In this document: positions 1 to 64,000 of the stretch, one piece after another
How the letters are laid out: every line of letters begins with the position of its first letter
Position numbering within the stretch: position 1 is the stretch's first letter
Program-made: the position numbers and the translations under genes
The notes under the pieces: model-generated
What the model saw: the letters and a program-made list of their open reading frames with translations, nothing else
Databases searched by the model: none
What the model was told of the DNA's origin: nothing
Assembly: GCA_913058295.1 (NCBI GenBank)
Contig: CAJXRD010000003.1
Location: forward strand, 47,248 to 111,247
Source of the DNA: an uncultured Flavobacteriales bacterium
GTDB lineage: Bacteria; Bacteroidota; Bacteroidia; Flavobacteriales; Flavobacteriaceae
DNA length: 64,000 bases
Direction of reading: 5' to 3'

Positions 1-410
1 GGGAATTGAATAAACAATTCTTCCAATACTTTTTCTGAATACTTTTTAGATTCTTGTTGCGATTCTAATAAGTCATGTTCTTCTATGCCAATCCAATTAT
101 AATCTAAATTCTTTTGGATGGACAAATACAATATTCTGAATAAAAAGAAAGAAATATTTTCGTTTACCGTTTTAAATTCTGAAAATTTTGAAGGTAAAAA
201 AAAGTTATTATCTCGATATCCTCCTTCGCGTTCTGCTTCATATACTTCGATAGCTTTTCCTGTTATTGCACGTGCAAAAATGGTTAGCCGAGGTTTTATT
301 TCATTTAAATTTACAGCGTGTTCTAATTCTGCTTCTCTTTTCTTTTTGCGATTTTTAAAAAAGAAAGCGAACTTGGTAAATAGAAATTCATCTGGCTCAA
401 ACTCAAACAT
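1..410 (-). CDS. norD: NorD-like nitric oxide reductase activation protein, N-terminal part (truncated by window edge)
   Basis: Own reverse-strand translation from ATG at 410, open to base 1: MFEFEPDEFLFTKFAFFKNRKKKREAELEHAVNLNEIKPRLTIFARAITGKAIEVYEAEREGGYRDNNFFLPSKFS...; the ITGKAIEVYEAEREGGYRDNNFFLPSKFS block resembles NorD; sits directly downstream of norQ. Not in the supplied ORF track. Confidence 0.75.
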   Translation of the reverse strand, partial: MFEFEPDEFLFTKFAFFFKNRKKKREAELEHAVNLNEIKPRLTIFARAITGKAIEVYEAEREGGYRDNNFFLPSKFSEFKTVNENISFFLFRILYLSIQKNLDYNWIGIEEHDLLESQQESKKYSEKVLEELFIQF

Positions 411-534
411 TTTTTTAGTATTAAGTCATTTTTATCATTCCAATAGAATGAATTTAGGAGTGAAGTTAAATCTCGATAGATAGAGATTCATCACGACACT
501 TCGACAAGCTCAGTGTCCATGTTCTGAATGACAA

Positions 535-1314
535 CTAGATCATTAAATCACATAAATCTCTAAGAGCATTAGTCACTTCTAGATCATCTGTCAAAGGTTC
601 CACAACAGCAACGTGTACTGCAAGTCGTTTTGGCAATCCGCTATGAATTAGTTTTGCAGCATCTACTAGTAATCTTGTAGAGACTGTTTCGGTTAATCCT
701 AGTTCTGTTAAATTTCTAATTTTCCCACCAATATGGACTAACTTTTTGGCAATACTAGCATCAATATCTGTTTCATTTATTAAAATATCGATTTCAATTT
801 TTTCCGTGGGATAATCAAATGCCATGGCAACAAATCGTTGACGAGTGGATGGCTTTAATTCCTTAAAGCCACGTTGATAACCTGGGTTAAAAGAAGCGAC
901 AAGCATAAAGTTCTTATGGGCTTTTATATTTTCACCCAACTTGTCAATATATAATTCTCTACGATGATCGGTAAGGGAATGTATGGCAACAATTACATCG
1001 GGTCTTGCTTCTGCAATCTCATCTAAATAAATAATTGCACCTTCTTTAACAGCAGCAGTTAAAGGGCCGTCTAACCAGATGGTTTGTGCACCTTTAATAA
1101 TATATCTCCCAATTAAATCTGTAGAGGAGGTTTCTTCATGACAAGCTATCGTAATTAGTTTGGTATCTAATTGATGGGCCATATATTCTATAAACCTTGA
1201 TTTTCCAGTTCCTGTAGGACCTTTTAATAAAAATGGAATTTTATTTTTATAGGACTGCTCAAAGACTTCAACTTCTTTACCAACTTCGTGATAATAAGGT
1301 GTTTTTTTACTCAT
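535..1314 (-). CDS. norQ: CbbQ/NirQ/NorQ family MoxR-type AAA+ ATPase
   Basis: Walker A GPTGTGKSRF, Walker B AIIYLDEIAEA, FNPGYQRGFKELKPSTRQRF typical of NorQ/CbbQ; next to norD. Confidence 0.9.
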   Translation of the reverse strand: MSKKTPYYHEVGKEVEVFEQSYKNKIPFLLKGPTGTGKSRFIEYMAHQLDTKLITIACHEETSSTDLIGRYIIKGAQTIWLDGPLTAAVKEGAIIYLDEIAEARPDVIVAIHSLTDHRRELYIDKLGENIKAHKNFMLVASFNPGYQRGFKELKPSTRQRFVAMAFDYPTEKIEIDILINETDIDASIAKKLVHIGGKIRNLTELGLTETVSTRLLVDAAKLIHSGLPKRLAVHVAVVEPLTDDLEVTNALRDLCDLMI

Positions 1315-1338
1315 GAGAATAGTGATTATATTACACTA

Positions 1339-1346
1339 CAAAAATA
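1339..1346 (-). promoter_or_regulatory. Bacteroidota-type -7 box (TATTTTTG) for norQD
   Basis: TAnnTTTG match 25 bp upstream of the norQ ATG and just after the hairpin. Confidence 0.45.
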
Positions 1347-1350
1347 CAAA

Positions 1351-1390
1351 AAAATATATTAAAAGACCATATAGTCTTTTAATATATTTT
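1351..1390 (-). terminator. Perfect 17-bp stem / 6-nt loop hairpin followed by a T-tract on the minus strand
   Basis: AAAATATATTAAAAGAC-CATATA-GTCTTTTAATATATTTT; placed at the stop codon of the 597-aa gene. Confidence 0.75.
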
Positions 1391-3182
1391 AAAGATCTTT
1401 TCGATTTTGAATCTCTAAAGTAATCCCTTTTAATTTGTTTTTGCTAAGTTCTAATTCATTAAAATAATTAGTTGTTGCATCATCAAAAGTTTCAAATAAG
1501 TTGTAGTAGTAGGAGATTCCCTCGTCTAAATTTTTTGAAAAGTTTGAAAAATATTTCGATTGCTTTCTATCTAAAACCCCTTTAGTTTCCTCTAATTTGT
1601 TTTTAAGATAATCGATATAAATATTCAATTCTTTAATAAACATATTTGGACGATCAGTTCTTGTAATCACATTTTGTTTACCATAAATATGATGAGTCAT
1701 TTCTTTTAAACTCATTTTTTTAGAATAATATGCCATATTAGGCCCAGGACAAACAGAAACTCCTGTTCCTTCTACTTTGGTGTCTAAACCATAGGCCAAT
1801 AGTGCCGAAGTTCCTAAACCAACACAGGTACAGGTTTTTTCTGTAACTTTATTCAGTTGATAATTATACTCAGTTGGAGCTAAACCTTGAGCTTTTAATT
1901 CTTTTATTTTATTACGTTGATATTCTCTAGACGCAGTACAAATTCCTTTTTCTTTAAACTCTTTATTTAATGCAACAAATCTTTTTGGACAAACACTACC
2001 AGGTCTTCCAGAATCAATTTTTGTTTCCTTATCTAAATCTTTACTATTTCCACGAAGATTATTAAACGGAACACCTAAAGGGGATATATCACTTAAATAT
2101 AAATCTTCCTCTTTTGCGCTTTCCAATTTTTTTATTGTAGCATTATCTACTGTTGTAGCTTCAGGAACTAACAAGAAAGGAGACCCCCAACCCACAGAAT
2201 CAACTTTATAATAATCTAATAAAAAGTTATGTTCTTTTTCAGTTCCCACTCCACCTTGAGCAGAAACATCTATAGACAAAGAAGTTTTAGGAATTGTTCT
2301 TCCTTCGTTTTCTAAAACTGAAATTAACAAATCTTCTATCGAGTCTCTTAACTCATTTCTTTTTTCTTTAAACTCCTCTAGAACTGGCCCCAAAAGATAT
2401 CCCTCTGTAGCAAAAGCATGACCTCCACAATTAAGACCAGATTCTATTCTATATTCCGAAACCCAAAGGCCTTTTTTTGCTAAAAACTTTCCTTGAATTA
2501 TAGCCGATCTATAATCACTAACCTTAAGGATTATTTTTTTATTGATGTTTCCATTTTCGTCTGGGAAAAAGTCGTCAAACTGAGACATATAGGAGTAAAG
2601 TCTTGGATTCATTCCTGCAGAAAGGACTACTGATGATTTTAGATTACTATTTGCAAAGCCCCTTAGAGCCGCGTGAGCATCATTATACTCTACAGATAAT
2701 TTTTCATCTTTAATATAATTATCCTTATCGACTTTCGTCATGATATTTACATCAATACTTCCCATTCTTAGGTTTTTCTTTGCCCAACTTTTTATTTCTG
2801 AATAATTAAAATTATTCTTGGTAAGTTTTTCAAATTCCTTTTTTACATCAGAATAATCTGGTAATAAAGAGATGTATTTTTTAATCTCCTTGCTTTTTTC
2901 TTCGGATACATTTTTTAAAGCTTCAAATTTTTGAACTGATAAATCGTTCATTAAATTTAAATAGGAAGTTATTCTTTTTGCTCTAAAGTCTTCTGCTTTA
3001 TCTGAAATTTCTTTAAAAGGAATCTCAAACTTTTCGCTGTGCATTTTTCTTAATTTCTCTAGCAAAATATCATCAACTAAAGAAATTACAGAATCCATAC
3101 CGTATTGAGCAACCTTTAAAGGGGTATCTATGGTGAACCCTATTCCCATCACTGGGATATGAAACGAATGTGATTTTTTCAT
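1389..3182 (-). CDS. Uncharacterised 597-aa Cys-containing protein, possible TIM-barrel/FMN-type fold
   Basis: Long ORF; motifs SGLNCGGHAFATEG, SIDVSAQGGVGTEKEHNFLLDYYKVDSVGWGSPFLLVPEA, GRPGSVCPKRF, EKTCTCVGLG, VSVCPGPNMAYYS; located between moaA and norQ. Confidence 0.8.
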   Translation of the reverse strand: MKKSHSFHIPVMGIGFTIDTPLKVAQYGMDSVISLVDDILLEKLRKMHSEKFEIPFKEISDKAEDFRAKRITSYLNLMNDLSVQKFEALKNVSEEKSKEIKKYISLLPDYSDVKKEFEKLTKNNFNYSEIKSWAKKNLRMGSIDVNIMTKVDKDNYIKDEKLSVEYNDAHAALRGFANSNLKSSVVLSAGMNPRLYSYMSQFDDFFPDENGNINKKIILKVSDYRSAIIQGKFLAKKGLWVSEYRIESGLNCGGHAFATEGYLLGPVLEEFKEKRNELRDSIEDLLISVLENEGRTIPKTSLSIDVSAQGGVGTEKEHNFLLDYYKVDSVGWGSPFLLVPEATTVDNATIKKLESAKEEDLYLSDISPLGVPFNNLRGNSKDLDKETKIDSGRPGSVCPKRFVALNKEFKEKGICTASREYQRNKIKELKAQGLAPTEYNYQLNKVTEKTCTCVGLGTSALLAYGLDTKVEGTGVSVCPGPNMAYYSKKMSLKEMTHHIYGKQNVITRTDRPNMFIKELNIYIDYLKNKLEETKGVLDRKQSKYFSNFSKNLDEGISYYYNLFETFDDATTNYFNELELSKNKLKGITLEIQNRKDL

Positions 3183-3376
3183 TTATTAATATATTGTAAG
3201 TTTAACCTCTAATTATTTAGGTAAATTACATCACTAATAAATTGATAATAAGAGATTTAATTAGTGATTAAAATACGGGCGCAAGGTACTTCTTTTATTT
3301 ATAAAAAAGATAAAACGACCTTAATATAATAATAGTGTTATGCCTACAAGGATTTTGGAATAAATAGGTGAATTAT

Positions 3377-4384
3377 TTACCCTCCAATGGTAATCATACT
3401 CCTGTTTTGTAGATGTAATTTTGGTTCTTGAAGTTTCTCTAAAGTATCCATTCCTCCACGTACTTTATATTTACCAAGCACTGCTTTTTGAATGATAGGT
3501 TCTATAGATTTTCCATCTCGATAAGTAGTAAGAATATCGGATTCTGTATTTGAAAACAAACAGTTTTTTAATTTTCCATCTGCAGTTAATCGCAAGCGAT
3601 TGCATGAATCACAAAAAGGATTGGTTACCGAACTTATTATTGCAAAGCTTCCACTATAGCCTTTTATTTTATAGTTTTTAGAAGTATCGTTTTCAGCATC
3701 TTGAAGACGGACTATTTTTTCCTCTGAAAAATTAGCCTTCACTTTCTGCATCACTTCTGCATAAGAAACCATTTTCTTCATGTCCCATTTATTACCATCA
3801 AAAGGCATAAACTCTATAAACCGAAAAGATATAGGCAGGTCTTTGGTGAGTTCTATAAAGTCAATAATCTCATCATCATTAAAGTCTTTCATTAATACCG
3901 CATTGATCTTCACATTAAATCCATTTTCTACCAAGAGAAGAATGTTGCTATATACTTTATCAAATTTATCCCGACGAGTAATTTCCTTAAACTTACTCTG
4001 GATTAAGGTATCTAAACTCACATTAATATTTAGAATGTTATTTTCTTTTAATAAAGTGATATATCGATCGATTGTAATGCCATTGGTAGTAAGTGCAATT
4101 TCAACTGGAAGGGAAGCTAATTTGCTCAGAATTACAGAAGCATCCTTTCTAACGAATGGCTCTCCACCGGTCAATCTAATTTTAGTAACCCCATGAGAAA
4201 CAAATGTTTTTGCGATGGTATAAATCTCTTCAAAAGTCATTATATGCGACTTAGGAGATAAAGGAACACCTTCAGCAGGCATGCAATAGGTGCATCGAAG
4301 ATTACATCGTTCGGTTAGGGAAATACGTAAGTAAGTATGTTTCCTTTTAAAGGTATCGGTTAGTATGTTTTTTTGCTCTTTCAT
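3377..4384 (-). CDS. moaA: GTP 3',8-cyclase MoaA (radical SAM)
   Basis: CNLRCTYCMP, LTGGEPFVRKD, C-terminal FCDSCNRLRLTADGKLKNCLF and terminal GG. Confidence 0.96.
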   Translation of the reverse strand: MKEQKNILTDTFKRKHTYLRISLTERCNLRCTYCMPAEGVPLSPKSHIMTFEEIYTIAKTFVSHGVTKIRLTGGEPFVRKDASVILSKLASLPVEIALTTNGITIDRYITLLKENNILNINVSLDTLIQSKFKEITRRDKFDKVYSNILLLVENGFNVKINAVLMKDFNDDEIIDFIELTKDLPISFRFIEFMPFDGNKWDMKKMVSYAEVMQKVKANFSEEKIVRLQDAENDTSKNYKIKGYSGSFAIISSVTNPFCDSCNRLRLTADGKLKNCLFSNTESDILTTYRDGKSIEPIIQKAVLGKYKVRGGMDTLEKLQEPKLHLQNRSMITIGG

Positions 4385-5295
4385 TAATCGTGACGTGCTC
4401 CTTTTAAAATTCTGAAAATATGTAAAACCGAAGGAAATATTGCATCCATAGATTCTTTTGCTCCGTTAGTAGAACCCGGCAATGCTAATACTAAAGATTT
4501 TTCAATTGTGCCAGCGACACTTCTTGAAAGCATAGAATAGGGTGTGCGATCTTGACCGTAATTACGAATTGCTTCTTCTATCCCGGAAATTCTTCTATCA
4601 ATTATCGGGAGCAAAGCTTCAGGAGTAACATCTCTTTTAGAAAGCCCCGTTCCGCCTGTATAAATAATTAAATCTATTCCTTGTTCTTGAAAAGCTATTG
4701 CTTTTTCTTGAATAATTTCTTTTTCATCTGGAATGATGATATAATCTGAAATAGCAACGCCACTTTCTTCTAATTTCTTAATGATTGCTTTCCCAGCTCG
4801 GTCTTCTTTTTGTCCTGCAGAAATAGTGTCTGAACAAACAATTACTGCTGCAGTTAAATCTTTTCGGAAGCGATCTTTAAAATCTGATTTTCCTCCTTTT
4901 TTCTCCAACAACTTTATGTTTTGTATTTCAATCCCTTTGTCAATAGGCTTTAGCATGTCATACATGTTTAGGGCAACCACACTTGCACCGTGCATAGCTT
5001 CTACCTCAACACCTGTTTTGTAAATGGTTTTTACAGTGAAAAGCACCTTTATTTCTAAATCATTTATCTCATATTCAATTCCTGTAAATTCGATAGGCAT
5101 AGGGTGACAATCGGGTAATAGTTCAGGAGTTTTTTTAACCCCCAATAATCCTGCAGCTTTACTCATTGCAAAGACATTTCCCTTCGGTACGGTATCGTTT
5201 TCAATAGCAATAATGGTTTCAGCTTTGCTCACTTTTACTATTGCTTGAGCGATTGCTGTTCTTAAAGTGCTGCTTTTATGTGTGATGTCAACCAT
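4384..5295 (-). CDS. moaCB: Bifunctional MoaC-MoaB/MogA fusion
   Basis: N-terminal MoaC (VDITHKSSTLRTA, LLPDCHPMPIEF, VEVEAMHGAS) followed by MoaB/Mog domain (CSDTISAGQKEDRAG, YTGGTGLSKRDVTPEA, LPGSTNGAKESM). Confidence 0.93.
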   Translation of the reverse strand: MVDITHKSSTLRTAIAQAIVKVSKAETIIAIENDTVPKGNVFAMSKAAGLLGVKKTPELLPDCHPMPIEFTGIEYEINDLEIKVLFTVKTIYKTGVEVEAMHGASVVALNMYDMLKPIDKGIEIQNIKLLEKKGGKSDFKDRFRKDLTAAVIVCSDTISAGQKEDRAGKAIIKKLEESGVAISDYIIIPDEKEIIQEKAIAFQEQGIDLIIYTGGTGLSKRDVTPEALLPIIDRRISGIEEAIRNYGQDRTPYSMLSRSVAGTIEKSLVLALPGSTNGAKESMDAIFPSVLHIFRILKGARHD

Positions 5296-5383
5296 TTTTT
5301 TTTAAAGTGTTTAATCGTTGTTCGTTTAATTGTTGAATTGTGTCTTACTTAAAGCATTAAGTTTTTCAACTTCATGAATTATT

Positions 5384-5451
5384 GTCTGTTCGAGCGCAGT
5401 CGAGAACTAATTAGTTTTATAAAAAAACCTTTCGACTGCGCTCAAGGAGAC
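5384..5451. repeat. Palindromic REP-like pair (TTCGAnnnnGCTC family)
   Basis: GTCTGTTCGAGCGCAGTCGAGAAC ... CTTTCGACTGCGCTCAAGGAGAC, near-complementary ~23-nt arms in the moaCB-moaE gap. Confidence 0.75.
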
Positions 5452-5454
5452 ATA

Positions 5455-5898
5455 TTAACTATTAACCTTCCATTGATGACTCTCATCCTCAAAAATCTCT
5501 TTGCCAAATACAGGGACATTTGCTTTAATTTCTTCTACAATAAATTCGATTGCAGGGAATACTTCTTTGCGCCTTGGAGAGGAAACAAAAACAAACAAGC
5601 ATATTTCTCCAGTATTTACTTTTCCAATACTGTGATAAATATGCATACAGTTAAGATCAAACTTTTCGAATGCGGCTTCTCTAATTTCATAAAACTTTTG
5701 ATTTGCCATCTCTTCATAAGCAGTATACTCAATTGCCGAAACAACTTTGCCATTTACTTCGTCTGCTCTCACCTGACCTAAAAATATATTATGGGCACCT
5801 ATGCCTGTTTTAGATTGATGTTTTGCTATTGAATCTGCAATAAATTGCGAAGAAATTGCTCCTTCCTTAAATACGTTTTTTGGTTTTTTATTTTCCAT
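5455..5898 (-). CDS. moaE: Molybdopterin synthase catalytic subunit MoaE
   Basis: GAHNIFLGQVRADEVNGKVVSAIEYTAYEEMA, HSIGKVNTGEICLFVFVSSPRRKEVFPA. Confidence 0.92.
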   Translation of the reverse strand: MENKKPKNVFKEGAISSQFIADSIAKHQSKTGIGAHNIFLGQVRADEVNGKVVSAIEYTAYEEMANQKFYEIREAAFEKFDLNCMHIYHSIGKVNTGEICLFVFVSSPRRKEVFPAIEFIVEEIKANVPVFGKEIFEDESHQWKVNS

Positions 5899-6985
5899 TC
5901 TTTTTGATATATTCTATTATTTCTAATGCCCCTTCTTTAATACTATAACTATTATTGATACGATATTTTTGTAATATAGATACTGCAGATTTACTTCTAA
6001 TTCCAGCTTGACAAAAGATCACCTTTGTTTTTTCAAGATCAATTTTATCAAGGTTGTTTTCAAATTCACTTAATGGTAAGTAAAGGGGGTTTATACTTGT
6101 TACTTTTGGCTGTTCCTCCATTTCCCTAACATCTATAAACTGAAGGTTATTGTTTTTGAAAACTTCTTCAATGGATATTTCAGGAATGGTAACAGTACAT
6201 TTAATCTCTTCTTCTTTTGAATTAAAAAAGGGTTTATTGTTTATTACTTTTTGAATTTCAGTTTCAGATTTATTGATTTTTATGGAAGTCATCTCTGAGG
6301 ATAAGGCGTTATAATAAAGCACCCTTCCAGAAAGAACATTTCCAAGTTCTAAAATAATTTTAATTACTTCATTGGCTTGCATAGTTCCAATAATTCCAGG
6401 TAAAACTCCTAGAACACCAATCTCTGAACAATTTGGAATAGTACCAGCTTCTGGTGGGCTTGGAAATAAACATCTATAGCTTGGACCATTGTTGTAATTA
6501 AACACAGACAGTTGGCCTTCAAATTTATAAATACCTCCATAAACCAAGGGTTTATTTGTAAGTATGGAAGCATCATTTACGAGATAACGGGTTTCAAAAT
6601 TATCGGTGCCATCGACAATAATATCATAGTTTTTAAAAATTTCTAAGGCATTTCTAGATGTTAATCTTTTAGGGTAAGCATTTATAGTAATGGTATTGTT
6701 TAAATCCTCTAGACGTTTCTTAGCTGCAAGCGCTTTATTGACACTTAATGTGGAAGTGCCAAAAAGAACTTGACGTTGTAAATTAGATTCTGAAACTACA
6801 TCAAAATCCATAATACCCAAAGTTCCAATTCCAGCTGCAGCAAGATATTGCAATACTGGACAGCCCAAACCACCAGCTCCAATAACCAAAACTTTAGCTT
6901 TTGAAATCTTGTCTTGACCTATTTGACCAATTTCGGAAAGAATTATATGTCTATTGTATCTACTCATAATTTCAGCCTCCAGCAA
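5888..6985 (-). CDS. moeB: MoeB/ThiF-family adenylyltransferase with C-terminal rhodanese domain
   Basis: RYNRHIILSEIGQIGQDKI, GAGGLGCPVLQYLAAAGIG, VDGTDNFETRY; C-terminal FIDVREMEE...FCQAGIRSKSAV. Confidence 0.92.
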   Translation of the reverse strand: MLEAEIMSRYNRHIILSEIGQIGQDKISKAKVLVIGAGGLGCPVLQYLAAAGIGTLGIMDFDVVSESNLQRQVLFGTSTLSVNKALAAKKRLEDLNNTITINAYPKRLTSRNALEIFKNYDIIVDGTDNFETRYLVNDASILTNKPLVYGGIYKFEGQLSVFNYNNGPSYRCLFPSPPEAGTIPNCSEIGVLGVLPGIIGTMQANEVIKIILELGNVLSGRVLYYNALSSEMTSIKINKSETEIQKVINNKPFFNSKEEEIKCTVTIPEISIEEVFKNNNLQFIDVREMEEQPKVTSINPLYLPLSEFENNLDKIDLEKTKVIFCQAGIRSKSAVSILQKYRINNSYSIKEGALEIIEYIKKNGK

Positions 6986-7205
6986 AAGGAGGTAATAATG
7001 CGATTTCGTTGGTAGTTATTTCGGTATCATCGGAAACCAACACTTGATTTTGTGCAATTTGAAAGTCCTTATTACTCAATTTAGAATATTTAAGAAATAG
7101 AGCCTCCCGAAGATCCGAAATTTTCATCCCTGAAAACTCAAACTCCTCTTCACTACATTCCGTAATTTCAGCTAATTGACCAAAATATTTAATTGCTAAC
7201 TTCAT
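6972..7205 (-). CDS. moaD: Molybdopterin synthase sulfur carrier subunit MoaD
   Basis: 77 aa, terminal ALLPPFAGG; between moeB and mobA. Confidence 0.9.
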   Translation of the reverse strand: MKLAIKYFGQLAEITECSEEEFEFSGMKISDLREALFLKYSKLSNKDFQIAQNQVLVSDDTEITTNEIALLPPFAGG

Positions 7206-7210
7206 AGTCT

Positions 7211-7228
7211 TTCCTGCGAAGGCAGGAA
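7211..7228. repeat. Short palindromic repeat TTCCTGCGAAGGCAGGAA
   Basis: 7-bp perfect arms TTCCTGC/GCAGGAA in the mobA-moaD gap. Confidence 0.55.
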
Positions 7229-7262
7229 TCTCATCCTACACTTCTTGTTTTTTATATTAAAC

Positions 7263-7835
7263 TTATTTTTCAACTTCTGTTAATTCCTTAGGTGTATTTA
7301 TATTTGAGGTAAATCGCTCTTGATTTTTATTAAGAACGATAGTCTTCACTTTTAAATGTGTTAAAGCAATACGTAAACGTCTTTCTCCATCTTCTAATAA
7401 AGAATAAAACACGGCTTTGCTTTGTTTTTTATACATCGCAATTAAGGGCATCGATTTTCCATTACTTTCTAATTGAACCACATCCGTATTATCATCAATT
7501 CCTTCCATCAATAAGCTTAATGTTTCTGAATTAATCAAAGGAACATCACAACTAATAACCAAATTATTTTCAGTTTTAGAATAATGTAAACCGGTATAAA
7601 CACCTGCAAGGGGTCCTGCGTTTTCTATTAAATCGTTAACACGTTTGAATCCGAAAAAATCATAATCCGGATTATTACTTACAATTATTATTTCATCCAC
7701 TAAGGGTTGTAAAGCTTCTATAATATGCTGAACAAAAGCTTTGTTTTTATAGATCACAAAACCTTTATCGGTTCCCATTCTGGAGCTTTTACCTCCTGCT
7801 AGGATAATTCCTGTTATGTTGTTTTTCGTTTTCAT
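7263..7835 (-). CDS. mobA: Molybdenum cofactor guanylyltransferase MobA
   Basis: GIILAGGKSSRMGTDKGF, NDLIENAGPLAGVYTGL, ISCDVPLI. Confidence 0.93.
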   Translation of the reverse strand: MKTKNNITGIILAGGKSSRMGTDKGFVIYKNKAFVQHIIEALQPLVDEIIIVSNNPDYDFFGFKRVNDLIENAGPLAGVYTGLHYSKTENNLVISCDVPLINSETLSLLMEGIDDNTDVVQLESNGKSMPLIAMYKKQSKAVFYSLLEDGERRLRIALTHLKVKTIVLNKNQERFTSNINTPKELTEVEK

Positions 7836-8579
7836 TTAAACATAGAATAATTTAACTGATGCTAATACGAGTACAAAAGCTAGTAGATACCTTAAACTTT
7901 GATTGTTCATTTTTTTACTTCCAAAATAAGCGCCAAAAAAACCACCGATTAATGCAATAGCAACCAGGCCAAAAGATTCTATACTTAAGCTAATACCACT
8001 ACTTAATTGTCCTACTAGTCCTCCTGCAGAATTTACCCAAATAAATAGAGCAGAAACCGCGGCAGCTTCTTTCATTTTTCCCCAATGTAATAATAGAATA
8101 ATAGGGCTTAATATTATTCCGCCACCAATCCCAATTAATCCTGAAAAGAATCCAATAATTCCACCAACAAGAAGACCTTGCCATAATTTAATGTCTCTAA
8201 TTTTAGTACTTTCTTTTCCAAATACATTTAGCATTTTTAGAACAGCAAAGATTAATAGTACGGCTAAAACCTTTTTATAAATAGTTGCGTCTACCTCAAT
8301 ATAGCCCCCTAAAATTGACATTGGTATGGAAGCTATAGCAAAATATAAAAACAGCTTTTTGTTAAAATAACCTTCTTTATAGTAATAATAAAAGGCTATG
8401 GCTGCTACAAAAAGATTGAGTAATAATGCAGTAGGTTTCATTAATCCTGGTGTAACCGAAAACAAGGCCATTAATGCCAAATAACCACTTGCACCTCCGT
8501 GACCAACACTCGCGTAAAAAAAAGAAACGATAGGTAGGATAAGCAAGAAGACTAGTATGTTTTCTATATCAAATATCAT
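7836..8579 (-). CDS. TSUP (TauE/SafE) family membrane permease
   Basis: SVGHGGASGYLALMAL, GLIGIGGGIILSPIILL, multiple TM segments; start moved to MIFDIENI at 8579, overlapping the modE stop. Confidence 0.88.
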   Translation of the reverse strand: MIFDIENILVFLLILPIVSFFYASVGHGGASGYLALMALFSVTPGLMKPTALLLNLFVAAIAFYYYYKEGYFNKKLFLYFAIASIPMSILGGYIEVDATIYKKVLAVLLIFAVLKMLNVFGKESTKIRDIKLWQGLLVGGIIGFFSGLIGIGGGIILSPIILLLHWGKMKEAAAVSALFIWVNSAGGLVGQLSSGISLSIESFGLVAIALIGGFFGAYFGSKKMNNQSLRYLLAFVLVLASVKLFYV

Positions 8580-8914
8580 AAGGATTGTATCTTCTCTAAT
8601 TGTGTGTCTAAATGTTTCCAACAATTTTTATTAATAGCATCAAAAGCCTCAATTAAGCTTTTCCCATAAGGAGTTAATATCGCACCACCACCACCTTTAC
8701 CACCAATACTGCTTTGAGTAACAGGTTTTTTTGCCGATTTGTTTACAGCATCCACAAGAGTCCATGCTTTTTTATAGGAGATATTCAAACTCTTTGCAGC
8801 TTTAGATAAAGAACCAGTTTTTTCAATGGCATTTAACAAACGTACCCTGCCTTCCCCAAGCAAGACATTATTGTCAACTTCTATCCAAATTCTACTTTTT
8901 ATTTTATACTCCAT
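8576..8914 (-). CDS. ModE N-terminal-type winged-helix regulator
   Basis: GRVRLLNAIEKTGSLSKAAKSLNISYKKAWTLVDAVN ... GGKGGGGAILTPYGKSLIEAF; start trimmed to MEYKIK. Confidence 0.9.
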   Translation of the reverse strand: MEYKIKSRIWIEVDNNVLLGEGRVRLLNAIEKTGSLSKAAKSLNISYKKAWTLVDAVNKSAKKPVTQSSIGGKGGGGAILTPYGKSLIEAFDAINKNCWKHLDTQLEKIQSL

Positions 8915-8940
8915 AATTGAATATTTTACTATCAATAAAA

Positions 8941-10119
8941 CTAAACGGGTAAAAGAATAACTTCAACTGAATCTCCTTTATCTATATCATTAACATCGGC
9001 AGGGACATATACAAAAGCATTCGCCATCGCAAAAGTGTTTAACATTGCGGAGCTTTGCCCTTCCATAATAGTCACTTCTCCATTTTTTAAAGAAGCTTTT
9101 AAGAACTGTGCCCGATTTCCTTTTTTAGAAAAATTAGCGCTTAAGGTTGCGGTAACTCTTGTTAATGAAAAATCAATATTTCCAGATAATAACTGAAGAG
9201 ACGGTTGCACATAAATATAGAAACTACTCAATGCTGAAGCAGGATTTCCAGGTAAAGCAAACACCGGAGTATTCCCTTTTTTTCCAAAGAACAATGGTTT
9301 TCCTGGCTTCTGTTTTACTTTATAAAAAATTTGCTCTGTTCCTAATTCCAATAAGGCTTTCCCCACAAAATCATAATCTCCAACTGAAATTCCACCAGAA
9401 ATTAATACCATGTCATTTTCTGAAATCGCTTTTTCTAATGCGATTACTGTTGAATTATAATCGTCTTTTACTTTGCTAATGGTGATATCTTCAAATCCTA
9501 AACTTTGTAATGCGCTCATTAACATCCCCGAATTACTTTCGTATATTTTTCCGTAGGTGAGGGCCTGTCCAGCTTCAATTAATTCATTACCCGTAGTAAC
9601 TATTGCAATAGAAGGTTTTGAAAACACTTCGATTTCAGAAATACCAAGCGTGGTCAAAAAACCAATAGCGGCTGAATTTATTTGGGTTCCTTTTTTTAAA
9701 GCTAAAGCGTCCTTTTGGACTTGTTCGCCCAAAGGTCTAATGTTATCATTAATAACAGCAGGACTGGTAAGAAATAATTTATTGTCTTCCCGATTTGTTT
9801 TTTCCTGCATCATTACACTATTGGCAGTATCTGGTACTGCAGATCCTGTAAAAATTCGAACCGCTTCTCCTTCTTTTAAAACAGGATGATGTCCATCGCC
9901 AGCCTTCACTTCGTCTATAATGGTATAGCGCATATCCTTATGTAAACAAAGGGCATAGCCATCCATAGCTGATTGCCGGAAAGGAGGCATATTAATAGGT
10001 GAATTTATATTTTTAGATAGCGTATAAGCCCTTGACTTTAAAACAGATCTATGCTCTGTTTTGTCAGTAGTATTTATATGGTCTTGTACTAATTTAAAAG
10101 CTTCTTCTACGGAAATCAT
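8941..10119 (-). CDS. moeA: Molybdopterin molybdenumtransferase MoeA
   Basis: MPPFRQSAMDGYAL, IFTGSAVPDTANSV, SGGISVGDYDFV, KPLFFGKKGNTPVFALPGNPASAL. Confidence 0.95.
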   Translation of the reverse strand: MISVEEAFKLVQDHINTTDKTEHRSVLKSRAYTLSKNINSPINMPPFRQSAMDGYALCLHKDMRYTIIDEVKAGDGHHPVLKEGEAVRIFTGSAVPDTANSVMMQEKTNREDNKLFLTSPAVINDNIRPLGEQVQKDALALKKGTQINSAAIGFLTTLGISEIEVFSKPSIAIVTTGNELIEAGQALTYGKIYESNSGMLMSALQSLGFEDITISKVKDDYNSTVIALEKAISENDMVLISGGISVGDYDFVGKALLELGTEQIFYKVKQKPGKPLFFGKKGNTPVFALPGNPASALSSFYIYVQPSLQLLSGNIDFSLTRVTATLSANFSKKGNRAQFLKASLKNGEVTIMEGQSSAMLNTFAMANAFVYVPADVNDIDKGDSVEVILLPV

Positions 10120-10141
10120 ATTGGGATTCGTTATGTCTTTA

Positions 10142-10149
10142 CAAATATA
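10142..10149 (-). promoter_or_regulatory. Putative -7 box TATATTTG for the moeA-led Moco operon
   Basis: TAnnTTTG match 23 bp upstream of the moeA ATG, following the porin terminator. Confidence 0.35.
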
Positions 10150-10227
10150 ACGAAATCATCTGCTCTAAAAAAGATTTCTTTTAAGAACTAAATTTTTCAG
10201 ATTTGCATCTTAGGTGTATTAATCCAT

Positions 10228-10264
10228 AAAAAAACCAGTGTAATTATTTTACACTGGTTTTTAA
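10228..10264 (-). terminator. Rho-independent-like terminator downstream of porin gene
   Basis: AAAAAACCAGTGTAA-TTATT-TTACACTGGTTTTT. Confidence 0.85.
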
Positions 10265-10283
10265 AAAGTTATTTAAAAGAGGT

Positions 10284-11576
10284 TTAATTTACATCTTCTG
10301 GTGCTGTAAACTTATGATTAAACAAGTTTGGCTTAAATGTAACCATCACCCAAGCCCAACTATTATGAAGACTGCTATCTCCACCTTTAATAGCTTCCAT
10401 AGAATCGTTGGCAAACATTTGAGAGTATCCCGCATCTATTTTAATGCTTTTAGTTAATTTATAGCCTACGGTAAAATCGATTTCTGTACCTAAATAATCA
10501 TCTAAGTTATCTCCATTAGTATCAATAATATTTGCTGCAGCAGCAAAATAATGAGGAGATAATTTAAAGTTCCATTTGTTCATAGAATATCCTAAATGTA
10601 AATAGATATCAGTTAAACCAACATTGTTGGCATGATTCCCTACATAAAAATAATCCATTAAACCATTAAATTTATGGTTGGTCCCAAACAATGGGGCGAA
10701 TGAATTTACATCTGTACTAGAGTCGTCCATATCTTTACCAGATAAGTATTCCCCTCCTAAAGTAGCATTAAAATTGTCTGTGAATTTATAATTAAAATTC
10801 GCACCAAAATAAGAAGCACTTACACTATTGTCTAAAGATTTTCCAGTTTGAAAATAAAAAGCACCATCAGCAGAAATATTCCCAGATTTAAAGGTTACTC
10901 TTGGACCAATAGATTGCATATAATCTATGGTAGTATCCTCATTAGGAAGCCCCTCGTTTTCTAAATATTCTATCCCGGTGTTTAATAATAGGAAACTAAC
11001 CCCTACCTTATTAAAATCACCGTGATACCAACCGTATTGGAAGGTTTTATAGCCAGCAGCATTGCTATACAATTGATCTAAATTAGACTGCATATCGGCA
11101 TTATAAGCAATACCTACATCAATTTTATGGTTTTCATTTGGTCTAATTTTAAATAGAAAAGCGTCGTGACTACGAGCTTGTTGCGCCCATGCTACACCAC
11201 CAAAAATTCTTTCATCATCATAAGCAATTATTTGTCGCCCTAATTTCATGCTAAATTTTTCTGATATGATAGCTTCCCCCCAGGCTTGGAAAAAATTAAT
11301 TCCTGTATCATCTGTAGTCATTGTGGCAACATCCCCCCAAACTCTTACATTTTGAACATCCACTTTAAAAATCATTTTTGTGTTTTTAAAATCGAAATTT
11401 ATTCTTGTACGTTGGGATACAAAATTTCCAGCCTCATCACCTTCAGATCGAAGGGACCCAAATCCATATCTGTTTTCATATCTTGGTCTTATTTCACCAG
11501 AAAGGTTAAACTCTTGAGCGATTGATGGCATTGCAAAAAATGCAATCATAGCTAATAATAGTAGTTTTTTCATCAT
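10284..11576 (-). CDS. Outer-membrane beta-barrel porin, alginate-export-like family
   Basis: Signal peptide MMKKLLLLAMIAFFAMPSIAQ; LSGEIRPRYENRYGF, QRTRINFDFKNTKMIFKVDVQNVRVWGD, LGRQIIAYDDERIFGGVAWAQQARSHDAF. Confidence 0.75.
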   Translation of the reverse strand: MMKKLLLLAMIAFFAMPSIAQEFNLSGEIRPRYENRYGFGSLRSEGDEAGNFVSQRTRINFDFKNTKMIFKVDVQNVRVWGDVATMTTDDTGINFFQAWGEAIISEKFSMKLGRQIIAYDDERIFGGVAWAQQARSHDAFLFKIRPNENHKIDVGIAYNADMQSNLDQLYSNAAGYKTFQYGWYHGDFNKVGVSFLLLNTGIEYLENEGLPNEDTTIDYMQSIGPRVTFKSGNISADGAFYFQTGKSLDNSVSASYFGANFNYKFTDNFNATLGGEYLSGKDMDDSSTDVNSFAPLFGTNHKFNGLMDYFYVGNHANNVGLTDIYLHLGYSMNKWNFKLSPHYFAAAANIIDTNGDNLDDYLGTEIDFTVGYKLTKSIKIDAGYSQMFANDSMEAIKGGDSSLHNSWAWVMVTFKPNLFNHKFTAPEDVN

Positions 11577-11580
11577 AATA

Positions 11581-12303
11581 TTAATTTGTTAATTTTGAGG
11601 TTTTAATTATTTTAGATATTGTTTCTTTATTGTCGACACCAAGTCCTTCCTGTTGATGGACCAACTCTCCTTGAGGATTAAATATACTTATTATATTGGA
11701 ATGTGAAAAATCCATCGGAGAAATCTGCTTGTATTTTACAGCAAGAACATTGGCAAATTCTCTAACACTATTTTTTGTTCCCTGTAAGAAAGTCCATTGT
11801 TCCCCGTCCATATGATTTTCTATTGCAAATTCTTTTAGCCTTTTTGGTGTGTCTGTTTCTGGATCAATACTAATAAGAACAAAATTGATATCGGAAAGTA
11901 AATCTTTGGGAACTTGTTTTTCTATGTTTCGCATATCGGCAACCAATCTTGGACAAGCTGCTTTACAAGTAGTGTAAATCATAACCATCACTAAGGTTTT
12001 TCCTTTTAAATCTATAAGCTCTATAGATTTACCTTCTTCAGTATTCCAAGTACTAGTTAGGTTGAATATCGAATTATCTGAGATTTCATCTGTTGGTATT
12101 TTTTCTGAATTCTTTTTAGAAAGTGCCAAGATATCCATTTTGCAAACTGGGCAAGACCCTTCTTTAGAATATGTTTTTTCACCTTCACATTTCATTGGGC
12201 ATTGATAAATAACTGTTTCTGAAGAAGCAGTTTTCTCATCATTACAAGAGTTTAGTGTTATAGCTGAAACCAATAGCAATACTATTGTTATGAATTTTTT
12301 CAT
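11581..12303 (-). CDS. SCO1/SenC family copper chaperone with N-terminal heavy-metal-binding domain
   Basis: IYQCPMKCEGEKTYSKEGSCPVCKMDI; YTTCKAACPRLVADM; lipoprotein-type signal; start trimmed to MKKFITIVLLL. Confidence 0.9.
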   Translation of the reverse strand: MKKFITIVLLLVSAITLNSCNDEKTASSETVIYQCPMKCEGEKTYSKEGSCPVCKMDILALSKKNSEKIPTDEISDNSIFNLTSTWNTEEGKSIELIDLKGKTLVMVMIYTTCKAACPRLVADMRNIEKQVPKDLLSDINFVLISIDPETDTPKRLKEFAIENHMDGEQWTFLQGTKNSVREFANVLAVKYKQISPMDFSHSNIISIFNPQGELVHQQEGLGVDNKETISKIIKTSKLTN

Positions 12304-12332
12304 AATAGAAATAATTGGATATTTATATGTAA

Positions 12333-13094
12333 TTAATCTTTCACGCATCGAAAACCTAGATTTTTCATGGTAAAGCTAGCCTTTAAACTTCCACGAATAG
12401 CATACCTCATAAAAGCTGCATAATTCATTAAATCGGTCGCTCCAATAGCAGCACTTCCACAAAAAAGATTACTATCATTATCTACATCTTTTCGAGATTC
12501 TCCAGAGATTAACACCGAGTTAAAATCGGAAGTCCATTCCCAAACCAAACCATGTAAATCCCATACTCCCCAATAGTTTTTAAAAGAGGATCCGATTTCG
12601 TTATTAAAGGTTTTTGGTTTTTCATACCAACTTAATATGTATTCGTTATAGTTTTTTAAATATCTAGCATCTGCAATATTTTCATTAGCCATAGCCACAT
12701 ATTCCCATTCATCAATGGTTGGAAGACGTTTGCCTTGACTAGAACAATAATCGTTTGCTGCAAACCAGGAAATATTTGTAGCTGGAGCTTTTTGTGATTG
12801 TGAAGTTCCTAATGCTGTATCAGATTTCCAGCTAACAAGATAATTCCCATCTGCAAATAATTTTTTAACCTGAGACTTTTTCCATTTAGGGTTTGTTTTT
12901 ACAAACTCTAAAAACGCTTGGTTAGTTACAGGATAAACATCCATATAAAAATCTGAAATAGTAACCTGTAAAGAATCTCTACCATAAAGAGGGGTATAGG
13001 TTCCTCCTTTAATAGGAACCATATTTGATTGACAATTCGCATTACTATTCCAAAGAAATAGAATACAAACTGTCAATCTTAATATAGCTTTCAT
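12333..13094 (-). CDS. nirV: Formylglycine-generating-enzyme (SUMF1) fold protein, NirV-like
   Basis: MVPIKGGTYTPLY, DVYPVTNQAFLEFV, PATNISWFAANDYCSSQGKRLPTIDEWEYVAMA, GLVWEWTSDF, NLGFRC; immediately downstream of nirK. Confidence 0.75.
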   Translation of the reverse strand: MKAILRLTVCILFLWNSNANCQSNMVPIKGGTYTPLYGRDSLQVTISDFYMDVYPVTNQAFLEFVKTNPKWKKSQVKKLFADGNYLVSWKSDTALGTSQSQKAPATNISWFAANDYCSSQGKRLPTIDEWEYVAMANENIADARYLKNYNEYILSWYEKPKTFNNEIGSSFKNYWGVWDLHGLVWEWTSDFNSVLISGESRKDVDNDSNLFCGSAAIGATDLMNYAAFMRYAIRGSLKASFTMKNLGFRCVKD

Positions 13095-13102
13095 ACAGAA
13101 AA

Positions 13103-14563
13103 TTAGTGTCCGCTTTTAACTTGGTCTACTTGAGAAGTAGTAACAATGGTTTTATTATTTCCCCAAGAATTGTAAACATAAGTTAATACATCTGCAACTT
13201 CTTCACTGGATAGTGTTTGTTTTGTCATCACACTATTATACTTATCTCCATTTACAATTATTTCTCCTGTTTTACCATTCACAACGATATCAATAGCTCT
13301 GTTTACATCAGCATTCAAATAATCTGATTTGGCAAGAGGTGGGAAAGCATTTGGAATTCCTTCTCCATTTGCTTGGTGACATGCAAAACATGTAGTGGTA
13401 TATAAATTTTTACCTGAAGCAATCTTTTCAGCTAAAGATTTTTCGCCTTTTGAAACAACTTCTTTAGTTTCATCATCAGGCATTTCTTGTAATGTTCCTC
13501 CTTCAGGATTATAAATACCTTCTTGTTTTACACCTGAGTAAAGAGTTTTGTCTTCTTCACCACTTACTTTTAACATTCCTAAAGCACCTTTATTAAAAGC
13601 TCTAAAAATTGCATGATCTACTAAAATAAAAGTTCCAGGAACGTCCACTTTAAAATCTACAATAGCAGCTCCACCTGCAGGAATAGAAGTAGTTTGTACA
13701 TTAGTATTGATTAAATCTCCACCTTCCACATGTACATTATCGAAAATTTCACCAATAACATGGAAAGACGAAGTTAGATTTGGCCCACCATTTCCAACAT
13801 ATAAACGAACTGTTTCACCTACGTTTGCTGTAATTGCATTGTCTCCAGTTAAAGATCCAACTTTTCCGTTAAATACAACATAATCCGCATCTTCATCTAC
13901 CGCTTTTTTCATGTCGAAAGCTTGTAAGCCTGGAGCACCATTTTCACCTTTAGTATAAAAATCACCTTGCATGATATAGTATTCTTTATCTACTTTAGGT
14001 AAACCACCTTCTGGTTCCACTAATATTAAACCATACATCCCATTTGCAATATGCATTCCTACTGGAGCAGTTGCGCAATGATATACATATAAGCCTGGAT
14101 TTAAGGTTTTAAAAGAAAATGTCTTACTATGTCCTGGAGCTACAAAAGAAGAGGTTGCCCCTCCACCAGGTCCAGTAACGGCATGTAAATCTATATTATG
14201 AGGTAATTTATTATCTGGGTGATTAGATAAAGTAAACTCTACTTGGTCCCCAACTCTAGTACGAATGAAACTTCCAGGAACTGATCCTCCAAAAGTCCAA
14301 TACATATAAGTTGTCCCATCAGTCATGGTACCTTCTTGTTCTAAGATTTCCATATCTACGATTAATTTTTTCGCAGGGCGATCACCAACTGGTTCAGGAA
14401 CAAATGGGGGAGCAGTTAGTTCCGCATTCATAGTTCCATTAAGTGCAATAGTTGCTGGGTCTTTTTTAGCAACTTCTTTTTCTTCAGATTTGCAACTTGC
14501 AAATAGGATAGCTACTAACGCTACTATTCCTAGTAGTTTTACATTTAATTTTAATAATTTCAT
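13103..14563 (-). CDS. nirK: Copper-containing nitrite reductase with C-terminal cytochrome c domain
   Basis: Cupredoxin motifs HNIDLHAVTGPGGGA, GLYVYHCATAPVGMHIANGMYG, SSFHVIGEIFD; C-terminal CFACHQANGEGIPNAFPPL. Confidence 0.93.
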   Translation of the reverse strand: MKLLKLNVKLLGIVALVAILFASCKSEEKEVAKKDPATIALNGTMNAELTAPPFVPEPVGDRPAKKLIVDMEILEQEGTMTDGTTYMYWTFGGSVPGSFIRTRVGDQVEFTLSNHPDNKLPHNIDLHAVTGPGGGATSSFVAPGHSKTFSFKTLNPGLYVYHCATAPVGMHIANGMYGLILVEPEGGLPKVDKEYYIMQGDFYTKGENGAPGLQAFDMKKAVDEDADYVVFNGKVGSLTGDNAITANVGETVRLYVGNGGPNLTSSFHVIGEIFDNVHVEGGDLINTNVQTTSIPAGGAAIVDFKVDVPGTFILVDHAIFRAFNKGALGMLKVSGEEDKTLYSGVKQEGIYNPEGGTLQEMPDDETKEVVSKGEKSLAEKIASGKNLYTTTCFACHQANGEGIPNAFPPLAKSDYLNADVNRAIDIVVNGKTGEIIVNGDKYNSVMTKQTLSSEEVADVLTYVYNSWGNNKTIVTTSQVDQVKSGH

Positions 14564-14644
14564 TTTGTTGATATTGGTTGGTTAATTTAATTCTTCAAAG
14601 ATAAGAAAATGTTAATCTCCAATCTTTGAAGAATATTTTTGTTA

Positions 14645-15982
14645 TTAGTTCTTAATTTCTAAGGCTTCGTCTGTTGGTTGGCCATATTTTACAAAATCGA
14701 TGATGTATAAAACTATACCAGTTAGAAAAACAGTTGCGCAGAGAATCAAAACATAAAAATGAACTTCGATCATTTTTTGAACTTCCATAAATTCTAATTT
14801 CATAATACGTTCTAAATATACTTGAGCTACTCCAGCTACACCAAAAGCTACCGTCATACCAACCATACCGATATTCGACAACCAGAAAGCTGCTCTTCCT
14901 CTTGCTCCATCATATAATTTTCTTCCTGTTAAGTTAGGTAATGCGTAACTTATTATTGCTAAAACAATCATAGCATAAGCCCCCCAAAATGCAAGGTGAC
15001 CGTGCATTGCTGTAACTAAGGTTCCGTGTGTGTATAAGTTTGTTTGTGGTAGAGTATGTGCAAATCCTAATAATCCTGCTCCAACAAAGGAAACAATTGC
15101 AGCTCCTAAGGTCCAGAATAATGCAATTTTATTAGGATGTTTTTTCTCTCCCTTACGATACATATTTACTGCAAACAATGCCATTGCCAGAAAAGCAAGA
15201 GGCTCTAAAGCTGAGAATATTCCACCTACAATTAGCCAAATTTTATTTACTCCAATGTAATAGTAGTGGTGACCAGTTCCTAAAACACCAGAAAGGAATG
15301 TTAAACCAACAATTACATAAAGCCATTTTTCAATAACCTCTCTATCAACTCCAGTTAGTTTAATTAATAAGAAAGAAAGAATACCTCCCATAATTAATTC
15401 CCAAACACCTTCTACCCATAAGTGAACTACCCACCATCTAAAAAATGAATCCATTACTTGACTATCAAAAGGAAGCATACCTGGAAGGTAAAGTAGAGCA
15501 GCAAAAAATAAACCCATAGTAAGCACTAAGGCTGTTGTTGTTCTTCTTTTTCCTTTAATAAGGGTTGTCAATATTATTCCTAAGAATAATAATACATTTA
15601 CAACTACCAAATAATCTAGTCCTCTGGGAATTTCTAAGAACTTTCGTCCTTCCCAAATATTAAAATGAAAACCAATTATAGCGGCAACACCTACTAATGC
15701 GAGTGAAATTAATTGCACATAAGCAAGCTTAACACTTACCAATTCGTGTTGTGCTTCTTCGGGAATAATATAATATGCGGCACCCATAAAACCTGATAAT
15801 AACCAAACTACCAATAGATTAAGGTGAACAGCTTTTGCTGTGTTAAATGGAATGATGTCGTGTAATCCATCAAATCCTGCATGAGCAAAGCCCATAATAA
15901 AACCATATACCAGTTGTAGAACAAACAACAACATGGATAGGGCAAAAAACCAATAGGCTACTTTTTGTGATTTATATTTCAT
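14645..15982 (-). CDS. norB: Cytochrome c-dependent nitric oxide reductase large subunit
   Basis: WVVHLWVEGVWELIMGGI, GTGHHYYYIG, HGTLVTAMHGHLAFWGAYAM; 445 aa without the N-terminal extension of qNOR. Confidence 0.95.
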   Translation of the reverse strand: MKYKSQKVAYWFFALSMLLFVLQLVYGFIMGFAHAGFDGLHDIIPFNTAKAVHLNLLVVWLLSGFMGAAYYIIPEEAQHELVSVKLAYVQLISLALVGVAAIIGFHFNIWEGRKFLEIPRGLDYLVVVNVLLFLGIILTTLIKGKRRTTTALVLTMGLFFAALLYLPGMLPFDSQVMDSFFRWWVVHLWVEGVWELIMGGILSFLLIKLTGVDREVIEKWLYVIVGLTFLSGVLGTGHHYYYIGVNKIWLIVGGIFSALEPLAFLAMALFAVNMYRKGEKKHPNKIALFWTLGAAIVSFVGAGLLGFAHTLPQTNLYTHGTLVTAMHGHLAFWGAYAMIVLAIISYALPNLTGRKLYDGARGRAAFWLSNIGMVGMTVAFGVAGVAQVYLERIMKLEFMEVQKMIEVHFYVLILCATVFLTGIVLYIIDFVKYGQPTDEALEIKN

Positions 15983-15994
15983 AATTATATTTTT

Positions 15995-16429
15995 TTAGTT
16001 TTTATCTTTAGCTAATGGAGATACTACGGTTTCGAAGCCATTAAGATCTATTTTACCAATCCAATCGAAAAAGGCAATTAAATCCTGAGCTTCTTCTTCA
16101 GAAAAGCCATAAGCAACCATCTTTCTTCCATTGGGTTCCCAAGGATTAGGGGTCATTAAAACGGCTTTGATATAGCCTTCACCTCTACGGTCAATTACTT
16201 TGGTAAGTTCTGGAGCGTAATAGCCTCCTTCACCTAATAATGTATGACAACCCATACAATTGTTAGTGTCCCATAAATCTTTACCTCGTACTACTTGTTC
16301 GGTAATATTCTCATAGTTTGTTTGATCTTGAGCTTTGCTAAGGGAATACACTGTTAACCCAATAAAGATTAAGAATGTAACTACCGTACCTCCTAAGAAA
16401 AAGGCTCGTGCTTGTTTTTTTGATAGCAT
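15995..16429 (-). CDS. norC: Nitric oxide reductase cytochrome c subunit
   Basis: N-terminal TM anchor, CMGCHTLLGEGGYYAPELTKV; directly upstream of norB. Confidence 0.93.
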   Translation of the reverse strand: MLSKKQARAFFLGGTVVTFLIFIGLTVYSLSKAQDQTNYENITEQVVRGKDLWDTNNCMGCHTLLGEGGYYAPELTKVIDRRGEGYIKAVLMTPNPWEPNGRKMVAYGFSEEEAQDLIAFFDWIGKIDLNGFETVVSPLAKDKN

Positions 16430-16479
16430 AGGTTTCGTATTAAATTAATAAAATAAGATAAATTAGTCTTTTAATGTGC

Positions 16480-16487
16480 CAAAAATA
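16480..16487 (-). promoter_or_regulatory. Putative -7 box TATTTTTG of the norCB promoter
   Basis: TAnnTTTG match on the minus strand 51 bp upstream of the norC ATG. Confidence 0.5.
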
Positions 16488-16508
16488 ATTGATTCAAGAC
16501 CTTTATTT

Positions 16509-16524
16509 TATGATATATGTCATA
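16509..16524 (-). promoter_or_regulatory. Crp/Fnr-family-like operator upstream of norC
   Basis: TATGA-N6-TCATA inverted repeat (TATGATATATGTCATA), centre 33 bp upstream of the -7 box centre (about -40). Confidence 0.6.
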
Positions 16525-16624
16525 TTTTACATTTTTAACCCACACATATTCTAATATGTGAAGCCCAATTTTAGGACAAGAAGATTAGGTCAAAATTTGG
16601 AAGATTTTTCTGAAATAAAACAAC

Positions 16625-16666
16625 AATGCCATGAAAAAAACCTTCGAAGGTTCCTTTCATGGCATT
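16625..16666. terminator. Long hairpin terminator downstream of trhO
   Basis: AATGCCATGAAA...AACCTTCGAAGGTT...TTTCATGGCATT. Confidence 0.75.
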
Positions 16667-16705
16667 GATTACAGTTTAATAGGGTTAATTTGTTATTAAT
16701 CCTAT

Positions 16706-17737
16706 TTATTTCTTAAAGGCTAATTTTGTAGATCTACCTTTCTTAAAAATTTTATTGCTAGCGTGTGTTCCTTTTCGTAATTCTTTTTGCGTTTCATACG
16801 GCAATTGAATAATCTCATGACATTCATCACTACAAGTAAATTCCATTTTTTCGGAGCAAACTTCACACTGAATAAAGAGTAAATGACAGCCTTCATTTGC
16901 GCAATTTATATGCGTATCACAAGCAGCACCACATTGATGACAATTAGAGATAACATCATCACTAATACGTTCGCTACGTCGGTGATCAAAAACAAAATTT
17001 TTGCCTAAAAACTTATTTTCCAGGCCTTGATCATTTACTTGGCGAGTATACTCAATAATACCGCCTTCTAATTGAAATACATTTTTAAAGCCTTTGTGTT
17101 TGTAGTAAGCACTTGCCTTTTCACAACGGATTCCTCCGGTACAATACATCACCAACTTCTTATCTTCTTTATGGTCTTTTAAATCCTCTTCAATAATATC
17201 TAAAGAGTCTCTAAACGTATCTACATCGGGTGTAACGGCATTTTTAAAGTGTCCAATTTCGCTCTCATAATGATTACGCATATCTACCAAGACTGTATCT
17301 GGATCTTCTATTAAGGCATTAAATTTTGAAGCATCTACATGAATTCCTATGTTGGTAACATCAAAAGTGTCGTCACTCAATCCATCGGCCACTATCTTAT
17401 GACGTACTTTTACTTTTAGTTTTAAAAAGGACTTTAAGTCTTGCTCTACAGCAATATTCAAACGGCAATTTTCTAAGAAATAGATACCATCTAAAAAGCT
17501 TTTAAAAGCCTTAAATTTTTTGGCAGGTACCGATAATTGTGCATTGATTCCTTCATTAGCTACGTAAATTCTTCCCAAGACTTCAAGGGCGTCCCAAGCT
17601 AAAAACAAATGGTTTCTAAAGAGTTCTGGATTGCCAATTTTGGCATATTGATAAAAAGAAAGAGTTAAACGGTCTTCTCCCGCTTCTTCCAAAATGGCTG
17701 CTCTCTCTTTTGCGCTTAGTGTATTGTACAGTTGCAT
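16706..17737 (-). CDS. trhO: Rhodanese-domain tRNA uridine(34) hydroxylase, TrhO/YceA family
   Basis: DMRNHYESEIGHFKNAVTPDVDTFRDSL, VMYCTGGIRCEKASAYYKHKGF, LEGGIIEYTRQV; C-terminal Cys-rich zinc-like region. Confidence 0.9.
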   Translation of the reverse strand: MQLYNTLSAKERAAILEEAGEDRLTLSFYQYAKIGNPELFRNHLFLAWDALEVLGRIYVANEGINAQLSVPAKKFKAFKSFLDGIYFLENCRLNIAVEQDLKSFLKLKVKVRHKIVADGLSDDTFDVTNIGIHVDASKFNALIEDPDTVLVDMRNHYESEIGHFKNAVTPDVDTFRDSLDIIEEDLKDHKEDKKLVMYCTGGIRCEKASAYYKHKGFKNVFQLEGGIIEYTRQVNDQGLENKFLGKNFVFDHRRSERISDDVISNCHQCGAACDTHINCANEGCHLLFIQCEVCSEKMEFTCSDECHEIIQLPYETQKELRKGTHASNKIFKKGRSTKLAFKK

Positions 17738-17891
17738 GCTATACTAATTTATAAGGTTAAAAGAATAATTTTAAAGGCAAAAGTACTAGAATTTTTGTAA
17801 TTATAAATATTAATTCTATTTTCTGAAGAAGGCATTATTTCCTATTAATACTGACAAAGAAGATTTTTCCTTTTTTAGCCCTACATATTCT

Positions 17892-17899
17892 TATCTTTG
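17892..17899 (+). promoter_or_regulatory. Putative -7 box TATCTTTG for U32 gene
   Basis: TAnnTTTG match 25 bp upstream of ATG 17925. Confidence 0.5.
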
Positions 17900-17924
17900 C
17901 AGCCCCAATTATTGGAAAAAAATT

Positions 17925-19184
17925 ATGACACAATCTGGAAGAATTGAATTAATGGCTCCCGCAGGAAGTTTCGAATCATTGCAAGCTGCAATCATGAATG
18001 GAGCTGATTCTGTGTACTTTGGAGTAGATCAATTGAATATGCGTGCTCGGGCTAGTATCAATTTTACAATTGAAGACTTACCTGAAATTGTAAAGCGATG
18101 TGAAGAAAGAAAGGTTAGGACCTACCTAACATTAAATACTATTATTTATGATCATGATTTAACGGTTATAAAAACCTTATTAGATGCTGCTAAAGATGCT
18201 GGGATTACTGCAGTAATTGTTATGGATCAAGCAGTGATTTCTTATGCTCGTCAGATAGGAATGGAATTACACATTTCTACTCAAATTAATATCACCAATA
18301 TCGAAACGGTAAAGTTTTACGCCATGTTTGCCGATACCATGGTAATGAGTAGGGAATTGAGTTTGCGTCAGGTTAAAAAAATAACCGAGCAAATTGAAAA
18401 AGAAAAAATTACTGGCCCTTCAGGAAACTTGGTTGAAGTAGAGATCTTTGGTCATGGTGCGCTTTGTATGGCTGTATCTGGAAAATGTTATATGAGTTTG
18501 CATTCTCATAATTCTTCAGCAAATAGAGGAGCGTGTAAACAAAACTGCAGAAAGAAATACACGGTTATCGATCAAGATACTGGTAATGAAATGGAATTGG
18601 ACAATGAGTACATCATGTCGCCAAAAGACTTATGTACATTAGATTTTTTAGATCAAGTAATTGATACAGGAATAAAAGTTTTAAAAATTGAAGGAAGAGG
18701 TAGAGCACCGGAATATGTTGCTAAAGTAATAAAGACTTATCGCGAAGCAATCGATGCTTATTATGAAGGAGAATTTTCAAAAGATAAGGTAGAAGGTTGG
18801 ATGACCGAATTGAAAAAAGTTTATAATCGCGGATTTTGGAGCGGCTATTATTTAGGTCAGAAGTTAGGAGAATGGAGTGATGTTGATGGGTCTAAAGCAA
18901 CTCAAAAGAAAGTGTATTTAGGTAAAGGAATGCATTTCTTTCCGAAAGCAAATATTGGAGAATTTAAAATTGAAGCTTTCGATTTATCTCTTGGAGATTC
19001 TATTTTAATTACGGGACCTACTACAGGTGTTAAAGAATTTGAACTTACCGAAATGATGGTTAATGACGAACGATTAGATAAAGCTACAAAAGGAGATTCA
19101 GTAACTATTCCTTTAAAGTTTAGAATTCGTCCCTCTGATAAATTATATAAAATTGTACAAACTCCAAAAGAGGTTATTTCATAA
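17925..19184 (+). CDS. Peptidase U32 family protein, TrhP/YegQ-like
   Basis: RIELMAPAGSFESLQAAIMNGADSVYFG; Cys cluster HGALCMAVSGKCYMSLHSHNSSANRGACKQNCRKKY; KIEGRGRAPEYV. Confidence 0.88.
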   Translation: MTQSGRIELMAPAGSFESLQAAIMNGADSVYFGVDQLNMRARASINFTIEDLPEIVKRCEERKVRTYLTLNTIIYDHDLTVIKTLLDAAKDAGITAVIVMDQAVISYARQIGMELHISTQINITNIETVKFYAMFADTMVMSRELSLRQVKKITEQIEKEKITGPSGNLVEVEIFGHGALCMAVSGKCYMSLHSHNSSANRGACKQNCRKKYTVIDQDTGNEMELDNEYIMSPKDLCTLDFLDQVIDTGIKVLKIEGRGRAPEYVAKVIKTYREAIDAYYEGEFSKDKVEGWMTELKKVYNRGFWSGYYLGQKLGEWSDVDGSKATQKKVYLGKGMHFFPKANIGEFKIEAFDLSLGDSILITGPTTGVKEFELTEMMVNDERLDKATKGDSVTIPLKFRIRPSDKLYKIVQTPKEVIS

Positions 19185-19186
19185 TC

Positions 19187-19417
19187 ATGATTGTTGTAAC
19201 CCTTCAAAGAAAAAAGTGCATTGGCTGTAATTACTGTGTGGAATTAGCTCCTGCACAGTTTCAAATGTCTAGAAAAGATGGAAAAGCAGTATTGCTAAAG
19301 TCTACAGAGAAAAAGGGTTTTTTCACTATTAAATCCCAAGACCATTCTATTTTTGATGCTTGTGAAAAAGCAGTAGAAGCCTGCCCAACGAAGATTATTT
19401 CTGCGAAAAGTATCTAA
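19187..19417 (+). CDS. Small ferredoxin-type 4Fe-4S protein
   Basis: KKCIGCNYCVELAPAQF ... ACEKAVEACPTKII; starts 2 bp after the U32 stop. Confidence 0.85.
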   Translation: MIVVTLQRKKCIGCNYCVELAPAQFQMSRKDGKAVLLKSTEKKGFFTIKSQDHSIFDACEKAVEACPTKIISAKSI

Positions 19418-21573
19418 CTTTTACTTTTTTTATGCAGTTTTAATTGGATACGTTTTCTAGCAACATCTACTTCTAAAACTTTTACAATAATTTGCTGATG
19501 CAAACTTACATGTTCACTTACATCTGAGACAAAAGCATCTGCAAGATTGGAGACATGAATCAATCCACTTTCTTTGATGCCAATATCCACAAAACACCCA
19601 AAATTGGTAATATTATTAACGATTCCTGGAAGTAATTGTCCTTCTCTTAAATCGGTTATCGTTTTTATATTTTGATTAAAAGTAAATACTTTAGCAGTTT
19701 CTCGAGGATCTAATCCTGGCTTTTCCAATTCCTTTACAATGTCCTTAAGTGTTGGTAAACCTATAGTTTCTGTACAATATGAATTCAATTCTATTTTCTG
19801 AAGTAACGTTGCATTTCCAATTAATTCGCTAATAGAACTTTTTTCATTTTTCGCCATTTTTGAAACGATGGCATAACTTTCGGGATGGACAGAGGAATCA
19901 TCCAAAGGATTTTTAGCATTCTTAATTCGTAAAAAACCCGCACCTTGTTCAAAAGCTTTGGTTCCTAATCTTGGAACATTTTTTATTTCATTTCGAGAAG
20001 TAAAAGGACCGTTCTCATTTCTATATTCAAATATGTTTTCTGCTAATTTAGGACCAATTCCAGAGACATAACTCAATAAAGAAATACTAGCAGTATTGAT
20101 ATTTACTCCTACTGTATTTACACATTTGGAAACTACAGTGTCTAAGGAAGAATTTAATTTTACCTGATCTACATCGTGTTGGTATTGTCCAACTCCTATA
20201 GATTTAGCATCAATTTTCACCAATTCAGCTAAAGGGTCTGCCAATCTTCTACCGATAGAAACAGAGCCTCTTACAGTAACATCATAATTAGGAAATTCAT
20301 CTCTAGCAATTTTTGAAGCGGAATAAATAGAAGCGCCGGCTTCACTTACTACGAAAACTTGAATGTCTTTTTTAAAATGAATCTTTCTAATTAATTGTTC
20401 CGTTTCGCGAGATGCAGTTCCATTTCCAATGGCAATGGCATCAATTTTATGCGCATCCACTAAAGAGCTTATTTTTTTAATGGCTCCTATCTGGTCATTT
20501 TTAGGCGCATGAGGATAGATGGTTTCATTGTATTTTAACTTTCCTTGTGCATCCAAACAAACTACTTTACAACCCGATTTATATCCGGGATCTATTGCTA
20601 AAATTGATTTTTCTCCTAATGGCGCACCTAATAAAAGTTGCTTTAGATTCTTTGCAAAAACATCGATGGCTTTATCGTCTGCCTTATCCTTAGCAATACT
20701 TAATGCTTCCTTAGAAAGGCTTGGAAAAAGCAATCTTTTATAGGCATCTTCGATTGCAATTTGAATCTGTTTTCCACAGGAATTTTGCGATCGAATCATT
20801 CGATCTTCTATTTTATAAATGGCTTTCTCGGAATCTATATCAATTTTAACACGAATAAAACCTTCATTTTCTGCTCTTAGAATTGCCAATAATCGATGGG
20901 AAGGGATGCGACTTAATGATTCATTCCAGTCAAAATAATCTCGATACTTTTGCGCTTTTTCGCTTGTGCTGAGCGATGTCGAAGTATCTTTTTGCGCTTT
21001 AACAACCTTGGTATTTATAGTAGCATAGCGTTCCAACTGATAACGGATTTGGTTCCGAACATCCAATCGCTCATTGATCCATTCGGCAATAATATGACGC
21101 GCTCCTTCTAATGCATTTTCTACAGAATTTACTTCTCCTTTTACATACTTGTAAGCAATAGATTCTATATTGTTTGCATTTTGGCTCATGATAATTTTAG
21201 CCAAGGGTTCTAATCCATTTTTACGAGCTGTTTCCGCTTTGGTTTTTCGCTTTTTCTTATAAGGCAAATACAAATCTTCAAGCACAATTAAAGTATCGGC
21301 TTGACTTACTTTTTGTTCTAATTCTTTAGTAAGAACACCCTGCTCTTCTAAAGCTTTTAGTATTGCTTTTTTGCGTTTTTCAAGTGCTTCGAAGATCGCT
21401 TTGTATTTTACAATACTTTCAATTTCAACCTCATCTAAATTACCAGTTCGCTCTTTCCGATACCTGGAGATAAAAGGGATGGTACAATCTTCATTTAATA
21501 ATTGAAGCGTGTTTTTTACACCATTCTCAGGAAGATGGGTATTTGAGATGATGTATTGAAGAATAAGAGACAT
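19414..21573 (-). CDS. tex: Tex family transcription accessory protein, S1 RNA-binding
   Basis: CTIPFISRYRKERTGNLDEVEI, AIDPGYKSGCKVVCLD, IGVGQYQHDVDQ, C-terminal S1 domain; start trimmed to MSLILQYI. Confidence 0.95.
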   Translation of the reverse strand: MSLILQYIISNTHLPENGVKNTLQLLNEDCTIPFISRYRKERTGNLDEVEIESIVKYKAIFEALEKRKKAILKALEEQGVLTKELEQKVSQADTLIVLEDLYLPYKKKRKTKAETARKNGLEPLAKIIMSQNANNIESIAYKYVKGEVNSVENALEGARHIIAEWINERLDVRNQIRYQLERYATINTKVVKAQKDTSTSLSTSEKAQKYRDYFDWNESLSRIPSHRLLAILRAENEGFIRVKIDIDSEKAIYKIEDRMIRSQNSCGKQIQIAIEDAYKRLLFPSLSKEALSIAKDKADDKAIDVFAKNLKQLLLGAPLGEKSILAIDPGYKSGCKVVCLDAQGKLKYNETIYPHAPKNDQIGAIKKISSLVDAHKIDAIAIGNGTASRETEQLIRKIHFKKDIQVFVVSEAGASIYSASKIARDEFPNYDVTVRGSVSIGRRLADPLAELVKIDAKSIGVGQYQHDVDQVKLNSSLDTVVSKCVNTVGVNINTASISLLSYVSGIGPKLAENIFEYRNENGPFTSRNEIKNVPRLGTKAFEQGAGFLRIKNAKNPLDDSSVHPESYAIVSKMAKNEKSSISELIGNATLLQKIELNSYCTETIGLPTLKDIVKELEKPGLDPRETAKVFTFNQNIKTITDLREGQLLPGIVNNITNFGCFVDIGIKESGLIHVSNLADAFVSDVSEHVSLHQQIIVKVLEVDVARKRIQLKLHKKSKS
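20963..20988. repeat. REP-like repeat inside tex coding sequence
   Basis: CTTGTGCTGAGCGATGTCGAAGTATC (reverse GATACTTCGACATCGCTCAGCACAAG), translated in frame as DTSTSLSTS. Confidence 0.6.
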
Positions 21574-21574
21574 T

Positions 21575-23653
21575 TTAATTAATCGTCGCTCCATTAGCGA
21601 TATCCAAATCGCCAGCTTGATCCGGATTTAGAAAAACCAATTTTCCTTCAGATGTTTCCGTCATTAAAATCATTCCTTCACTTTCTACACCTCGCAAAGC
21701 TCTTGGGGCCAAATTAACTAAAACGGTTACTTTTTTACCAATCACTTCTTCTGGTGTAAAGCTTTCTGCAATTCCTGAAACGATAGTTCGAACGTCGATA
21801 CCTGTATCTACTTTTAATACCAACAATTTCTTTGTTTTTGGCATTTTTTTAGCTTCCAAAATAGTTCCAACTCGCATATCGAGTTTGGTAAAATCATCAA
21901 ACTGAATCGTATCCTTTTGTGGATCTGGACTTGCATTCATCATTTCGTTAGTCTTTTTTGTTGCTGCTAGTTTATCTAACTGTTGTTGCATTTGTTCCTC
22001 TTCAATTTTTGAAAAGAGTAATTCTGCTTTTCCTATTTGGTGTGCAGAAGGGATTAAGATATCTTTTGTAGAGACATCTTTCCAAGAGGATTCTGAATCA
22101 AGTTCAGAATGACAAAGAATAGACTTAAGTTTTTCTGAAGTAAATGGTAAAAAAGGTTCGCATAAAACGGCTAATGCAGATGCTATTTGAAGGGAAACAA
22201 AAAGTACTGTTTTTGTTCTTTCTTCATCCGTTTTAAAAGTTTTCCAAGGCTCTTCGTCTGCTAAATATTTGTTTCCTAATCTAGCAACATTCATCATTCT
22301 TGATTGCGCTTCCCGAAAACGATAACGTTCTAAAGATTCTTCAATTAATGCTGGAGATTCTTGTAATGTTTTTAAAGTCGCTACATCTGTTTCAGAAAAA
22401 TCGGAATGTGTTGGAACAATTCCATCATAATATTTATTGGTTAATACGACTACTCTATTGATAAAGTTTCCGAAGATAGCCACCAATTCATTATTATTTC
22501 GAGCTTGAAAATCTGCCCAAGTAAAATCGTTGTCTTTAGTCTCAGGAGCGTTTGCCGTAAGCACATAACGCAATACATCCTGCTGATTTGGAAAATCTTC
22601 TAAATACTCATGCAACCAAACTGCCCAGTTTTTACTGGTGGAAATTTTGTTGCCTTCTAGATTTAAAAATTCATTAGCAGGAACATTGTTAGGGAGAATA
22701 TAAGTTCCATCTGCTTTTAACATACTTGGGAAAATAATACAGTGAAATACGATATTATCCTTCCCAATAAAATGAAGTAACTTGGTGTCTTTATCTTTCC
22801 AATAAGGCTCCCAATCTTTGCCTTCTTTTTCTGCCCATTCTTTGGTAGCAGAGATATAACCAATAGGAGCATCGAACCAAACATACAATACTTTTCCATC
22901 TGCACCTTCGATAGGAACGGGAATACCCCAGTCCAAATCACGAGTTACTGCGCGGGGACGTAATCCATCGTCGATCCATGATTTACATTGCCCATATACA
23001 TTCGATTTCCAATCTTTTTTATGTCCTTCTACAATCCATTCTTTTAGCCAAGGTTCGTATTGGTCTAATGGTAAAAACCAGTGTTTGGTTTCTTTTAAAG
23101 AAGGGGTATTTCCTGTAATAGAAGATTTTGGATTGATTAAGTCGGTTGCATTATGAGAAGTACCACAATTTTCACATTGGTCTCCATAACTTTCTTCATA
23201 ACCACATTTTGGACAGGTTCCTAAAATAAAACGATCTGCTAAAAACTGATTCGCTTCTTTATCGTAGAATTGCTCCGTAGTTTGTTCTATAAATTTTCCA
23301 TCTTCATATAATTTTTTAAAAAAATCGGAAGCTGTATCGTGATGTACTTTTGCGGAAGTTCGAGAGTAATTATCGAAGGAAATTCCAAAATCTTGAAACG
23401 ATTGTTTGATAATGGCATGGTATTTATCCACCACTTGTTGAGGAGTAATACCTTCTTTTTTAGCCTTAATAGTAATAGGCACTCCATGTTCATCACTACC
23501 ACAAACAAAAGCAACATCTTTACCTTGTATTCTTTGAAAGCGAGCATAAATATCTGCTGGGACATATACTCCCGCTAAATGGCCTATATGAACTGGACCA
23601 TTGGTATAAGGCAATGCTGCCGTAATGGTAAACCGTTTTGGTGAATTTTGCAT
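21575..23653 (-). CDS. metG: Methionyl-tRNA synthetase with C-terminal tRNA-binding (EMAP-like) domain
   Basis: [33 protein letters not shown]-terminal [31 protein letters not shown]. Confidence 0.97.
22088..22114. repeat. REP-like palindrome inside metG coding sequence
   Basis: GGATTCTGAATCAAGTTCAGAATGACA; perfect ATTCTGAA/TTCAGAAT arms, translated in frame as [10 protein letters not shown]. Confidence 0.7.
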
Positions 23654-23728
23654 AATCTAGTTTGATTGCTGCAAAAATAGGAATTTTATTTCACCGATAT
23701 AATATTGTTTAATGATAAAATACAAGTA

Positions 23729-25351
23729 CTATTTAATCAATATCGACTTACTATAATACTGCCCTCCGGTGGAGATGCGATAGATATATTGCCCATAAGC
23801 TAATCTGCCTTGGATGCGTTCTCTAACATTAAATTGATGTCTTCCTGCAAATAATAATTCGTTGGTGATCGTGCCGATTTCCTTTGCCATTAGATCGTAT
23901 AATTTTATGCTAACATGAGAGGTATTGGGTAAATTGATTTCAATAAAAACTTGGTTGTTATTATAAATAGCTGTGTGTGCTAATCTATTGGTATTACTGA
24001 AGTCTGATGCCGAAAGAGTTTCACATGTAAGTCCTAAATCTAAATTTTCATAGGTTTCATTAAGTAGAATGGTACTTACAATAGAAGGGTCTAAACAAAA
24101 CCAATCGGTTAAAACCGTATTGTAAATATCTCTAAAATCGGTAGAGGGGATTAAATTATCATCTTCATCCCAGGTGCTTAAATCTGGATGATTACCCACA
24201 AATCCATTTCCATTTAATGCAGGTCCAAATAACATTACAGGAGATGCTGCTCCATGGTCTGTACCGTTAGAACCGTTTTCGTAAGGACGACGACCAAATT
24301 CAGAAATTGTCATGGATAGAACTTTATCGTCCATTCCTGCGGTAGCTATATCCTCATAAAACTTTTTAATAGTGGAAGAAAGATCTGTTAATAGTTCCTG
24401 ATGTCTTTCTGGTTGATTAGCATGTGTATCAAAACTTCCTAAGGAAACCATATACACTTTACTACCCAACCCTCCTTTTATAAGTCGAGCCACAATAGCT
24501 AATTGATCGGCTAAATCTCCTTCATCATATTCCACACTATTATCTGCAGCTAAATAAGCATCGTTAATTACTCCCGAATAGGTAAAAGTAGTGTTTGCGG
24601 TAGCTCTCATAAAAAGAAGTTTGTCCCCATAGACACATTCAGGGATATCTAAAACATCGTGTAATGTACCGTTTTCAGCAACATTTTGAAGTTGTTCAGG
24701 ATTTACAACCGAGAAACCATAGTTGCTATTATTTCCTTTAAAAATTAAATTACCAATACTTCCAATTTGAACTGCTGGTGGGATTTCTGGAGGGTTAGTG
24801 ATATAATCAGGATATAGATCTTCAAAATATCGTCCCCACCATCCGGTTGGTTCTTCAAAACTATCTGCAGTCGATGCCCAAATATCTGTCGATCTAAAGT
24901 GAGATAAATTCTGGTCTGGATATCCAACCCCATGAACCACTTTCATACTTCCATCTCCCCAAACAGATTCCAATGGACTCATATAATCAGGGATTCCAAA
25001 ATCTGCATTAAGGTTTATTAGATCATTTTCTTGATGTCTTATTGTGGGACGTAAATTGGCATAGGCGTCATAATCATATAATGGGACAATCGTATTTAAA
25101 CCGTCATTACCACCTTCCAAGCGTATAATTACTAAAATATTATCGTTTTCATTTTCAGCTAATGCAACTGCTAGAGGGGAAGGGGAAGTTGCAGAAATAG
25201 CGGTACCACCTAAAACCATACTACCACCTCCAGCCAAACCTAAGGCTTGGATAAAAGAGCGTCGGCTCCATTGGGTATGTTCATGGTCATGAGTTTTTCT
25301 TTCTTCTTTGGTTTGTGAAACCTTATTTTTTATAGAATGTTTTTTAATCAT
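23729..25351 (-). CDS. DUF1501 family protein with twin-arginine-like signal and T9SS C-terminal domain
   Basis: RRSFIQALGLAGGGSMVLGG; LEGGNDGLNTIVPLYDYDAY; SEFGRRPYENGSNGTDHGAASPVMLFG; C-terminal YIYRISTGGQYYSKSILIK. Confidence 0.88.
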   Translation of the reverse strand: MIKKHSIKNKVSQTKEERKTHDHEHTQWSRRSFIQALGLAGGGSMVLGGTAISATSPSPLAVALAENENDNILVIIRLEGGNDGLNTIVPLYDYDAYANLRPTIRHQENDLINLNADFGIPDYMSPLESVWGDGSMKVVHGVGYPDQNLSHFRSTDIWASTADSFEEPTGWWGRYFEDLYPDYITNPPEIPPAVQIGSIGNLIFKGNNSNYGFSVVNPEQLQNVAENGTLHDVLDIPECVYGDKLLFMRATANTTFTYSGVINDAYLAADNSVEYDEGDLADQLAIVARLIKGGLGSKVYMVSLGSFDTHANQPERHQELLTDLSSTIKKFYEDIATAGMDDKVLSMTISEFGRRPYENGSNGTDHGAASPVMLFGPALNGNGFVGNHPDLSTWDEDDNLIPSTDFRDIYNTVLTDWFCLDPSIVSTILLNETYENLDLGLTCETLSASDFSNTNRLAHTAIYNNNQVFIEINLPNTSHVSIKLYDLMAKEIGTITNELLFAGRHQFNVRERIQGRLAYGQYIYRISTGGQYYSKSILIK

Positions 25352-25358
25352 AGCCGTA

Positions 25359-26828
25359 TTATTTAAGTTGGAATTCAGGGATGGTAGCTAGATGGGACAG
25401 CAATAAATAAACTTGATATGGAGCTTCTTCCCAATCTAAATTCCATAACCCTTCATCGTAATAATTTTGCGGAATTTCCCATTTAAATACATCGGTAGCA
25501 ATATCATAATCACCCAAAGTATAGAGTCCTTTAGACATAAAATGATCAATTAGAACCTGTGTGATGTAATAAGGGTCGTTACTATCATTAGTTAATTCTT
25601 TTGCAAAATCTGTAAAGGTAGATTCCAATCCATTCTGAAATAAAATTCCTAAATATAATTCGGTAAACTGCCAACGACCGGTTAGGGTTGAGGTGCTAAT
25701 CCATTCCTCGTCTCTTTGCCAACCTGAAACGTCTGGTGGATTAAATAGGTTTTGACCAAATATTCCAGAAAAATAAATCAAAGCATCCATTAACTCATCG
25801 TTATAAAAGAATTGAGATTCATTTATAAACTGCATCGTAATATCAAACGGACTTTTAATAATAACTCCCAAAGCTCTTTCATCAAAAAAGTGTTCGCTTT
25901 TAAAAAGCTGCTTTAACACAGGGGCTAATTCAAAATTTGCCGCAATTAAAGTTTGCGCTAATGGGTCTATTACATTTTGTTCAATAACTGCATCTATTTC
26001 TTGACTTACGAAATATCGATATAGTTTGCTGCAAATATGCTTGGCAATTTCATTAGGCCTTTCTTGAAATAGAATATTGATAACATCGTCATATCTCCAA
26101 TTTCCGGTTTGTCCAAAAATAGTTTTGTCTCCATCCACCCAAGTACTTTCATCAAAATAAAGAGGCGCACCTTCTTCATCCCAATGGTTATATCCCGTTA
26201 GGGCCTTTGCGGTTTCCGTAATGTCTGTTTCGGTATAGCCATTTCCTTCTCCCAAAGTGAATAATTCAAATAATTCTCTTGCATAATTTTCATTAGGCTC
26301 AATATTGGTATTTTCGTAACCATTCAAATAAATAAGCATGGCAGATGTAATACCGATATCTTTTACAAAGTCTTTTAAATTCCCTAAAGCATGATTTTGA
26401 GAAGTATTATAATACTGAAATAAATATGGAGAATAAAAATATGTTTCTAAGCCAGTAACAAAATGATTCATCCAAAATGAAGTGAGGCGACCTCGTAAAT
26501 CTTCAGTTATAAAATCATTCCCTGTTTGTATTTTCCAATCCTGAATATATTGCTCATTTTCGGTGTCAAAATCTGTAAAATCTGAAAGCGCATAATTCCC
26601 CCAAACGGGAGTTGTTGTAGAGGGTAAATTAAAAGCATCATCCACTAAGGAATCAATAAAAGCATCAGGCGATAAAGCCAATGCAGCATCGATTTTATCT
26701 TGTGATGCTCCAAAACCAAGACGGCGATAAACATGATTTATTTTTATAGTATCCCATGGATTCCCACTAGAGGGTATATAAGGAGAAAGTGTTGCGTCGT
26801 TACAAGATGTTAAAGTAGTTATTTCCAT
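25359..26828 (-). CDS. DUF1800 family protein
   Basis: HVYRRLGFGAS, LTSFWMNHFVTGLE, NYARELFELFTLGEGNGYTETDITETAKALTGY, PPDVSGWQRDEEW. Confidence 0.9.
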   Translation of the reverse strand: MEITTLTSCNDATLSPYIPSSGNPWDTIKINHVYRRLGFGASQDKIDAALALSPDAFIDSLVDDAFNLPSTTTPVWGNYALSDFTDFDTENEQYIQDWKIQTGNDFITEDLRGRLTSFWMNHFVTGLETYFYSPYLFQYYNTSQNHALGNLKDFVKDIGITSAMLIYLNGYENTNIEPNENYARELFELFTLGEGNGYTETDITETAKALTGYNHWDEEGAPLYFDESTWVDGDKTIFGQTGNWRYDDVINILFQERPNEIAKHICSKLYRYFVSQEIDAVIEQNVIDPLAQTLIAANFELAPVLKQLFKSEHFFDERALGVIIKSPFDITMQFINESQFFYNDELMDALIYFSGIFGQNLFNPPDVSGWQRDEEWISTSTLTGRWQFTELYLGILFQNGLESTFTDFAKELTNDSNDPYYITQVLIDHFMSKGLYTLGDYDIATDVFKWEIPQNYYDEGLWNLDWEEAPYQVYLLLSHLATIPEFQLK

Positions 26829-26943
26829 AGCAGCGGAATTATTAGATAATAAGATGTTGAAAATTAATGAATTATTATATCTATGACTAAATATTAACGT
26901 TAAAGATTAATTTTTTATTACTTTCAACAGGAAAACCAAAACA

Positions 26944-27873
26944 ATGATTCGCCCAAGTTATTTAGAAAAAGGAAATATAGTTGCTATAGTTTCTACAGCC
27001 AGAAAGGTTTCAAAAAAGGAGCTAGAACCTGCTATGTCACAACTTAAACAATGGGGCTTACATGTGATATTAGGAAAAACAATAGGAGCAGAAGACCATC
27101 AATTTGCTGGGAATGATGAGTTAAGAGTCGCCGATTTTCAAGAAGCATTAGATGATCCTAATGTAAAAGCAATTTGGTGTGCAAAAGGAGGGTACGGAAC
27201 CGTTAGAATTATAGATCAATTAAATTTTTCTGAATTTAAAAAGAACCCAAAATGGATTATTGGTTATAGTGATATTACTGTATTACATTCACATATTCAC
27301 ATCTTTGGAGTGGAAACCTTACACGCACAAATGCCTGTAGGGATTGCAACAAAAACAGAAGCTTCGAGTGTCTCTATTAAACAAGTTCTTTTTGGAGAGT
27401 CCTATAGTATTTCGTATGTTTCTAAAAATCCCAACATAAAATCTGGAAGCGCGAAAGGTAATTTGGTTGGAGGGAATCTATCTATTTTATATTCGCTTTG
27501 CGGAAGTTCATCCGCAATTAATACAGATGGAAAGATTCTTTTTATAGAAGACTTGGATGAATATTTATACCATATTGACCGAATGCTTCAAAATCTAAAA
27601 CGAAATGGAATGTTCGATAAACTTTCTGGATTGATTGTTGGTGGAATGTCAGAAATGAATGATAATACCGTCCCTTTTGGAAAAACCCCAAAAGAAATGA
27701 TATTAGAAATTTGTGAAGAGTATGATTTTCCGATTGCGTTTAATTTTCCTGCTGGACATGTTCAAGATAATCAAGCTTTGATTATGGGAAGAGAAGTTAA
27801 GCTAATAGTGGATGAAACAAATGTTAAACTGAAATTTAATATACCTTTCGACTCCTCTCAAGGGATAGTATAA
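26944..27873 (+). CDS. S66-family LD-carboxypeptidase
   Basis: AIVSTARKVSKKEL, WCAKGGYGTVRIIDQLNF, IIGYSDITVLHSHIH, GNLVGGNLSILYSLCGS. Confidence 0.93.
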   Translation: MIRPSYLEKGNIVAIVSTARKVSKKELEPAMSQLKQWGLHVILGKTIGAEDHQFAGNDELRVADFQEALDDPNVKAIWCAKGGYGTVRIIDQLNFSEFKKNPKWIIGYSDITVLHSHIHIFGVETLHAQMPVGIATKTEASSVSIKQVLFGESYSISYVSKNPNIKSGSAKGNLVGGNLSILYSLCGSSSAINTDGKILFIEDLDEYLYHIDRMLQNLKRNGMFDKLSGLIVGGMSEMNDNTVPFGKTPKEMILEICEEYDFPIAFNFPAGHVQDNQALIMGREVKLIVDETNVKLKFNIPFDSSQGIV

Positions 27874-27902
27874 AATCGTTCATTGAGCTGTGTCGAAATG
27901 AA
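27844..27902. repeat. Degenerate REP-like pair overlapping the 3' end of the S66 peptidase gene
   Basis: CCTTTCGACTCCTCTCAAGG ... TTCATTGAGCTGTGTCGAAATGAA; supplies the terminal PFDSSQGIV residues. Confidence 0.55.
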
Positions 27903-27951
27903 ATAAAGTATAACAATAAATAATAAGATTCCCGTTTTCAAAGAGAAAACT

Positions 27952-28314
27952 ATGGCATACCACAACGAACTAGGAAAAATTGGAGAACAATTGGCATCGG
28001 ATTACTTGTCTCGAAATGGATATGAAATACTGGAGCGCAATTTTTATTATGACAAAGCCGAAATAGATATTATCGCTCAAAAAAATCCAAACACTATTAT
28101 TGTGGTGGAAGTAAAAACAAGAAACAGTGATTACTTTGGCGACCCGCAAGACTTTATAAATTCTTCAAAAATTAAATTATTAGTAAAAGCTGCGAATGAA
28201 TATGTGATTTCGAGAGATTTAAATGTTGAGGTTCAGTTTGATATTATTTCTATTATTAAAAATAAATCTATCGAAAAAATAGAGCATTTTGAAAATGCTT
28301 TTTATCATTTTTAA
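27952..28314 (+). CDS. YraN family (UPF0102) nuclease-fold protein
   Basis: LGKIGEQLASDYLSRNGYEILERNFYYDKAEIDIIAQ ... VVEVKTRNSDYFGDP. Confidence 0.93.
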   Translation: MAYHNELGKIGEQLASDYLSRNGYEILERNFYYDKAEIDIIAQKNPNTIIVVEVKTRNSDYFGDPQDFINSSKIKLLVKAANEYVISRDLNVEVQFDIISIIKNKSIEKIEHFENAFYHF

Positions 28315-28392
28315 CAATTTGTATTAGTCTGTTTATGTACATTTATACCTTTATTTCTCTTAAGTAATAAATATTAGCAGCAAAATAGATTT

Positions 28393-29517
28393 ATGGAAGA
28401 CTCCTTTCAAATTATAGACATCATTCTAATTATTGGCATATGCCAAGGAATATTCTTAACGTTTACACTTCAAAGAATTTCTAATAATAACCACAGTGCT
28501 AATACCATTCTGTCTAAGCTCATTCTTATAGCAACAATGATGCTTATTGGTAGATTTATTTATTTCAGATATTCAAGCCCTAGTATTTTTCATTGGAGTT
28601 TGTTAGTAGATTCTCTTGTTTTCCTTTTTGGTCCATTATTCTATATTTATATAAGAAGGCTATTGTTTAAAGGAAAAAAAACCTATTTATTGCCGGTATA
28701 TCATGCAATTCCATTTTTATTATTAGCAATTACCGCTTTATTCTTTCTAGTTTATTTTACTGCTGAAGAGTTTTATCAATTTTATTTAGATGGAAACCTT
28801 AATATAATTTTTAATGTCATTACGATAGCAATGATTGTTTCTAATTTATATTATTTATTTAGATCTTATGAATTGGTAAAAAGATTTAAAAAAGAAGAAA
28901 AACAAACCTTTTCCTTTGAGCAAAGTCCTGTTAATTTTTTAAACGCATTTCTAATTTCATTTTTAGTTTGCTTAATGGCCTGGACTGTCAGTTTTATTAA
29001 TTCATCCTTGTTAGACAGATATTTCACCTATGTAAATTACGAAAGTGTATGGGTAGCCATTCCAGTATTATTATATGTAATCGGTTATTTTAGTTTGAAG
29101 CAACCCGAACTTTTTAGAATCCCTCTAGAAGCTAAAATTTCAGAAAAGAAAGCTCGACTCTCTAAATTGGATAGTGATTTATTGAAAAAGAAATTAGATA
29201 GTTTGATGGAAAATGAAAAAGTATTTCTTCAACATGATTTAACCCTCCGAGAAGTAGCCAAACTTTTAAAAACATCCACAAATAACATTTCTTGGTTATT
29301 AAACAGTGTGTATAAAACTACCTTTTACGACTTTATAAATAGCCATCGAATTAAAGAATTTGTTAAGGATGTTGAGGAGAGGAAACATCTTAAAAACACC
29401 ATATTAGCCCTTTCATTGGATGCGGGTTTTAATTCAAAATCTACTTTTAATAAAGCCTTCAAGGTGGTAATGAAGGATACCCCCAGTAATTTTATTAAAA
29501 ATCTTCCCGCTGCCTAA
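28393..29517 (+). CDS. Membrane-embedded AraC-type helix-turn-helix regulator
   Basis: N-terminal multi-TM region (~6-7 hydrophobic segments) then AraC HTH: LTLREVAKLLKTSTNNISWLLNSVYKTTFYDFINSHRIKEF ... AGFNSKSTFNKAFKVVMKDTPSNF. Confidence 0.88.
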   Translation: MEDSFQIIDIILIIGICQGIFLTFTLQRISNNNHSANTILSKLILIATMMLIGRFIYFRYSSPSIFHWSLLVDSLVFLFGPLFYIYIRRLLFKGKKTYLLPVYHAIPFLLLAITALFFLVYFTAEEFYQFYLDGNLNIIFNVITIAMIVSNLYYLFRSYELVKRFKKEEKQTFSFEQSPVNFLNAFLISFLVCLMAWTVSFINSSLLDRYFTYVNYESVWVAIPVLLYVIGYFSLKQPELFRIPLEAKISEKKARLSKLDSDLLKKKLDSLMENEKVFLQHDLTLREVAKLLKTSTNNISWLLNSVYKTTFYDFINSHRIKEFVKDVEERKHLKNTILALSLDAGFNSKSTFNKAFKVVMKDTPSNFIKNLPAA

Positions 29518-29569
29518 TTCTAGGGAGTCTTAATTTATAAATTCAGACCATAAGTATGCTTCTAAAGGG

Positions 29570-29577
29570 TACATTTG
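29570..29577 (+). promoter_or_regulatory. Putative -7 box TACATTTG
   Basis: TAnnTTTG match ~66 bp upstream of the start at 29643. Confidence 0.4.
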
Positions 29578-29642
29578 TATCCAAACGGTCGATATAGAGT
29601 GTGTTCCATAGTATGTTTGGCCCAACATTAAACATTATAATT

Positions 29643-30767
29643 ATGAAAAAGAATACACTTACAATTTTGGCTGGCCTTTTTTTGGCTAGCTCATTATTTG
29701 CACAAACAGTAACTACATATACAGATGGCACTCCAGATGATGCCATGGTATTAGATAGTAATGGAAATTTATATGCTTCAAATTTTGTTGGAGATTCCGT
29801 TTTTAAATTTGATCCCGATGGAAATGGAGTTCCATTTATTACGGGATTAAACTCTCCTAATGGTTTGGCGTTCGATTCGAATGAAGATTTGTATGTCTGC
29901 GATTTTTATGGATTGGCGATTTATAAATACGATATCGATGGCAATTTATTGGAAACATTTTCAAACATCGTTAGACCTTCAGGACTTATTAAGGCTTTTG
30001 ATAATGACGATATGATATTTACCAATTTTAGTAGTAATACTGTGGAAAGACTAGCGCCAGACGGAACAATAACAGAAGTTGCATCTGGCGATGAGTTAGA
30101 TGGACCTGTAGGCTTGGCATACGATGAAAATGGAGTTTTGTATGTTGGAAATTATAACGATAGAAAAATATTTAGAGTACTTAATGATGGTTCTGTAGAA
30201 TATATCGCTCAATTACCTACCGATCCAGGACCCAATCCAAATTTAGGTTTTATTACCTATGGACAAGGAAGAATTTGGGGAACTACAATGGGAAGCGATA
30301 AAATTTATGCAGTAAACCAAAACGAAGTAGACAGTTATATCCTTTTTGCAGGAAGTACACAAGGATCTATGGATGGAGATATAAATCAAGCTACTTTTCA
30401 TACTCCTAATGGCATTATATTTAACCCTGAAGAAGACACGATGTACATCACAGATTTCGGAACAAAGAACATTAGAATAATTTCAGATGTGATCTTATCG
30501 TTTGGTGAAGAAGCACTTAATCTAAAAAGCCTTCAACTTTTTCCAAATCCTGTTGTTTCCAAATTGAATATTAAAACTAATGTAGATGGAGATTATGAAA
30601 TTAAAGTATATAATGTTTTGGGGGAAGTGGTTTATTCTATTGAAGAGAGCTTTCAAAATACATCTATTTCTAAGAATATTGATTTGAGTTCCTTAAAAAC
30701 GGGTGTTTATTTAGTAAAGGTTTCTTCGCAAAATCTAACTAGCGTTAAAAGGTTTATCAAAAAATAA
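29643..30767 (+). CDS. Secreted NHL/SMP-30-like beta-propeller with T9SS sorting domain
   Basis: Signal peptide MKKNTLTILAGLFLASSLFAQ; SPNGLAFDSNEDLYVCDF, DGPVGLAYDENGVLYVGNYND; C-terminal LQLFPNPVVSKLNIKTNVDG...GVYLVKVSSQNLTSVKRFIKK; start trimmed from 29601. Confidence 0.88.
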   Translation: MKKNTLTILAGLFLASSLFAQTVTTYTDGTPDDAMVLDSNGNLYASNFVGDSVFKFDPDGNGVPFITGLNSPNGLAFDSNEDLYVCDFYGLAIYKYDIDGNLLETFSNIVRPSGLIKAFDNDDMIFTNFSSNTVERLAPDGTITEVASGDELDGPVGLAYDENGVLYVGNYNDRKIFRVLNDGSVEYIAQLPTDPGPNPNLGFITYGQGRIWGTTMGSDKIYAVNQNEVDSYILFAGSTQGSMDGDINQATFHTPNGIIFNPEEDTMYITDFGTKNIRIISDVILSFGEEALNLKSLQLFPNPVVSKLNIKTNVDGDYEIKVYNVLGEVVYSIEESFQNTSISKNIDLSSLKTGVYLVKVSSQNLTSVKRFIKK

Positions 30768-30771
30768 TATT

Positions 30772-31920
30772 ATGAAAAATATATTTATACTTTTATTTTT
30801 CGGCTCTTTTTTAACGCTAGCCGCACAAGAAGTAACAACATTAGCATCAATTCCGCCAAATTATGGAGATGGGATGATCATGAGTCCCGAAGGAGATGTT
30901 TTGGTCTCTGGAGGTTGGAACAAAAATGACATATTAAAAATTACACCAGAAGGGGTAGTGTCTACCTATGTTAGTGGATTACCTGGCCCAGTTGGGATGG
31001 GATTTGATTCGGATGGGAATCTTTATGTGTCCAATTATTCTGGAAATTCAATAAGTAAAGTTACACCTGAAGGGATTATTACCGAATTTGCTTCAGGATT
31101 AGATGGACCTGCTGGACTTATTGTAAGCGATAATGATGAAATATTTGTCACTTTGTATGGCGCTAATTTTAGCGGTACTGGAAGTACCGTATTAAAATTT
31201 GATCTTAATGGTAATTTTGAAGTATATGCCTATGGTAATGGAATATTAGATGCAATTGGAGTGACTATGGATGAAGATCAAAATCTATTTATAACTAATT
31301 TACTTGGTGGAAAAGTTATTAAAGTAGATTCAAACCAAAACATGGAAACTATCTCTACTGTTGCAGGAGCACAAATTAATCAGGTCGTTTATTCTAATGA
31401 ACATGTGTTTGTTCCAGCCCCTAATTTAAGAAAGATATATCGAGTGAATACTACTGATGGGAGTGTGGAACATTTTGCAGGTTCGGGAGGGAATGGAACT
31501 ATAGATGGTGAATTATTGGAAGCACAGTTTAATTTTCCAAACAGCTGTGCAATTAATGAAGCAGGGGATACGCTATATATACTTGATGGGCAAGTTGGAT
31601 TGATTCGTGCCATAGACTTAAGTGGTACATTAGGAATAAATGAAATCGAAGGTTCTCAGGGATTTAGATTAGAACAAAACGTTCCAAATCCATTTAATGC
31701 TAACACTAGCATAAATTTTAGCCTGTTGGATACAGAAAAAATTTCTCTAACCATTTATGACACATATGGTAGATTAGTCAACCAACCTGTAAATAGAGTT
31801 ATGAGTCCTGGAAAACATACAGTATCTATTAATTCAGGGAATATTTCTAGTGGATTATATTTTTACACTCTTGAGGTTGGGCAACATCGAGTGACAAAAA
31901 AAATGATATTGGTTAAATAA
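30772..31920 (+). CDS. Secreted NHL/SMP-30-like beta-propeller with T9SS sorting domain (paralog of the preceding gene)
   Basis: GPVGMGFDSDGNLYVSNYSGNSISKVTPEG; C-terminal NVPNPFNANTSINFSL...GLYFYTLEVGQHRVTKKMILVK. Confidence 0.88.
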   Translation: MKNIFILLFFGSFLTLAAQEVTTLASIPPNYGDGMIMSPEGDVLVSGGWNKNDILKITPEGVVSTYVSGLPGPVGMGFDSDGNLYVSNYSGNSISKVTPEGIITEFASGLDGPAGLIVSDNDEIFVTLYGANFSGTGSTVLKFDLNGNFEVYAYGNGILDAIGVTMDEDQNLFITNLLGGKVIKVDSNQNMETISTVAGAQINQVVYSNEHVFVPAPNLRKIYRVNTTDGSVEHFAGSGGNGTIDGELLEAQFNFPNSCAINEAGDTLYILDGQVGLIRAIDLSGTLGINEIEGSQGFRLEQNVPNPFNANTSINFSLLDTEKISLTIYDTYGRLVNQPVNRVMSPGKHTVSINSGNISSGLYFYTLEVGQHRVTKKMILVK

Positions 31921-31945
31921 GTTATTTTTAGTTTAGGTTGTTTTT

Positions 31946-31978
31946 AAAAAGTCAAGGGTTATGCCTTTGGCTTTTTTA
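31946..31978. terminator. Terminator hairpin between convergent genes
   Basis: AAAAAGTCAAGGGTTATGCCTTTGGCTTTTTT. Confidence 0.6.
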
Positions 31979-33304
31979 TTTTTCTAAAAAATCTTTTAAT
32001 TCTTCTAAATTTTCAGGTTTTGCAACAAATTTTTTGTCTTTATCAAGCACAAAATAAGTTGGTGTACTAGTAAGACCATACGTTTTAACTACTTCATTTT
32101 CCCATTTCCCCAATTTTATAATATGAGTAAACTCAGGGTATTTTAAAATTTCATTTTCCCATTTAATTTCATTGTCTTCTAGGCCTATAGCAATAACTTT
32201 ATACTCGGTACTGTCTAGGGTTTGTATTAGAGATTTTAATTTTGGTAATTGCTCTAAGCAATGAGAACAAGAACTACTCCAAAAAATTAAGATATAGTTT
32301 TCTGAAATAGCTAATTCACTAAGTTGATGTTGCTGTTGAACTCCATTTACCTCAGTACTCCATTCTATTTCTGGGGCAACATTACCAATAGATAAGTTTT
32401 TAAATTGAGTTAATTTTATCACTAAATTGTTATCTTTTAATTCTTCTGCAAGGGGAATTAAATGGTTTGTGGCCAAATAATTTGCGGAATCTTTTAAATC
32501 ATAATTCACCAATTTTTTCCAAAGTTTATCTAAAAAGTATTTTTGAAAATACGGTTCTGTATTACTAATCAAATTTTCAACCGTGTTGATATTAGTATTG
32601 TTTGAGGCTTCTTTGTCCATTCCTTTATGAGAAACACCTGCGATATATGCCAAGGAACGCTCTAATAAAAAATTAGAACTTTGTAATACCGTATCCTTAA
32701 AATCTATATGGTTAAAATAATTTGTAGTTAGATTGTTTAAATAGGTTTCCTTATTTTCATAACTAGTTGGAATATAGGGCTTATTTGCTCTTATAAAATG
32801 GTTGGCTAGGCTGTTTTTAGACTCTTCTTCAAATTGATTTTGAAGTGCTAATTGCCTCTTAAAAAGAGAAGTTGCCTCCTCGCTGTCGGTTCGATTTTGT
32901 AAATAAAAATCTTCAATTTCTTTCCCAATATTAGCCATATTAGACAAATAAGAATTGAGTAATAAATTACCAGAAGACTGCTGAAAAATCACACCCGTTT
33001 CTTTGGCAAATGAAAGTTCGATATTCTCTTTCCCATTATAAATAATGTCGAAATTAAATTCGTCCTGGGGTGCAGCATAAACTAATTTGTAGACTCCCTC
33101 TTTTTTTGAAGCATCTAATGTAAATTCTAGCTTTCCATCTTCAATTTTACCCTGAGCAACATAAATATTTCCTAATGGAGAATTTTCATATAAAATAGCC
33201 CATCTATAATCTTCAGCTGGAGAAAAGGTTGCTTTAATTGAGTTTTGCGACAACAGCATTAAAGGGAATAAAAGGAGTAAATAAAGAGTGTGTTTATATT
33301 TCAT
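31976..33304 (-). CDS. TlpA/AhpC-TSA-type thioredoxin-fold lipid-exported protein
   Basis: Signal peptide; ILIFWSSSCSHCLEQLPKLKSLIQ; TPTYFVLDKDKKFVAKP. Confidence 0.85.
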   Translation of the reverse strand: MKYKHTLYLLLLFPLMLLSQNSIKATFSPAEDYRWAILYENSPLGNIYVAQGKIEDGKLEFTLDASKKEGVYKLVYAAPQDEFNFDIIYNGKENIELSFAKETGVIFQQSSGNLLLNSYLSNMANIGKEIEDFYLQNRTDSEEATSLFKRQLALQNQFEEESKNSLANHFIRANKPYIPTSYENKETYLNNLTTNYFNHIDFKDTVLQSSNFLLERSLAYIAGVSHKGMDKEASNNTNINTVENLISNTEPYFQKYFLDKLWKKLVNYDLKDSANYLATNHLIPLAEELKDNNLVIKLTQFKNLSIGNVAPEIEWSTEVNGVQQQHQLSELAISENYILIFWSSSCSHCLEQLPKLKSLIQTLDSTEYKVIAIGLEDNEIKWENEILKYPEFTHIIKLGKWENEVVKTYGLTSTPTYFVLDKDKKFVAKPENLEELKDFLEK

Positions 33305-33327
33305 ATAAATATGTTTTTAAAAGGAAT

Positions 33328-36300
33328 CTATTGCTTAAAATAATCTACAGCTTGTAATGCTTTTTTAATGGTTTTAATTCCATCAAAAGTAATAATTAAC
33401 CGCAATCCTTTTCTAGTATCTTTTTCTTTCATTTTTACAAACTCAGAATTGTTCTGAGCAAAAGTTAATACTTTAGAAAAATTATTGCTTTGGTAAAAAG
33501 CACTTTGTTGATCTGCCACAAAATAACCAACCATTTTGCCTTGTTTCATAATTAATCGCTCTAGCCCCATTGTAATAGCAATCCATTTAATACGAACACT
33601 ATTTAATAAATCCAAGGCTTGGGTTGGTAATTCCCCAAAACGATCTATAAGATCGATTTCAAATTTTTGAAGTTCTTTTTCTGTTTTAAGTTCACTTAAC
33701 TTATTGTATAAGTTTAATCGCTCGGTAACACTATTAACAAAATCATCTGGGAACAACAATTCAAAATCAGTATCGATTACAGTTTCTTTTACAAACTTTT
33801 TTAGTTCGTGTTCGGTACCAGAATACAATTCTTTAAATTCTTTTTCTTTTAATTCATCAATTGCTTCCGCCAGTATTTTCTGATAGGTTTCAAATCCAAT
33901 TTCATTGATAAATCCACTTTGTTCACCGCCTAACAGATCACCAGCACCTCTAATTTCCAAATCTTTCATGGCAATGTTCAATCCACTGCCCAATTCACTA
34001 AATTGTTCTAGTGCCTGAATTCGTTTACGGGCATCGTCTGTCATTGCAGAATAGGGAGGCGTTATAAAATAGCAGAAGGCTTTTTTATTGCTACGTCCTA
34101 CACGACCTCGCATTTGGTGTAAATCTGATAAGCCAAAATTATTTGCATTATTTATAAAAATAGTATTTGCATTCGGCACATCTAGTCCACTTTCAATGAT
34201 TGTAGTAGAAACCAAAACATCAAATTCATTATTCATAAATGCCAACATCAATTGTTCCAGTTTTTTACCTTCCATTTGACCATGACCAATTCCAATTTTT
34301 GCATCGGGAACTAATCGCTGAATCATTCCAGCTACTTCTTTTATGTTTTCTATTCTATTATGAACAAAAAACACCTGACCGTTTCTTGAAATTTCATAAC
34401 GAATAGCATCTCTAATGATCTCTTCTGAAAAGCGTACCACTTCAGTATCTACTGGATATCGATTTGGGGGAGGCGTACTTATAATTGAAAGATCTCTTGC
34501 TGCCATCAAACTAAACTGAAGAGTTCTCGGAATAGGTGTAGCCGTTAAGGTTAGCGTGTCTACATTTTGTTTTATGGTCTTGAGTTTGTCTTTTACTGCA
34601 ACACCAAATTTTTGTTCTTCATCTACAATTAACAAACCTAAATCTTTAAATTCTATAGCTTTATTAACGAGTTGGTGGGTTCCGATTACAATGTCTAATC
34701 TTCCATTTTTCAAACCCTCTAAAACTGCTTTTCTCTGATTTGTAGATCTAAATCTATTTAGATAATCCACATTTACGGGCATTTCGGATAACCTTTCTGT
34801 AAAGGTTTTAAAATGTTGAAACGCTAAAATGGTAGTTGGAACTAAAATGGCAACTTGCTTCCCATTATCTACCGCTTTAAAAGCAGCTCTAATAGCAACT
34901 TCGGTTTTTCCAAAACCAACATCTCCACAAACCAATCGATCCATAGGGCGTTCGTTTTCCATATCCCTTTTTACATCTGCCGTTGCGGTAATTTGATCTG
35001 GAGTATCTTCATAGATAAATGAAGATTCTAACTCCAATTGTAAATAGGAATCGGGATCAAAAGAAAAACCTTTTAAGGTTCTTCTTTTAGCGTAAAGTTC
35101 TATTAAATTAAAAGCAATTTCTTTAACTCGTTTTTTGGTTTTCTGTTTTAATTTCTTCCAAGCATCACTCCCTAATTTGTAGATCTTGGGAGTAGTACCA
35201 TCCTTGCCATTATACTTCGATATTTTATGTAATGAATGAATGCTGAGGTATAAAATATCACGCTCCCCGTAAATTAATTTTATAGCTTCTTGAAGTTTTC
35301 CCTCTACATCTATTTTCTGAAGGCCTCCAAATTTTCCAATCCCATGATCGATATGGGTTACATAATCACCAACTTCTAAATTGGTCAATTCTTTTAAGGT
35401 TATGGCTTGCTTTTTTGCATAACCGTTTTTTAATTGAAACTTGTGATACCGTTCAAATATTTGATGGTCGGTATAACAAACATTTTTCTGTTGCGAATCT
35501 ATAAACCCTTGGTACAATGAAAATATGATAGTTTCAAATTGATTTACCTGCTGTTCTGCATCTTCAAAAATATCATGAAAACGTTGGGCTTGCTGCTCAC
35601 TACTACAGAAGATATAATTTTTAAAGCCGTTTTCAGTATTTCTATTAAGATTATTAATAAGTAAATTAAACTGCTTATTAAAAGAAGGCTGGGGTAGGGT
35701 TTGAAAATCAATTGTTGATTCCTCCGAACTTTTGGAAGAATTGTTAAGCTGAACTTTTGTATAATCGTCTAACTGACTTTTAAATAATTCTGAAGTACAA
35801 AAGAGCTCTTCAGGCTTGCTAATTTTTAGTTCAGATTCTAAAGTTACAAAAACCTCTTTTGCAGTTTTAAAAAGTTGATCCAGACTACTGGTTAAAATCT
35901 CTTCATTTTTAAGAAAAACAACCGTTTTGGCAGCGATGTATTTTAAGAAAGTAGTTCGTTGCTCATCCATCATTTTATTTTCCACATTTGGAATGATAGA
36001 TATTCTTTTTACAGGTTCTGTAGAAAGTTGTGTTTCAACATCGAAAGTTCGAATACTATCTACATCATCTCCAAAGAACTCGATACGATATGGTTGGTCA
36101 TGACTAAACGAAAACACATCTAATATCCCACCACGAACAGAGAATTCTCCAGGTTCTGTAACAAAATCGGTTCGCTTAAAATTGTAATCAAAAAGGACTT
36201 CGTTTACAAAATCGATAGACAATTCGTCTTCAATATTAATTTTTAGAGTATGTCTTTCTAATTCTTTACGAGTTACTACTTTTTCAAATAATGCTTCAGG

Positions 36301-36672
36301 GTAGCTAACAATTACCGCTGGCTTTTTCTGAGAATTGATTCGATTTAAAACTTCAGAACGCAATAAAACATTTGCATTATCGGTCTCCTCTATTTGATAA
36401 GGACGACGATAGCTTCCTGGATAAAACAACACATTTTTTTCGCCTAATAAATTCTCCAAATCATTTAAATGATAAGCTGCTTCTTCTTTATCGTTTAATA
36501 TAATTAGAAAAGGTTTGTCAACACGTTTAAAAATTTCAGCAATAACTAAAGAATAAGAAGAGCCTACAAGACCAGAAATGGTAGTTTTTATTTTGGATTG
36601 GGCAATAGTATCCTGCAGTTTTCTAAGATTAGAAGACTGTGAAAAAAGCGAAGAAACAAGGGCTTTGCTCAT
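33328..36672 (-). CDS. mfd: Transcription-repair coupling factor Mfd
   Basis: VTHIDHGIGKFGGLQKI, RLVCGDVGFGKTEVAIRAAF, LLIVDEEQKFGV, TLTATPIPRTLQFSL, QMRGRVGRSNKKAFCY. Confidence 0.97.
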   Translation of the reverse strand: MSKALVSSLFSQSSNLRKLQDTIAQSKIKTTISGLVGSSYSLVIAEIFKRVDKPFLIILNDKEEAAYHLNDLENLLGEKNVLFYPGSYRRPYQIEETDNANVLLRSEVLNRINSQKKPAVIVSYPEALFEKVVTRKELERHTLKINIEDELSIDFVNEVLFDYNFKRTDFVTEPGEFSVRGGILDVFSFSHDQPYRIEFFGDDVDSIRTFDVETQLSTEPVKRISIIPNVENKMMDEQRTTFLKYIAAKTVVFLKNEEILTSSLDQLFKTAKEVFVTLESELKISKPEELFCTSELFKSQLDDYTKVQLNNSSKSSEESTIDFQTLPQPSFNKQFNLLINNLNRNTENGFKNYIFCSSEQQAQRFHDIFEDAEQQVNQFETIIFSLYQGFIDSQQKNVCYTDHQIFERYHKFQLKNGYAKKQAITLKELTNLEVGDYVTHIDHGIGKFGGLQKIDVEGKLQEAIKLIYGERDILYLSIHSLHKISKYNGKDGTTPKIYKLGSDAWKKLKQKTKKRVKEIAFNLIELYAKRRTLKGFSFDPDSYLQLELESSFIYEDTPDQITATADVKRDMENERPMDRLVCGDVGFGKTEVAIRAAFKAVDNGKQVAILVPTTILAFQHFKTFTERLSEMPVNVDYLNRFRSTNQRKAVLEGLKNGRLDIVIGTHQLVNKAIEFKDLGLLIVDEEQKFGVAVKDKLKTIKQNVDTLTLTATPIPRTLQFSLMAARDLSIISTPPPNRYPVDTEVVRFSEEIIRDAIRYEISRNGQVFFVHNRIENIKEVAGMIQRLVPDAKIGIGHGQMEGKKLEQLMLAFMNNEFDVLVSTTIIESGLDVPNANTIFINNANNFGLSDLHQMRGRVGRSNKKAFCYFITPPYSAMTDDARKRIQALEQFSELGSGLNIAMKDLEIRGAGDLLGGEQSGFINEIGFETYQKILAEAIDELKEKEFKELYSGTEHELKKFVKETVIDTDFELLFPDDFVNSVTERLNLYNKLSELKTEKELQKFEIDLIDRFGELPTQALDLLNSVRIKWIAITMGLERLIMKQGKMVGYFVADQQSAFYQSNNFSKVLTFAQNNSEFVKMKEKDTRKGLRLIITFDGIKTIKKALQAVDYFKQ

Positions 36673-36772
36673 TTGGGCAAATATAAGCTTTGAAAATAAT
36701 ACACTAGATTTTTTTAAAGATTTTTTAACGATTCTCTCTTAATAATTAATATGAATAATGTTTCAATAGTTT

Positions 36773-36780
36773 TATCTTTG
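36773..36780 (+). promoter_or_regulatory. Putative -7 box TATCTTTG
   Basis: TAnnTTTG match 18 bp upstream of ATG 36799. Confidence 0.45.
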
Positions 36781-36798
36781 TAAAATAAATTATAGCAT

Positions 36799-37233
36799 AT
36801 GTCATTTTACGAATTATTTAAGAAAGGTCACCAAACAAGAAATAAAGCTCATTTTGCTTCTATAGCATCTATTGCTATGGCAGATGGAAAAATTTCTGAT
36901 GAAGAACAAGTTTTATTAAAATCTTTAGCAAGAAAGTTTGGAGTTAATTCTTCAGATATGTCCGAAATTTTAAAAAATCCTGCGCAATATCCATTTATTC
37001 CTTCTAACTCTGCAGAAGAAAGATTGGAACGAATTCACGATTTATTTGATATGATTTTCACAGATCATGAAATAAACGTCAAAGAATTAGTGCTTATAAA
37101 AAGGTATGCAATTGGATTGGGATATAATTCGATAGATGCTAATGAATTAATCAAAAACTCTATTGAAATCTATACTGGAGAAATCAAGTTTGATGAATAT
37201 AAGTATTTGATTAATAAAAGAATGAATAAATAA
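36799..37233 (+). CDS. TerB-like family protein
   Basis: IASIAMADGKISDEEQVLLKSLARKFGV ... DMIFTDHEINVKELVLIKRYAIGLGY. Confidence 0.7.
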   Translation: MSFYELFKKGHQTRNKAHFASIASIAMADGKISDEEQVLLKSLARKFGVNSSDMSEILKNPAQYPFIPSNSAEERLERIHDLFDMIFTDHEINVKELVLIKRYAIGLGYNSIDANELIKNSIEIYTGEIKFDEYKYLINKRMNK

Positions 37234-37235
37234 AC

Positions 37236-38249
37236 TTATTCTTTTTCAGCATTTTTCATAAATTCTTCCGCTTTTTCTACCATTTCTTTGTTTCCACAGA
37301 AAAACGGCACACGTTGGTGAAGCTCAGTTGGTTTAATTTCTAAAATGCGTTTAAAGCCATTACTTGCTTTTCCTCCTGCACGTTCAGCTAAAAAAGCCAT
37401 AGGATTACATTCGTATAATAAACGCAATTTCCCATCCTTATTTTTAGAGGTATTTGGATAGATATAAATTCCACCTTTTATCATATTTCTATGAAAATCG
37501 GATACTAATGAACCGATATACCTAGAAGTATAAGGTCGGTCTTCTTCTTCCGTTTGGCAATACTTGATGTAATCTTTTACACCTTGTGGAAAATGAGTGT
37601 AATTCCCTTCATTCACAGAATAAATACTCCCAGTATCAGGGAATTTCATATTTGGGTGTGAAAGGTAATAAGTTCCTATAGCAGGGTTTAATGTAAATCC
37701 GTTTACGCCATGACCTGTACTGTAGACAATCATAGTTGAAGTCCCGTATACGATATACCCAGCAGCTACTTGTTGATTTCCAGGTTGTAAAAAGTCTTCT
37801 AAAGTAACAGGAGTTCCTGAAGGGGTAACTCTTCGATAAATAGAAAAAATAGTCCCAACCGAAACATTTACATCAATATTAGAAGAACCATCTAAAGGAT
37901 CCATTAAAACTACATATTTGTTGTCGTTTTTATTATTTCCTCCTTTAATAGAAATAAAATCGTCCTCTTCCTCACTAGCGATACCACAAACAATTTCACG
38001 ATTTACCAAAGTTTTTATAAAAACATCGTTAGCGTAAACATCTAATTTTTGTTGCGTTTCTCCTTGAATGTTTTCGTCTCCTGCGGAGCCTAAAATATCG
38101 ACAAGTCCAGCTTTATTTACTTCGTGATTTACAATTTTTCCTGCTAACCTTATAGAGTTGATTAGCCTGGAAAGTTCTCCGGAAGAGTACTTAAACTCAG
38201 CTTGTTTATTAATAATAAATTCGCCAAGTGTTTTGTTTTGTTGTGTCAT
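37236..38249 (-). CDS. fbp: Class 1 fructose-1,6-bisphosphatase
   Basis: [77 protein letters not shown]; start trimmed to [11 protein letters not shown]. Confidence 0.96.
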
Positions 38250-38334
38250 TACGGTAGGTAGAAATGAATTTGATGCAAATATCGTTAAATTTAAAGAAAT
38301 TGACCCGATATTTGTGAATTCAAAAATAAAAAAT

Positions 38335-38814
38335 ATGAACATTCTAGTAAGAGAGAGCAGCCCTAAGGATATGCCTCAGGTTTTAGATCTTATAAAGGAA
38401 TTGGCTGTTTTTGAAAATTCTCTAATTGAGGTAGAAGTAACAGAGGAAATATTAATCCAAGATGGATTTGGGGAAGACCCTTTGTTTACTTGCTTTATCG
38501 CTGAAGTAAATAAAGAAATTGTTGGAATGGCATTAATTTATTATCGTTTTTCAACTTGGAAAGGAAGAGTGATACATATGGAAGATCTCATTGTAAAAGA
38601 AAAGATGAGAAACATGGGGGTAGGTAAAGCATTGTATTCAAAAGTGATAGCCTATGCTTATGAAAAGAAAGTAAAAAGAATTGAATGGGCAGTTTTAGAT
38701 TGGAATGAAGGCGCCATACGGTTTTACGAAAACAGTGGAGCCAAAGTAATGAAGAATTGGTACATTACTCAAATGGAGGAATCTGGAATAAAAAATTATA
38801 TAGCAACCTTATAA
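38335..38814 (+). CDS. GNAT family N-acetyltransferase
   Basis: [25 protein letters not shown] ... [25 protein letters not shown] ... [20 protein letters not shown]; start trimmed to MNILVRE. Confidence 0.92.
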
Positions 38815-38841
38815 ATTTCCATGCACAAACATGGCAATACT

Positions 38842-40098
38842 ATGAACATATTTAAATTTGGTGGAGCATCAGTAAAAAACGCGGAAGGAGTAAAAAACGT
38901 ATTAACCGTATTACAATCTACAGGAGAAACTAAATTGGTAATAATTGTTTCGGCAATGGGGAAGACTACCAATAATCTAGAAGCAGTGGTAAGACATTAT
39001 TTCTCTAATCCTGAAGAAACGAAATCAGCGGTTTCAATTGTTTACGATTTTCATTATAAGATAATTTCAGAATTATTTAGTAATACTTCACATCCAGTAT
39101 TTACAAAATTATCAAAGCTATTTAATGAACTTAAGTCTTTTTTAGAAAGCAATAAATCATCCAACCATGCTTTTATTTACGATCAGATAGTAAGTTATGG
39201 GGAGCTTCTTTCCACAACAATAATTTCAGAATATTTTTCAGAAAAAGGAATAAAAAACACCTTCTTAGATGTTAGAAAATGTATTAAAACCAACACCAAT
39301 TACAGAGATGCCTTAGTAAATTGGAAAGAAACACAAAGTAAAATTAAGGCAATAGTAAAGTCGGATGAGATTACCATAACACAAGGTTTTATCGCATCAG
39401 AAAGTACACATAATTTTACTACAACGCTAGGTAGAGAGGGATCTGATTATACCGCAGCTATTTTTGCTTATTGCTTAAATGCCCAAAAAGTTATTATCTG
39501 GAAAGATGTTCCTGGAGTTCTAAACGCAGATCCTCGCCATTTTAGTAAAACCGAATTATTAAACCATATTTCTTACAGAGAAGCTATTGAGTTGGCTTTT
39601 TACGGGGCATCTGTAATTCATCCAAAAACACTACAGCCTCTTCAAAGAAAAGAAATTCCATTGTTTGTAAAATCATTTTACAACCCTACTGATGCAGGAA
39701 CTTGTGTAGGGAAAGGAGTTGCATTAGATCCTTTGATTTCTTGTTTTATCTTAAAAAAGAATCAGACCCTAATTTCCCTTTCCTCTTTAGATTTTTCATT
39801 TATGATGGAAGATAATATAGGAGACGTTTTTAAATTACTACACCAGCATAAAATGAAAGTGAACCTTATTCAAAATTCTGCGATTAGTTTTTCGGTTTGT
39901 ATAGAGAATAAATTCAATAATTTGGAGTCTTTACTTATAAAACTAAGAGAAACATTTAGAGTATCGTGGAATGAAAACGTGACCCTTTATACCATTCGTC
40001 ATTCAAGGCCATTAGAAATCAATAACTTGCTTAAGGGTAAAAAAATGCTCCTAAGACAAGAGAGTAGAGAAACTGTTCAATTGGTAGTAAAGGAATAG
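38842..40098 (+). CDS. Monofunctional aspartate kinase
   Basis: MNIFKFGGASVKNAEGVKN, TLGREGSDYTAAIFAYCL, IIWKDVPGVLNADPRHF. Confidence 0.9.
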   Translation: MNIFKFGGASVKNAEGVKNVLTVLQSTGETKLVIIVSAMGKTTNNLEAVVRHYFSNPEETKSAVSIVYDFHYKIISELFSNTSHPVFTKLSKLFNELKSFLESNKSSNHAFIYDQIVSYGELLSTTIISEYFSEKGIKNTFLDVRKCIKTNTNYRDALVNWKETQSKIKAIVKSDEITITQGFIASESTHNFTTTLGREGSDYTAAIFAYCLNAQKVIIWKDVPGVLNADPRHFSKTELLNHISYREAIELAFYGASVIHPKTLQPLQRKEIPLFVKSFYNPTDAGTCVGKGVALDPLISCFILKKNQTLISLSSLDFSFMMEDNIGDVFKLLHQHKMKVNLIQNSAISFSVCIENKFNNLESLLIKLRETFRVSWNENVTLYTIRHSRPLEINNLLKGKKMLLRQESRETVQLVVKE

Positions 40099-40115
40099 GC
40101 TAATACGTTTTTAGC

Positions 40116-40123
40116 TATATTTG
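40116..40123 (+). promoter_or_regulatory. Putative -7 box TATATTTG
   Basis: TAnnTTTG match 22 bp upstream of ATG 40146. Confidence 0.45.
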
Positions 40124-40145
40124 TTTTGAAAAATTATAAACTTTT

Positions 40146-41960
40146 ATGGGATTAGTAACTGCAAAAGAAGTGGCAAAAACAATCAATTTAGATCGGTATG
40201 GTCTATTGGGCACTTTTTTGGGTTGGACGCTAATGCGGGTTTTAAATATCTCTACGATTAATAGAGTTTATGACAAGCATAAGCACCTGGAAGGATTAAA
40301 TTTTATGGATGCCTTATTAGAGGAGTTTGAAATAAAGTTTGAAATTCCTGAAGAAGACCTTAGACGTATTCCAAAAGAAGGGTCATTTATTACTATATCT
40401 AATCATCCATTAGGAGGAGTAGATGGAATTTTATTATTGAAATTATTATTAGAGCATCGCTCAGACTTTAAAATCATAGCCAATTTTTTACTGCATCGCA
40501 TTGAGCCAATGAAGCCTTTTATAATGCCAGTAAATCCTTTTGAAGAACACAAAAATGCTAAGTCTAGTTTCGGAGGATTTAAAGATGCCTTAAAACACCT
40601 AGAAGATGGTTATCCTTTAGGGATATTTCCTGCTGGAGAAGTATCTACTTATAGAGATGGAAAACTTATTATAGACAAACCCTGGGAAGAAGCTGTGATG
40701 AAATTAGTGAAAAAAGCTAATGTGCCAGTTGTACCCATTTATTTTCATGCTAAAAACAGTAAATTGTTTTATAGAATGGCGAAAATGAGTGATAAGTTTA
40801 GAACAGCAAAACTACCTTCGGAAGTACTTACTCAAAAAGAACGATTGATTAAAGTTAGAATTGGAAAACCCATTTCTATTAAAGATCAAAACGAACAAGA
40901 ATCTTTAGAAAGTTTTACCAACTTTATCAGGCGAAAGACTTATATGCTTGCCAATCCTTTTGAAAAGAAAAACATATTAGATAGTATCCCTAAAAATTTA
41001 AAGTTTCCAAAACCTCCCAAAAAAATTGTAAAACCGGTTTCTGTTTCAATTATTGAAAAGGAAATAGATTCTTTGCGTAAAAATGATAAACGCCTATTAG
41101 AAAGTAAAAATTATGAGGTCTTTTTAGCGGAAGCAACCATAATCCCTAATATTATTCAAGAGATTGGGAGACTACGTGAGATTACATTTAGAGAAATTGG
41201 TGAGGGCACCAATAATTCAATCGATTTAGATAAGTTTGACGCCTATTACCACCATATGTTTTTATGGGATCATGTAGAGAAAAAGATTGCTGGAGCCTAT
41301 AGAATGGGAATGGGCTCAGAAATATATTCAAAATACGGAATAGATGGGTTTTACTTACAAGATTTATTTCGGTTTGAACCAGAACTTTTCCCAATGATGA
41401 GTAAGTCTATTGAAATGGGGCGTGCTTTTATCATAAAAAAATACCAAATGCGTCCAATGCCCTTGTTTTTGCTTTGGAAAGGAATTGTACATACTACACT
41501 TCGTTTTCCAGAACATCGCTATCTAATTGGAGGGGTAAGTATTAGTAATAAATTTTCTGAATTTTCTAAATCCTTGATGATAGAATTTATGAAATCTAAT
41601 TATTACGATCCTTATGTAGCTCAATATATCAAGCCGAAAAAAGAATATAAAGTCAAACTTAAAGATGCTGATAAAGATTTTATTTTTGATGAAACGGAAG
41701 CCGACTTAAACAAGTTTGATAAAATTATTGATGAGGTTGAGCCAGGGAGTTTACGAATCCCGGTGCTTATAAAAAAGTACATCAAACAAAATGCAAAAGT
41801 AGTCGCGTTTAATGTGGATCCTTTATTTAATAATGCTATAGATGGTTTAATGTATATCCGAATTGCAGACCTTCCTGAAAGCACTGTAAAACCTGTTATG
41901 GAGGAGTTTCAAGCCGAATTAGAAAAGAAATTCGGAAACTATAAGACAGAAGAGGAGTGA
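40146..41960 (+). CDS. Bifunctional PlsC-type acyltransferase + OlsB-type GNAT; OlsF-like aminolipid synthase
   Basis: N-terminal ITISNHPLGGVDGILLL, GIFPAGEVSTY; C-terminal EIGRLREITFREIGEGTNNSIDLDKFDAYYHHMFLWDHVEKKIAGAYRMGMG typical of the OlsB/hemolysin-like GNAT. Confidence 0.85.
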   Translation: MGLVTAKEVAKTINLDRYGLLGTFLGWTLMRVLNISTINRVYDKHKHLEGLNFMDALLEEFEIKFEIPEEDLRRIPKEGSFITISNHPLGGVDGILLLKLLLEHRSDFKIIANFLLHRIEPMKPFIMPVNPFEEHKNAKSSFGGFKDALKHLEDGYPLGIFPAGEVSTYRDGKLIIDKPWEEAVMKLVKKANVPVVPIYFHAKNSKLFYRMAKMSDKFRTAKLPSEVLTQKERLIKVRIGKPISIKDQNEQESLESFTNFIRRKTYMLANPFEKKNILDSIPKNLKFPKPPKKIVKPVSVSIIEKEIDSLRKNDKRLLESKNYEVFLAEATIIPNIIQEIGRLREITFREIGEGTNNSIDLDKFDAYYHHMFLWDHVEKKIAGAYRMGMGSEIYSKYGIDGFYLQDLFRFEPELFPMMSKSIEMGRAFIIKKYQMRPMPLFLLWKGIVHTTLRFPEHRYLIGGVSISNKFSEFSKSLMIEFMKSNYYDPYVAQYIKPKKEYKVKLKDADKDFIFDETEADLNKFDKIIDEVEPGSLRIPVLIKKYIKQNAKVVAFNVDPLFNNAIDGLMYIRIADLPESTVKPVMEEFQAELEKKFGNYKTEEE

Positions 41961-41962
41961 TT

Positions 41963-42379
41963 TTATATATAAGAATCTATTAAACCTTTGCTATACGCCT
42001 TTATTTCATTTCTAGTTTTTAAAAATGCACTTTCAATTTCTTCTTTTGTTCCATTAATTTTTGAAGGATCTGTGAAATTGTGATGCAATCTAATTGCATT
42101 TTTTGAAGGTATAAAAGGACAATTTTCATGAGCATGGTCACAAACAGTTAAGATAACATCAAAATTAATCGCGTCATATTCACTTACATTATTTGAAGTA
42201 TGATGCGAAATATCGACATCATCATCTTTCATAATGGAAACCGCATTTTTATTAAGACCATGAGTTTCAATTCCTGCACTATAAATTTTTGCTTTTCCTT
42301 CAGCAAATAGAGATAAGTATCCGTGTGCCATCTGACTGCGACAAGAATTTCCTGTACAAAGTACTAATATATTTTTCAT
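41963..42379 (-). CDS. Low-molecular-weight phosphatase-type arsenate reductase
   Basis: MKNILVLCTGNSCRSQMAHGYL; TVCDHAHENCPFIP; start trimmed to MKNILV. Confidence 0.88.
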   Translation of the reverse strand: MKNILVLCTGNSCRSQMAHGYLSLFAEGKAKIYSAGIETHGLNKNAVSIMKDDDVDISHHTSNNVSEYDAINFDVILTVCDHAHENCPFIPSKNAIRLHHNFTDPSKINGTKEEIESAFLKTRNEIKAYSKGLIDSYI

Positions 42380-42389
42380 TTTATTTTTT

Positions 42390-42863
42390 TTAAAATTTTC
42401 GTTCCAAAAGGACATTATCATGCCATTTACCATCCCGCTTGGCAATTTTCTCTCTAAAACCAATTTCTCGAAAACCACATGATTTATGCAGGGATATACT
42501 GGATTTGTTTTGAGAAAAAATGGATGCTTGTAAGGTCCAAAAACCTTTTTTTTCACTTTCGTTTATTAAATATTGCAATAATATTTTCCCTAAGTTTTTT
42601 CCTTGGTATTCAGGATCTATATAGATGGTGTCTTCTGCAACACCATGATACACTTTTCGTTTTGAAACGGAACTTAAAGCACACCATCCAATAACTTTGT
42701 CATCTATTTCTAATACAAACCTACAAGTATCCAAAAACTTTAAATTCCAAGAATTCCAATCGGGAATTTCAGTTTCAAAAGTAGCGATTCCTGTTACTAA
42801 TCCTTTTTTATAGATTGCTGCTACTTGAGGATAATCGGATGCTATTAAGGGACGTATATTCAT
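42390..42863 (-). CDS. GNAT acetyltransferase, phosphinothricin/ArsN1-like
   Basis: MNIRPLIASDYPQVAAIYKKGLVTGIATFETEIPDWNSW ... EDTIYIDPEYQGKNLGKILLQYLI ... LHKSCGFREIGFREKIAKRDGKWHDNVLLER. Confidence 0.85.
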   Translation of the reverse strand: MNIRPLIASDYPQVAAIYKKGLVTGIATFETEIPDWNSWNLKFLDTCRFVLEIDDKVIGWCALSSVSKRKVYHGVAEDTIYIDPEYQGKNLGKILLQYLINESEKKGFWTLQASIFSQNKSSISLHKSCGFREIGFREKIAKRDGKWHDNVLLERKF

Positions 42864-43352
42864 TTAGCAGCAACCACCAGCTGGATCACAACAAACTTCA
42901 GCAGTTTCTGAAACAACTTCAGGAACTCCACAGGTTTCTTTTGCCTTGCAATCTGTTTTATATACAGCTAATTTTATGACTAAGCTATTTTCCTGAATAT
43001 CAAAATCACTAACAAAAAGTTGTGCGGTATGGAACATAGGATTGCTATATTCAAATTTTACTTCCGCTTTCATATCATAAGGTTTCATTTCTCCTACCTT
43101 ATTTAGAATTGCTAACGCTTTAAAGGTTTTCATAAATTCTGTTTTTCCAATTTCAGAAGGACTTTCCCAAAGTTGAATAATAGTTTCATTCCAAGCATCG
43201 GTTCCAGCGCCACAATCCACTGAATCTATAGCAATATGTTTCACTTCAGTAATATGATAATTTGCACCAACTAACATTGTAGGGGCATATTCAAACAGTA
43301 AAGATTTGTCTTTGTTCTCGTTTAATAGCGTAAATAGTTCTTGTGTTTTCAT
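42864..43352 (-). CDS. DUF6428-like protein with Cys-rich C-terminal tail
   Basis: LVGANYHITEVKHIAIDSVDCGAGTDAWNETIIQLWE; tail TDCKAKETCGVPEVVSETAEVCCDPAGGCC. Confidence 0.7.
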   Translation of the reverse strand: MKTQELFTLLNENKDKSLLFEYAPTMLVGANYHITEVKHIAIDSVDCGAGTDAWNETIIQLWESPSEIGKTEFMKTFKALAILNKVGEMKPYDMKAEVKFEYSNPMFHTAQLFVSDFDIQENSLVIKLAVYKTDCKAKETCGVPEVVSETAEVCCDPAGGCC

Positions 43353-43369
43353 AATCTATAGTTTTATTA

Positions 43370-43693
43370 TTAACAGCAATTTGCTGCTGTGGTATTAAAA
43401 AAATTGTTAAATATATTTTGTAATTCTTTAAAACGGACTACATCAATACAGTAGCAAATACTTTTGCCTTCAAATGAGCCTTTTATAAGTCCAGCACTTC
43501 TAATTACTTGTAGATGCTGAGAAATTGTAGGCTGTGAAAGCCCAATTTTGTCGACTATATCTCCACAAATACAGGCATCTTGACTGCTTATATATTGTAT
43601 AATAGCAACCCTAGCAGGGTGAGCTAATACTTTAGCAACCGCTGCAATGTCTTTTTGTTTCTGAGAATGTAATGTAAGATTTGATGCTCCCAT
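43370..43693 (-). CDS. ArsR/SmtB family metalloregulator
   Basis: VLAHPARVAIIQYISSQDACICGDIVDKIGLSQPTISQHLQVIRSAGLIKG; C-terminal NCC. Confidence 0.92.
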   Translation of the reverse strand: MGASNLTLHSQKQKDIAAVAKVLAHPARVAIIQYISSQDACICGDIVDKIGLSQPTISQHLQVIRSAGLIKGSFEGKSICYCIDVVRFKELQNIFNNFFNTTAANCC

Positions 43694-43741
43694 TTTTATA
43701 AAATATGATATTGCAATATTACGATAATACTATTAAAAATA

Positions 43742-43775
43742 AAAGCCTTTAACAATATTTTGTAAAAAAGGCTTT
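43742..43775 (-). terminator. Terminator hairpin in the arsR-TM2 gap
   Basis: AAAGCCTTT ... AAAGGCTTT followed or preceded by T/A tracts. Confidence 0.5.
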
Positions 43776-43785
43776 GTTTTTTATT

Positions 43786-44103
43786 TTAAAACCAAGGGCG
43801 TTTCCCTACTTGGTAGGTATTATAAAACTCTTCATCACTTTTAGTAAGGTATATAATACCTTCAATTAAACCAATAATACTACCTGCTCCACATAATATA
43901 TTCAATAGAATTTGAATAACTCCTTCTTTTGTATAGCCCAATATAAATTTGTGAATCCCTAATCCGCCGATTAGAATTGCTAATATACCAGCAATTACTT
44001 TTTTGTTTTCACCATTATTTGTGGTCTGATTCCAACTTTCTTTGAATTCGTTTGCTGTCTTTTTTGCTTCTTGTTCAAAAGAATTATTATTTTCTTCACT
44101 CAT
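43786..44103 (-). CDS. TM2 domain-containing membrane protein
   Basis: KKVIAGILAILIGGLGIHKFILGYTKEGVIQILLNILCGAGSIIGLIEGIIYL. Confidence 0.9.
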   Translation of the reverse strand: MSEENNNSFEQEAKKTANEFKESWNQTTNNGENKKVIAGILAILIGGLGIHKFILGYTKEGVIQILLNILCGAGSIIGLIEGIIYLTKSDEEFYNTYQVGKRPWF

Positions 44104-44144
44104 TTTTTTTGATTTAATTGGTTGAATTGTAAAAGTAATGAAAT

Positions 44145-44528
44145 TTATAAAAACGCACTATCTATGGGTTCCCAAAGTTCTATTTTATTTCCCTCAGGGT
44201 CAAGTATCCACCCAAATTTTCCGTAGTCATATTCCTCCATTTTCCCCACAACAGTAACTCCTTCTTTTTCTAGGACTTTAAGTAACTCCACTAAATTTTC
44301 AACTCTAAAGTTCATCATAAACTCCTTTTTACTCGGTTCAAAATATTTAGTGTCATTCTTAAATGGGCTCCATTGGGTAGAACATTTATTGCCCTCTTCA
44401 TCTTTCCACCAGAAGGTACAACCATAATCATCTGTATTTAATCCCAAATGATTTTTATACCAATCTTTCGCTGCTTTTGGATCTTCTGTTTTAAAAAAGA
44501 ACCCTCCTAGTCCTGTTACTCGTTTCAT
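44145..44528 (-). CDS. VOC family (glyoxalase-like) protein
   Basis: GLGGFFFKTEDPKAAKDWYKNHLGL ... GKFGWILDPEGNKIELWEP. Confidence 0.9.
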   Translation of the reverse strand: MKRVTGLGGFFFKTEDPKAAKDWYKNHLGLNTDDYGCTFWWKDEEGNKCSTQWSPFKNDTKYFEPSKKEFMMNFRVENLVELLKVLEKEGVTVVGKMEEYDYGKFGWILDPEGNKIELWEPIDSAFL

Positions 44529-44540
44529 AATTTTAGGGAT

Positions 44541-45479
44541 TTAATTATTAAATTTTAATAATATTTTATCTACAATTACTTGAGCTAATTTTTCTTTGCT
44601 TTCTAAAGTCCATCCTGCTACATGTGGACTTAAAATCACATTTTCCATTGCTAATAAATCCTGAAGAGCTTCAGGGATTTCTGAAGTAAACAAAGATTCA
44701 AACGAGCTTTTTTCATATTCTAAAACATCTAGACCAGCTCCTAATATTTTACCTGATTTTAATGCTAAAACTAGATCTGAAGCGACCACGCTTTTACCTC
44801 TAGCAGTATTGATGAACCAAAATGGATTTGAAAACTTATCTATAAAATCGGAATTCATCATTTTATTAGTTAAAGGTGTCCAAGGAGTGTGAAGACTAAC
44901 AATTTCAGCATTTCTTTGAAACTCTTCAAGGGACACTTGTTCTGCATTTTCATCTCCCACTCCTTCTAAAATATCATAACAGATTACCTTACACTCGAAG
45001 CCTTTTAGTTTTTTCGCAAAGGCTTTACCCATATTTCCATAGCCAATAATCCCCACGGTTTTTCCGTCGAGTTCAATCCCTCTATTCTCTTCTCGATGCC
45101 ATAAACCTTTTCTTATTTCCTTATCCGCTTTGTTTAGTTTATTAAAAAGGGAAAGCAACATTCCTAAAGCATGTTCGCCAACTGCATTTCGATTCCCTTC
45201 TGGAGCCGAAATTAGAGTAATTCCTTTAGCTTCAGCATATGGAATATCTATACTTTCTAAACCTGCACCAACACGAGCTATAAATTTTAAATTACATGCA
45301 GCATCTATAAATTGTTTATCGCATTTAAAACGACTTCGTATTACAATCCCATCGTAATTAGAAATAATACTTTCAATTTCAGATTTGGAAGAAATATAAT
45401 CTTCTTCATTTATAAATCCAGCTTCGGCTAACTGACTTTTTAGTAATGGATGATTGGTATCTAAATGAAGAATTTTCAA
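44541..45479 (-). CDS. D-2-hydroxyacid dehydrogenase
   Basis: VARVGAGLESIDIPYAEAKGI, TVGIIGYGNMGKAFAKKL, HTPWTPLTNKMM, NTARGKSVV. Confidence 0.92.
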   Translation of the reverse strand: MKILHLDTNHPLLKSQLAEAGFINEEDYISSKSEIESIISNYDGIVIRSRFKCDKQFIDAACNLKFIARVGAGLESIDIPYAEAKGITLISAPEGNRNAVGEHALGMLLSLFNKLNKADKEIRKGLWHREENRGIELDGKTVGIIGYGNMGKAFAKKLKGFECKVICYDILEGVGDENAEQVSLEEFQRNAEIVSLHTPWTPLTNKMMNSDFIDKFSNPFWFINTARGKSVVASDLVLALKSGKILGAGLDVLEYEKSSFESLFTSEIPEALQDLLAMENVILSPHVAGWTLESKEKLAQVIVDKILLKFNN

Positions 45480-45482
45480 AAC

Positions 45483-45848
45483 TTATATTTTTGGATAGTT
45501 ACTAACGGTATTTTCGTGTTTTACAGTACCGGTGTGTGCTGTAGAAAGTTTTTCGAATAATAATACATGAACTTCCTCTCCATCTTTTGTAATTGGACAA
45601 TGTGATACTCCTTTTGGAACTACAATAATTTCTCCTTCAGAAACGATTTCAACCTTATCTTTAAAATGCATTTCTAAAGTGCCTTTTATTACATGAAATA
45701 ACTCGTCTTCATCATCGTGTTGATGCCAAACAAACTCTCCTTTTATTTTTGCTAAAAGTACTTGCATATCATCAACAATAGCTATTTGATGAGGATGCCA
45801 TTTTTTACTGAATCTAGAAAATTTTTCTTTAATGTTTAATATATTCAC
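45483..45848 (-). CDS. Cupin domain protein
   Basis: GEFVWHQHDDEDELFHVIKGTLEMHFKD ... GEIIVVPKGVSHCP. Confidence 0.9.
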   Translation of the reverse strand: MNILNIKEKFSRFSKKWHPHQIAIVDDMQVLLAKIKGEFVWHQHDDEDELFHVIKGTLEMHFKDKVEIVSEGEIIVVPKGVSHCPITKDGEEVHVLLFEKLSTAHTGTVKHENTVSNYPKI

Positions 45849-45859
45849 AAATCTTGTTA

Positions 45860-46255
45860 TTAGAGAAACAAGGTACTAATTTCTTCTGTGATTTTGGTTG
45901 GGCGAAGTGTTTTTACATTGAGTAAGCACCAAACAGTCTTTGCTTCTATTAATGTTTTATTATCTTTTATTCTTATAATTTTATAACGACGCTCACTTTT
46001 TACCCCTTCATTTTTTTCAATCCAAGTAGAAATTTCTAACTTTTCCCCTTTAAAAGCTTGCGCTTTATAATCGATGGAATGATGAATTACAAACCACACA
46101 TATTTTTCTTGAAAATCTTTGGGAGCCCTTAAACTCCAGTGAGTTTCAGCAATATCTAGGCACCATTCCATATAGGCTAAATTGTTAACATGGTTCCTAA
46201 TATCTATTGCAGAGGAAGGAACTATAAACTGTTTGGTGAAGACTTCAGAAATCAA
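45860..46255 (-). CDS. Hotdog-fold acyl-CoA thioesterase
   Basis: DIRNHVNNLAYMEWCLDIAETHW ... VIHHSIDYKAQAFKGEKLEISTWIEKNEG. Confidence 0.85.
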   Translation of the reverse strand: MISEVFTKQFIVPSSAIDIRNHVNNLAYMEWCLDIAETHWSLRAPKDFQEKYVWFVIHHSIDYKAQAFKGEKLEISTWIEKNEGVKSERRYKIIRIKDNKTLIEAKTVWCLLNVKTLRPTKITEEISTLFL

Positions 46256-47601
46256 AACCCAAGAATTATTTTAGAGATATAAAAAAATAGAAAAATTCCA
46301 AAAATATCATTACTTGTTGTTATAAATGGTCCTGTTGCTATTGCAGGATCAATTCCCTTTCTATCTAAAACAATTGGTACAAATGTTCCAATTAATGCCG
46401 CAATGATAATTACAGAGAGCATAGATATGGCTATAGTTATACTTACGATAGTTTCTTGACCAACAATCTGTCCAAATATAATGACCAATAAACCTAGTAT
46501 GGTTCCATTGATAAGTGCCAGTCCAACCTCTTTAATTAATCTGGTGACAAGACTTCCTTTTACTACATCGTTAGCCAAACCTTGTACAATAATTGCACTG
46601 GATTGAACTCCTACATTTCCGGCCATAGCAGCAATAAGCGGAGTAAAGAAAAATAGAATTGGATAAGTAGATAATGCCTCCTCGAAACCTTGTAAAATGT
46701 ATACAGACCCTAAACCACCAAATAAACCCAATACTAGCCAGGGCAATCTTGCTCTTGTTAATTGTAATATACTATCATCGGCTTCTACATCTTGAGAAAT
46801 ACCTGCCGCCATTTGATAATCTTTTTCGGCTTCTTCTTTGATAAAATCTACAATATCATCAATGGTAATTCTTCCAACCAAGATTCCATTATGATCCACC
46901 ACAGGAATAGCTTCTAAATCATACTTTTGCATAATACGAGCCACTTCTTCATCTTCAGTATCCACAGTAACATAATCTACATTTGGGATATAAATTTCAC
47001 TAATATGTGCTTTTGTAGAAGCGGTTAATAAATCTTTTAAGGAAAGCCTACCGGTTAATTTCCCATCTTTATCGGTTACATAAATAGAATGCACACGGGT
47101 TACGTTTTCAGCTTGTCTGCGCATTTCTCGAACACAACCAGCTACGGTCCAAGACTCCTTAACTTTTACTAACTCTTTTGCCATTAAAGCACCCGCAGTA
47201 TCATCATCATAGTTTAAAAGTTCAACGATATCGGAAGCATGAGTCTCGTCTTCAATTTTTTCGATTACCTCTTTCTGAATATGATCATCCAATTCAGCAA
47301 TTATATCTGCAGCATCATCGGTGTCCATTTCCTCTAACTCTTGAGCGATTTCCTCTGGCGAAAGACGTTTAAGTATTTTTTCACGAACATCTTCATCTAG
47401 CTCCATTAAAGCTTCAGAAGTTATTTCGCTCTCTAGTAATTTTATTAAATAAGTGGCCTGCTTAGAATTTAGTTCTTCTAATAGATCTGCAATGTCAGCA
47501 AAGTGAACACCTTGTAGTAAAGTTTTAATAGCAAGATCCTCCTTATTAATAATAAGTTTTGCTACTTGTTCTATATAATCAGCTGTTAGTTGAAACTGCA
47601 T
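46252..47601 (-). CDS. mgtE: Magnesium transporter MgtE
   Basis: MgtE_N superhelical acidic repeats, two CBS domains, [16 protein letters not shown]. Confidence 0.95.
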
Positions 47602-48373
47602 CGTCTTCCAATTTTTGTGTAAGCGTTATAAATTGTGAAACCGAAAGTTGTTCCGGACGCTGCCCAAAGATAGTATCTTCTTTTAATTTATCGGAAATAT
47701 TAAAGCTTTTTAAGCTATTCCGCATTGTTTTTCTTCGTTGCTGAAAAGCAGTTTTCACCACTTTAAAGAGCATTTTTTCATTACAAGGAAGACTAAAATC
47801 TTCTTTTCGTGTCAATCTAAGAACACCACTATCCACTTTTGGTGGTGGATTGAAAACAGTAGGAGGTACAGTAAACAGGTACTGTGCATGGTAAAACGCT
47901 TGTACTAAAACCGACATAATTCCGTAGGCTTTACTCCCTTCTTTTTCGCAAATACGTTTGGCGACTTCTTTTTGAAACATCCCTGTAAATTCTGGAATTT
48001 GTTCTTTCCACTCCATCATTTTAAAAACAATCTGTGTAGAAATATTATAAGGAAAGTTTCCAGTTATCGCATAAGACTCTCCATTAAAAAAATTGGATAA
48101 ATCGAATTTTAAAAAATCAGCTTGGATTACTTGAAGGTTCTTATTCTTAAAATGTTCTGCTAAATAAGAAACAGATTCGGCATCTAATTCCATAGCAATT
48201 ACCTCTATATCCTTTTCAACCAAATACTTGGTAAGCACACCCATTCCTGGACCAATTTCTAATACATTCTTATAACCGTTAAGAGTAAGAGTATTTGCGA
48301 TATTTTCAGCAACTTCTTCATCTTTTAAGAAATGTTGACCTAGATGTTTTTTGGCGCGTACTTTATTATTCAT
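47579..48373 (-). CDS. rsmA: 16S rRNA (adenine1518/1519) dimethyltransferase
   Basis: [52 protein letters not shown]; start trimmed to MNNKVRAKK. Confidence 0.95.
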
Positions 48374-48683
48374 TTTTAAAGATTTCTTAGTTAATCTAAT
48401 AATTCGATATTTCAACGATTATTATTGGTACAATAATAGAATTCAATAATCAAATATAATGTAAATTCCTATATTCTTAGGTGCTTTAGATAGATAGACT
48501 ATTGTATAATAAATTAAAACAATAGATGTTTGTTTTGAATTATGATATTCAATAAATAACCTATAAAGTATACCCTAAGATTTCTGATATTTTCTTCTGA
48601 GTAAAACAAACAAAGTATAAAAATTTAAGTTTTACACTAATCTAATCAATTCAATCATTCATCAGTAAAAAGTTGTATTCTAT

Positions 48684-48724
48684 CTAAGTAACTAATTATA
48701 ATAAATTAATAGTTAGTTACTTAG
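48684..48724 (+). promoter_or_regulatory. Perfect 12-bp inverted repeat in the 5' leader of the CAP-domain lipoprotein gene
   Basis: CTAAGTAACTAA - 17 nt - TTAGTTACTTAG, ends 23 bp before the ATG. Confidence 0.5.
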
Positions 48725-48747
48725 GGAGAAAATTATGTATCCCCACT

Positions 48748-49257
48748 ATGAAAAACATTGTAAAAAGTAATCTGTTTATTATGGCATTTGTTTGCCTAAC
48801 TCTATCCTGTACTACAGAAGAAACCAACCCCTTAGAAGACGCCAATTATGAAATTGACCTCAACCTATCCTTGGAAACGGATTGGGAAATGGCAGATGAA
48901 ATTTTAGAATTAATTAACGACCATAGGTCTGTTCATGGGTTTATGGTTTTAGAAAAAGACCAGGGATATGCCTCTGCCTTTGCAGTAAAACACACAAAGT
49001 ATATGATTAATATAAAACAAGTTAATCATGATAATTTTTTCGAACGTTCAGGAGCCCTAAAAAATAGAGGGGCAATAAGAGTTGGTGAAAATGTAGCTTA
49101 TGGGTATAATACTGCCGAAAATGTTGTGGATGCTTGGCTTCAAAGTCCTTCTCATAAAAAAATAATTGAAGGGGCATATACTCACTCAGGTTTTGGAGTT
49201 TTAAAAAACGCAGATGGGCAATATTTTTTCACATTACTTTTTCACAAACAGAATTAA
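48748..49257 (+). CDS. CAP/SCP-domain lipoprotein
   Basis: Lipobox LTLSCTTEE; KHTKYMINIKQVNHDNFFERSGALKNRGAIRVGENVAYGYNTAENVVDAWLQSPSHKKII. Confidence 0.9.
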   Translation: MKNIVKSNLFIMAFVCLTLSCTTEETNPLEDANYEIDLNLSLETDWEMADEILELINDHRSVHGFMVLEKDQGYASAFAVKHTKYMINIKQVNHDNFFERSGALKNRGAIRVGENVAYGYNTAENVVDAWLQSPSHKKIIEGAYTHSGFGVLKNADGQYFFTLLFHKQN

Positions 49258-49310
49258 TTTTTTGGCATCACGAATGTTTGGTTTAAACAATACTTTTTTC
49301 ATTGAAAGAT

Positions 49311-49634
49311 TTAATTGATAGTAACAAAATACTCATCAATAATTTCAAGTTCCGTCCTAAATGCAAGCATTTTATCTGCAAACTTAACCAAACCTTCCTT
49401 TTTTAATTTATCAGCGTCAAATTTATAATAGTTGTCTAAATCTTCTCTAGATTTAGCTCTGTATTGAATCGCATAGGTAACCCCTTCCATATCTTCTTCT
49501 ACTAGAACTTTGGTGAGCCTAGCCTCAGTAAACTTACCAGTTGCTAAAACAACGGGGATGTGGTTTTTAATCCATGACAACCATTCTTCATGAATGCTTT
49601 CCTCGATGTTTATAGTGACGTTATAAATAATCAT
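49311..49634 (-). CDS. DUF4286 family protein
   Basis: MIIYNVTINIEESIHEEWLSWIKNHIPVVLATGKFTEARLTKVL; start trimmed. Confidence 0.75.
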   Translation of the reverse strand: MIIYNVTINIEESIHEEWLSWIKNHIPVVLATGKFTEARLTKVLVEEDMEGVTYAIQYRAKSREDLDNYYKFDADKLKKEGLVKFADKMLAFRTELEIIDEYFVTIN

Positions 49635-49687
49635 TTTTGTCTTTTTAAAAGTTTTTGTTTTCACTCACAATGAAAAATAAAGAAGTT

Positions 49688-51469
49688 TTATTCTATTTCA
49701 TCTCCTCTTAGCATCCTATATTTCTTTCGAGCTTCTATAAAATAAATACTATCTGCAAAATTAAAAATAATTTGCTCATAATATTGTTTTGCTTTTTCTG
49801 CTTGGTCTAATTTAGTTTCGTATAATTTCGCTAAATAATAATGCGCATCATCAGCTAAGATGTCTTCATTATAAAATTGTATTAATGCTAAATAGGAGTC
49901 TTCTGCTTTAGAATATTCGTTCTTTATTTCGTACAATTTTCCCATTTTCAATAAAGCTTCATCTTCAATTTTTTCGCCTTTATGATTTTCTAATATCTCG
50001 TTTAATACGGAAATTGCTTCGGTTTCTTTTTTCTGTAATGCTAATAAATCTGCTCTCGCATATAATTTTAATGCGGTTTGGGTGGAGTCCTCAAGAGAGT
50101 TGTCTTTTATCATCAAACTTAGTTGCATCGCATCATTTGCAATTAATTGGGATGCCGATTTTTTTAACACATCTAATTGTACTTGAGCCCAGATAAAATC
50201 ACCTTTATAATAACTGGTTTTAGCAATTTTAAAACGAGCCTCTTGTGCCAATTTATCTCCTTTTACTTTTTTATCAATTTGAGAGTAATAAATTAAAGCT
50301 TGATTAAATTTTTCATCATATACTAAAATATCTGCCAATTGCATTTTTACACGAGCATCTTGATAGTTGGATAATGGTTCTTTAGATAGTTTTTTGAGGT
50401 TGGAAATTGCTATTTCTTTTTTTTGAAACTGAAATGCTAAAAAATAATTATAATCAATCTGAAGTCTATAAGTGCTTTTTCCACGGCCAAACTCATCTAG
50501 AAGTTCTTCAAATTGTTTTTCAATTTTTGAATAATCCTTTTTTGAAGAAGTTTTAATGTTAATTCTCATTAAATGTTGATACCCTTCAATTTTTGCTTTA
50601 GGAGTAGAAGCATTATCAATTAAATAAGTAACAATATTTGTAGCATTTTCATAATCTTCTTCAGCGATAGTTATAAACGCTAAGTCTATAATTCCTCCCA
50701 TATCACCATCTCCCATGCGTCTGTAAATCGCCTTTTCTTGTGTAAATGCTTTTTTAAAATCTTTTTGCTGAATAAATAACCAACTCAGCAATTCATTATA
50801 TAATACGTTTGGGTTTTTCTGTAATTTTTGCAATAAGGCCTTTTTCAACAATACATTGGCTTCATTTAATGGATCTTCTGTAATATACAAACTGAAATTT
50901 CGTTCGGCGAAACTTCTAAAGGTTTGGTTTTTCTTTATTAACTCTAGATAACTACTAAACATTTTCTCTAGATCGCCCTGCTCTCCATATAGTCTTGCTA
51001 ATTGATAGCTAAAATCCTTTTCGGGATTAATCTCCATAGACAACTCATAAGTCGTAATTGCTTGGTCTAACAAACTATATTTTTCAAAAGCATCTCCTAT
51101 TGTATGCGCATAAATTACATTGGTTTCTAGAGATTCAATTGCCCTATTATAGTTCACGTTAGCTAGAGAATCTTTTTTCTGAAGAGAATAATTATAACCA
51201 AGATCAATATATAGCTGGGGACTAGCTCCTTGAGAACTTAATTTTTCTTTTAAAAGCAACTCAGCTTCTTTATAATTTTCCATTTGTTGATGCGTGGAAA
51301 CTAATGCTTTAAAATAATCGAAACGATTTGAATTCTTATAAAGCTTATCATAAAGTGTAAGTGCTTTTTCATATTCCCCTTGATCAAAATAGTTTTTTGC
51401 AATTAAATCTCTTTGAGCACTTACCGAGGTAATGGAAAGTAAAAATATAAGGAATAAGAGTTTGCGCAT
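49688..51469 (-). CDS. Secreted/periplasmic tetratricopeptide-repeat protein
   Basis: Signal peptide and many TPR motifs, e.g. YFDQGEYEKALTLYDKLYK, AISVLNEILENHKGEKIEDEALLKMGKLYEIKNEYSKAEDSY. Confidence 0.85.
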   Translation of the reverse strand: MRKLLFLIFLLSITSVSAQRDLIAKNYFDQGEYEKALTLYDKLYKNSNRFDYFKALVSTHQQMENYKEAELLLKEKLSSQGASPQLYIDLGYNYSLQKKDSLANVNYNRAIESLETNVIYAHTIGDAFEKYSLLDQAITTYELSMEINPEKDFSYQLARLYGEQGDLEKMFSSYLELIKKNQTFRSFAERNFSLYITEDPLNEANVLLKKALLQKLQKNPNVLYNELLSWLFIQQKDFKKAFTQEKAIYRRMGDGDMGGIIDLAFITIAEEDYENATNIVTYLIDNASTPKAKIEGYQHLMRINIKTSSKKDYSKIEKQFEELLDEFGRGKSTYRLQIDYNYFLAFQFQKKEIAISNLKKLSKEPLSNYQDARVKMQLADILVYDEKFNQALIYYSQIDKKVKGDKLAQEARFKIAKTSYYKGDFIWAQVQLDVLKKSASQLIANDAMQLSLMIKDNSLEDSTQTALKLYARADLLALQKKETEAISVLNEILENHKGEKIEDEALLKMGKLYEIKNEYSKAEDSYLALIQFYNEDILADDAHYYLAKLYETKLDQAEKAKQYYEQIIFNFADSIYFIEARKKYRMLRGDEIE

Positions 51470-51519
51470 GGGATAAAGATAGGGAAATGCTTTCTTAATT
51501 AAATGTCAAAATATTGCGG

Positions 51520-52347
51520 TTATTTTTCAATTGGAAATTCTTCCAATTGTCCCCAGTCTGTCCAAGAACCATCATAAATTGAGGTATTAGTTATACCTGT
51601 AATTTCGATAGCTAATTGAAGTATACAGGCTGTAATTCCAGAGCCACAAGTAAAAACCAAACCTTTTTCTTTAAGAGGAAGCTTTTTAAATATTAGTTGT
51701 AATTCCTCTTTAGAACGAAATTTCCTTTGATCCAACACTTCTAAAAATGGAAGGTTTAGAGAGTTTGGGATATGTCCGCTTTTTAAATTTTCCCGGGTTT
51801 CAGGGATTAGTCCCATAAACCTGTCTTTAGAACGAGCATCAATCACGATCTCCTTTTTAAGAGAGATGTTTTCTAAAATTTGAAAAGAATCTTTAACTAA
51901 ATTGGATTGGAAATTAGCTATAAAATTTCCAGCTTTAAGCTTGGATTGCTTTTTAGGTTCACATTCTAGATTTTTGTCTTTCCAGTCGGTTAGTCCACCA
52001 TCTAATACTGCAATAGAATTGTGCCCCATAGCTTTAAACATCCACCAAACTCTAGGACTAGCATAAACACCTACATTATCATAAACAACAATTTCACTAG
52101 TAGTATTGATGCCCAACTTTCTACATTCCTTTTCAAAAAGTTCTGCAGTTGGCAGCATATTGGGTAAGGGACTATTCTTATCTGCAAAAACGTTTTTAAA
52201 GTCAAAAAACCGAGCGCCTTTAATTTGAAGCTCGGGATATTTAACTTCTAAATTTGCAACATTGCTCTCTAAACTGGCATCCAAAATAACCAAGTCAGGG
52301 TTATTGAAATTTTCATAAAGCCAAGCTGTAGAAACAAGAGATTGCAT
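51520..52347 (-). CDS. Two-domain rhodanese sulfurtransferase
   Basis: LVILDASLES, VVYDNVGVYASPRVWWMFKAMGH, VIDARSKDRFMGL, FTCGSGITACILQLA. Confidence 0.92.
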   Translation of the reverse strand: MQSLVSTAWLYENFNNPDLVILDASLESNVANLEVKYPELQIKGARFFDFKNVFADKNSPLPNMLPTAELFEKECRKLGINTTSEIVVYDNVGVYASPRVWWMFKAMGHNSIAVLDGGLTDWKDKNLECEPKKQSKLKAGNFIANFQSNLVKDSFQILENISLKKEIVIDARSKDRFMGLIPETRENLKSGHIPNSLNLPFLEVLDQRKFRSKEELQLIFKKLPLKEKGLVFTCGSGITACILQLAIEITGITNTSIYDGSWTDWGQLEEFPIEK

Positions 52348-52353
52348 ATGGTT

Positions 52354-53625
52354 TTAGTTAATCATATCAAAACCACAATAAGGGACTAAAACCTCTGGGA
52401 TTTTAATACCTTCTGGGGTTTGGTAATTTTCCAGAATACCAGCCAACACTCTTGGTAGTGCTAAAGCACTTCCGTTTAAAGTGTGTACTAATTTATTTTT
52501 TTTGTTATCGTCTTTATAACGTAACTTTAGTCTATTCGCTTGAAAAGTTTCAAAATTGGAAACGGATGAAATTTCTAACCAACGATCTTGTGCAGTTGAA
52601 AACACTTCGAAATCATGAGTAAGAGCAGCTGTGAATCCTAAATCTCCTCCACATAAACGAAGAATTCTATAAGGCAATTTAAGATCCCTTAAAATATCTT
52701 TTATATGCTCTACCATGCCCTCAAAAACTGGATAGCTATTATCTGGGTGTTCTATACGTACAATTTCAACTTTATCAAATTGATGCAGTCTATTTAATCC
52801 ACGAACATGTGCACCATAACTTCCTGCCTCTCTTCTAAAACAAGGAGTGTAAGCAGTACAAGTAATTGGCAATTCTGATTGCGCTAATAAATTACCTCGA
52901 AACATATTGGTTACAGGAACTTCTGCAGTTGGAATCAAATACAAATCATCAACTGTAGAATGATACATTTGTCCTTCTTTGTCTGGCAATTGTCCAGTAC
53001 CATAACCTGAAGCTTCGTTAACCATAAGTGGCACCTGGTATTCAGTATATCCAGCTTCTACATTTTTATCTAAAAAATATGCAATTAAAGCACGTTGTAA
53101 ACGAGCACCTTTTCCTTTATAAACCGGAAATCCAGCGCCTGTAATTTTTACACCTAATTCAAAATCGATGATGTCATACTTTTTTGCCAACTCCCAATGT
53201 GGGATCGCATTATCAGAAAGTGTAGGAATCTCCCCTTCACTAAAAATGGCTTCATTATCATTTTCATCCGTTCCTGCAGGAACCGATTCATGAGGAATAT
53301 TAGGAATGGTAAATAACAATTCCTGCAATCTGCTTGTGGCATTGTTTAAAGTTTCGGAAAGTTCTTTAGACAATTCTTTTAATTGTCCAGTCTTTTCTTT
53401 TAATAGATTGGCTTTTTGAGCCTCTCCATTTTTATATAAAATCCCTATTTCTTTGGAAAATGTATTGGATTGTGACAAGGTATCATCCAATTTTGTTTGC
53501 GTTGTCTTACGAGTTTCGTCTGCTTGTAACACCTCTTCAAATAGTTGTGTAGCATCAAATCCTCGCTTGGTAAGCGCTGTTATAAATTTTTCTTTGTTTT
53601 CGCGTATTTCGTTTACTTGTAACAT
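52354..53625 (-). CDS. serS: Seryl-tRNA synthetase
   Basis: IPNIPHESVPAGTDENDN, TAEVPVTNMFRG, TPCFRREAGSYGAHVRGLNRLHQFDKVEIV, LNGSALALPRVLAGILENYQ. Confidence 0.97.
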   Translation of the reverse strand: MLQVNEIRENKEKFITALTKRGFDATQLFEEVLQADETRKTTQTKLDDTLSQSNTFSKEIGILYKNGEAQKANLLKEKTGQLKELSKELSETLNNATSRLQELLFTIPNIPHESVPAGTDENDNEAIFSEGEIPTLSDNAIPHWELAKKYDIIDFELGVKITGAGFPVYKGKGARLQRALIAYFLDKNVEAGYTEYQVPLMVNEASGYGTGQLPDKEGQMYHSTVDDLYLIPTAEVPVTNMFRGNLLAQSELPITCTAYTPCFRREAGSYGAHVRGLNRLHQFDKVEIVRIEHPDNSYPVFEGMVEHIKDILRDLKLPYRILRLCGGDLGFTAALTHDFEVFSTAQDRWLEISSVSNFETFQANRLKLRYKDDNKKNKLVHTLNGSALALPRVLAGILENYQTPEGIKIPEVLVPYCGFDMIN

Positions 53626-53718
53626 TTTCCTAAAACTTTAAGCTTGCGAAGTTACACAGACCTATTAGGTTATCAAAACCTGATTGGTCTTATTTACGGT
53701 ATTAAAAAGAAGGAGGCT

Positions 53719-54228
53719 TTACCAATCTCCAGCATATTTAAGATCTTCTCCCGAATGGTATTTTAAATATTCAAACTTTAGGTTTAGTATTTGTCTCATA
53801 TGAAGATAATCATGAGCCAACCAATTAGATAAAAATAATTTTGCAGACATCGCACCTAATTTTGGATGTTGGTAGGAATTATCCCATTTTGGATCTTTTA
53901 ACTGTTGCAATCCTTGAATCGATTTTTTTCTTTCATTTAATAAAGTTTCCACTTTTGCATTATAATCTTTTTCTAAATATTTTCTTTCAATAACCCTACT
54001 AACAGGATCAAATGGGGGTAAAGTGCTTTCAGGGTTTTCCAAAACAGAATGCACTCTTGCTCTAAAATCTTCAATTTCTTCATCTACTAAATGGCATACA
54101 ATTTCAAGCAAAGACCATTTATTTTGACTTGGCTTCCATAGATATTCTTCTTCTGAACAATTTAAAAGCATGGCTTTAAAAACGTTATTATTTTGTTCTA
54201 ACTCTTGAATTATCTTAATGGTATTCAT
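53719..54228 (-). CDS. DinB family protein
   Basis: WKPSQNKWSLLEIVCHLVDEEIEDFRARV ... LAHDYLHMRQILNL. Confidence 0.88.
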   Translation of the reverse strand: MNTIKIIQELEQNNNVFKAMLLNCSEEEYLWKPSQNKWSLLEIVCHLVDEEIEDFRARVHSVLENPESTLPPFDPVSRVIERKYLEKDYNAKVETLLNERKKSIQGLQQLKDPKWDNSYQHPKLGAMSAKLFLSNWLAHDYLHMRQILNLKFEYLKYHSGEDLKYAGDW

Positions 54229-55559
54229 CGTTTTTCTTTTTTATGATAATCTTCTGGCGAAGGCAATAACCAATCTGTATGTTTAAAAGGATTCCATTTT
54301 TGTGAAGAAATATCTACTTCGGGATTTGTAAATGGAAAAAAGGGACCACCATTAATACTGACCTTAGAATTCATAAAAACCGCAACATCATTTCCTTTTT
54401 CTTTTTCTAAATTTTTTATTTTTTGTGCCAATTGCCAAAGTAAATCTGGTTTAGATTTAACCACCCGTCGTTGTTTTTTAGATACTATTTTGCCATAATC
54501 ATAGACTTTAATTTCTCCTGTTTCTAAGTCTTTTACACGAACCGTTAAAGTTCCGCTTTTCGACCTTAACATCATTCGCCAACTTAGGCGATGTCCTTCT
54601 TCAGTCCAAAGAACATCATCTTGGATGACCCAGTGTCGAAGAGGAAGTCCTATTTGAAATATAAAATAAACAGACAATATACCAATCAGTATATTATTGT
54701 GTTTAGGAATGATAATTTCATTATTTGTATAGATTTTTTTCTTAGGTAGAAATCGTTTTTGAAGGGTTTCAGAACTAAAGAAAAACAAAGCAAAGGCAAT
54801 AGACATATATGGAAATATCCCTATTTGAAAAACAATAGAATTAAATAAATGAAAGAATAGGGATAGGTAAAAACCTAATAACCTAGTTCTTTTCCAGAAT
54901 AACATGGGTATGATTAATAAATCGAATAGGATTCCAAAATAGGCTATTGCATAATGAACCCAAGGCTCTTGTAATAATCCTCCAATGAGCCAATACCCTT
55001 TTTTAGATTTCATAAATAACCCAGGAGCAGTACCATTTAGCCAATCGGGATACCATTTGGCTACAGATCCATAAATAAATACAATAGCGACCTGCAGAAT
55101 TACCATCCATTTGCACCATTGTGGCATTGCAGATGATTTAAAAGAAGGTTTGAATTTTGCATCTAAAGAGAAATCTTTATTCGCTGGCAATAATGCCATC
55201 AACCAACATAAAAGCATCATTAAATAATAATGATTATTGTAAGAGGTTTTTTGCATAAAATATACAGAAGTCCACATCAAGGCATAGAAAAACATCGCAT
55301 AGCGATATTTATAACCCAACATTACCATAAGCCCAAAGACACCCATGAGAACAAAGTAGAAATACATACCAGTTCCTATAAATACTTGTAAAAAATCGAA
55401 GCCTATAAAATTAAATGTAAACTCGGGCTCTACTAAAACACGACGAACCCAGCCGGTTGCAATTGCTCCAAAAGCCTCTAATGTTATTAATAATCCGAAT
55501 ACCGCTCTAAAAAGAACAAGACCTGTATTATCAACTTGTTTAAAGAAGCGATTTTTCAT
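54225..55559 (-). CDS. HTTM-domain (vitamin K-dependent gamma-carboxylase-like) membrane protein
   Basis: LVLFRAVFGLLITLEAFGAI, FYALMWTSVYFMQKTSYNNHYYLMMLLCWLMALLPA, YGSVAKWYPDWLNGTAPGLF, LGFYLSLFFHLFNSIVFQIGIFPYMSI. Confidence 0.8.
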   Translation of the reverse strand: MKNRFFKQVDNTGLVLFRAVFGLLITLEAFGAIATGWVRRVLVEPEFTFNFIGFDFLQVFIGTGMYFYFVLMGVFGLMVMLGYKYRYAMFFYALMWTSVYFMQKTSYNNHYYLMMLLCWLMALLPANKDFSLDAKFKPSFKSSAMPQWCKWMVILQVAIVFIYGSVAKWYPDWLNGTAPGLFMKSKKGYWLIGGLLQEPWVHYAIAYFGILFDLLIIPMLFWKRTRLLGFYLSLFFHLFNSIVFQIGIFPYMSIAFALFFFSSETLQKRFLPKKKIYTNNEIIIPKHNNILIGILSVYFIFQIGLPLRHWVIQDDVLWTEEGHRLSWRMMLRSKSGTLTVRVKDLETGEIKVYDYGKIVSKKQRRVVKSKPDLLWQLAQKIKNLEKEKGNDVAVFMNSKVSINGGPFFPFTNPEVDISSQKWNPFKHTDWLLPSPEDYHKKEKR

Positions 55560-55560
55560 T

Positions 55561-56484
55561 TTATTCTATATAGTTTCTTGCAAATATTTCATCTTCTCGA
55601 ATTGCATTTTTTAATTCTTCTACGGAATTAAACTTTTTCTCATCCCTAATTCTAGAGAGGAACTCAATTTGGATATGTTGATGGTATAAATCTTTATTAT
55701 TATCTAGAAAGTAGGTTTCTATGGTTTTTACGGTTCCGCCAACTGTTGGATTTGTGCCAATATTTGTCATTCCGAATACCTTCTTCCCAGAAATTTCTGA
55801 TTGTACAATATACACTCCTTCTTTTGGAATGAGTTTGTATTCTTCTTCTATTTGTAAATTCGCAGTTGGGAAGTCTAAGGTTTTACCTATACCACGACCT
55901 TTTACAATAGTGCCCGAAAGCATAAATGGATAGCCTAAATATTTATTTGTGGTTTCAATATCACCCTCTTTAATGGCGGCTCTTATCTTCGTAGAACTTA
56001 TAGAAACATCTTCTAATTGTTGAGCGCTTATTTCTATGACTTCAAAATCATAGGTTTTTCCAAATTCTTTTAGATCTTCTATGGTAGCATTTCTATTTCT
56101 ACCAAAACGATGATCATAACCTATAATTATTTTTTTTAAGTGTAATTTATTTACTAAAATATCTCTTACAAATTCAAGAGCTGTCAATCGAGAAAACTCT
56201 TTAGAGAATGGGTGGACAATTAATTGATCCAATCCTGTTTTCTCTAATAATTTTTTTCGTTCCTCTATGGTATTGATCAATTTAATATCTGCATCTTTTT
56301 GCAAAACCATTCTAGGGTGCGGAAAAAAAGTGAGTACTACAGATTCTAAATTATCCTTTTGGGCAGTTTTCTTTAAACGATCTAAGATTGCTAAATGACC
56401 AATATGTACTCCATCAAAAGTGCCAATAGTTACCACGCTAGGGCGGGTGTTATTATAGGAAGATACTGAGGAGAACTCGTTCAT
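55561..56484 (-). CDS. ribF: Bifunctional riboflavin kinase/FAD synthetase
   Basis: SVVTIGTFDGVHIGHLAIL, GYDHRFGRNRNATIEDL, LSGTIVKGRGIGKTLDFPTANL. Confidence 0.95.
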   Translation of the reverse strand: MNEFSSVSSYNNTRPSVVTIGTFDGVHIGHLAILDRLKKTAQKDNLESVVLTFFPHPRMVLQKDADIKLINTIEERKKLLEKTGLDQLIVHPFSKEFSRLTALEFVRDILVNKLHLKKIIIGYDHRFGRNRNATIEDLKEFGKTYDFEVIEISAQQLEDVSISSTKIRAAIKEGDIETTNKYLGYPFMLSGTIVKGRGIGKTLDFPTANLQIEEEYKLIPKEGVYIVQSEISGKKVFGMTNIGTNPTVGGTVKTIETYFLDNNKDLYHQHIQIEFLSRIRDEKKFNSVEELKNAIREDEIFARNYIE

Positions 56485-56485
56485 A

Positions 56486-57052
56486 TTATTTTCCGTTAAA
56501 TGTATTCATTGTATTGGTTATTCCTGCCAAACCGAAAGATTTAATAGCTTCAGTTGCTTTTAATAATCGTTCCGAAAGTTGTTTTTCTTCTTCTTCAATC
56601 CATTCCCCAAGAACATAATCAATTTGTTTGCCTTGAGAAAAAGTGTCGCTAATTCCAAACCTGAAACGGTTGTATTTCGTAGTATTTAATATATTTTGGA
56701 TGTCCTTAAGACCATTATGTCCACCATCACTACCTTTAGTTTTAACTCTAAAAGTTCCGAAGGGAAGATTTAAATCGTCTGTAACTATGAATAAGTTCTC
56801 TAGAGGAATCTTTTCTTTTTCAAGCCAATATCTTACTGCCTTCCCACTAAGATTCATATAAGTGCTAGGCTTTAACAATAGAAAGGTTCTCCCTTTTAAT
56901 TTATAGGTAGTTATATCCCCAAGCTTTGCACTTTCAAAAATAAGAGATTCTTTTTCTGCTAAAAAATCAAGAATTTTAAAGCCTATATTATGCCTTGTAT
57001 TTTCATATTTAGGGCCAATATTTCCTAATCCTACTATAAGAAATTTTTTCAT
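56486..57052 (-). CDS. pth: Peptidyl-tRNA hydrolase
   Basis: [67 protein letters not shown]; start trimmed. Confidence 0.95.
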
Positions 57053-57143
57053 GGGGTCGCCTTCAGTTAATAATCTGTTGGAAGTATTTGTAAAAAGTTT
57101 TCTTAATAATGAAAACATAGGGTTTTAAATCTTCCGTAAAAAT

Positions 57144-57178
57144 AAAAAAAAGACTGTCGATAAGGACAGTCTTTTTTT
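57144..57178 (-). terminator. Rho-independent terminator downstream of rplY
   Basis: AAAAAAAGACTGTC-GATAAGG-GACAGTCTTTTTTT type hairpin. Confidence 0.85.
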
Positions 57179-57202
57179 AAAAGTATAATATTTTTTTTAC
57201 TA

Positions 57203-57847
57203 TTAAGCTTCCGCTGGAGCCTCAGCACCTTCTTCACCTTCTGCAGCACCTTCTTCACCTTCTGCACCTTCTTCTTCTTCTTCTACTTCATCTTCAACAG
57301 CAACACGAGAAGTTCTAACTTGACAAACTACTCTTTTTGCTTCTTGTAAAATAGTATAATTCTCACCACTTAAATCGGCAACAGTCATAATCGCACCAAT
57401 TTTCATTTCAGAAATATCAGCATTTAAAAAATCAGGAAGATTTTTAGGTAATGCTTTCACACGTAAAGAACGATTTACGATACGTAAAGTTCCACCATTA
57501 CGAACTCCTGGAGAACTTCCAGTAATACGAACAGGAATCTCCATACTTACTTCTTTATCATCAAAAATTTGATAAAAATCGATGTGTAGAATATTATCTG
57601 TTACAGGGTGAAATTGTATGTCTTGAAGAATAGCTTCTATTTTATTGCCATCTTCTAATGCAATTACTACTGTGTGTACATCTGGAGTGTAAACTAAATG
57701 TTGAAATGCTTTTGACTCTGCTGAAAAATGTATAGCCTTTTCTCCTCCGTATACTACGCAAGGAACCTGACCAGCATTACGTAAGGCTTTTGTTGCTTTC
57801 TTGCCTACGATTTCTCTTTGAGATCCGTTGATTGTAATTGATTTCAT
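57203..57847 (-). CDS. rplY: 50S ribosomal protein L25/general stress protein Ctc
   Basis: [43 protein letters not shown]; low-complexity acidic tail. Confidence 0.93.
57225..57281 (-). repeat. Minisatellite-like 18-bp repeat in rplY 3' coding region
   Basis: GCACCTTCTTCACCTTCT twice separated by GCA, then a third partial unit and a CTT run. Confidence 0.7.
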
Positions 57848-57983
57848 TTTATTTGTTTTTTTATTAAAAAATTATCAAGCTTACCTTAATTAATAAGCGG
57901 GTGCAAAGATGCGGCTTTTTCTGAATAGGAAAAAGAAAATAAGAGTCTTTTTTAATGAGGTGTTCTTGCTGAAATTCTGAGAG

Positions 57984-58925
57984 TTACATCAAAAATTTAG
58001 AGCTGATAGATTTATTAGAATTTACACTCTGCATCACATCAGCAAAAAATTTGGCACAACTTAATACTTTTACTTTTGAACATTCTCTTTTTGGAGGGAT
58101 AGAATCGGTTACAATTAGCTCTTCTAATTTTGAGTTTTCAATCTTTTCATAAGCATCTCCAGAGAGAATAGCATGAGTACAAATAGCTCTAACACTTAAA
58201 GCTCCACGCTCAATCATTAAGTCGGCTGCCTTGGTAAGTGTACCGGCAGTATCCACCATATCATCTACCAAAATAACGTTTTTGCCTTCTACATTTCCTA
58301 TGAGTTCCATATGGGAAATGATATTTGCTTTTTCACGCTGTTTGTAGCAAATTACTACATCGCTACCTAAAAACTTTGAATAGGCATATGCACGTTTAGA
58401 TCCTCCCATATCTGGAGAAGCAATGGTTAAGTTATCTAATTTTAAGGATCTTGCATAAGGCAAGAATATAGTAGAGGCAAAAAGATGATCTACTGGTTTT
58501 TCAAAAAACCCTTGTATTTGATCTGCATGCAAATCCATAGTTATAATACGAGTAGCTCCTGCAGTTTCAAGCATTTTAGCAACTAATTTTGCTGCAATAG
58601 GGACTCGAGGTTTGTCTTTTCTATCTTGTCTAGCCCAACCAAAATATGGTAAAACGGCTGCGATATGTTTTGCAGAAGAACGCTTGGCAGCATCCAGCAT
58701 TAATAACATTTCCATTAAATTGTCACTATTAGGATGTGTAGAGCCTACAATAAAAACACGGCTACCTCTAATAGATTCCTCAAAGGAAGGTTGAAACTCA
58801 CCATCACTATAGGTGGAGGTGATTACGTTTCCTAATGGAATTCCGTATTCTTTGGCAATTTTTTCTGCTAATTCTTGACTTTGCTTGCAGGCAAAGATTT
58901 TAGATGGAGGAGTTGGTGTAGACAT
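57984..58925 (-). CDS. prs: Ribose-phosphate pyrophosphokinase
   Basis: YSDGEFQPSFEESIRGSRVFIVGSTHPNSDNLMEMLLM, PYFGWARQDRKDKPR, MDLHADQIQGFF, VILVDDMVDTAGTLTKAADLM; start trimmed to MSTPTPP. Confidence 0.95.
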   Translation of the reverse strand: MSTPTPPSKIFACKQSQELAEKIAKEYGIPLGNVITSTYSDGEFQPSFEESIRGSRVFIVGSTHPNSDNLMEMLLMLDAAKRSSAKHIAAVLPYFGWARQDRKDKPRVPIAAKLVAKMLETAGATRIITMDLHADQIQGFFEKPVDHLFASTIFLPYARSLKLDNLTIASPDMGGSKRAYAYSKFLGSDVVICYKQREKANIISHMELIGNVEGKNVILVDDMVDTAGTLTKAADLMIERGALSVRAICTHAILSGDAYEKIENSKLEELIVTDSIPPKRECSKVKVLSCAKFFADVMQSVNSNKSISSKFLM

Positions 58926-58952
58926 TTTTAGCTTGTGTTGTTGTTGTTGCGG

Positions 58953-58984
58953 CAAAAGTAAAATTAATAACAACTGTTAACCAA
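58953..58984 (-). promoter_or_regulatory. Putative Bacteroidota promoter of prs (TTG-N21-TACTTTTG)
   Basis: Minus strand TTG (58982-58984) and TACTTTTG (58953-58960), 28 bp upstream of the trimmed ATG. Confidence 0.5.
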
Positions 58985-59026
58985 AAAATGAAGCTATTAA
59001 TTATCATAACTTATTATTTTAATGCT

Positions 59027-59034
59027 TATTTTTG
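59027..59034 (+). promoter_or_regulatory. Putative -7 box TATTTTTG of tRNA-Leu
   Basis: TAnnTTTG match 11 bp upstream of the mature tRNA 5' end. Confidence 0.55.
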
Positions 59035-59044
59035 CGCTCTACTT

Positions 59045-59126
59045 GCTCAAGTGGTGGAATTGGTAGACACGCTGGATTCAAAATCCAGTGCTTCACGGCG
59101 TGCGGGTTCGATTCCCGCCTTGAGTA
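59045..59126 (+). tRNA. tRNA-Leu(CAA)
   Basis: Acceptor GCTCAAG/CTTGAGT, D-arm TGGTGGAATTGGTAGACACGC, anticodon stem-loop CTGGATTCAAAATCCAG, long variable arm, T-arm GCGGGTTCGATTCCCGC. Confidence 0.95.
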
Positions 59127-59130
59127 CATA

Positions 59131-59167
59131 AAAAACCTTAACATTTTAAAATGTTGAGGTTTTTTTT
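59131..59167. terminator. Terminator after tRNA-Leu
   Basis: AAAAACCTTAACATTTTAAAATGTTGAGGTTTTTTT. Confidence 0.85.
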
Positions 59168-59172
59168 GCTAT

Positions 59173-59268
59173 TTATTTTTTCAATTTTCTTTTTGCTATA
59201 TATATTAATCCAAGCAATACGATTATAAATAGTAAAACAAAAAAAATACCTAGGGTGTTGTCATTCAT
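59173..59268 (-). CDS. Candidate 31-aa single-TM small protein
   Basis: Own translation: MNDNTLGIFFVLLFIIVLLGLIYIAKRKLKK*; hydrophobic core then a basic tail; -7 box TATTTTTG at 59297-59304 upstream. Below the length threshold of the ORF track. Confidence 0.55.
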   Translation of the reverse strand: MNDNTLGIFFVLLFIIVLLGLIYIAKRKLKK

Positions 59269-59296
59269 AATCTTTGATTTTAAATTAATTATACAG

Positions 59297-59304
59297 CAAA
59301 AATA
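59297..59304 (-). promoter_or_regulatory. Putative -7 box TATTTTTG of the 31-aa ORF
   Basis: TAnnTTTG match on minus strand 29 bp upstream of the ORF start. Confidence 0.4.
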
Positions 59305-59366
59305 ATTCTGTATGTTCATTTTAGATATGACAGACTATGTCAGGAATAGTTAAAATAATCACAACA

Positions 59367-59398
59367 AAAAAGCTATTACATTTCTGCAATAGCTTTTT
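59367..59398. terminator. Terminator-like hairpin
   Basis: AAAAAGCTATTACATTTCTGCAATAGCTTTTT. Confidence 0.6.
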
Positions 59399-59571
59399 AG
59401 TTAGTTAATTGTTGTATGTAGTTAGATGTTTATTATAAATCCCCAAGTATAATAAGATATCTTCATTAACAAAAAAAAGATTACAACATACCCAATTAAA
59501 ACTCTTAGTTCATCAAAATTAAATTAATTAATAAAGCTTTGCAATACTCAATTTGAGTAAATCGATGCTCA

Positions 59572-59608
59572 TAAAAAACCCCAACATTTTAAAATGTTGG
59601 GGTTTTTT
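59572..59608. terminator. Terminator of the large nuclease gene; near copy of the tRNA-Leu terminator
   Basis: TAAAAAACCCCAACATTTTAAAATGTTGGGGTTTTTT. Confidence 0.8.
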
Positions 59609-59630
59609 AGTTTGATACAGTTTTAACTAT

Positions 59631-62600
59631 TTATTTCTTTATAAGTTGTTTCATAGCATATCCATTTTTACCTTTAATTACAACCATGTAGATGGCACCA
59701 GCTAAACGAGATACATCAATAGTTACTTCGGTTCCCATATTGCTTAAATCCATCGTTTGAATTAACATTCCTTTTATATTGTATATCTCTACGGTATTTA
59801 AATTAAGTACTTGTGGATTATTTAGTATCACATAATCATTTGCTGGATTAGGATACATTACGATGCTTTCAAGGTTTAGGTCATTATCGCCAATACCAAG
59901 AATTGTTTCAATAGTAAGTTCAAAAGTACAAGTGCTAAAATTACTAGCCTCATCCTTAGCATCAATGGTTATGGTATAAACACCTTCAGTAAGTAATGTT
60001 CCAGCTTCTGGAACCTGTGTGATATAAAGCATTTCAGATTCAGTACAATTATCTGTTGCACTCGCTTCTCCATTTGTAAAGAAATCTGGAACTTCCCAGA
60101 ATGTCTCACCATTTTCCAAGAAATGTATTTGATCTTCTGGACAATTTAGCTCAGGAGCCTCCGTATCTAAAACAGTAATAGTAGCAGGGCATGTTAAGAC
60201 ATTACCATTACCATCATCGCTTGTCCAAGACACTATTGTTTCACCAACTAAAAACTTCTCACCATCAAGCGTAGATGTTCCATTAATGTCATTGATTACC
60301 GTCAAACCTGTACAGTTGTCTGTTGCTATTGAATCAAATTCATCTCCAACGATAACATAATAACATTGACCAGGGAAATTCCCTGCAACAATATCTTCAG
60401 GACAAGTTAAAACAGGTTCTTCATTGTCATTCACAGTAACATCGAAAGTACATACATTGGTATTCCCAGAAGCATCTGTTGAAGTAACAGTTACCGTTGT
60501 AGTTCCTAATGAGAATACACTACCAGAAGCAGGTACACTAATAGAGGTTGCTCCAGCACAGTTATCAGTTGCGGAAGTTGTAAAGGTTACTAAAGCATCA
60601 CATTGTCCAGGATCATTACTTACTGTAATGTCTGCAGGACAAACACTTACTGGATCTTCGTCGTCATTAACTGTAATCGTAAAAGAACAAATTGACGAAT
60701 TCCCCGCAAGATCTGTTGCTGTAAACTGAATTGTAGATATTCCTAAAGGGAATATATCATCCGGATCTGGTCCACCAGTTTGAGTAATTATATCCAAATC
60801 TCCATCAGGATCTGTTGCAGTTGCAGAAATAAAGAAAACCTGTGCGCCACAAACTCCCGTATCGTTAGACACTACAATTGTGTCGGGACAAGCAATAATA
60901 GGAGCTACGCCCATGTTAATTCCTACTATTAATGGGTCGTGATCGGATGCTCTAAATGAATTTGCTTCAAATATTGGTAAGGCATTCGATTTACGAGCAA
61001 ACGATGGTTCACCTGGATCCTGAATACCATCATTATAATCAAATACATTAGCTTCATCAGCATTAATATGCCAAGCAGCAGCATCTGTAATTTGTGTCAT
61101 AAGACTTTGGCTAGCTAAAGCATAGTCTAAATATCCTAATTGTCCATCAAAAACATAACTATATGCATCATCTCCTAAATAGGCATCAAGAAGATCCACA
61201 AAATCATCGGAAGTTCCATCGGTATTATCCGCACCTAATTTAAGTGCGTCAATTGGAGTTTCATTACGATAAGAGTTAAGATCCCCAATGATCATAAAAT
61301 CTGGATCTAAACTATTTGTTGGGTCTGTAGCTAACCAATTCACAAGAGCAATAGCTGCATTGGTTCTAGTAATGTTACAATTTCCAGCACCATCACCTAA
61401 ATCAGGATCACCAATACTGGCGCAAGAAGAACCTTTAGATTTTAAATGATTAACAGCAACAGTTAATTTTCCACCATTACTAATTTGAGTAAATGTTTGT
61501 GCTAAAACAGGACGATTTTTAGTATCGTCAAAAAGTGGATCTACTGAGCTATCTAAAATAGCAAAGGCACCTTCTTCAGAAACGGTCGCTGTATTATAAA
61601 TAAAAGCTGTAGTGATAGCATCTGTACCTATCATTCCTGTATCTACAGCAGCATAGGTAATACCACAAAGAGTATTAATTCCATTAAGCCCGTTTAATAA
61701 ATCATCCAAAGCTACCATCCCATTGTTTTCTATTTCAATAAGCCCTACTATATCAGCGTTCATATTACAAATAGCGGCTGCAATTTTCACTCTCTGACGG
61801 TCAAGCTCGGCAGCTGAATCTGCACCTCTTTCCCCAAATGTGGTGAAAAAGTTTAATACATTAAAACTTGCAACTTTGAAAGTTCCGCCAACATCTGGTG
61901 GTAAAACTGAACGGGCATTGGTAGGGGTGAAGTCGTATGTAAAAGCCTCTTCCACCGGTCTAATTCTCCAAGCATCGGTACCAGATTGCCCTGAAAAGGA
62001 CCAGTGCATAATACCTTGTAAATTGCTTATTTGATCTCCACCTCTAATGAAATTTGTATTGCTTGCTCCTGGACGTGGCCAGAAATAAGGCTCATCAGGA
62101 CCAAATGAAATGGCATCTGATTGTATGTTGTTGTCATCATCTAAAATAATTCGAGATTGATCTAATTGGCTTATATACGTATTATAATTAGCCACATCTG
62201 GTTCATCCGAATCCGTAAACTGTCTTATTCTATTATTAGCCGAAAGCACCAATTGTCCATAACGTGCTAATTCAAAATATTCACTTACTACTAGGTCTGT
62301 GGTAATATTAACCAACATTCCCTCTGTGCTTTCGAAAGTTCCTTCTGCTTCGGTACTTGACCCAGCAGGAAGTACTATAGAAGCTGAAGTTGGTAATACA
62401 TTTCCAGAACTATTTACAATTATATCACCACTAGGAGCAGTCACGTCTATTTGTGTCATTCCGAAGAAATCTACAGCAAGACCAGTTACAGTAACGGCAT
62501 CACCTACAGTAACACTAGTACCACAACTATCACAATACACAAAAATGCCTTCTGAAGTTGCAGCGTCGCCATCTGCATCTACATCCTCCTCTTGAATAAA

Positions 62601-64000
62601 GAAACCACTAAGTTGATCTGTATCTTGAAAATCTCCTACTACAATTGCGTCAACACGTACAGTAGCTCCTGCCATTGGGCTTATTAAACCACTACCTTGA
62701 ACGTCATGAATAGAGGAAAGAAGTATAGGAACTACAGCCCCATTTATTTCACCCGGTGTTGGCTCTAATTGAGCGTAAGTACCTGTATTTCTTGCTCCAC
62801 CAGCACCATTCGGAATTCTTTGATTAGAATGACTAGGACTATCTCCTAATTCTCCTTCATTAATTTGTGCTTGCCCAGGATTTAGTAAAACAAGCAAACC
62901 TGCATCATCAGCATCGTTGGTGTCATAGACCAAGGCATCTACTAAATTGACTGTTGAAACAGGAGTTCCATTAGGAAAATCTGTATCGTCACCTGTATAT
63001 ATAGCAACAGCATCTGCTCCGTTTTGGAAAGAATTACTGCCTACGATTAAAGAGACATTCGGTACCGCAGCATTTCCTAAAACAAAGTATCCATTAGCAT
63101 CTGTACTAAACCCATCCAAATCGAAAGCGTTATAACTTGAATCACCATTTCCATTAAACAGCACTACAACTAGTCCAGATAGGGAAGTGTTACCTGTTCC
63201 ACCATCATACAATTCTACAAATTCCATAATATCGGATCCAGCAGTATCTGCATCTAATTCATTAATAATAATTTCTGCCACTGGTGCAGGAGCTCCATTT
63301 ATGGCACCCGGTGTTGGTTCCATTTGCGCATAGGTAGCTGTATTTCTAGCACCTCCTGCTCCGTTTGGAATACGTTGTGAAGAATGTGCGTCTTTATCAC
63401 CAGCTCCATCTTCATTAATTTGTAACTGGCCAGGATTTAATAAAGCTAGTAAGCCTGGATTATCGCCATCGTTAGTGTCGTAAACAAACGCGTCAATTAA
63501 ATTTACAGTAGTCACAGGCGTATCATTTGGAAAATCTGTTTCGTCTCCTGTATACAAAGCCGCAGCATCTGCTCCGTTTTGTATTCCATTACTAGGTATT
63601 ACAATAGAAACATTAGCAACAGCAGCATTACCTATTACAAAATACCCTTCCGCATTGGTAAATTGACCATCTAGATCGTAAGCTGCATAACTTGCAACGT
63701 CAGAACCATTATAAAGTACTAAAACGAGTCCATCTAAAGGAGAATTTCCAACCCCACCATCATACAATTCTACAAACTCCAGGGTATCAGTTCCGGCAGT
63801 ATCTGCATCTAATTCATTAATAATAATTTCTGCTACTGGTGCAGTAGCCCCATTTACAGCACCTGGTGTTGGCTCTAATTGAGCGTAAGTATCTGTGTTT
63901 CTAACTCCACCTGCTCCATTAGGAATACGTTGAGAAGAATGAACATCTTTATCACCAGCTCCATCTTCATTAATTTGTAACTGGCCAGGATTTAATAAAG
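59631..64000 (-). CDS. Very large secreted protein (partial, 5' end beyond window): tandem lamin-tail domains, endonuclease/exonuclease/phosphatase domain, HYR domains, T9SS sorting domain
   Basis: Repeats AEIIINELDADTAGSDIMEFVELYDGG; nuclease motifs KVASFNVLNFFTTFGERGADSAAELDRQRVKIAAAICNMNADIVGLIEIEN, VNHLKSKGSSC, MIIGDLNSY, RASDHDPLIVGI; HYR repeats; C-terminal LESIVMYPNPANDYVILNN...MKQLIKK. Frame remains open to 64000, so the ORF-track start (TTG at 63767) is an artefact. Confidence 0.88.
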   Translation of the reverse strand, partial: LLNPGQLQINEDGAGDKDVHSSQRIPNGAGGVRNTDTYAQLEPTPGAVNGATAPVAEIIINELDADTAGTDTLEFVELYDGGVGNSPLDGLVLVLYNGSDVASYAAYDLDGQFTNAEGYFVIGNAAVANVSIVIPSNGIQNGADAAALYTGDETDFPNDTPVTTVNLIDAFVYDTNDGDNPGLLALLNPGQLQINEDGAGDKDAHSSQRIPNGAGGARNTATYAQMEPTPGAINGAPAPVAEIIINELDADTAGSDIMEFVELYDGGTGNTSLSGLVVVLFNGNGDSSYNAFDLDGFSTDANGYFVLGNAAVPNVSLIVGSNSFQNGADAVAIYTGDDTDFPNGTPVSTVNLVDALVYDTNDADDAGLLVLLNPGQAQINEGELGDSPSHSNQRIPNGAGGARNTGTYAQLEPTPGEINGAVVPILLSSIHDVQGSGLISPMAGATVRVDAIVVGDFQDTDQLSGFFIQEEDVDADGDAATSEGIFVYCDSCGTSVTVGDAVTVTGLAVDFFGMTQIDVTAPSGDIIVNSSGNVLPTSASIVLPAGSSTEAEGTFESTEGMLVNITTDLVVSEYFELARYGQLVLSANNRIRQFTDSDEPDVANYNTYISQLDQSRIILDDDNNIQSDAISFGPDEPYFWPRPGASNTNFIRGGDQISNLQGIMHWSFSGQSGTDAWRIRPVEEAFTYDFTPTNARSVLPPDVGGTFKVASFNVLNFFTTFGERGADSAAELDRQRVKIAAAICNMNADIVGLIEIENNGMVALDDLLNGLNGINTLCGITYAAVDTGMIGTDAITTAFIYNTATVSEEGAFAILDSSVDPLFDDTKNRPVLAQTFTQISNGGKLTVAVNHLKSKGSSCASIGDPDLGDGAGNCNITRTNAAIALVNWLATDPTNSLDPDFMIIGDLNSYRNETPIDALKLGADNTDGTSDDFVDLLDAYLGDDAYSYVFDGQLGYLDYALASQSLMTQITDAAAWHINADEANVFDYNDGIQDPGEPSFARKSNALPIFEANSFRASDHDPLIVGINMGVAPIIACPDTIVVSNDTGVCGAQVFFISATATDPDGDLDIITQTGGPDPDDIFPLGISTIQFTATDLAGNSSICSFTITVNDDEDPVSVCPADITVSNDPGQCDALVTFTTSATDNCAGATSISVPASGSVFSLGTTTVTVTSTDASGNTNVCTFDVTVNDNEEPVLTCPEDIVAGNFPGQCYYVIVGDEFDSIATDNCTGLTVINDINGTSTLDGEKFLVGETIVSWTSDDGNGNVLTCPATITVLDTEAPELNCPEDQIHFLENGETFWEVPDFFTNGEASATDNCTESEMLYITQVPEAGTLLTEGVYTITIDAKDEASNFSTCTFELTIETILGIGDNDLNLESIVMYPNPANDYVILNNPQVLNLNTVEIYNIKGMLIQTMDLSNMGTEVTIDVSRLAGAIYMVVIKGKNGYAMKQLIKK
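62700..64000 (-). repeat. Tandem ~555-bp lamin-tail-domain coding repeat
   Basis: AATTCTACAA(A)... EFVELYDGG block recurs at 63766 and 63211 (555-bp period); third copy enters from the right edge. Confidence 0.75.

Follow-up and report, generated by a model that had tools for sequence, protein, structure and literature searches.

To our knowledge, little is understood of the way in which unsaturated lipids are made anaerobically by bacteria that lack FabA. FabX of Helicobacter pylori, a flavin and Fe-S enzyme of unsaturated fatty acid synthesis, uses O2 in vitro. This decanoyl-ACP dehydrogenase/isomerase (HP0773; 363 residues; PDB 7e1q, 9lt5) has its catalytic histidine at H182, accompanied by N99 and T243, and its C-terminal subdomain binds a [4Fe-4S] cluster through C300, C304, C308 and C320 (PMC8626469). 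In Neisseria gonorrhoeae, NGO1024 (UfaA) is induced 8-10 fold under anaerobic conditions along with aniA (nitrite reductase) and dnrN (an Fe-S repair protein) (PMC3032703). NGO1024 is a homologue of FabX, and PMC11300592 cites it as indispensable for making unsaturated fatty acids anaerobically and describes the electron acceptor of the gonococcal enzyme as unknown.

The gene described here lies in a window of 64,000 nucleotides (positions 47248-111247 of contig C3) of a 3.07-Mb Flavobacteriaceae genome, where it is present in a single copy. An earlier note on this DNA had placed an open reading frame between moaA and norQD; the frame is real, begins with ATG, and contains the motifs quoted from it exactly. 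The gene and its immediate neighbors are as follows:

1389-3182, minus strand: predicted FabX-like protein of 597 residues (open reading frame, homologues, AF2 model, best Foldseek match FabX)
3377-4384, minus strand: moaA, upstream of the 597-residue gene
535-1314, minus strand: norQ, downstream of the gene, with AAA_5 and CbbQ_C domains
downstream of the gene: norD, with a VWA_CoxE domain

The minus strand also bears norC, norB, a cytochrome-fused nirK, moeA and further moa/moe genes, as well as genes for an FGE-sulfatase protein, a Sco protein and an alginate-export-type porin. The copper nitrite reductase at 13103-14563 has a cytochrome c domain fused to its C-terminus. The terminator that had been reported beside the gene was not found: no terminator-like site separates moaA from the gene on the minus strand, and the only one between positions 400 and 5500 is on the plus strand at 3687-3710, inside moaA.

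Homologues with 45-81% identity were matched in 109 of 300 Flavobacteriaceae genomes, two of the matches being weak and spurious, and a gene retained at this level in about a third of the genomes is a genuine conserved gene. Across the Bacteroidota the family was found in 145 of 396 genomes, and named records with homologues include Aquimarina, Cellulophaga, Algibacter, Galbibacter, Flavobacterium hydatis, Chryseobacterium elymi and Mucilaginibacter. Homologues also occur in metagenome-assembled genomes labelled Ignavibacteria or Calditrichia, taking the deposited labels at face value, while no relatives were found among plasmids and viral contigs. Broken or split copies, with internal stops or as fragments, were seen in some genomes, and two genomes carry two copies of the gene.

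Fold, active site and cysteines

Sequence libraries do not recognize the protein. Searches of Pfam, NCBIfam and PHROG, and of PDB sequences by single sequence and by profile, returned nothing meaningful, and matches to apolipoproteins and spindle proteins were rejected as coiled-coil noise. The Pfam model of the nitronate monooxygenases (NMO, PF03060) does not match the protein and is absent from the families listed for 64 homologues. The feature shared with NGO1024 is the proposed role. Membership of the NMO superfamily was detected only by profile-profile and structure comparison.

A FabX/UfaA-like identity had been predicted before folding, from the barrel-like order of motifs and from the anaerobic neighborhoods of homologues. 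The AF2 model, built on the 64 homologues, has a pLDDT of 91 and a pTM of 0.92; folded by itself, the C-terminal subdomain has a pLDDT of 70. When the model was compared with the PDB by Foldseek, the best match was H. pylori FabX (E 2.6e-10, TM 0.64-0.66 over FabX), followed by PfaD, trans-acting ER domains (DfnA, MlnA), FabK and then nitronate monooxygenases. Almost all of the matches listed are NMO-superfamily proteins, including the ER-type barrels of yeast FAS, which identifies an NMO-type TIM barrel. The earlier suggestion of an FMN-dependent TIM-barrel enzyme of nitronate monooxygenase or glutamate synthase type thus holds at the level of the superfamily, with FabX, PfaD, FabK and NMO as top PDB matches and with invariant GGH and FMN-site residues, but glutamate synthase does not appear among the matches listed.

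Profile comparison served as an independent line of evidence. Run against a profile that combined FabX of Bacteroidota with long FabX-like proteins, hhalign aligned residues 134-379 with a probability value of 92.8, an E-value of 4.1e-7 and a score of 61.6, whereas the best of 60 column-shuffled controls scored 26.7. When the partner profile held only the nine long FabX-like proteins, the comparison was weak (P 0.034) because that alignment is shallow, and the match became strong when four FabX proteins were added. The aligned blocks of the two profiles are GSIDVNIM/GNGAIFLNCM, LSAGMN/LAAGLN, KVSDYRSA/IISSVRAL, YRIESGLNCGGH/YIIVEGPLAGGH, AQGGVGT/PAGGIFT, VGWGSPFLLVPEA/VQVATRFTISQEA and AKEEDLYLSDISPLGVPFNNLRG/AEEKDIVVNMASTTGYPMRMLRN. 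The protein is almost certainly a highly diverged member of the NMO flavoprotein superfamily, with a fold nearest to FabX among solved relatives. Its domains and conserved residues, all encoded on the minus strand, are:

2049-3182, minus strand: predicted FMN-binding TIM-barrel domain, residues 1-378, in NMO/FabX order (secondary structure, Foldseek, hhalign)
2772-3071, minus strand: helical insertion in the barrel, residues ~38-137 (AF2 secondary structure)
1389-2048, minus strand: C-terminal Cys-rich, mostly helical subdomain, residues 379-597 (AF2 model)
2418-2429, minus strand: active-site motif C252-G253-G254-H255, invariant in 125 sequences and aligned with AGGH of FabX-like proteins
1938-1991, minus strand: C398 to C415, candidate [4Fe-4S] ligands, invariant in 125 sequences and aligned with C319 and C332 of the FabX-like protein L208
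1824-1832, minus strand: C451-T-C453 (EKTCTCVGL), candidate [4Fe-4S] ligands, invariant and aligned with EKTCLCTGM of L208
1749-1751, minus strand: C478 (VCPGP), fifth conserved cysteine of the subdomain, invariant

FabX and the 597-residue protein have in common the TIM barrel, the C-terminal Cys subdomain, the catalytic His in GGH and the FMN-site residues. They differ in that identity is only about 16%, in that the helical insertion of ~100 residues and a long helical C-terminus are found in the 597-residue protein only, and in the spacing of the cysteines. PfaD, the trans-ER domains, FabK and the NMOs likewise resemble the protein in the FMN TIM barrel and the region of the catalytic His, but have no Cys-rich subdomain and work on other substrates or in the other direction.

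The six cysteines that had looked conserved (C252, C398, C415, C451, C453 and C478) are invariant, both in 64 aligned homologues and across 125 sequences whose identity goes as low as 42%, and the Gly-rich blocks pointed out with them are conserved as well. The GGH motif is invariant over the same 125 sequences, as are H255, N146, GG310-311, G331 and S/T334. By alignment, H255 would stand where FabX has its catalytic H182, N146 where it has N99, and S/T334 where it has T243, and the protein very probably binds FMN. C252, which lies beside the catalytic GGH at the position of S179 in FabX, may have another task.

The other five cysteines all follow the barrel, as does the Cys subdomain of FabX. 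Their arrangement is C398-X16-C415-X35-C451-X-C453-X24-C478; the FabX spacing, CX3CX3CX11C, is not kept here, and the FabX-like proteins L251-L254 retain CX3CX3C. C398, C415, C451 and C453 are collinear with cysteines of FabX-like proteins of ~420 residues from other Bacteroidales (L207-L215, L221-L250, L255). An Fe-S cluster is therefore likely, and we expect that the protein probably carries one. These ~420-residue proteins show a similar order of motifs (NC...GKC...EKTCLC) and share a profile score with the 597-residue family, but unlike it they are recognized by the Pfam NMO model. As a group they have a different Cys set (NCEGLGYLL...GKC...TCLCTGM..YDCWTCGH).

Proposed reaction and its alternatives

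The foremost structural matches, FabX, PfaD, the trans-ER domains and FabK, are all acyl-thioester enzymes, and it is fairly likely that the 597-residue protein also acts on an acyl-thioester substrate. We favor an FabX-like enzyme independent of O2 as the simplest reading. Whether the family is in fact an FMN/Fe-S acyl-ACP dehydrogenase/isomerase producing unsaturated fatty acids in the absence of O2, as FabX/UfaA do elsewhere, we regard as evenly balanced. Such an enzyme would bind FMN and one [4Fe-4S] cluster and would take a saturated medium-chain acyl-ACP as its substrate. H255 would remove a proton from the acyl-ACP while a hydride passed to FMN, and the resulting 2-trans double bond would be isomerized to 3-cis, giving a product that could seed unsaturated (or branched unsaturated) fatty acids. 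FMN would then lose its electrons to the cluster, which would pass them to an acceptor other than O2. Membranes would in this way stay fluid when the cells denitrify or otherwise grow anaerobically, in Bacteroidota that normally rely on O2-dependent desaturases or have none.

The same fold admits a FabK-type enoyl-ACP reductase used at low oxygen, which would reduce rather than oxidize its substrate. FabK is among the top structural matches and has the catalytic His in common with the protein, but the host genome already has a FabK-like gene, and we think this reading unlikely. An anaerobic FMN/Fe-S oxidoreductase might instead act on another acyl or small-molecule substrate, as a PfaD-like trans-acting reductase, on a quinone, or on an intermediate whose usual enzyme needs O2. 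PfaD and the trans-ER domains do score like FabX, and the neighbors of homologues include the anaerobic-biosynthesis genes nrdDG and nadAB; against this, the recurrent neighbors yielded no polyketide or PUFA synthase genes, and the architecture of the Cys subdomain favors FabX over PfaD, which makes such a substrate rather unlikely, if conceivable.

The FabX-like reading, put at its broadest, is that an unrecognized family, carried by about one in three Bacteroidota genomes, produces unsaturated fatty acids anaerobically by means of an FMN/Fe-S acyl-ACP dehydrogenase whose Cys arrangement is its own and whose electron acceptor is not O2; in this form we advance it tentatively. If true, it would supply the missing anaerobic route in carriers without FabA, FabX and desaturases. 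It would also offer one gene through which anaerobic membrane synthesis could be tested in Bacteroidota that denitrify or otherwise live at low oxygen, and it would represent a second natural design of FMN/Fe-S fatty-acyl dehydrogenase.

Genomic neighborhoods and denitrification

Of 120 homologues, 42 have one or more low-O2/NO or nadAB genes nearby, compared with 2 of 40 random regions of the same genomes, although part of the former count reflects repeated sampling of the single genus Aquimarina. In a matched subset the counts were 14/59 and 2/40 (p 0.013). Among the 120 loci, the neighbors were nadA/nadB (24), Rrf2 (17), RIC/ScdA (9), nrdD/nrdG (8), nosDFY (8), cbb3 (5-6), nirK (5) and norQ/norD (5). 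The last count shows that the gene is not constantly linked to NOR in the manner of a norQDEF-type accessory, and no fatty-acid synthesis genes were identified among the recurrent neighbors. The theme common to these neighborhoods is low-oxygen/NO physiology in general.

Several arrangements recur. The nadA-nadB pair is often directly downstream of the homologue, a proximity that could perhaps reflect a fumarate-capable NadB and an oxygen-sensitive NadA. The nrdG-nrdD genes for anaerobic ribonucleotide reductase are immediately upstream on the same strand at eight loci, and a gene for tryptophanase or a beta-eliminating lyase is near homologues in several distant genomes (five loci).

The position of the gene had been taken to suggest a role in NO/nitrite metabolism, either redox or maturation. 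In the strictest form of this idea the protein would be a factor dedicated to nitric oxide or nitrite reductase, its FMN and cluster delivering electrons or assembling cofactors. In the host and a few relatives the gene does lie between moa and norQD or beside nirK/nos, and in 80 Flavobacteriaceae genomes, with relatedness uncorrected, NosZ was somewhat commoner in carriers (18/28) than in non-carriers (20/52; p 0.036). Since NosZ is only moderately commoner, the gene does not count as a component of denitrification itself: most homologues lie in genomes where no nor, nir or nos gene adjoins them, 10 of the 28 carriers have no NosZ, and the fold is that of acyl-processing enzymes and not of a carrier or chaperone. 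We consider such a factor improbable, and the suggested role is not supported. NrdD, found in 5/28 carriers and 4/52 non-carriers, showed no significant difference.

Another function close to NO would be true NMO activity, in which nitroalkanes, nitronates or other nitrosative-stress products were detoxified. The superfamily fold agrees with it, as do NO-stress neighbors, for example Rrf2 regulators and the repair protein RIC/ScdA, but NMOs of solved structure rank below FabX, PfaD and FabK and have no Cys subdomain, and many carriers have no NO-related neighbors; there is little likelihood that this is the function.

Upstream sites and other fatty-acid genes

Upstream regions of homologues were scanned for palindromes. 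With about 2,300 patterns tried on 111 non-redundant regions, the top palindrome was ATGA-N6-TCAT, present in 25/111 regions and upstream of 38/982 neighboring genes (p 1e-10); over all 117 regions the count was 28/117 against the same 38/982 (p 3e-12). The boxes read ATGAY-N4-RTCAT and mostly lie 55-145 nt before the start. This is the shape of a CRP/FNR-family site. The E. coli-like box TTGA-N6-TCAA was not enriched upstream of homologues. The family is a conserved one of the Bacteroidota, invisible to sequence libraries, with a CRP/FNR-type box upstream, and on the FabX-like reading a regulator of this type would turn the gene on as O2 falls. In the window, the 194-nt gap directly upstream of the 597-residue gene has no exact box, and one site was found elsewhere:

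16510-16523, unstranded: ATGATATATGTCAT, the sole exact match within the window to the CRP/FNR-type pattern ATGAYNNNNRTCAT, upstream of norC at 81 nt from its start

This site heads an all-minus cluster of ~16 kb, norC ... moaA - 597-residue gene - norQD, which contains nor, nir and Moco genes. Since 0.5 exact ATGAYNNNNRTCAT sites are expected by chance in 64 kb, the one observed is weak evidence alone.

The host genome has an O2-dependent desaturase-type gene in addition to the FabK-like gene, and no FabA was found in it above the curated cut-off. Thirteen carriers have neither any PF00487 desaturase nor a true FabA at that cut-off. One of them, G016 (91% complete), was not in the phylum sample, and the other 12 also lack FabX-type proteins. 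The genomes for this test were hand-picked, so the result shows compatibility and not association. About three quarters of the tested carriers also have a desaturase, and the 597-residue gene is therefore not their only route.

No genome among the 396 has both a gene of the 597-residue family (145 genomes) and a FabX-type gene (88 genomes), with 32 expected if the two were independent, a mutual absence confounded by phylogeny in that 82 of the 88 FabX-type genomes belong to one family. The ~420-residue FabX-like proteins, which occur in other families of organisms (f16, f18), never occur together with the 597-residue gene in these genomes. One Bacteroidota family has this ~420-residue group in nearly every genome, and in most loci inspected the gene for it adjoins a phosphoglycerate-mutase-like gene.
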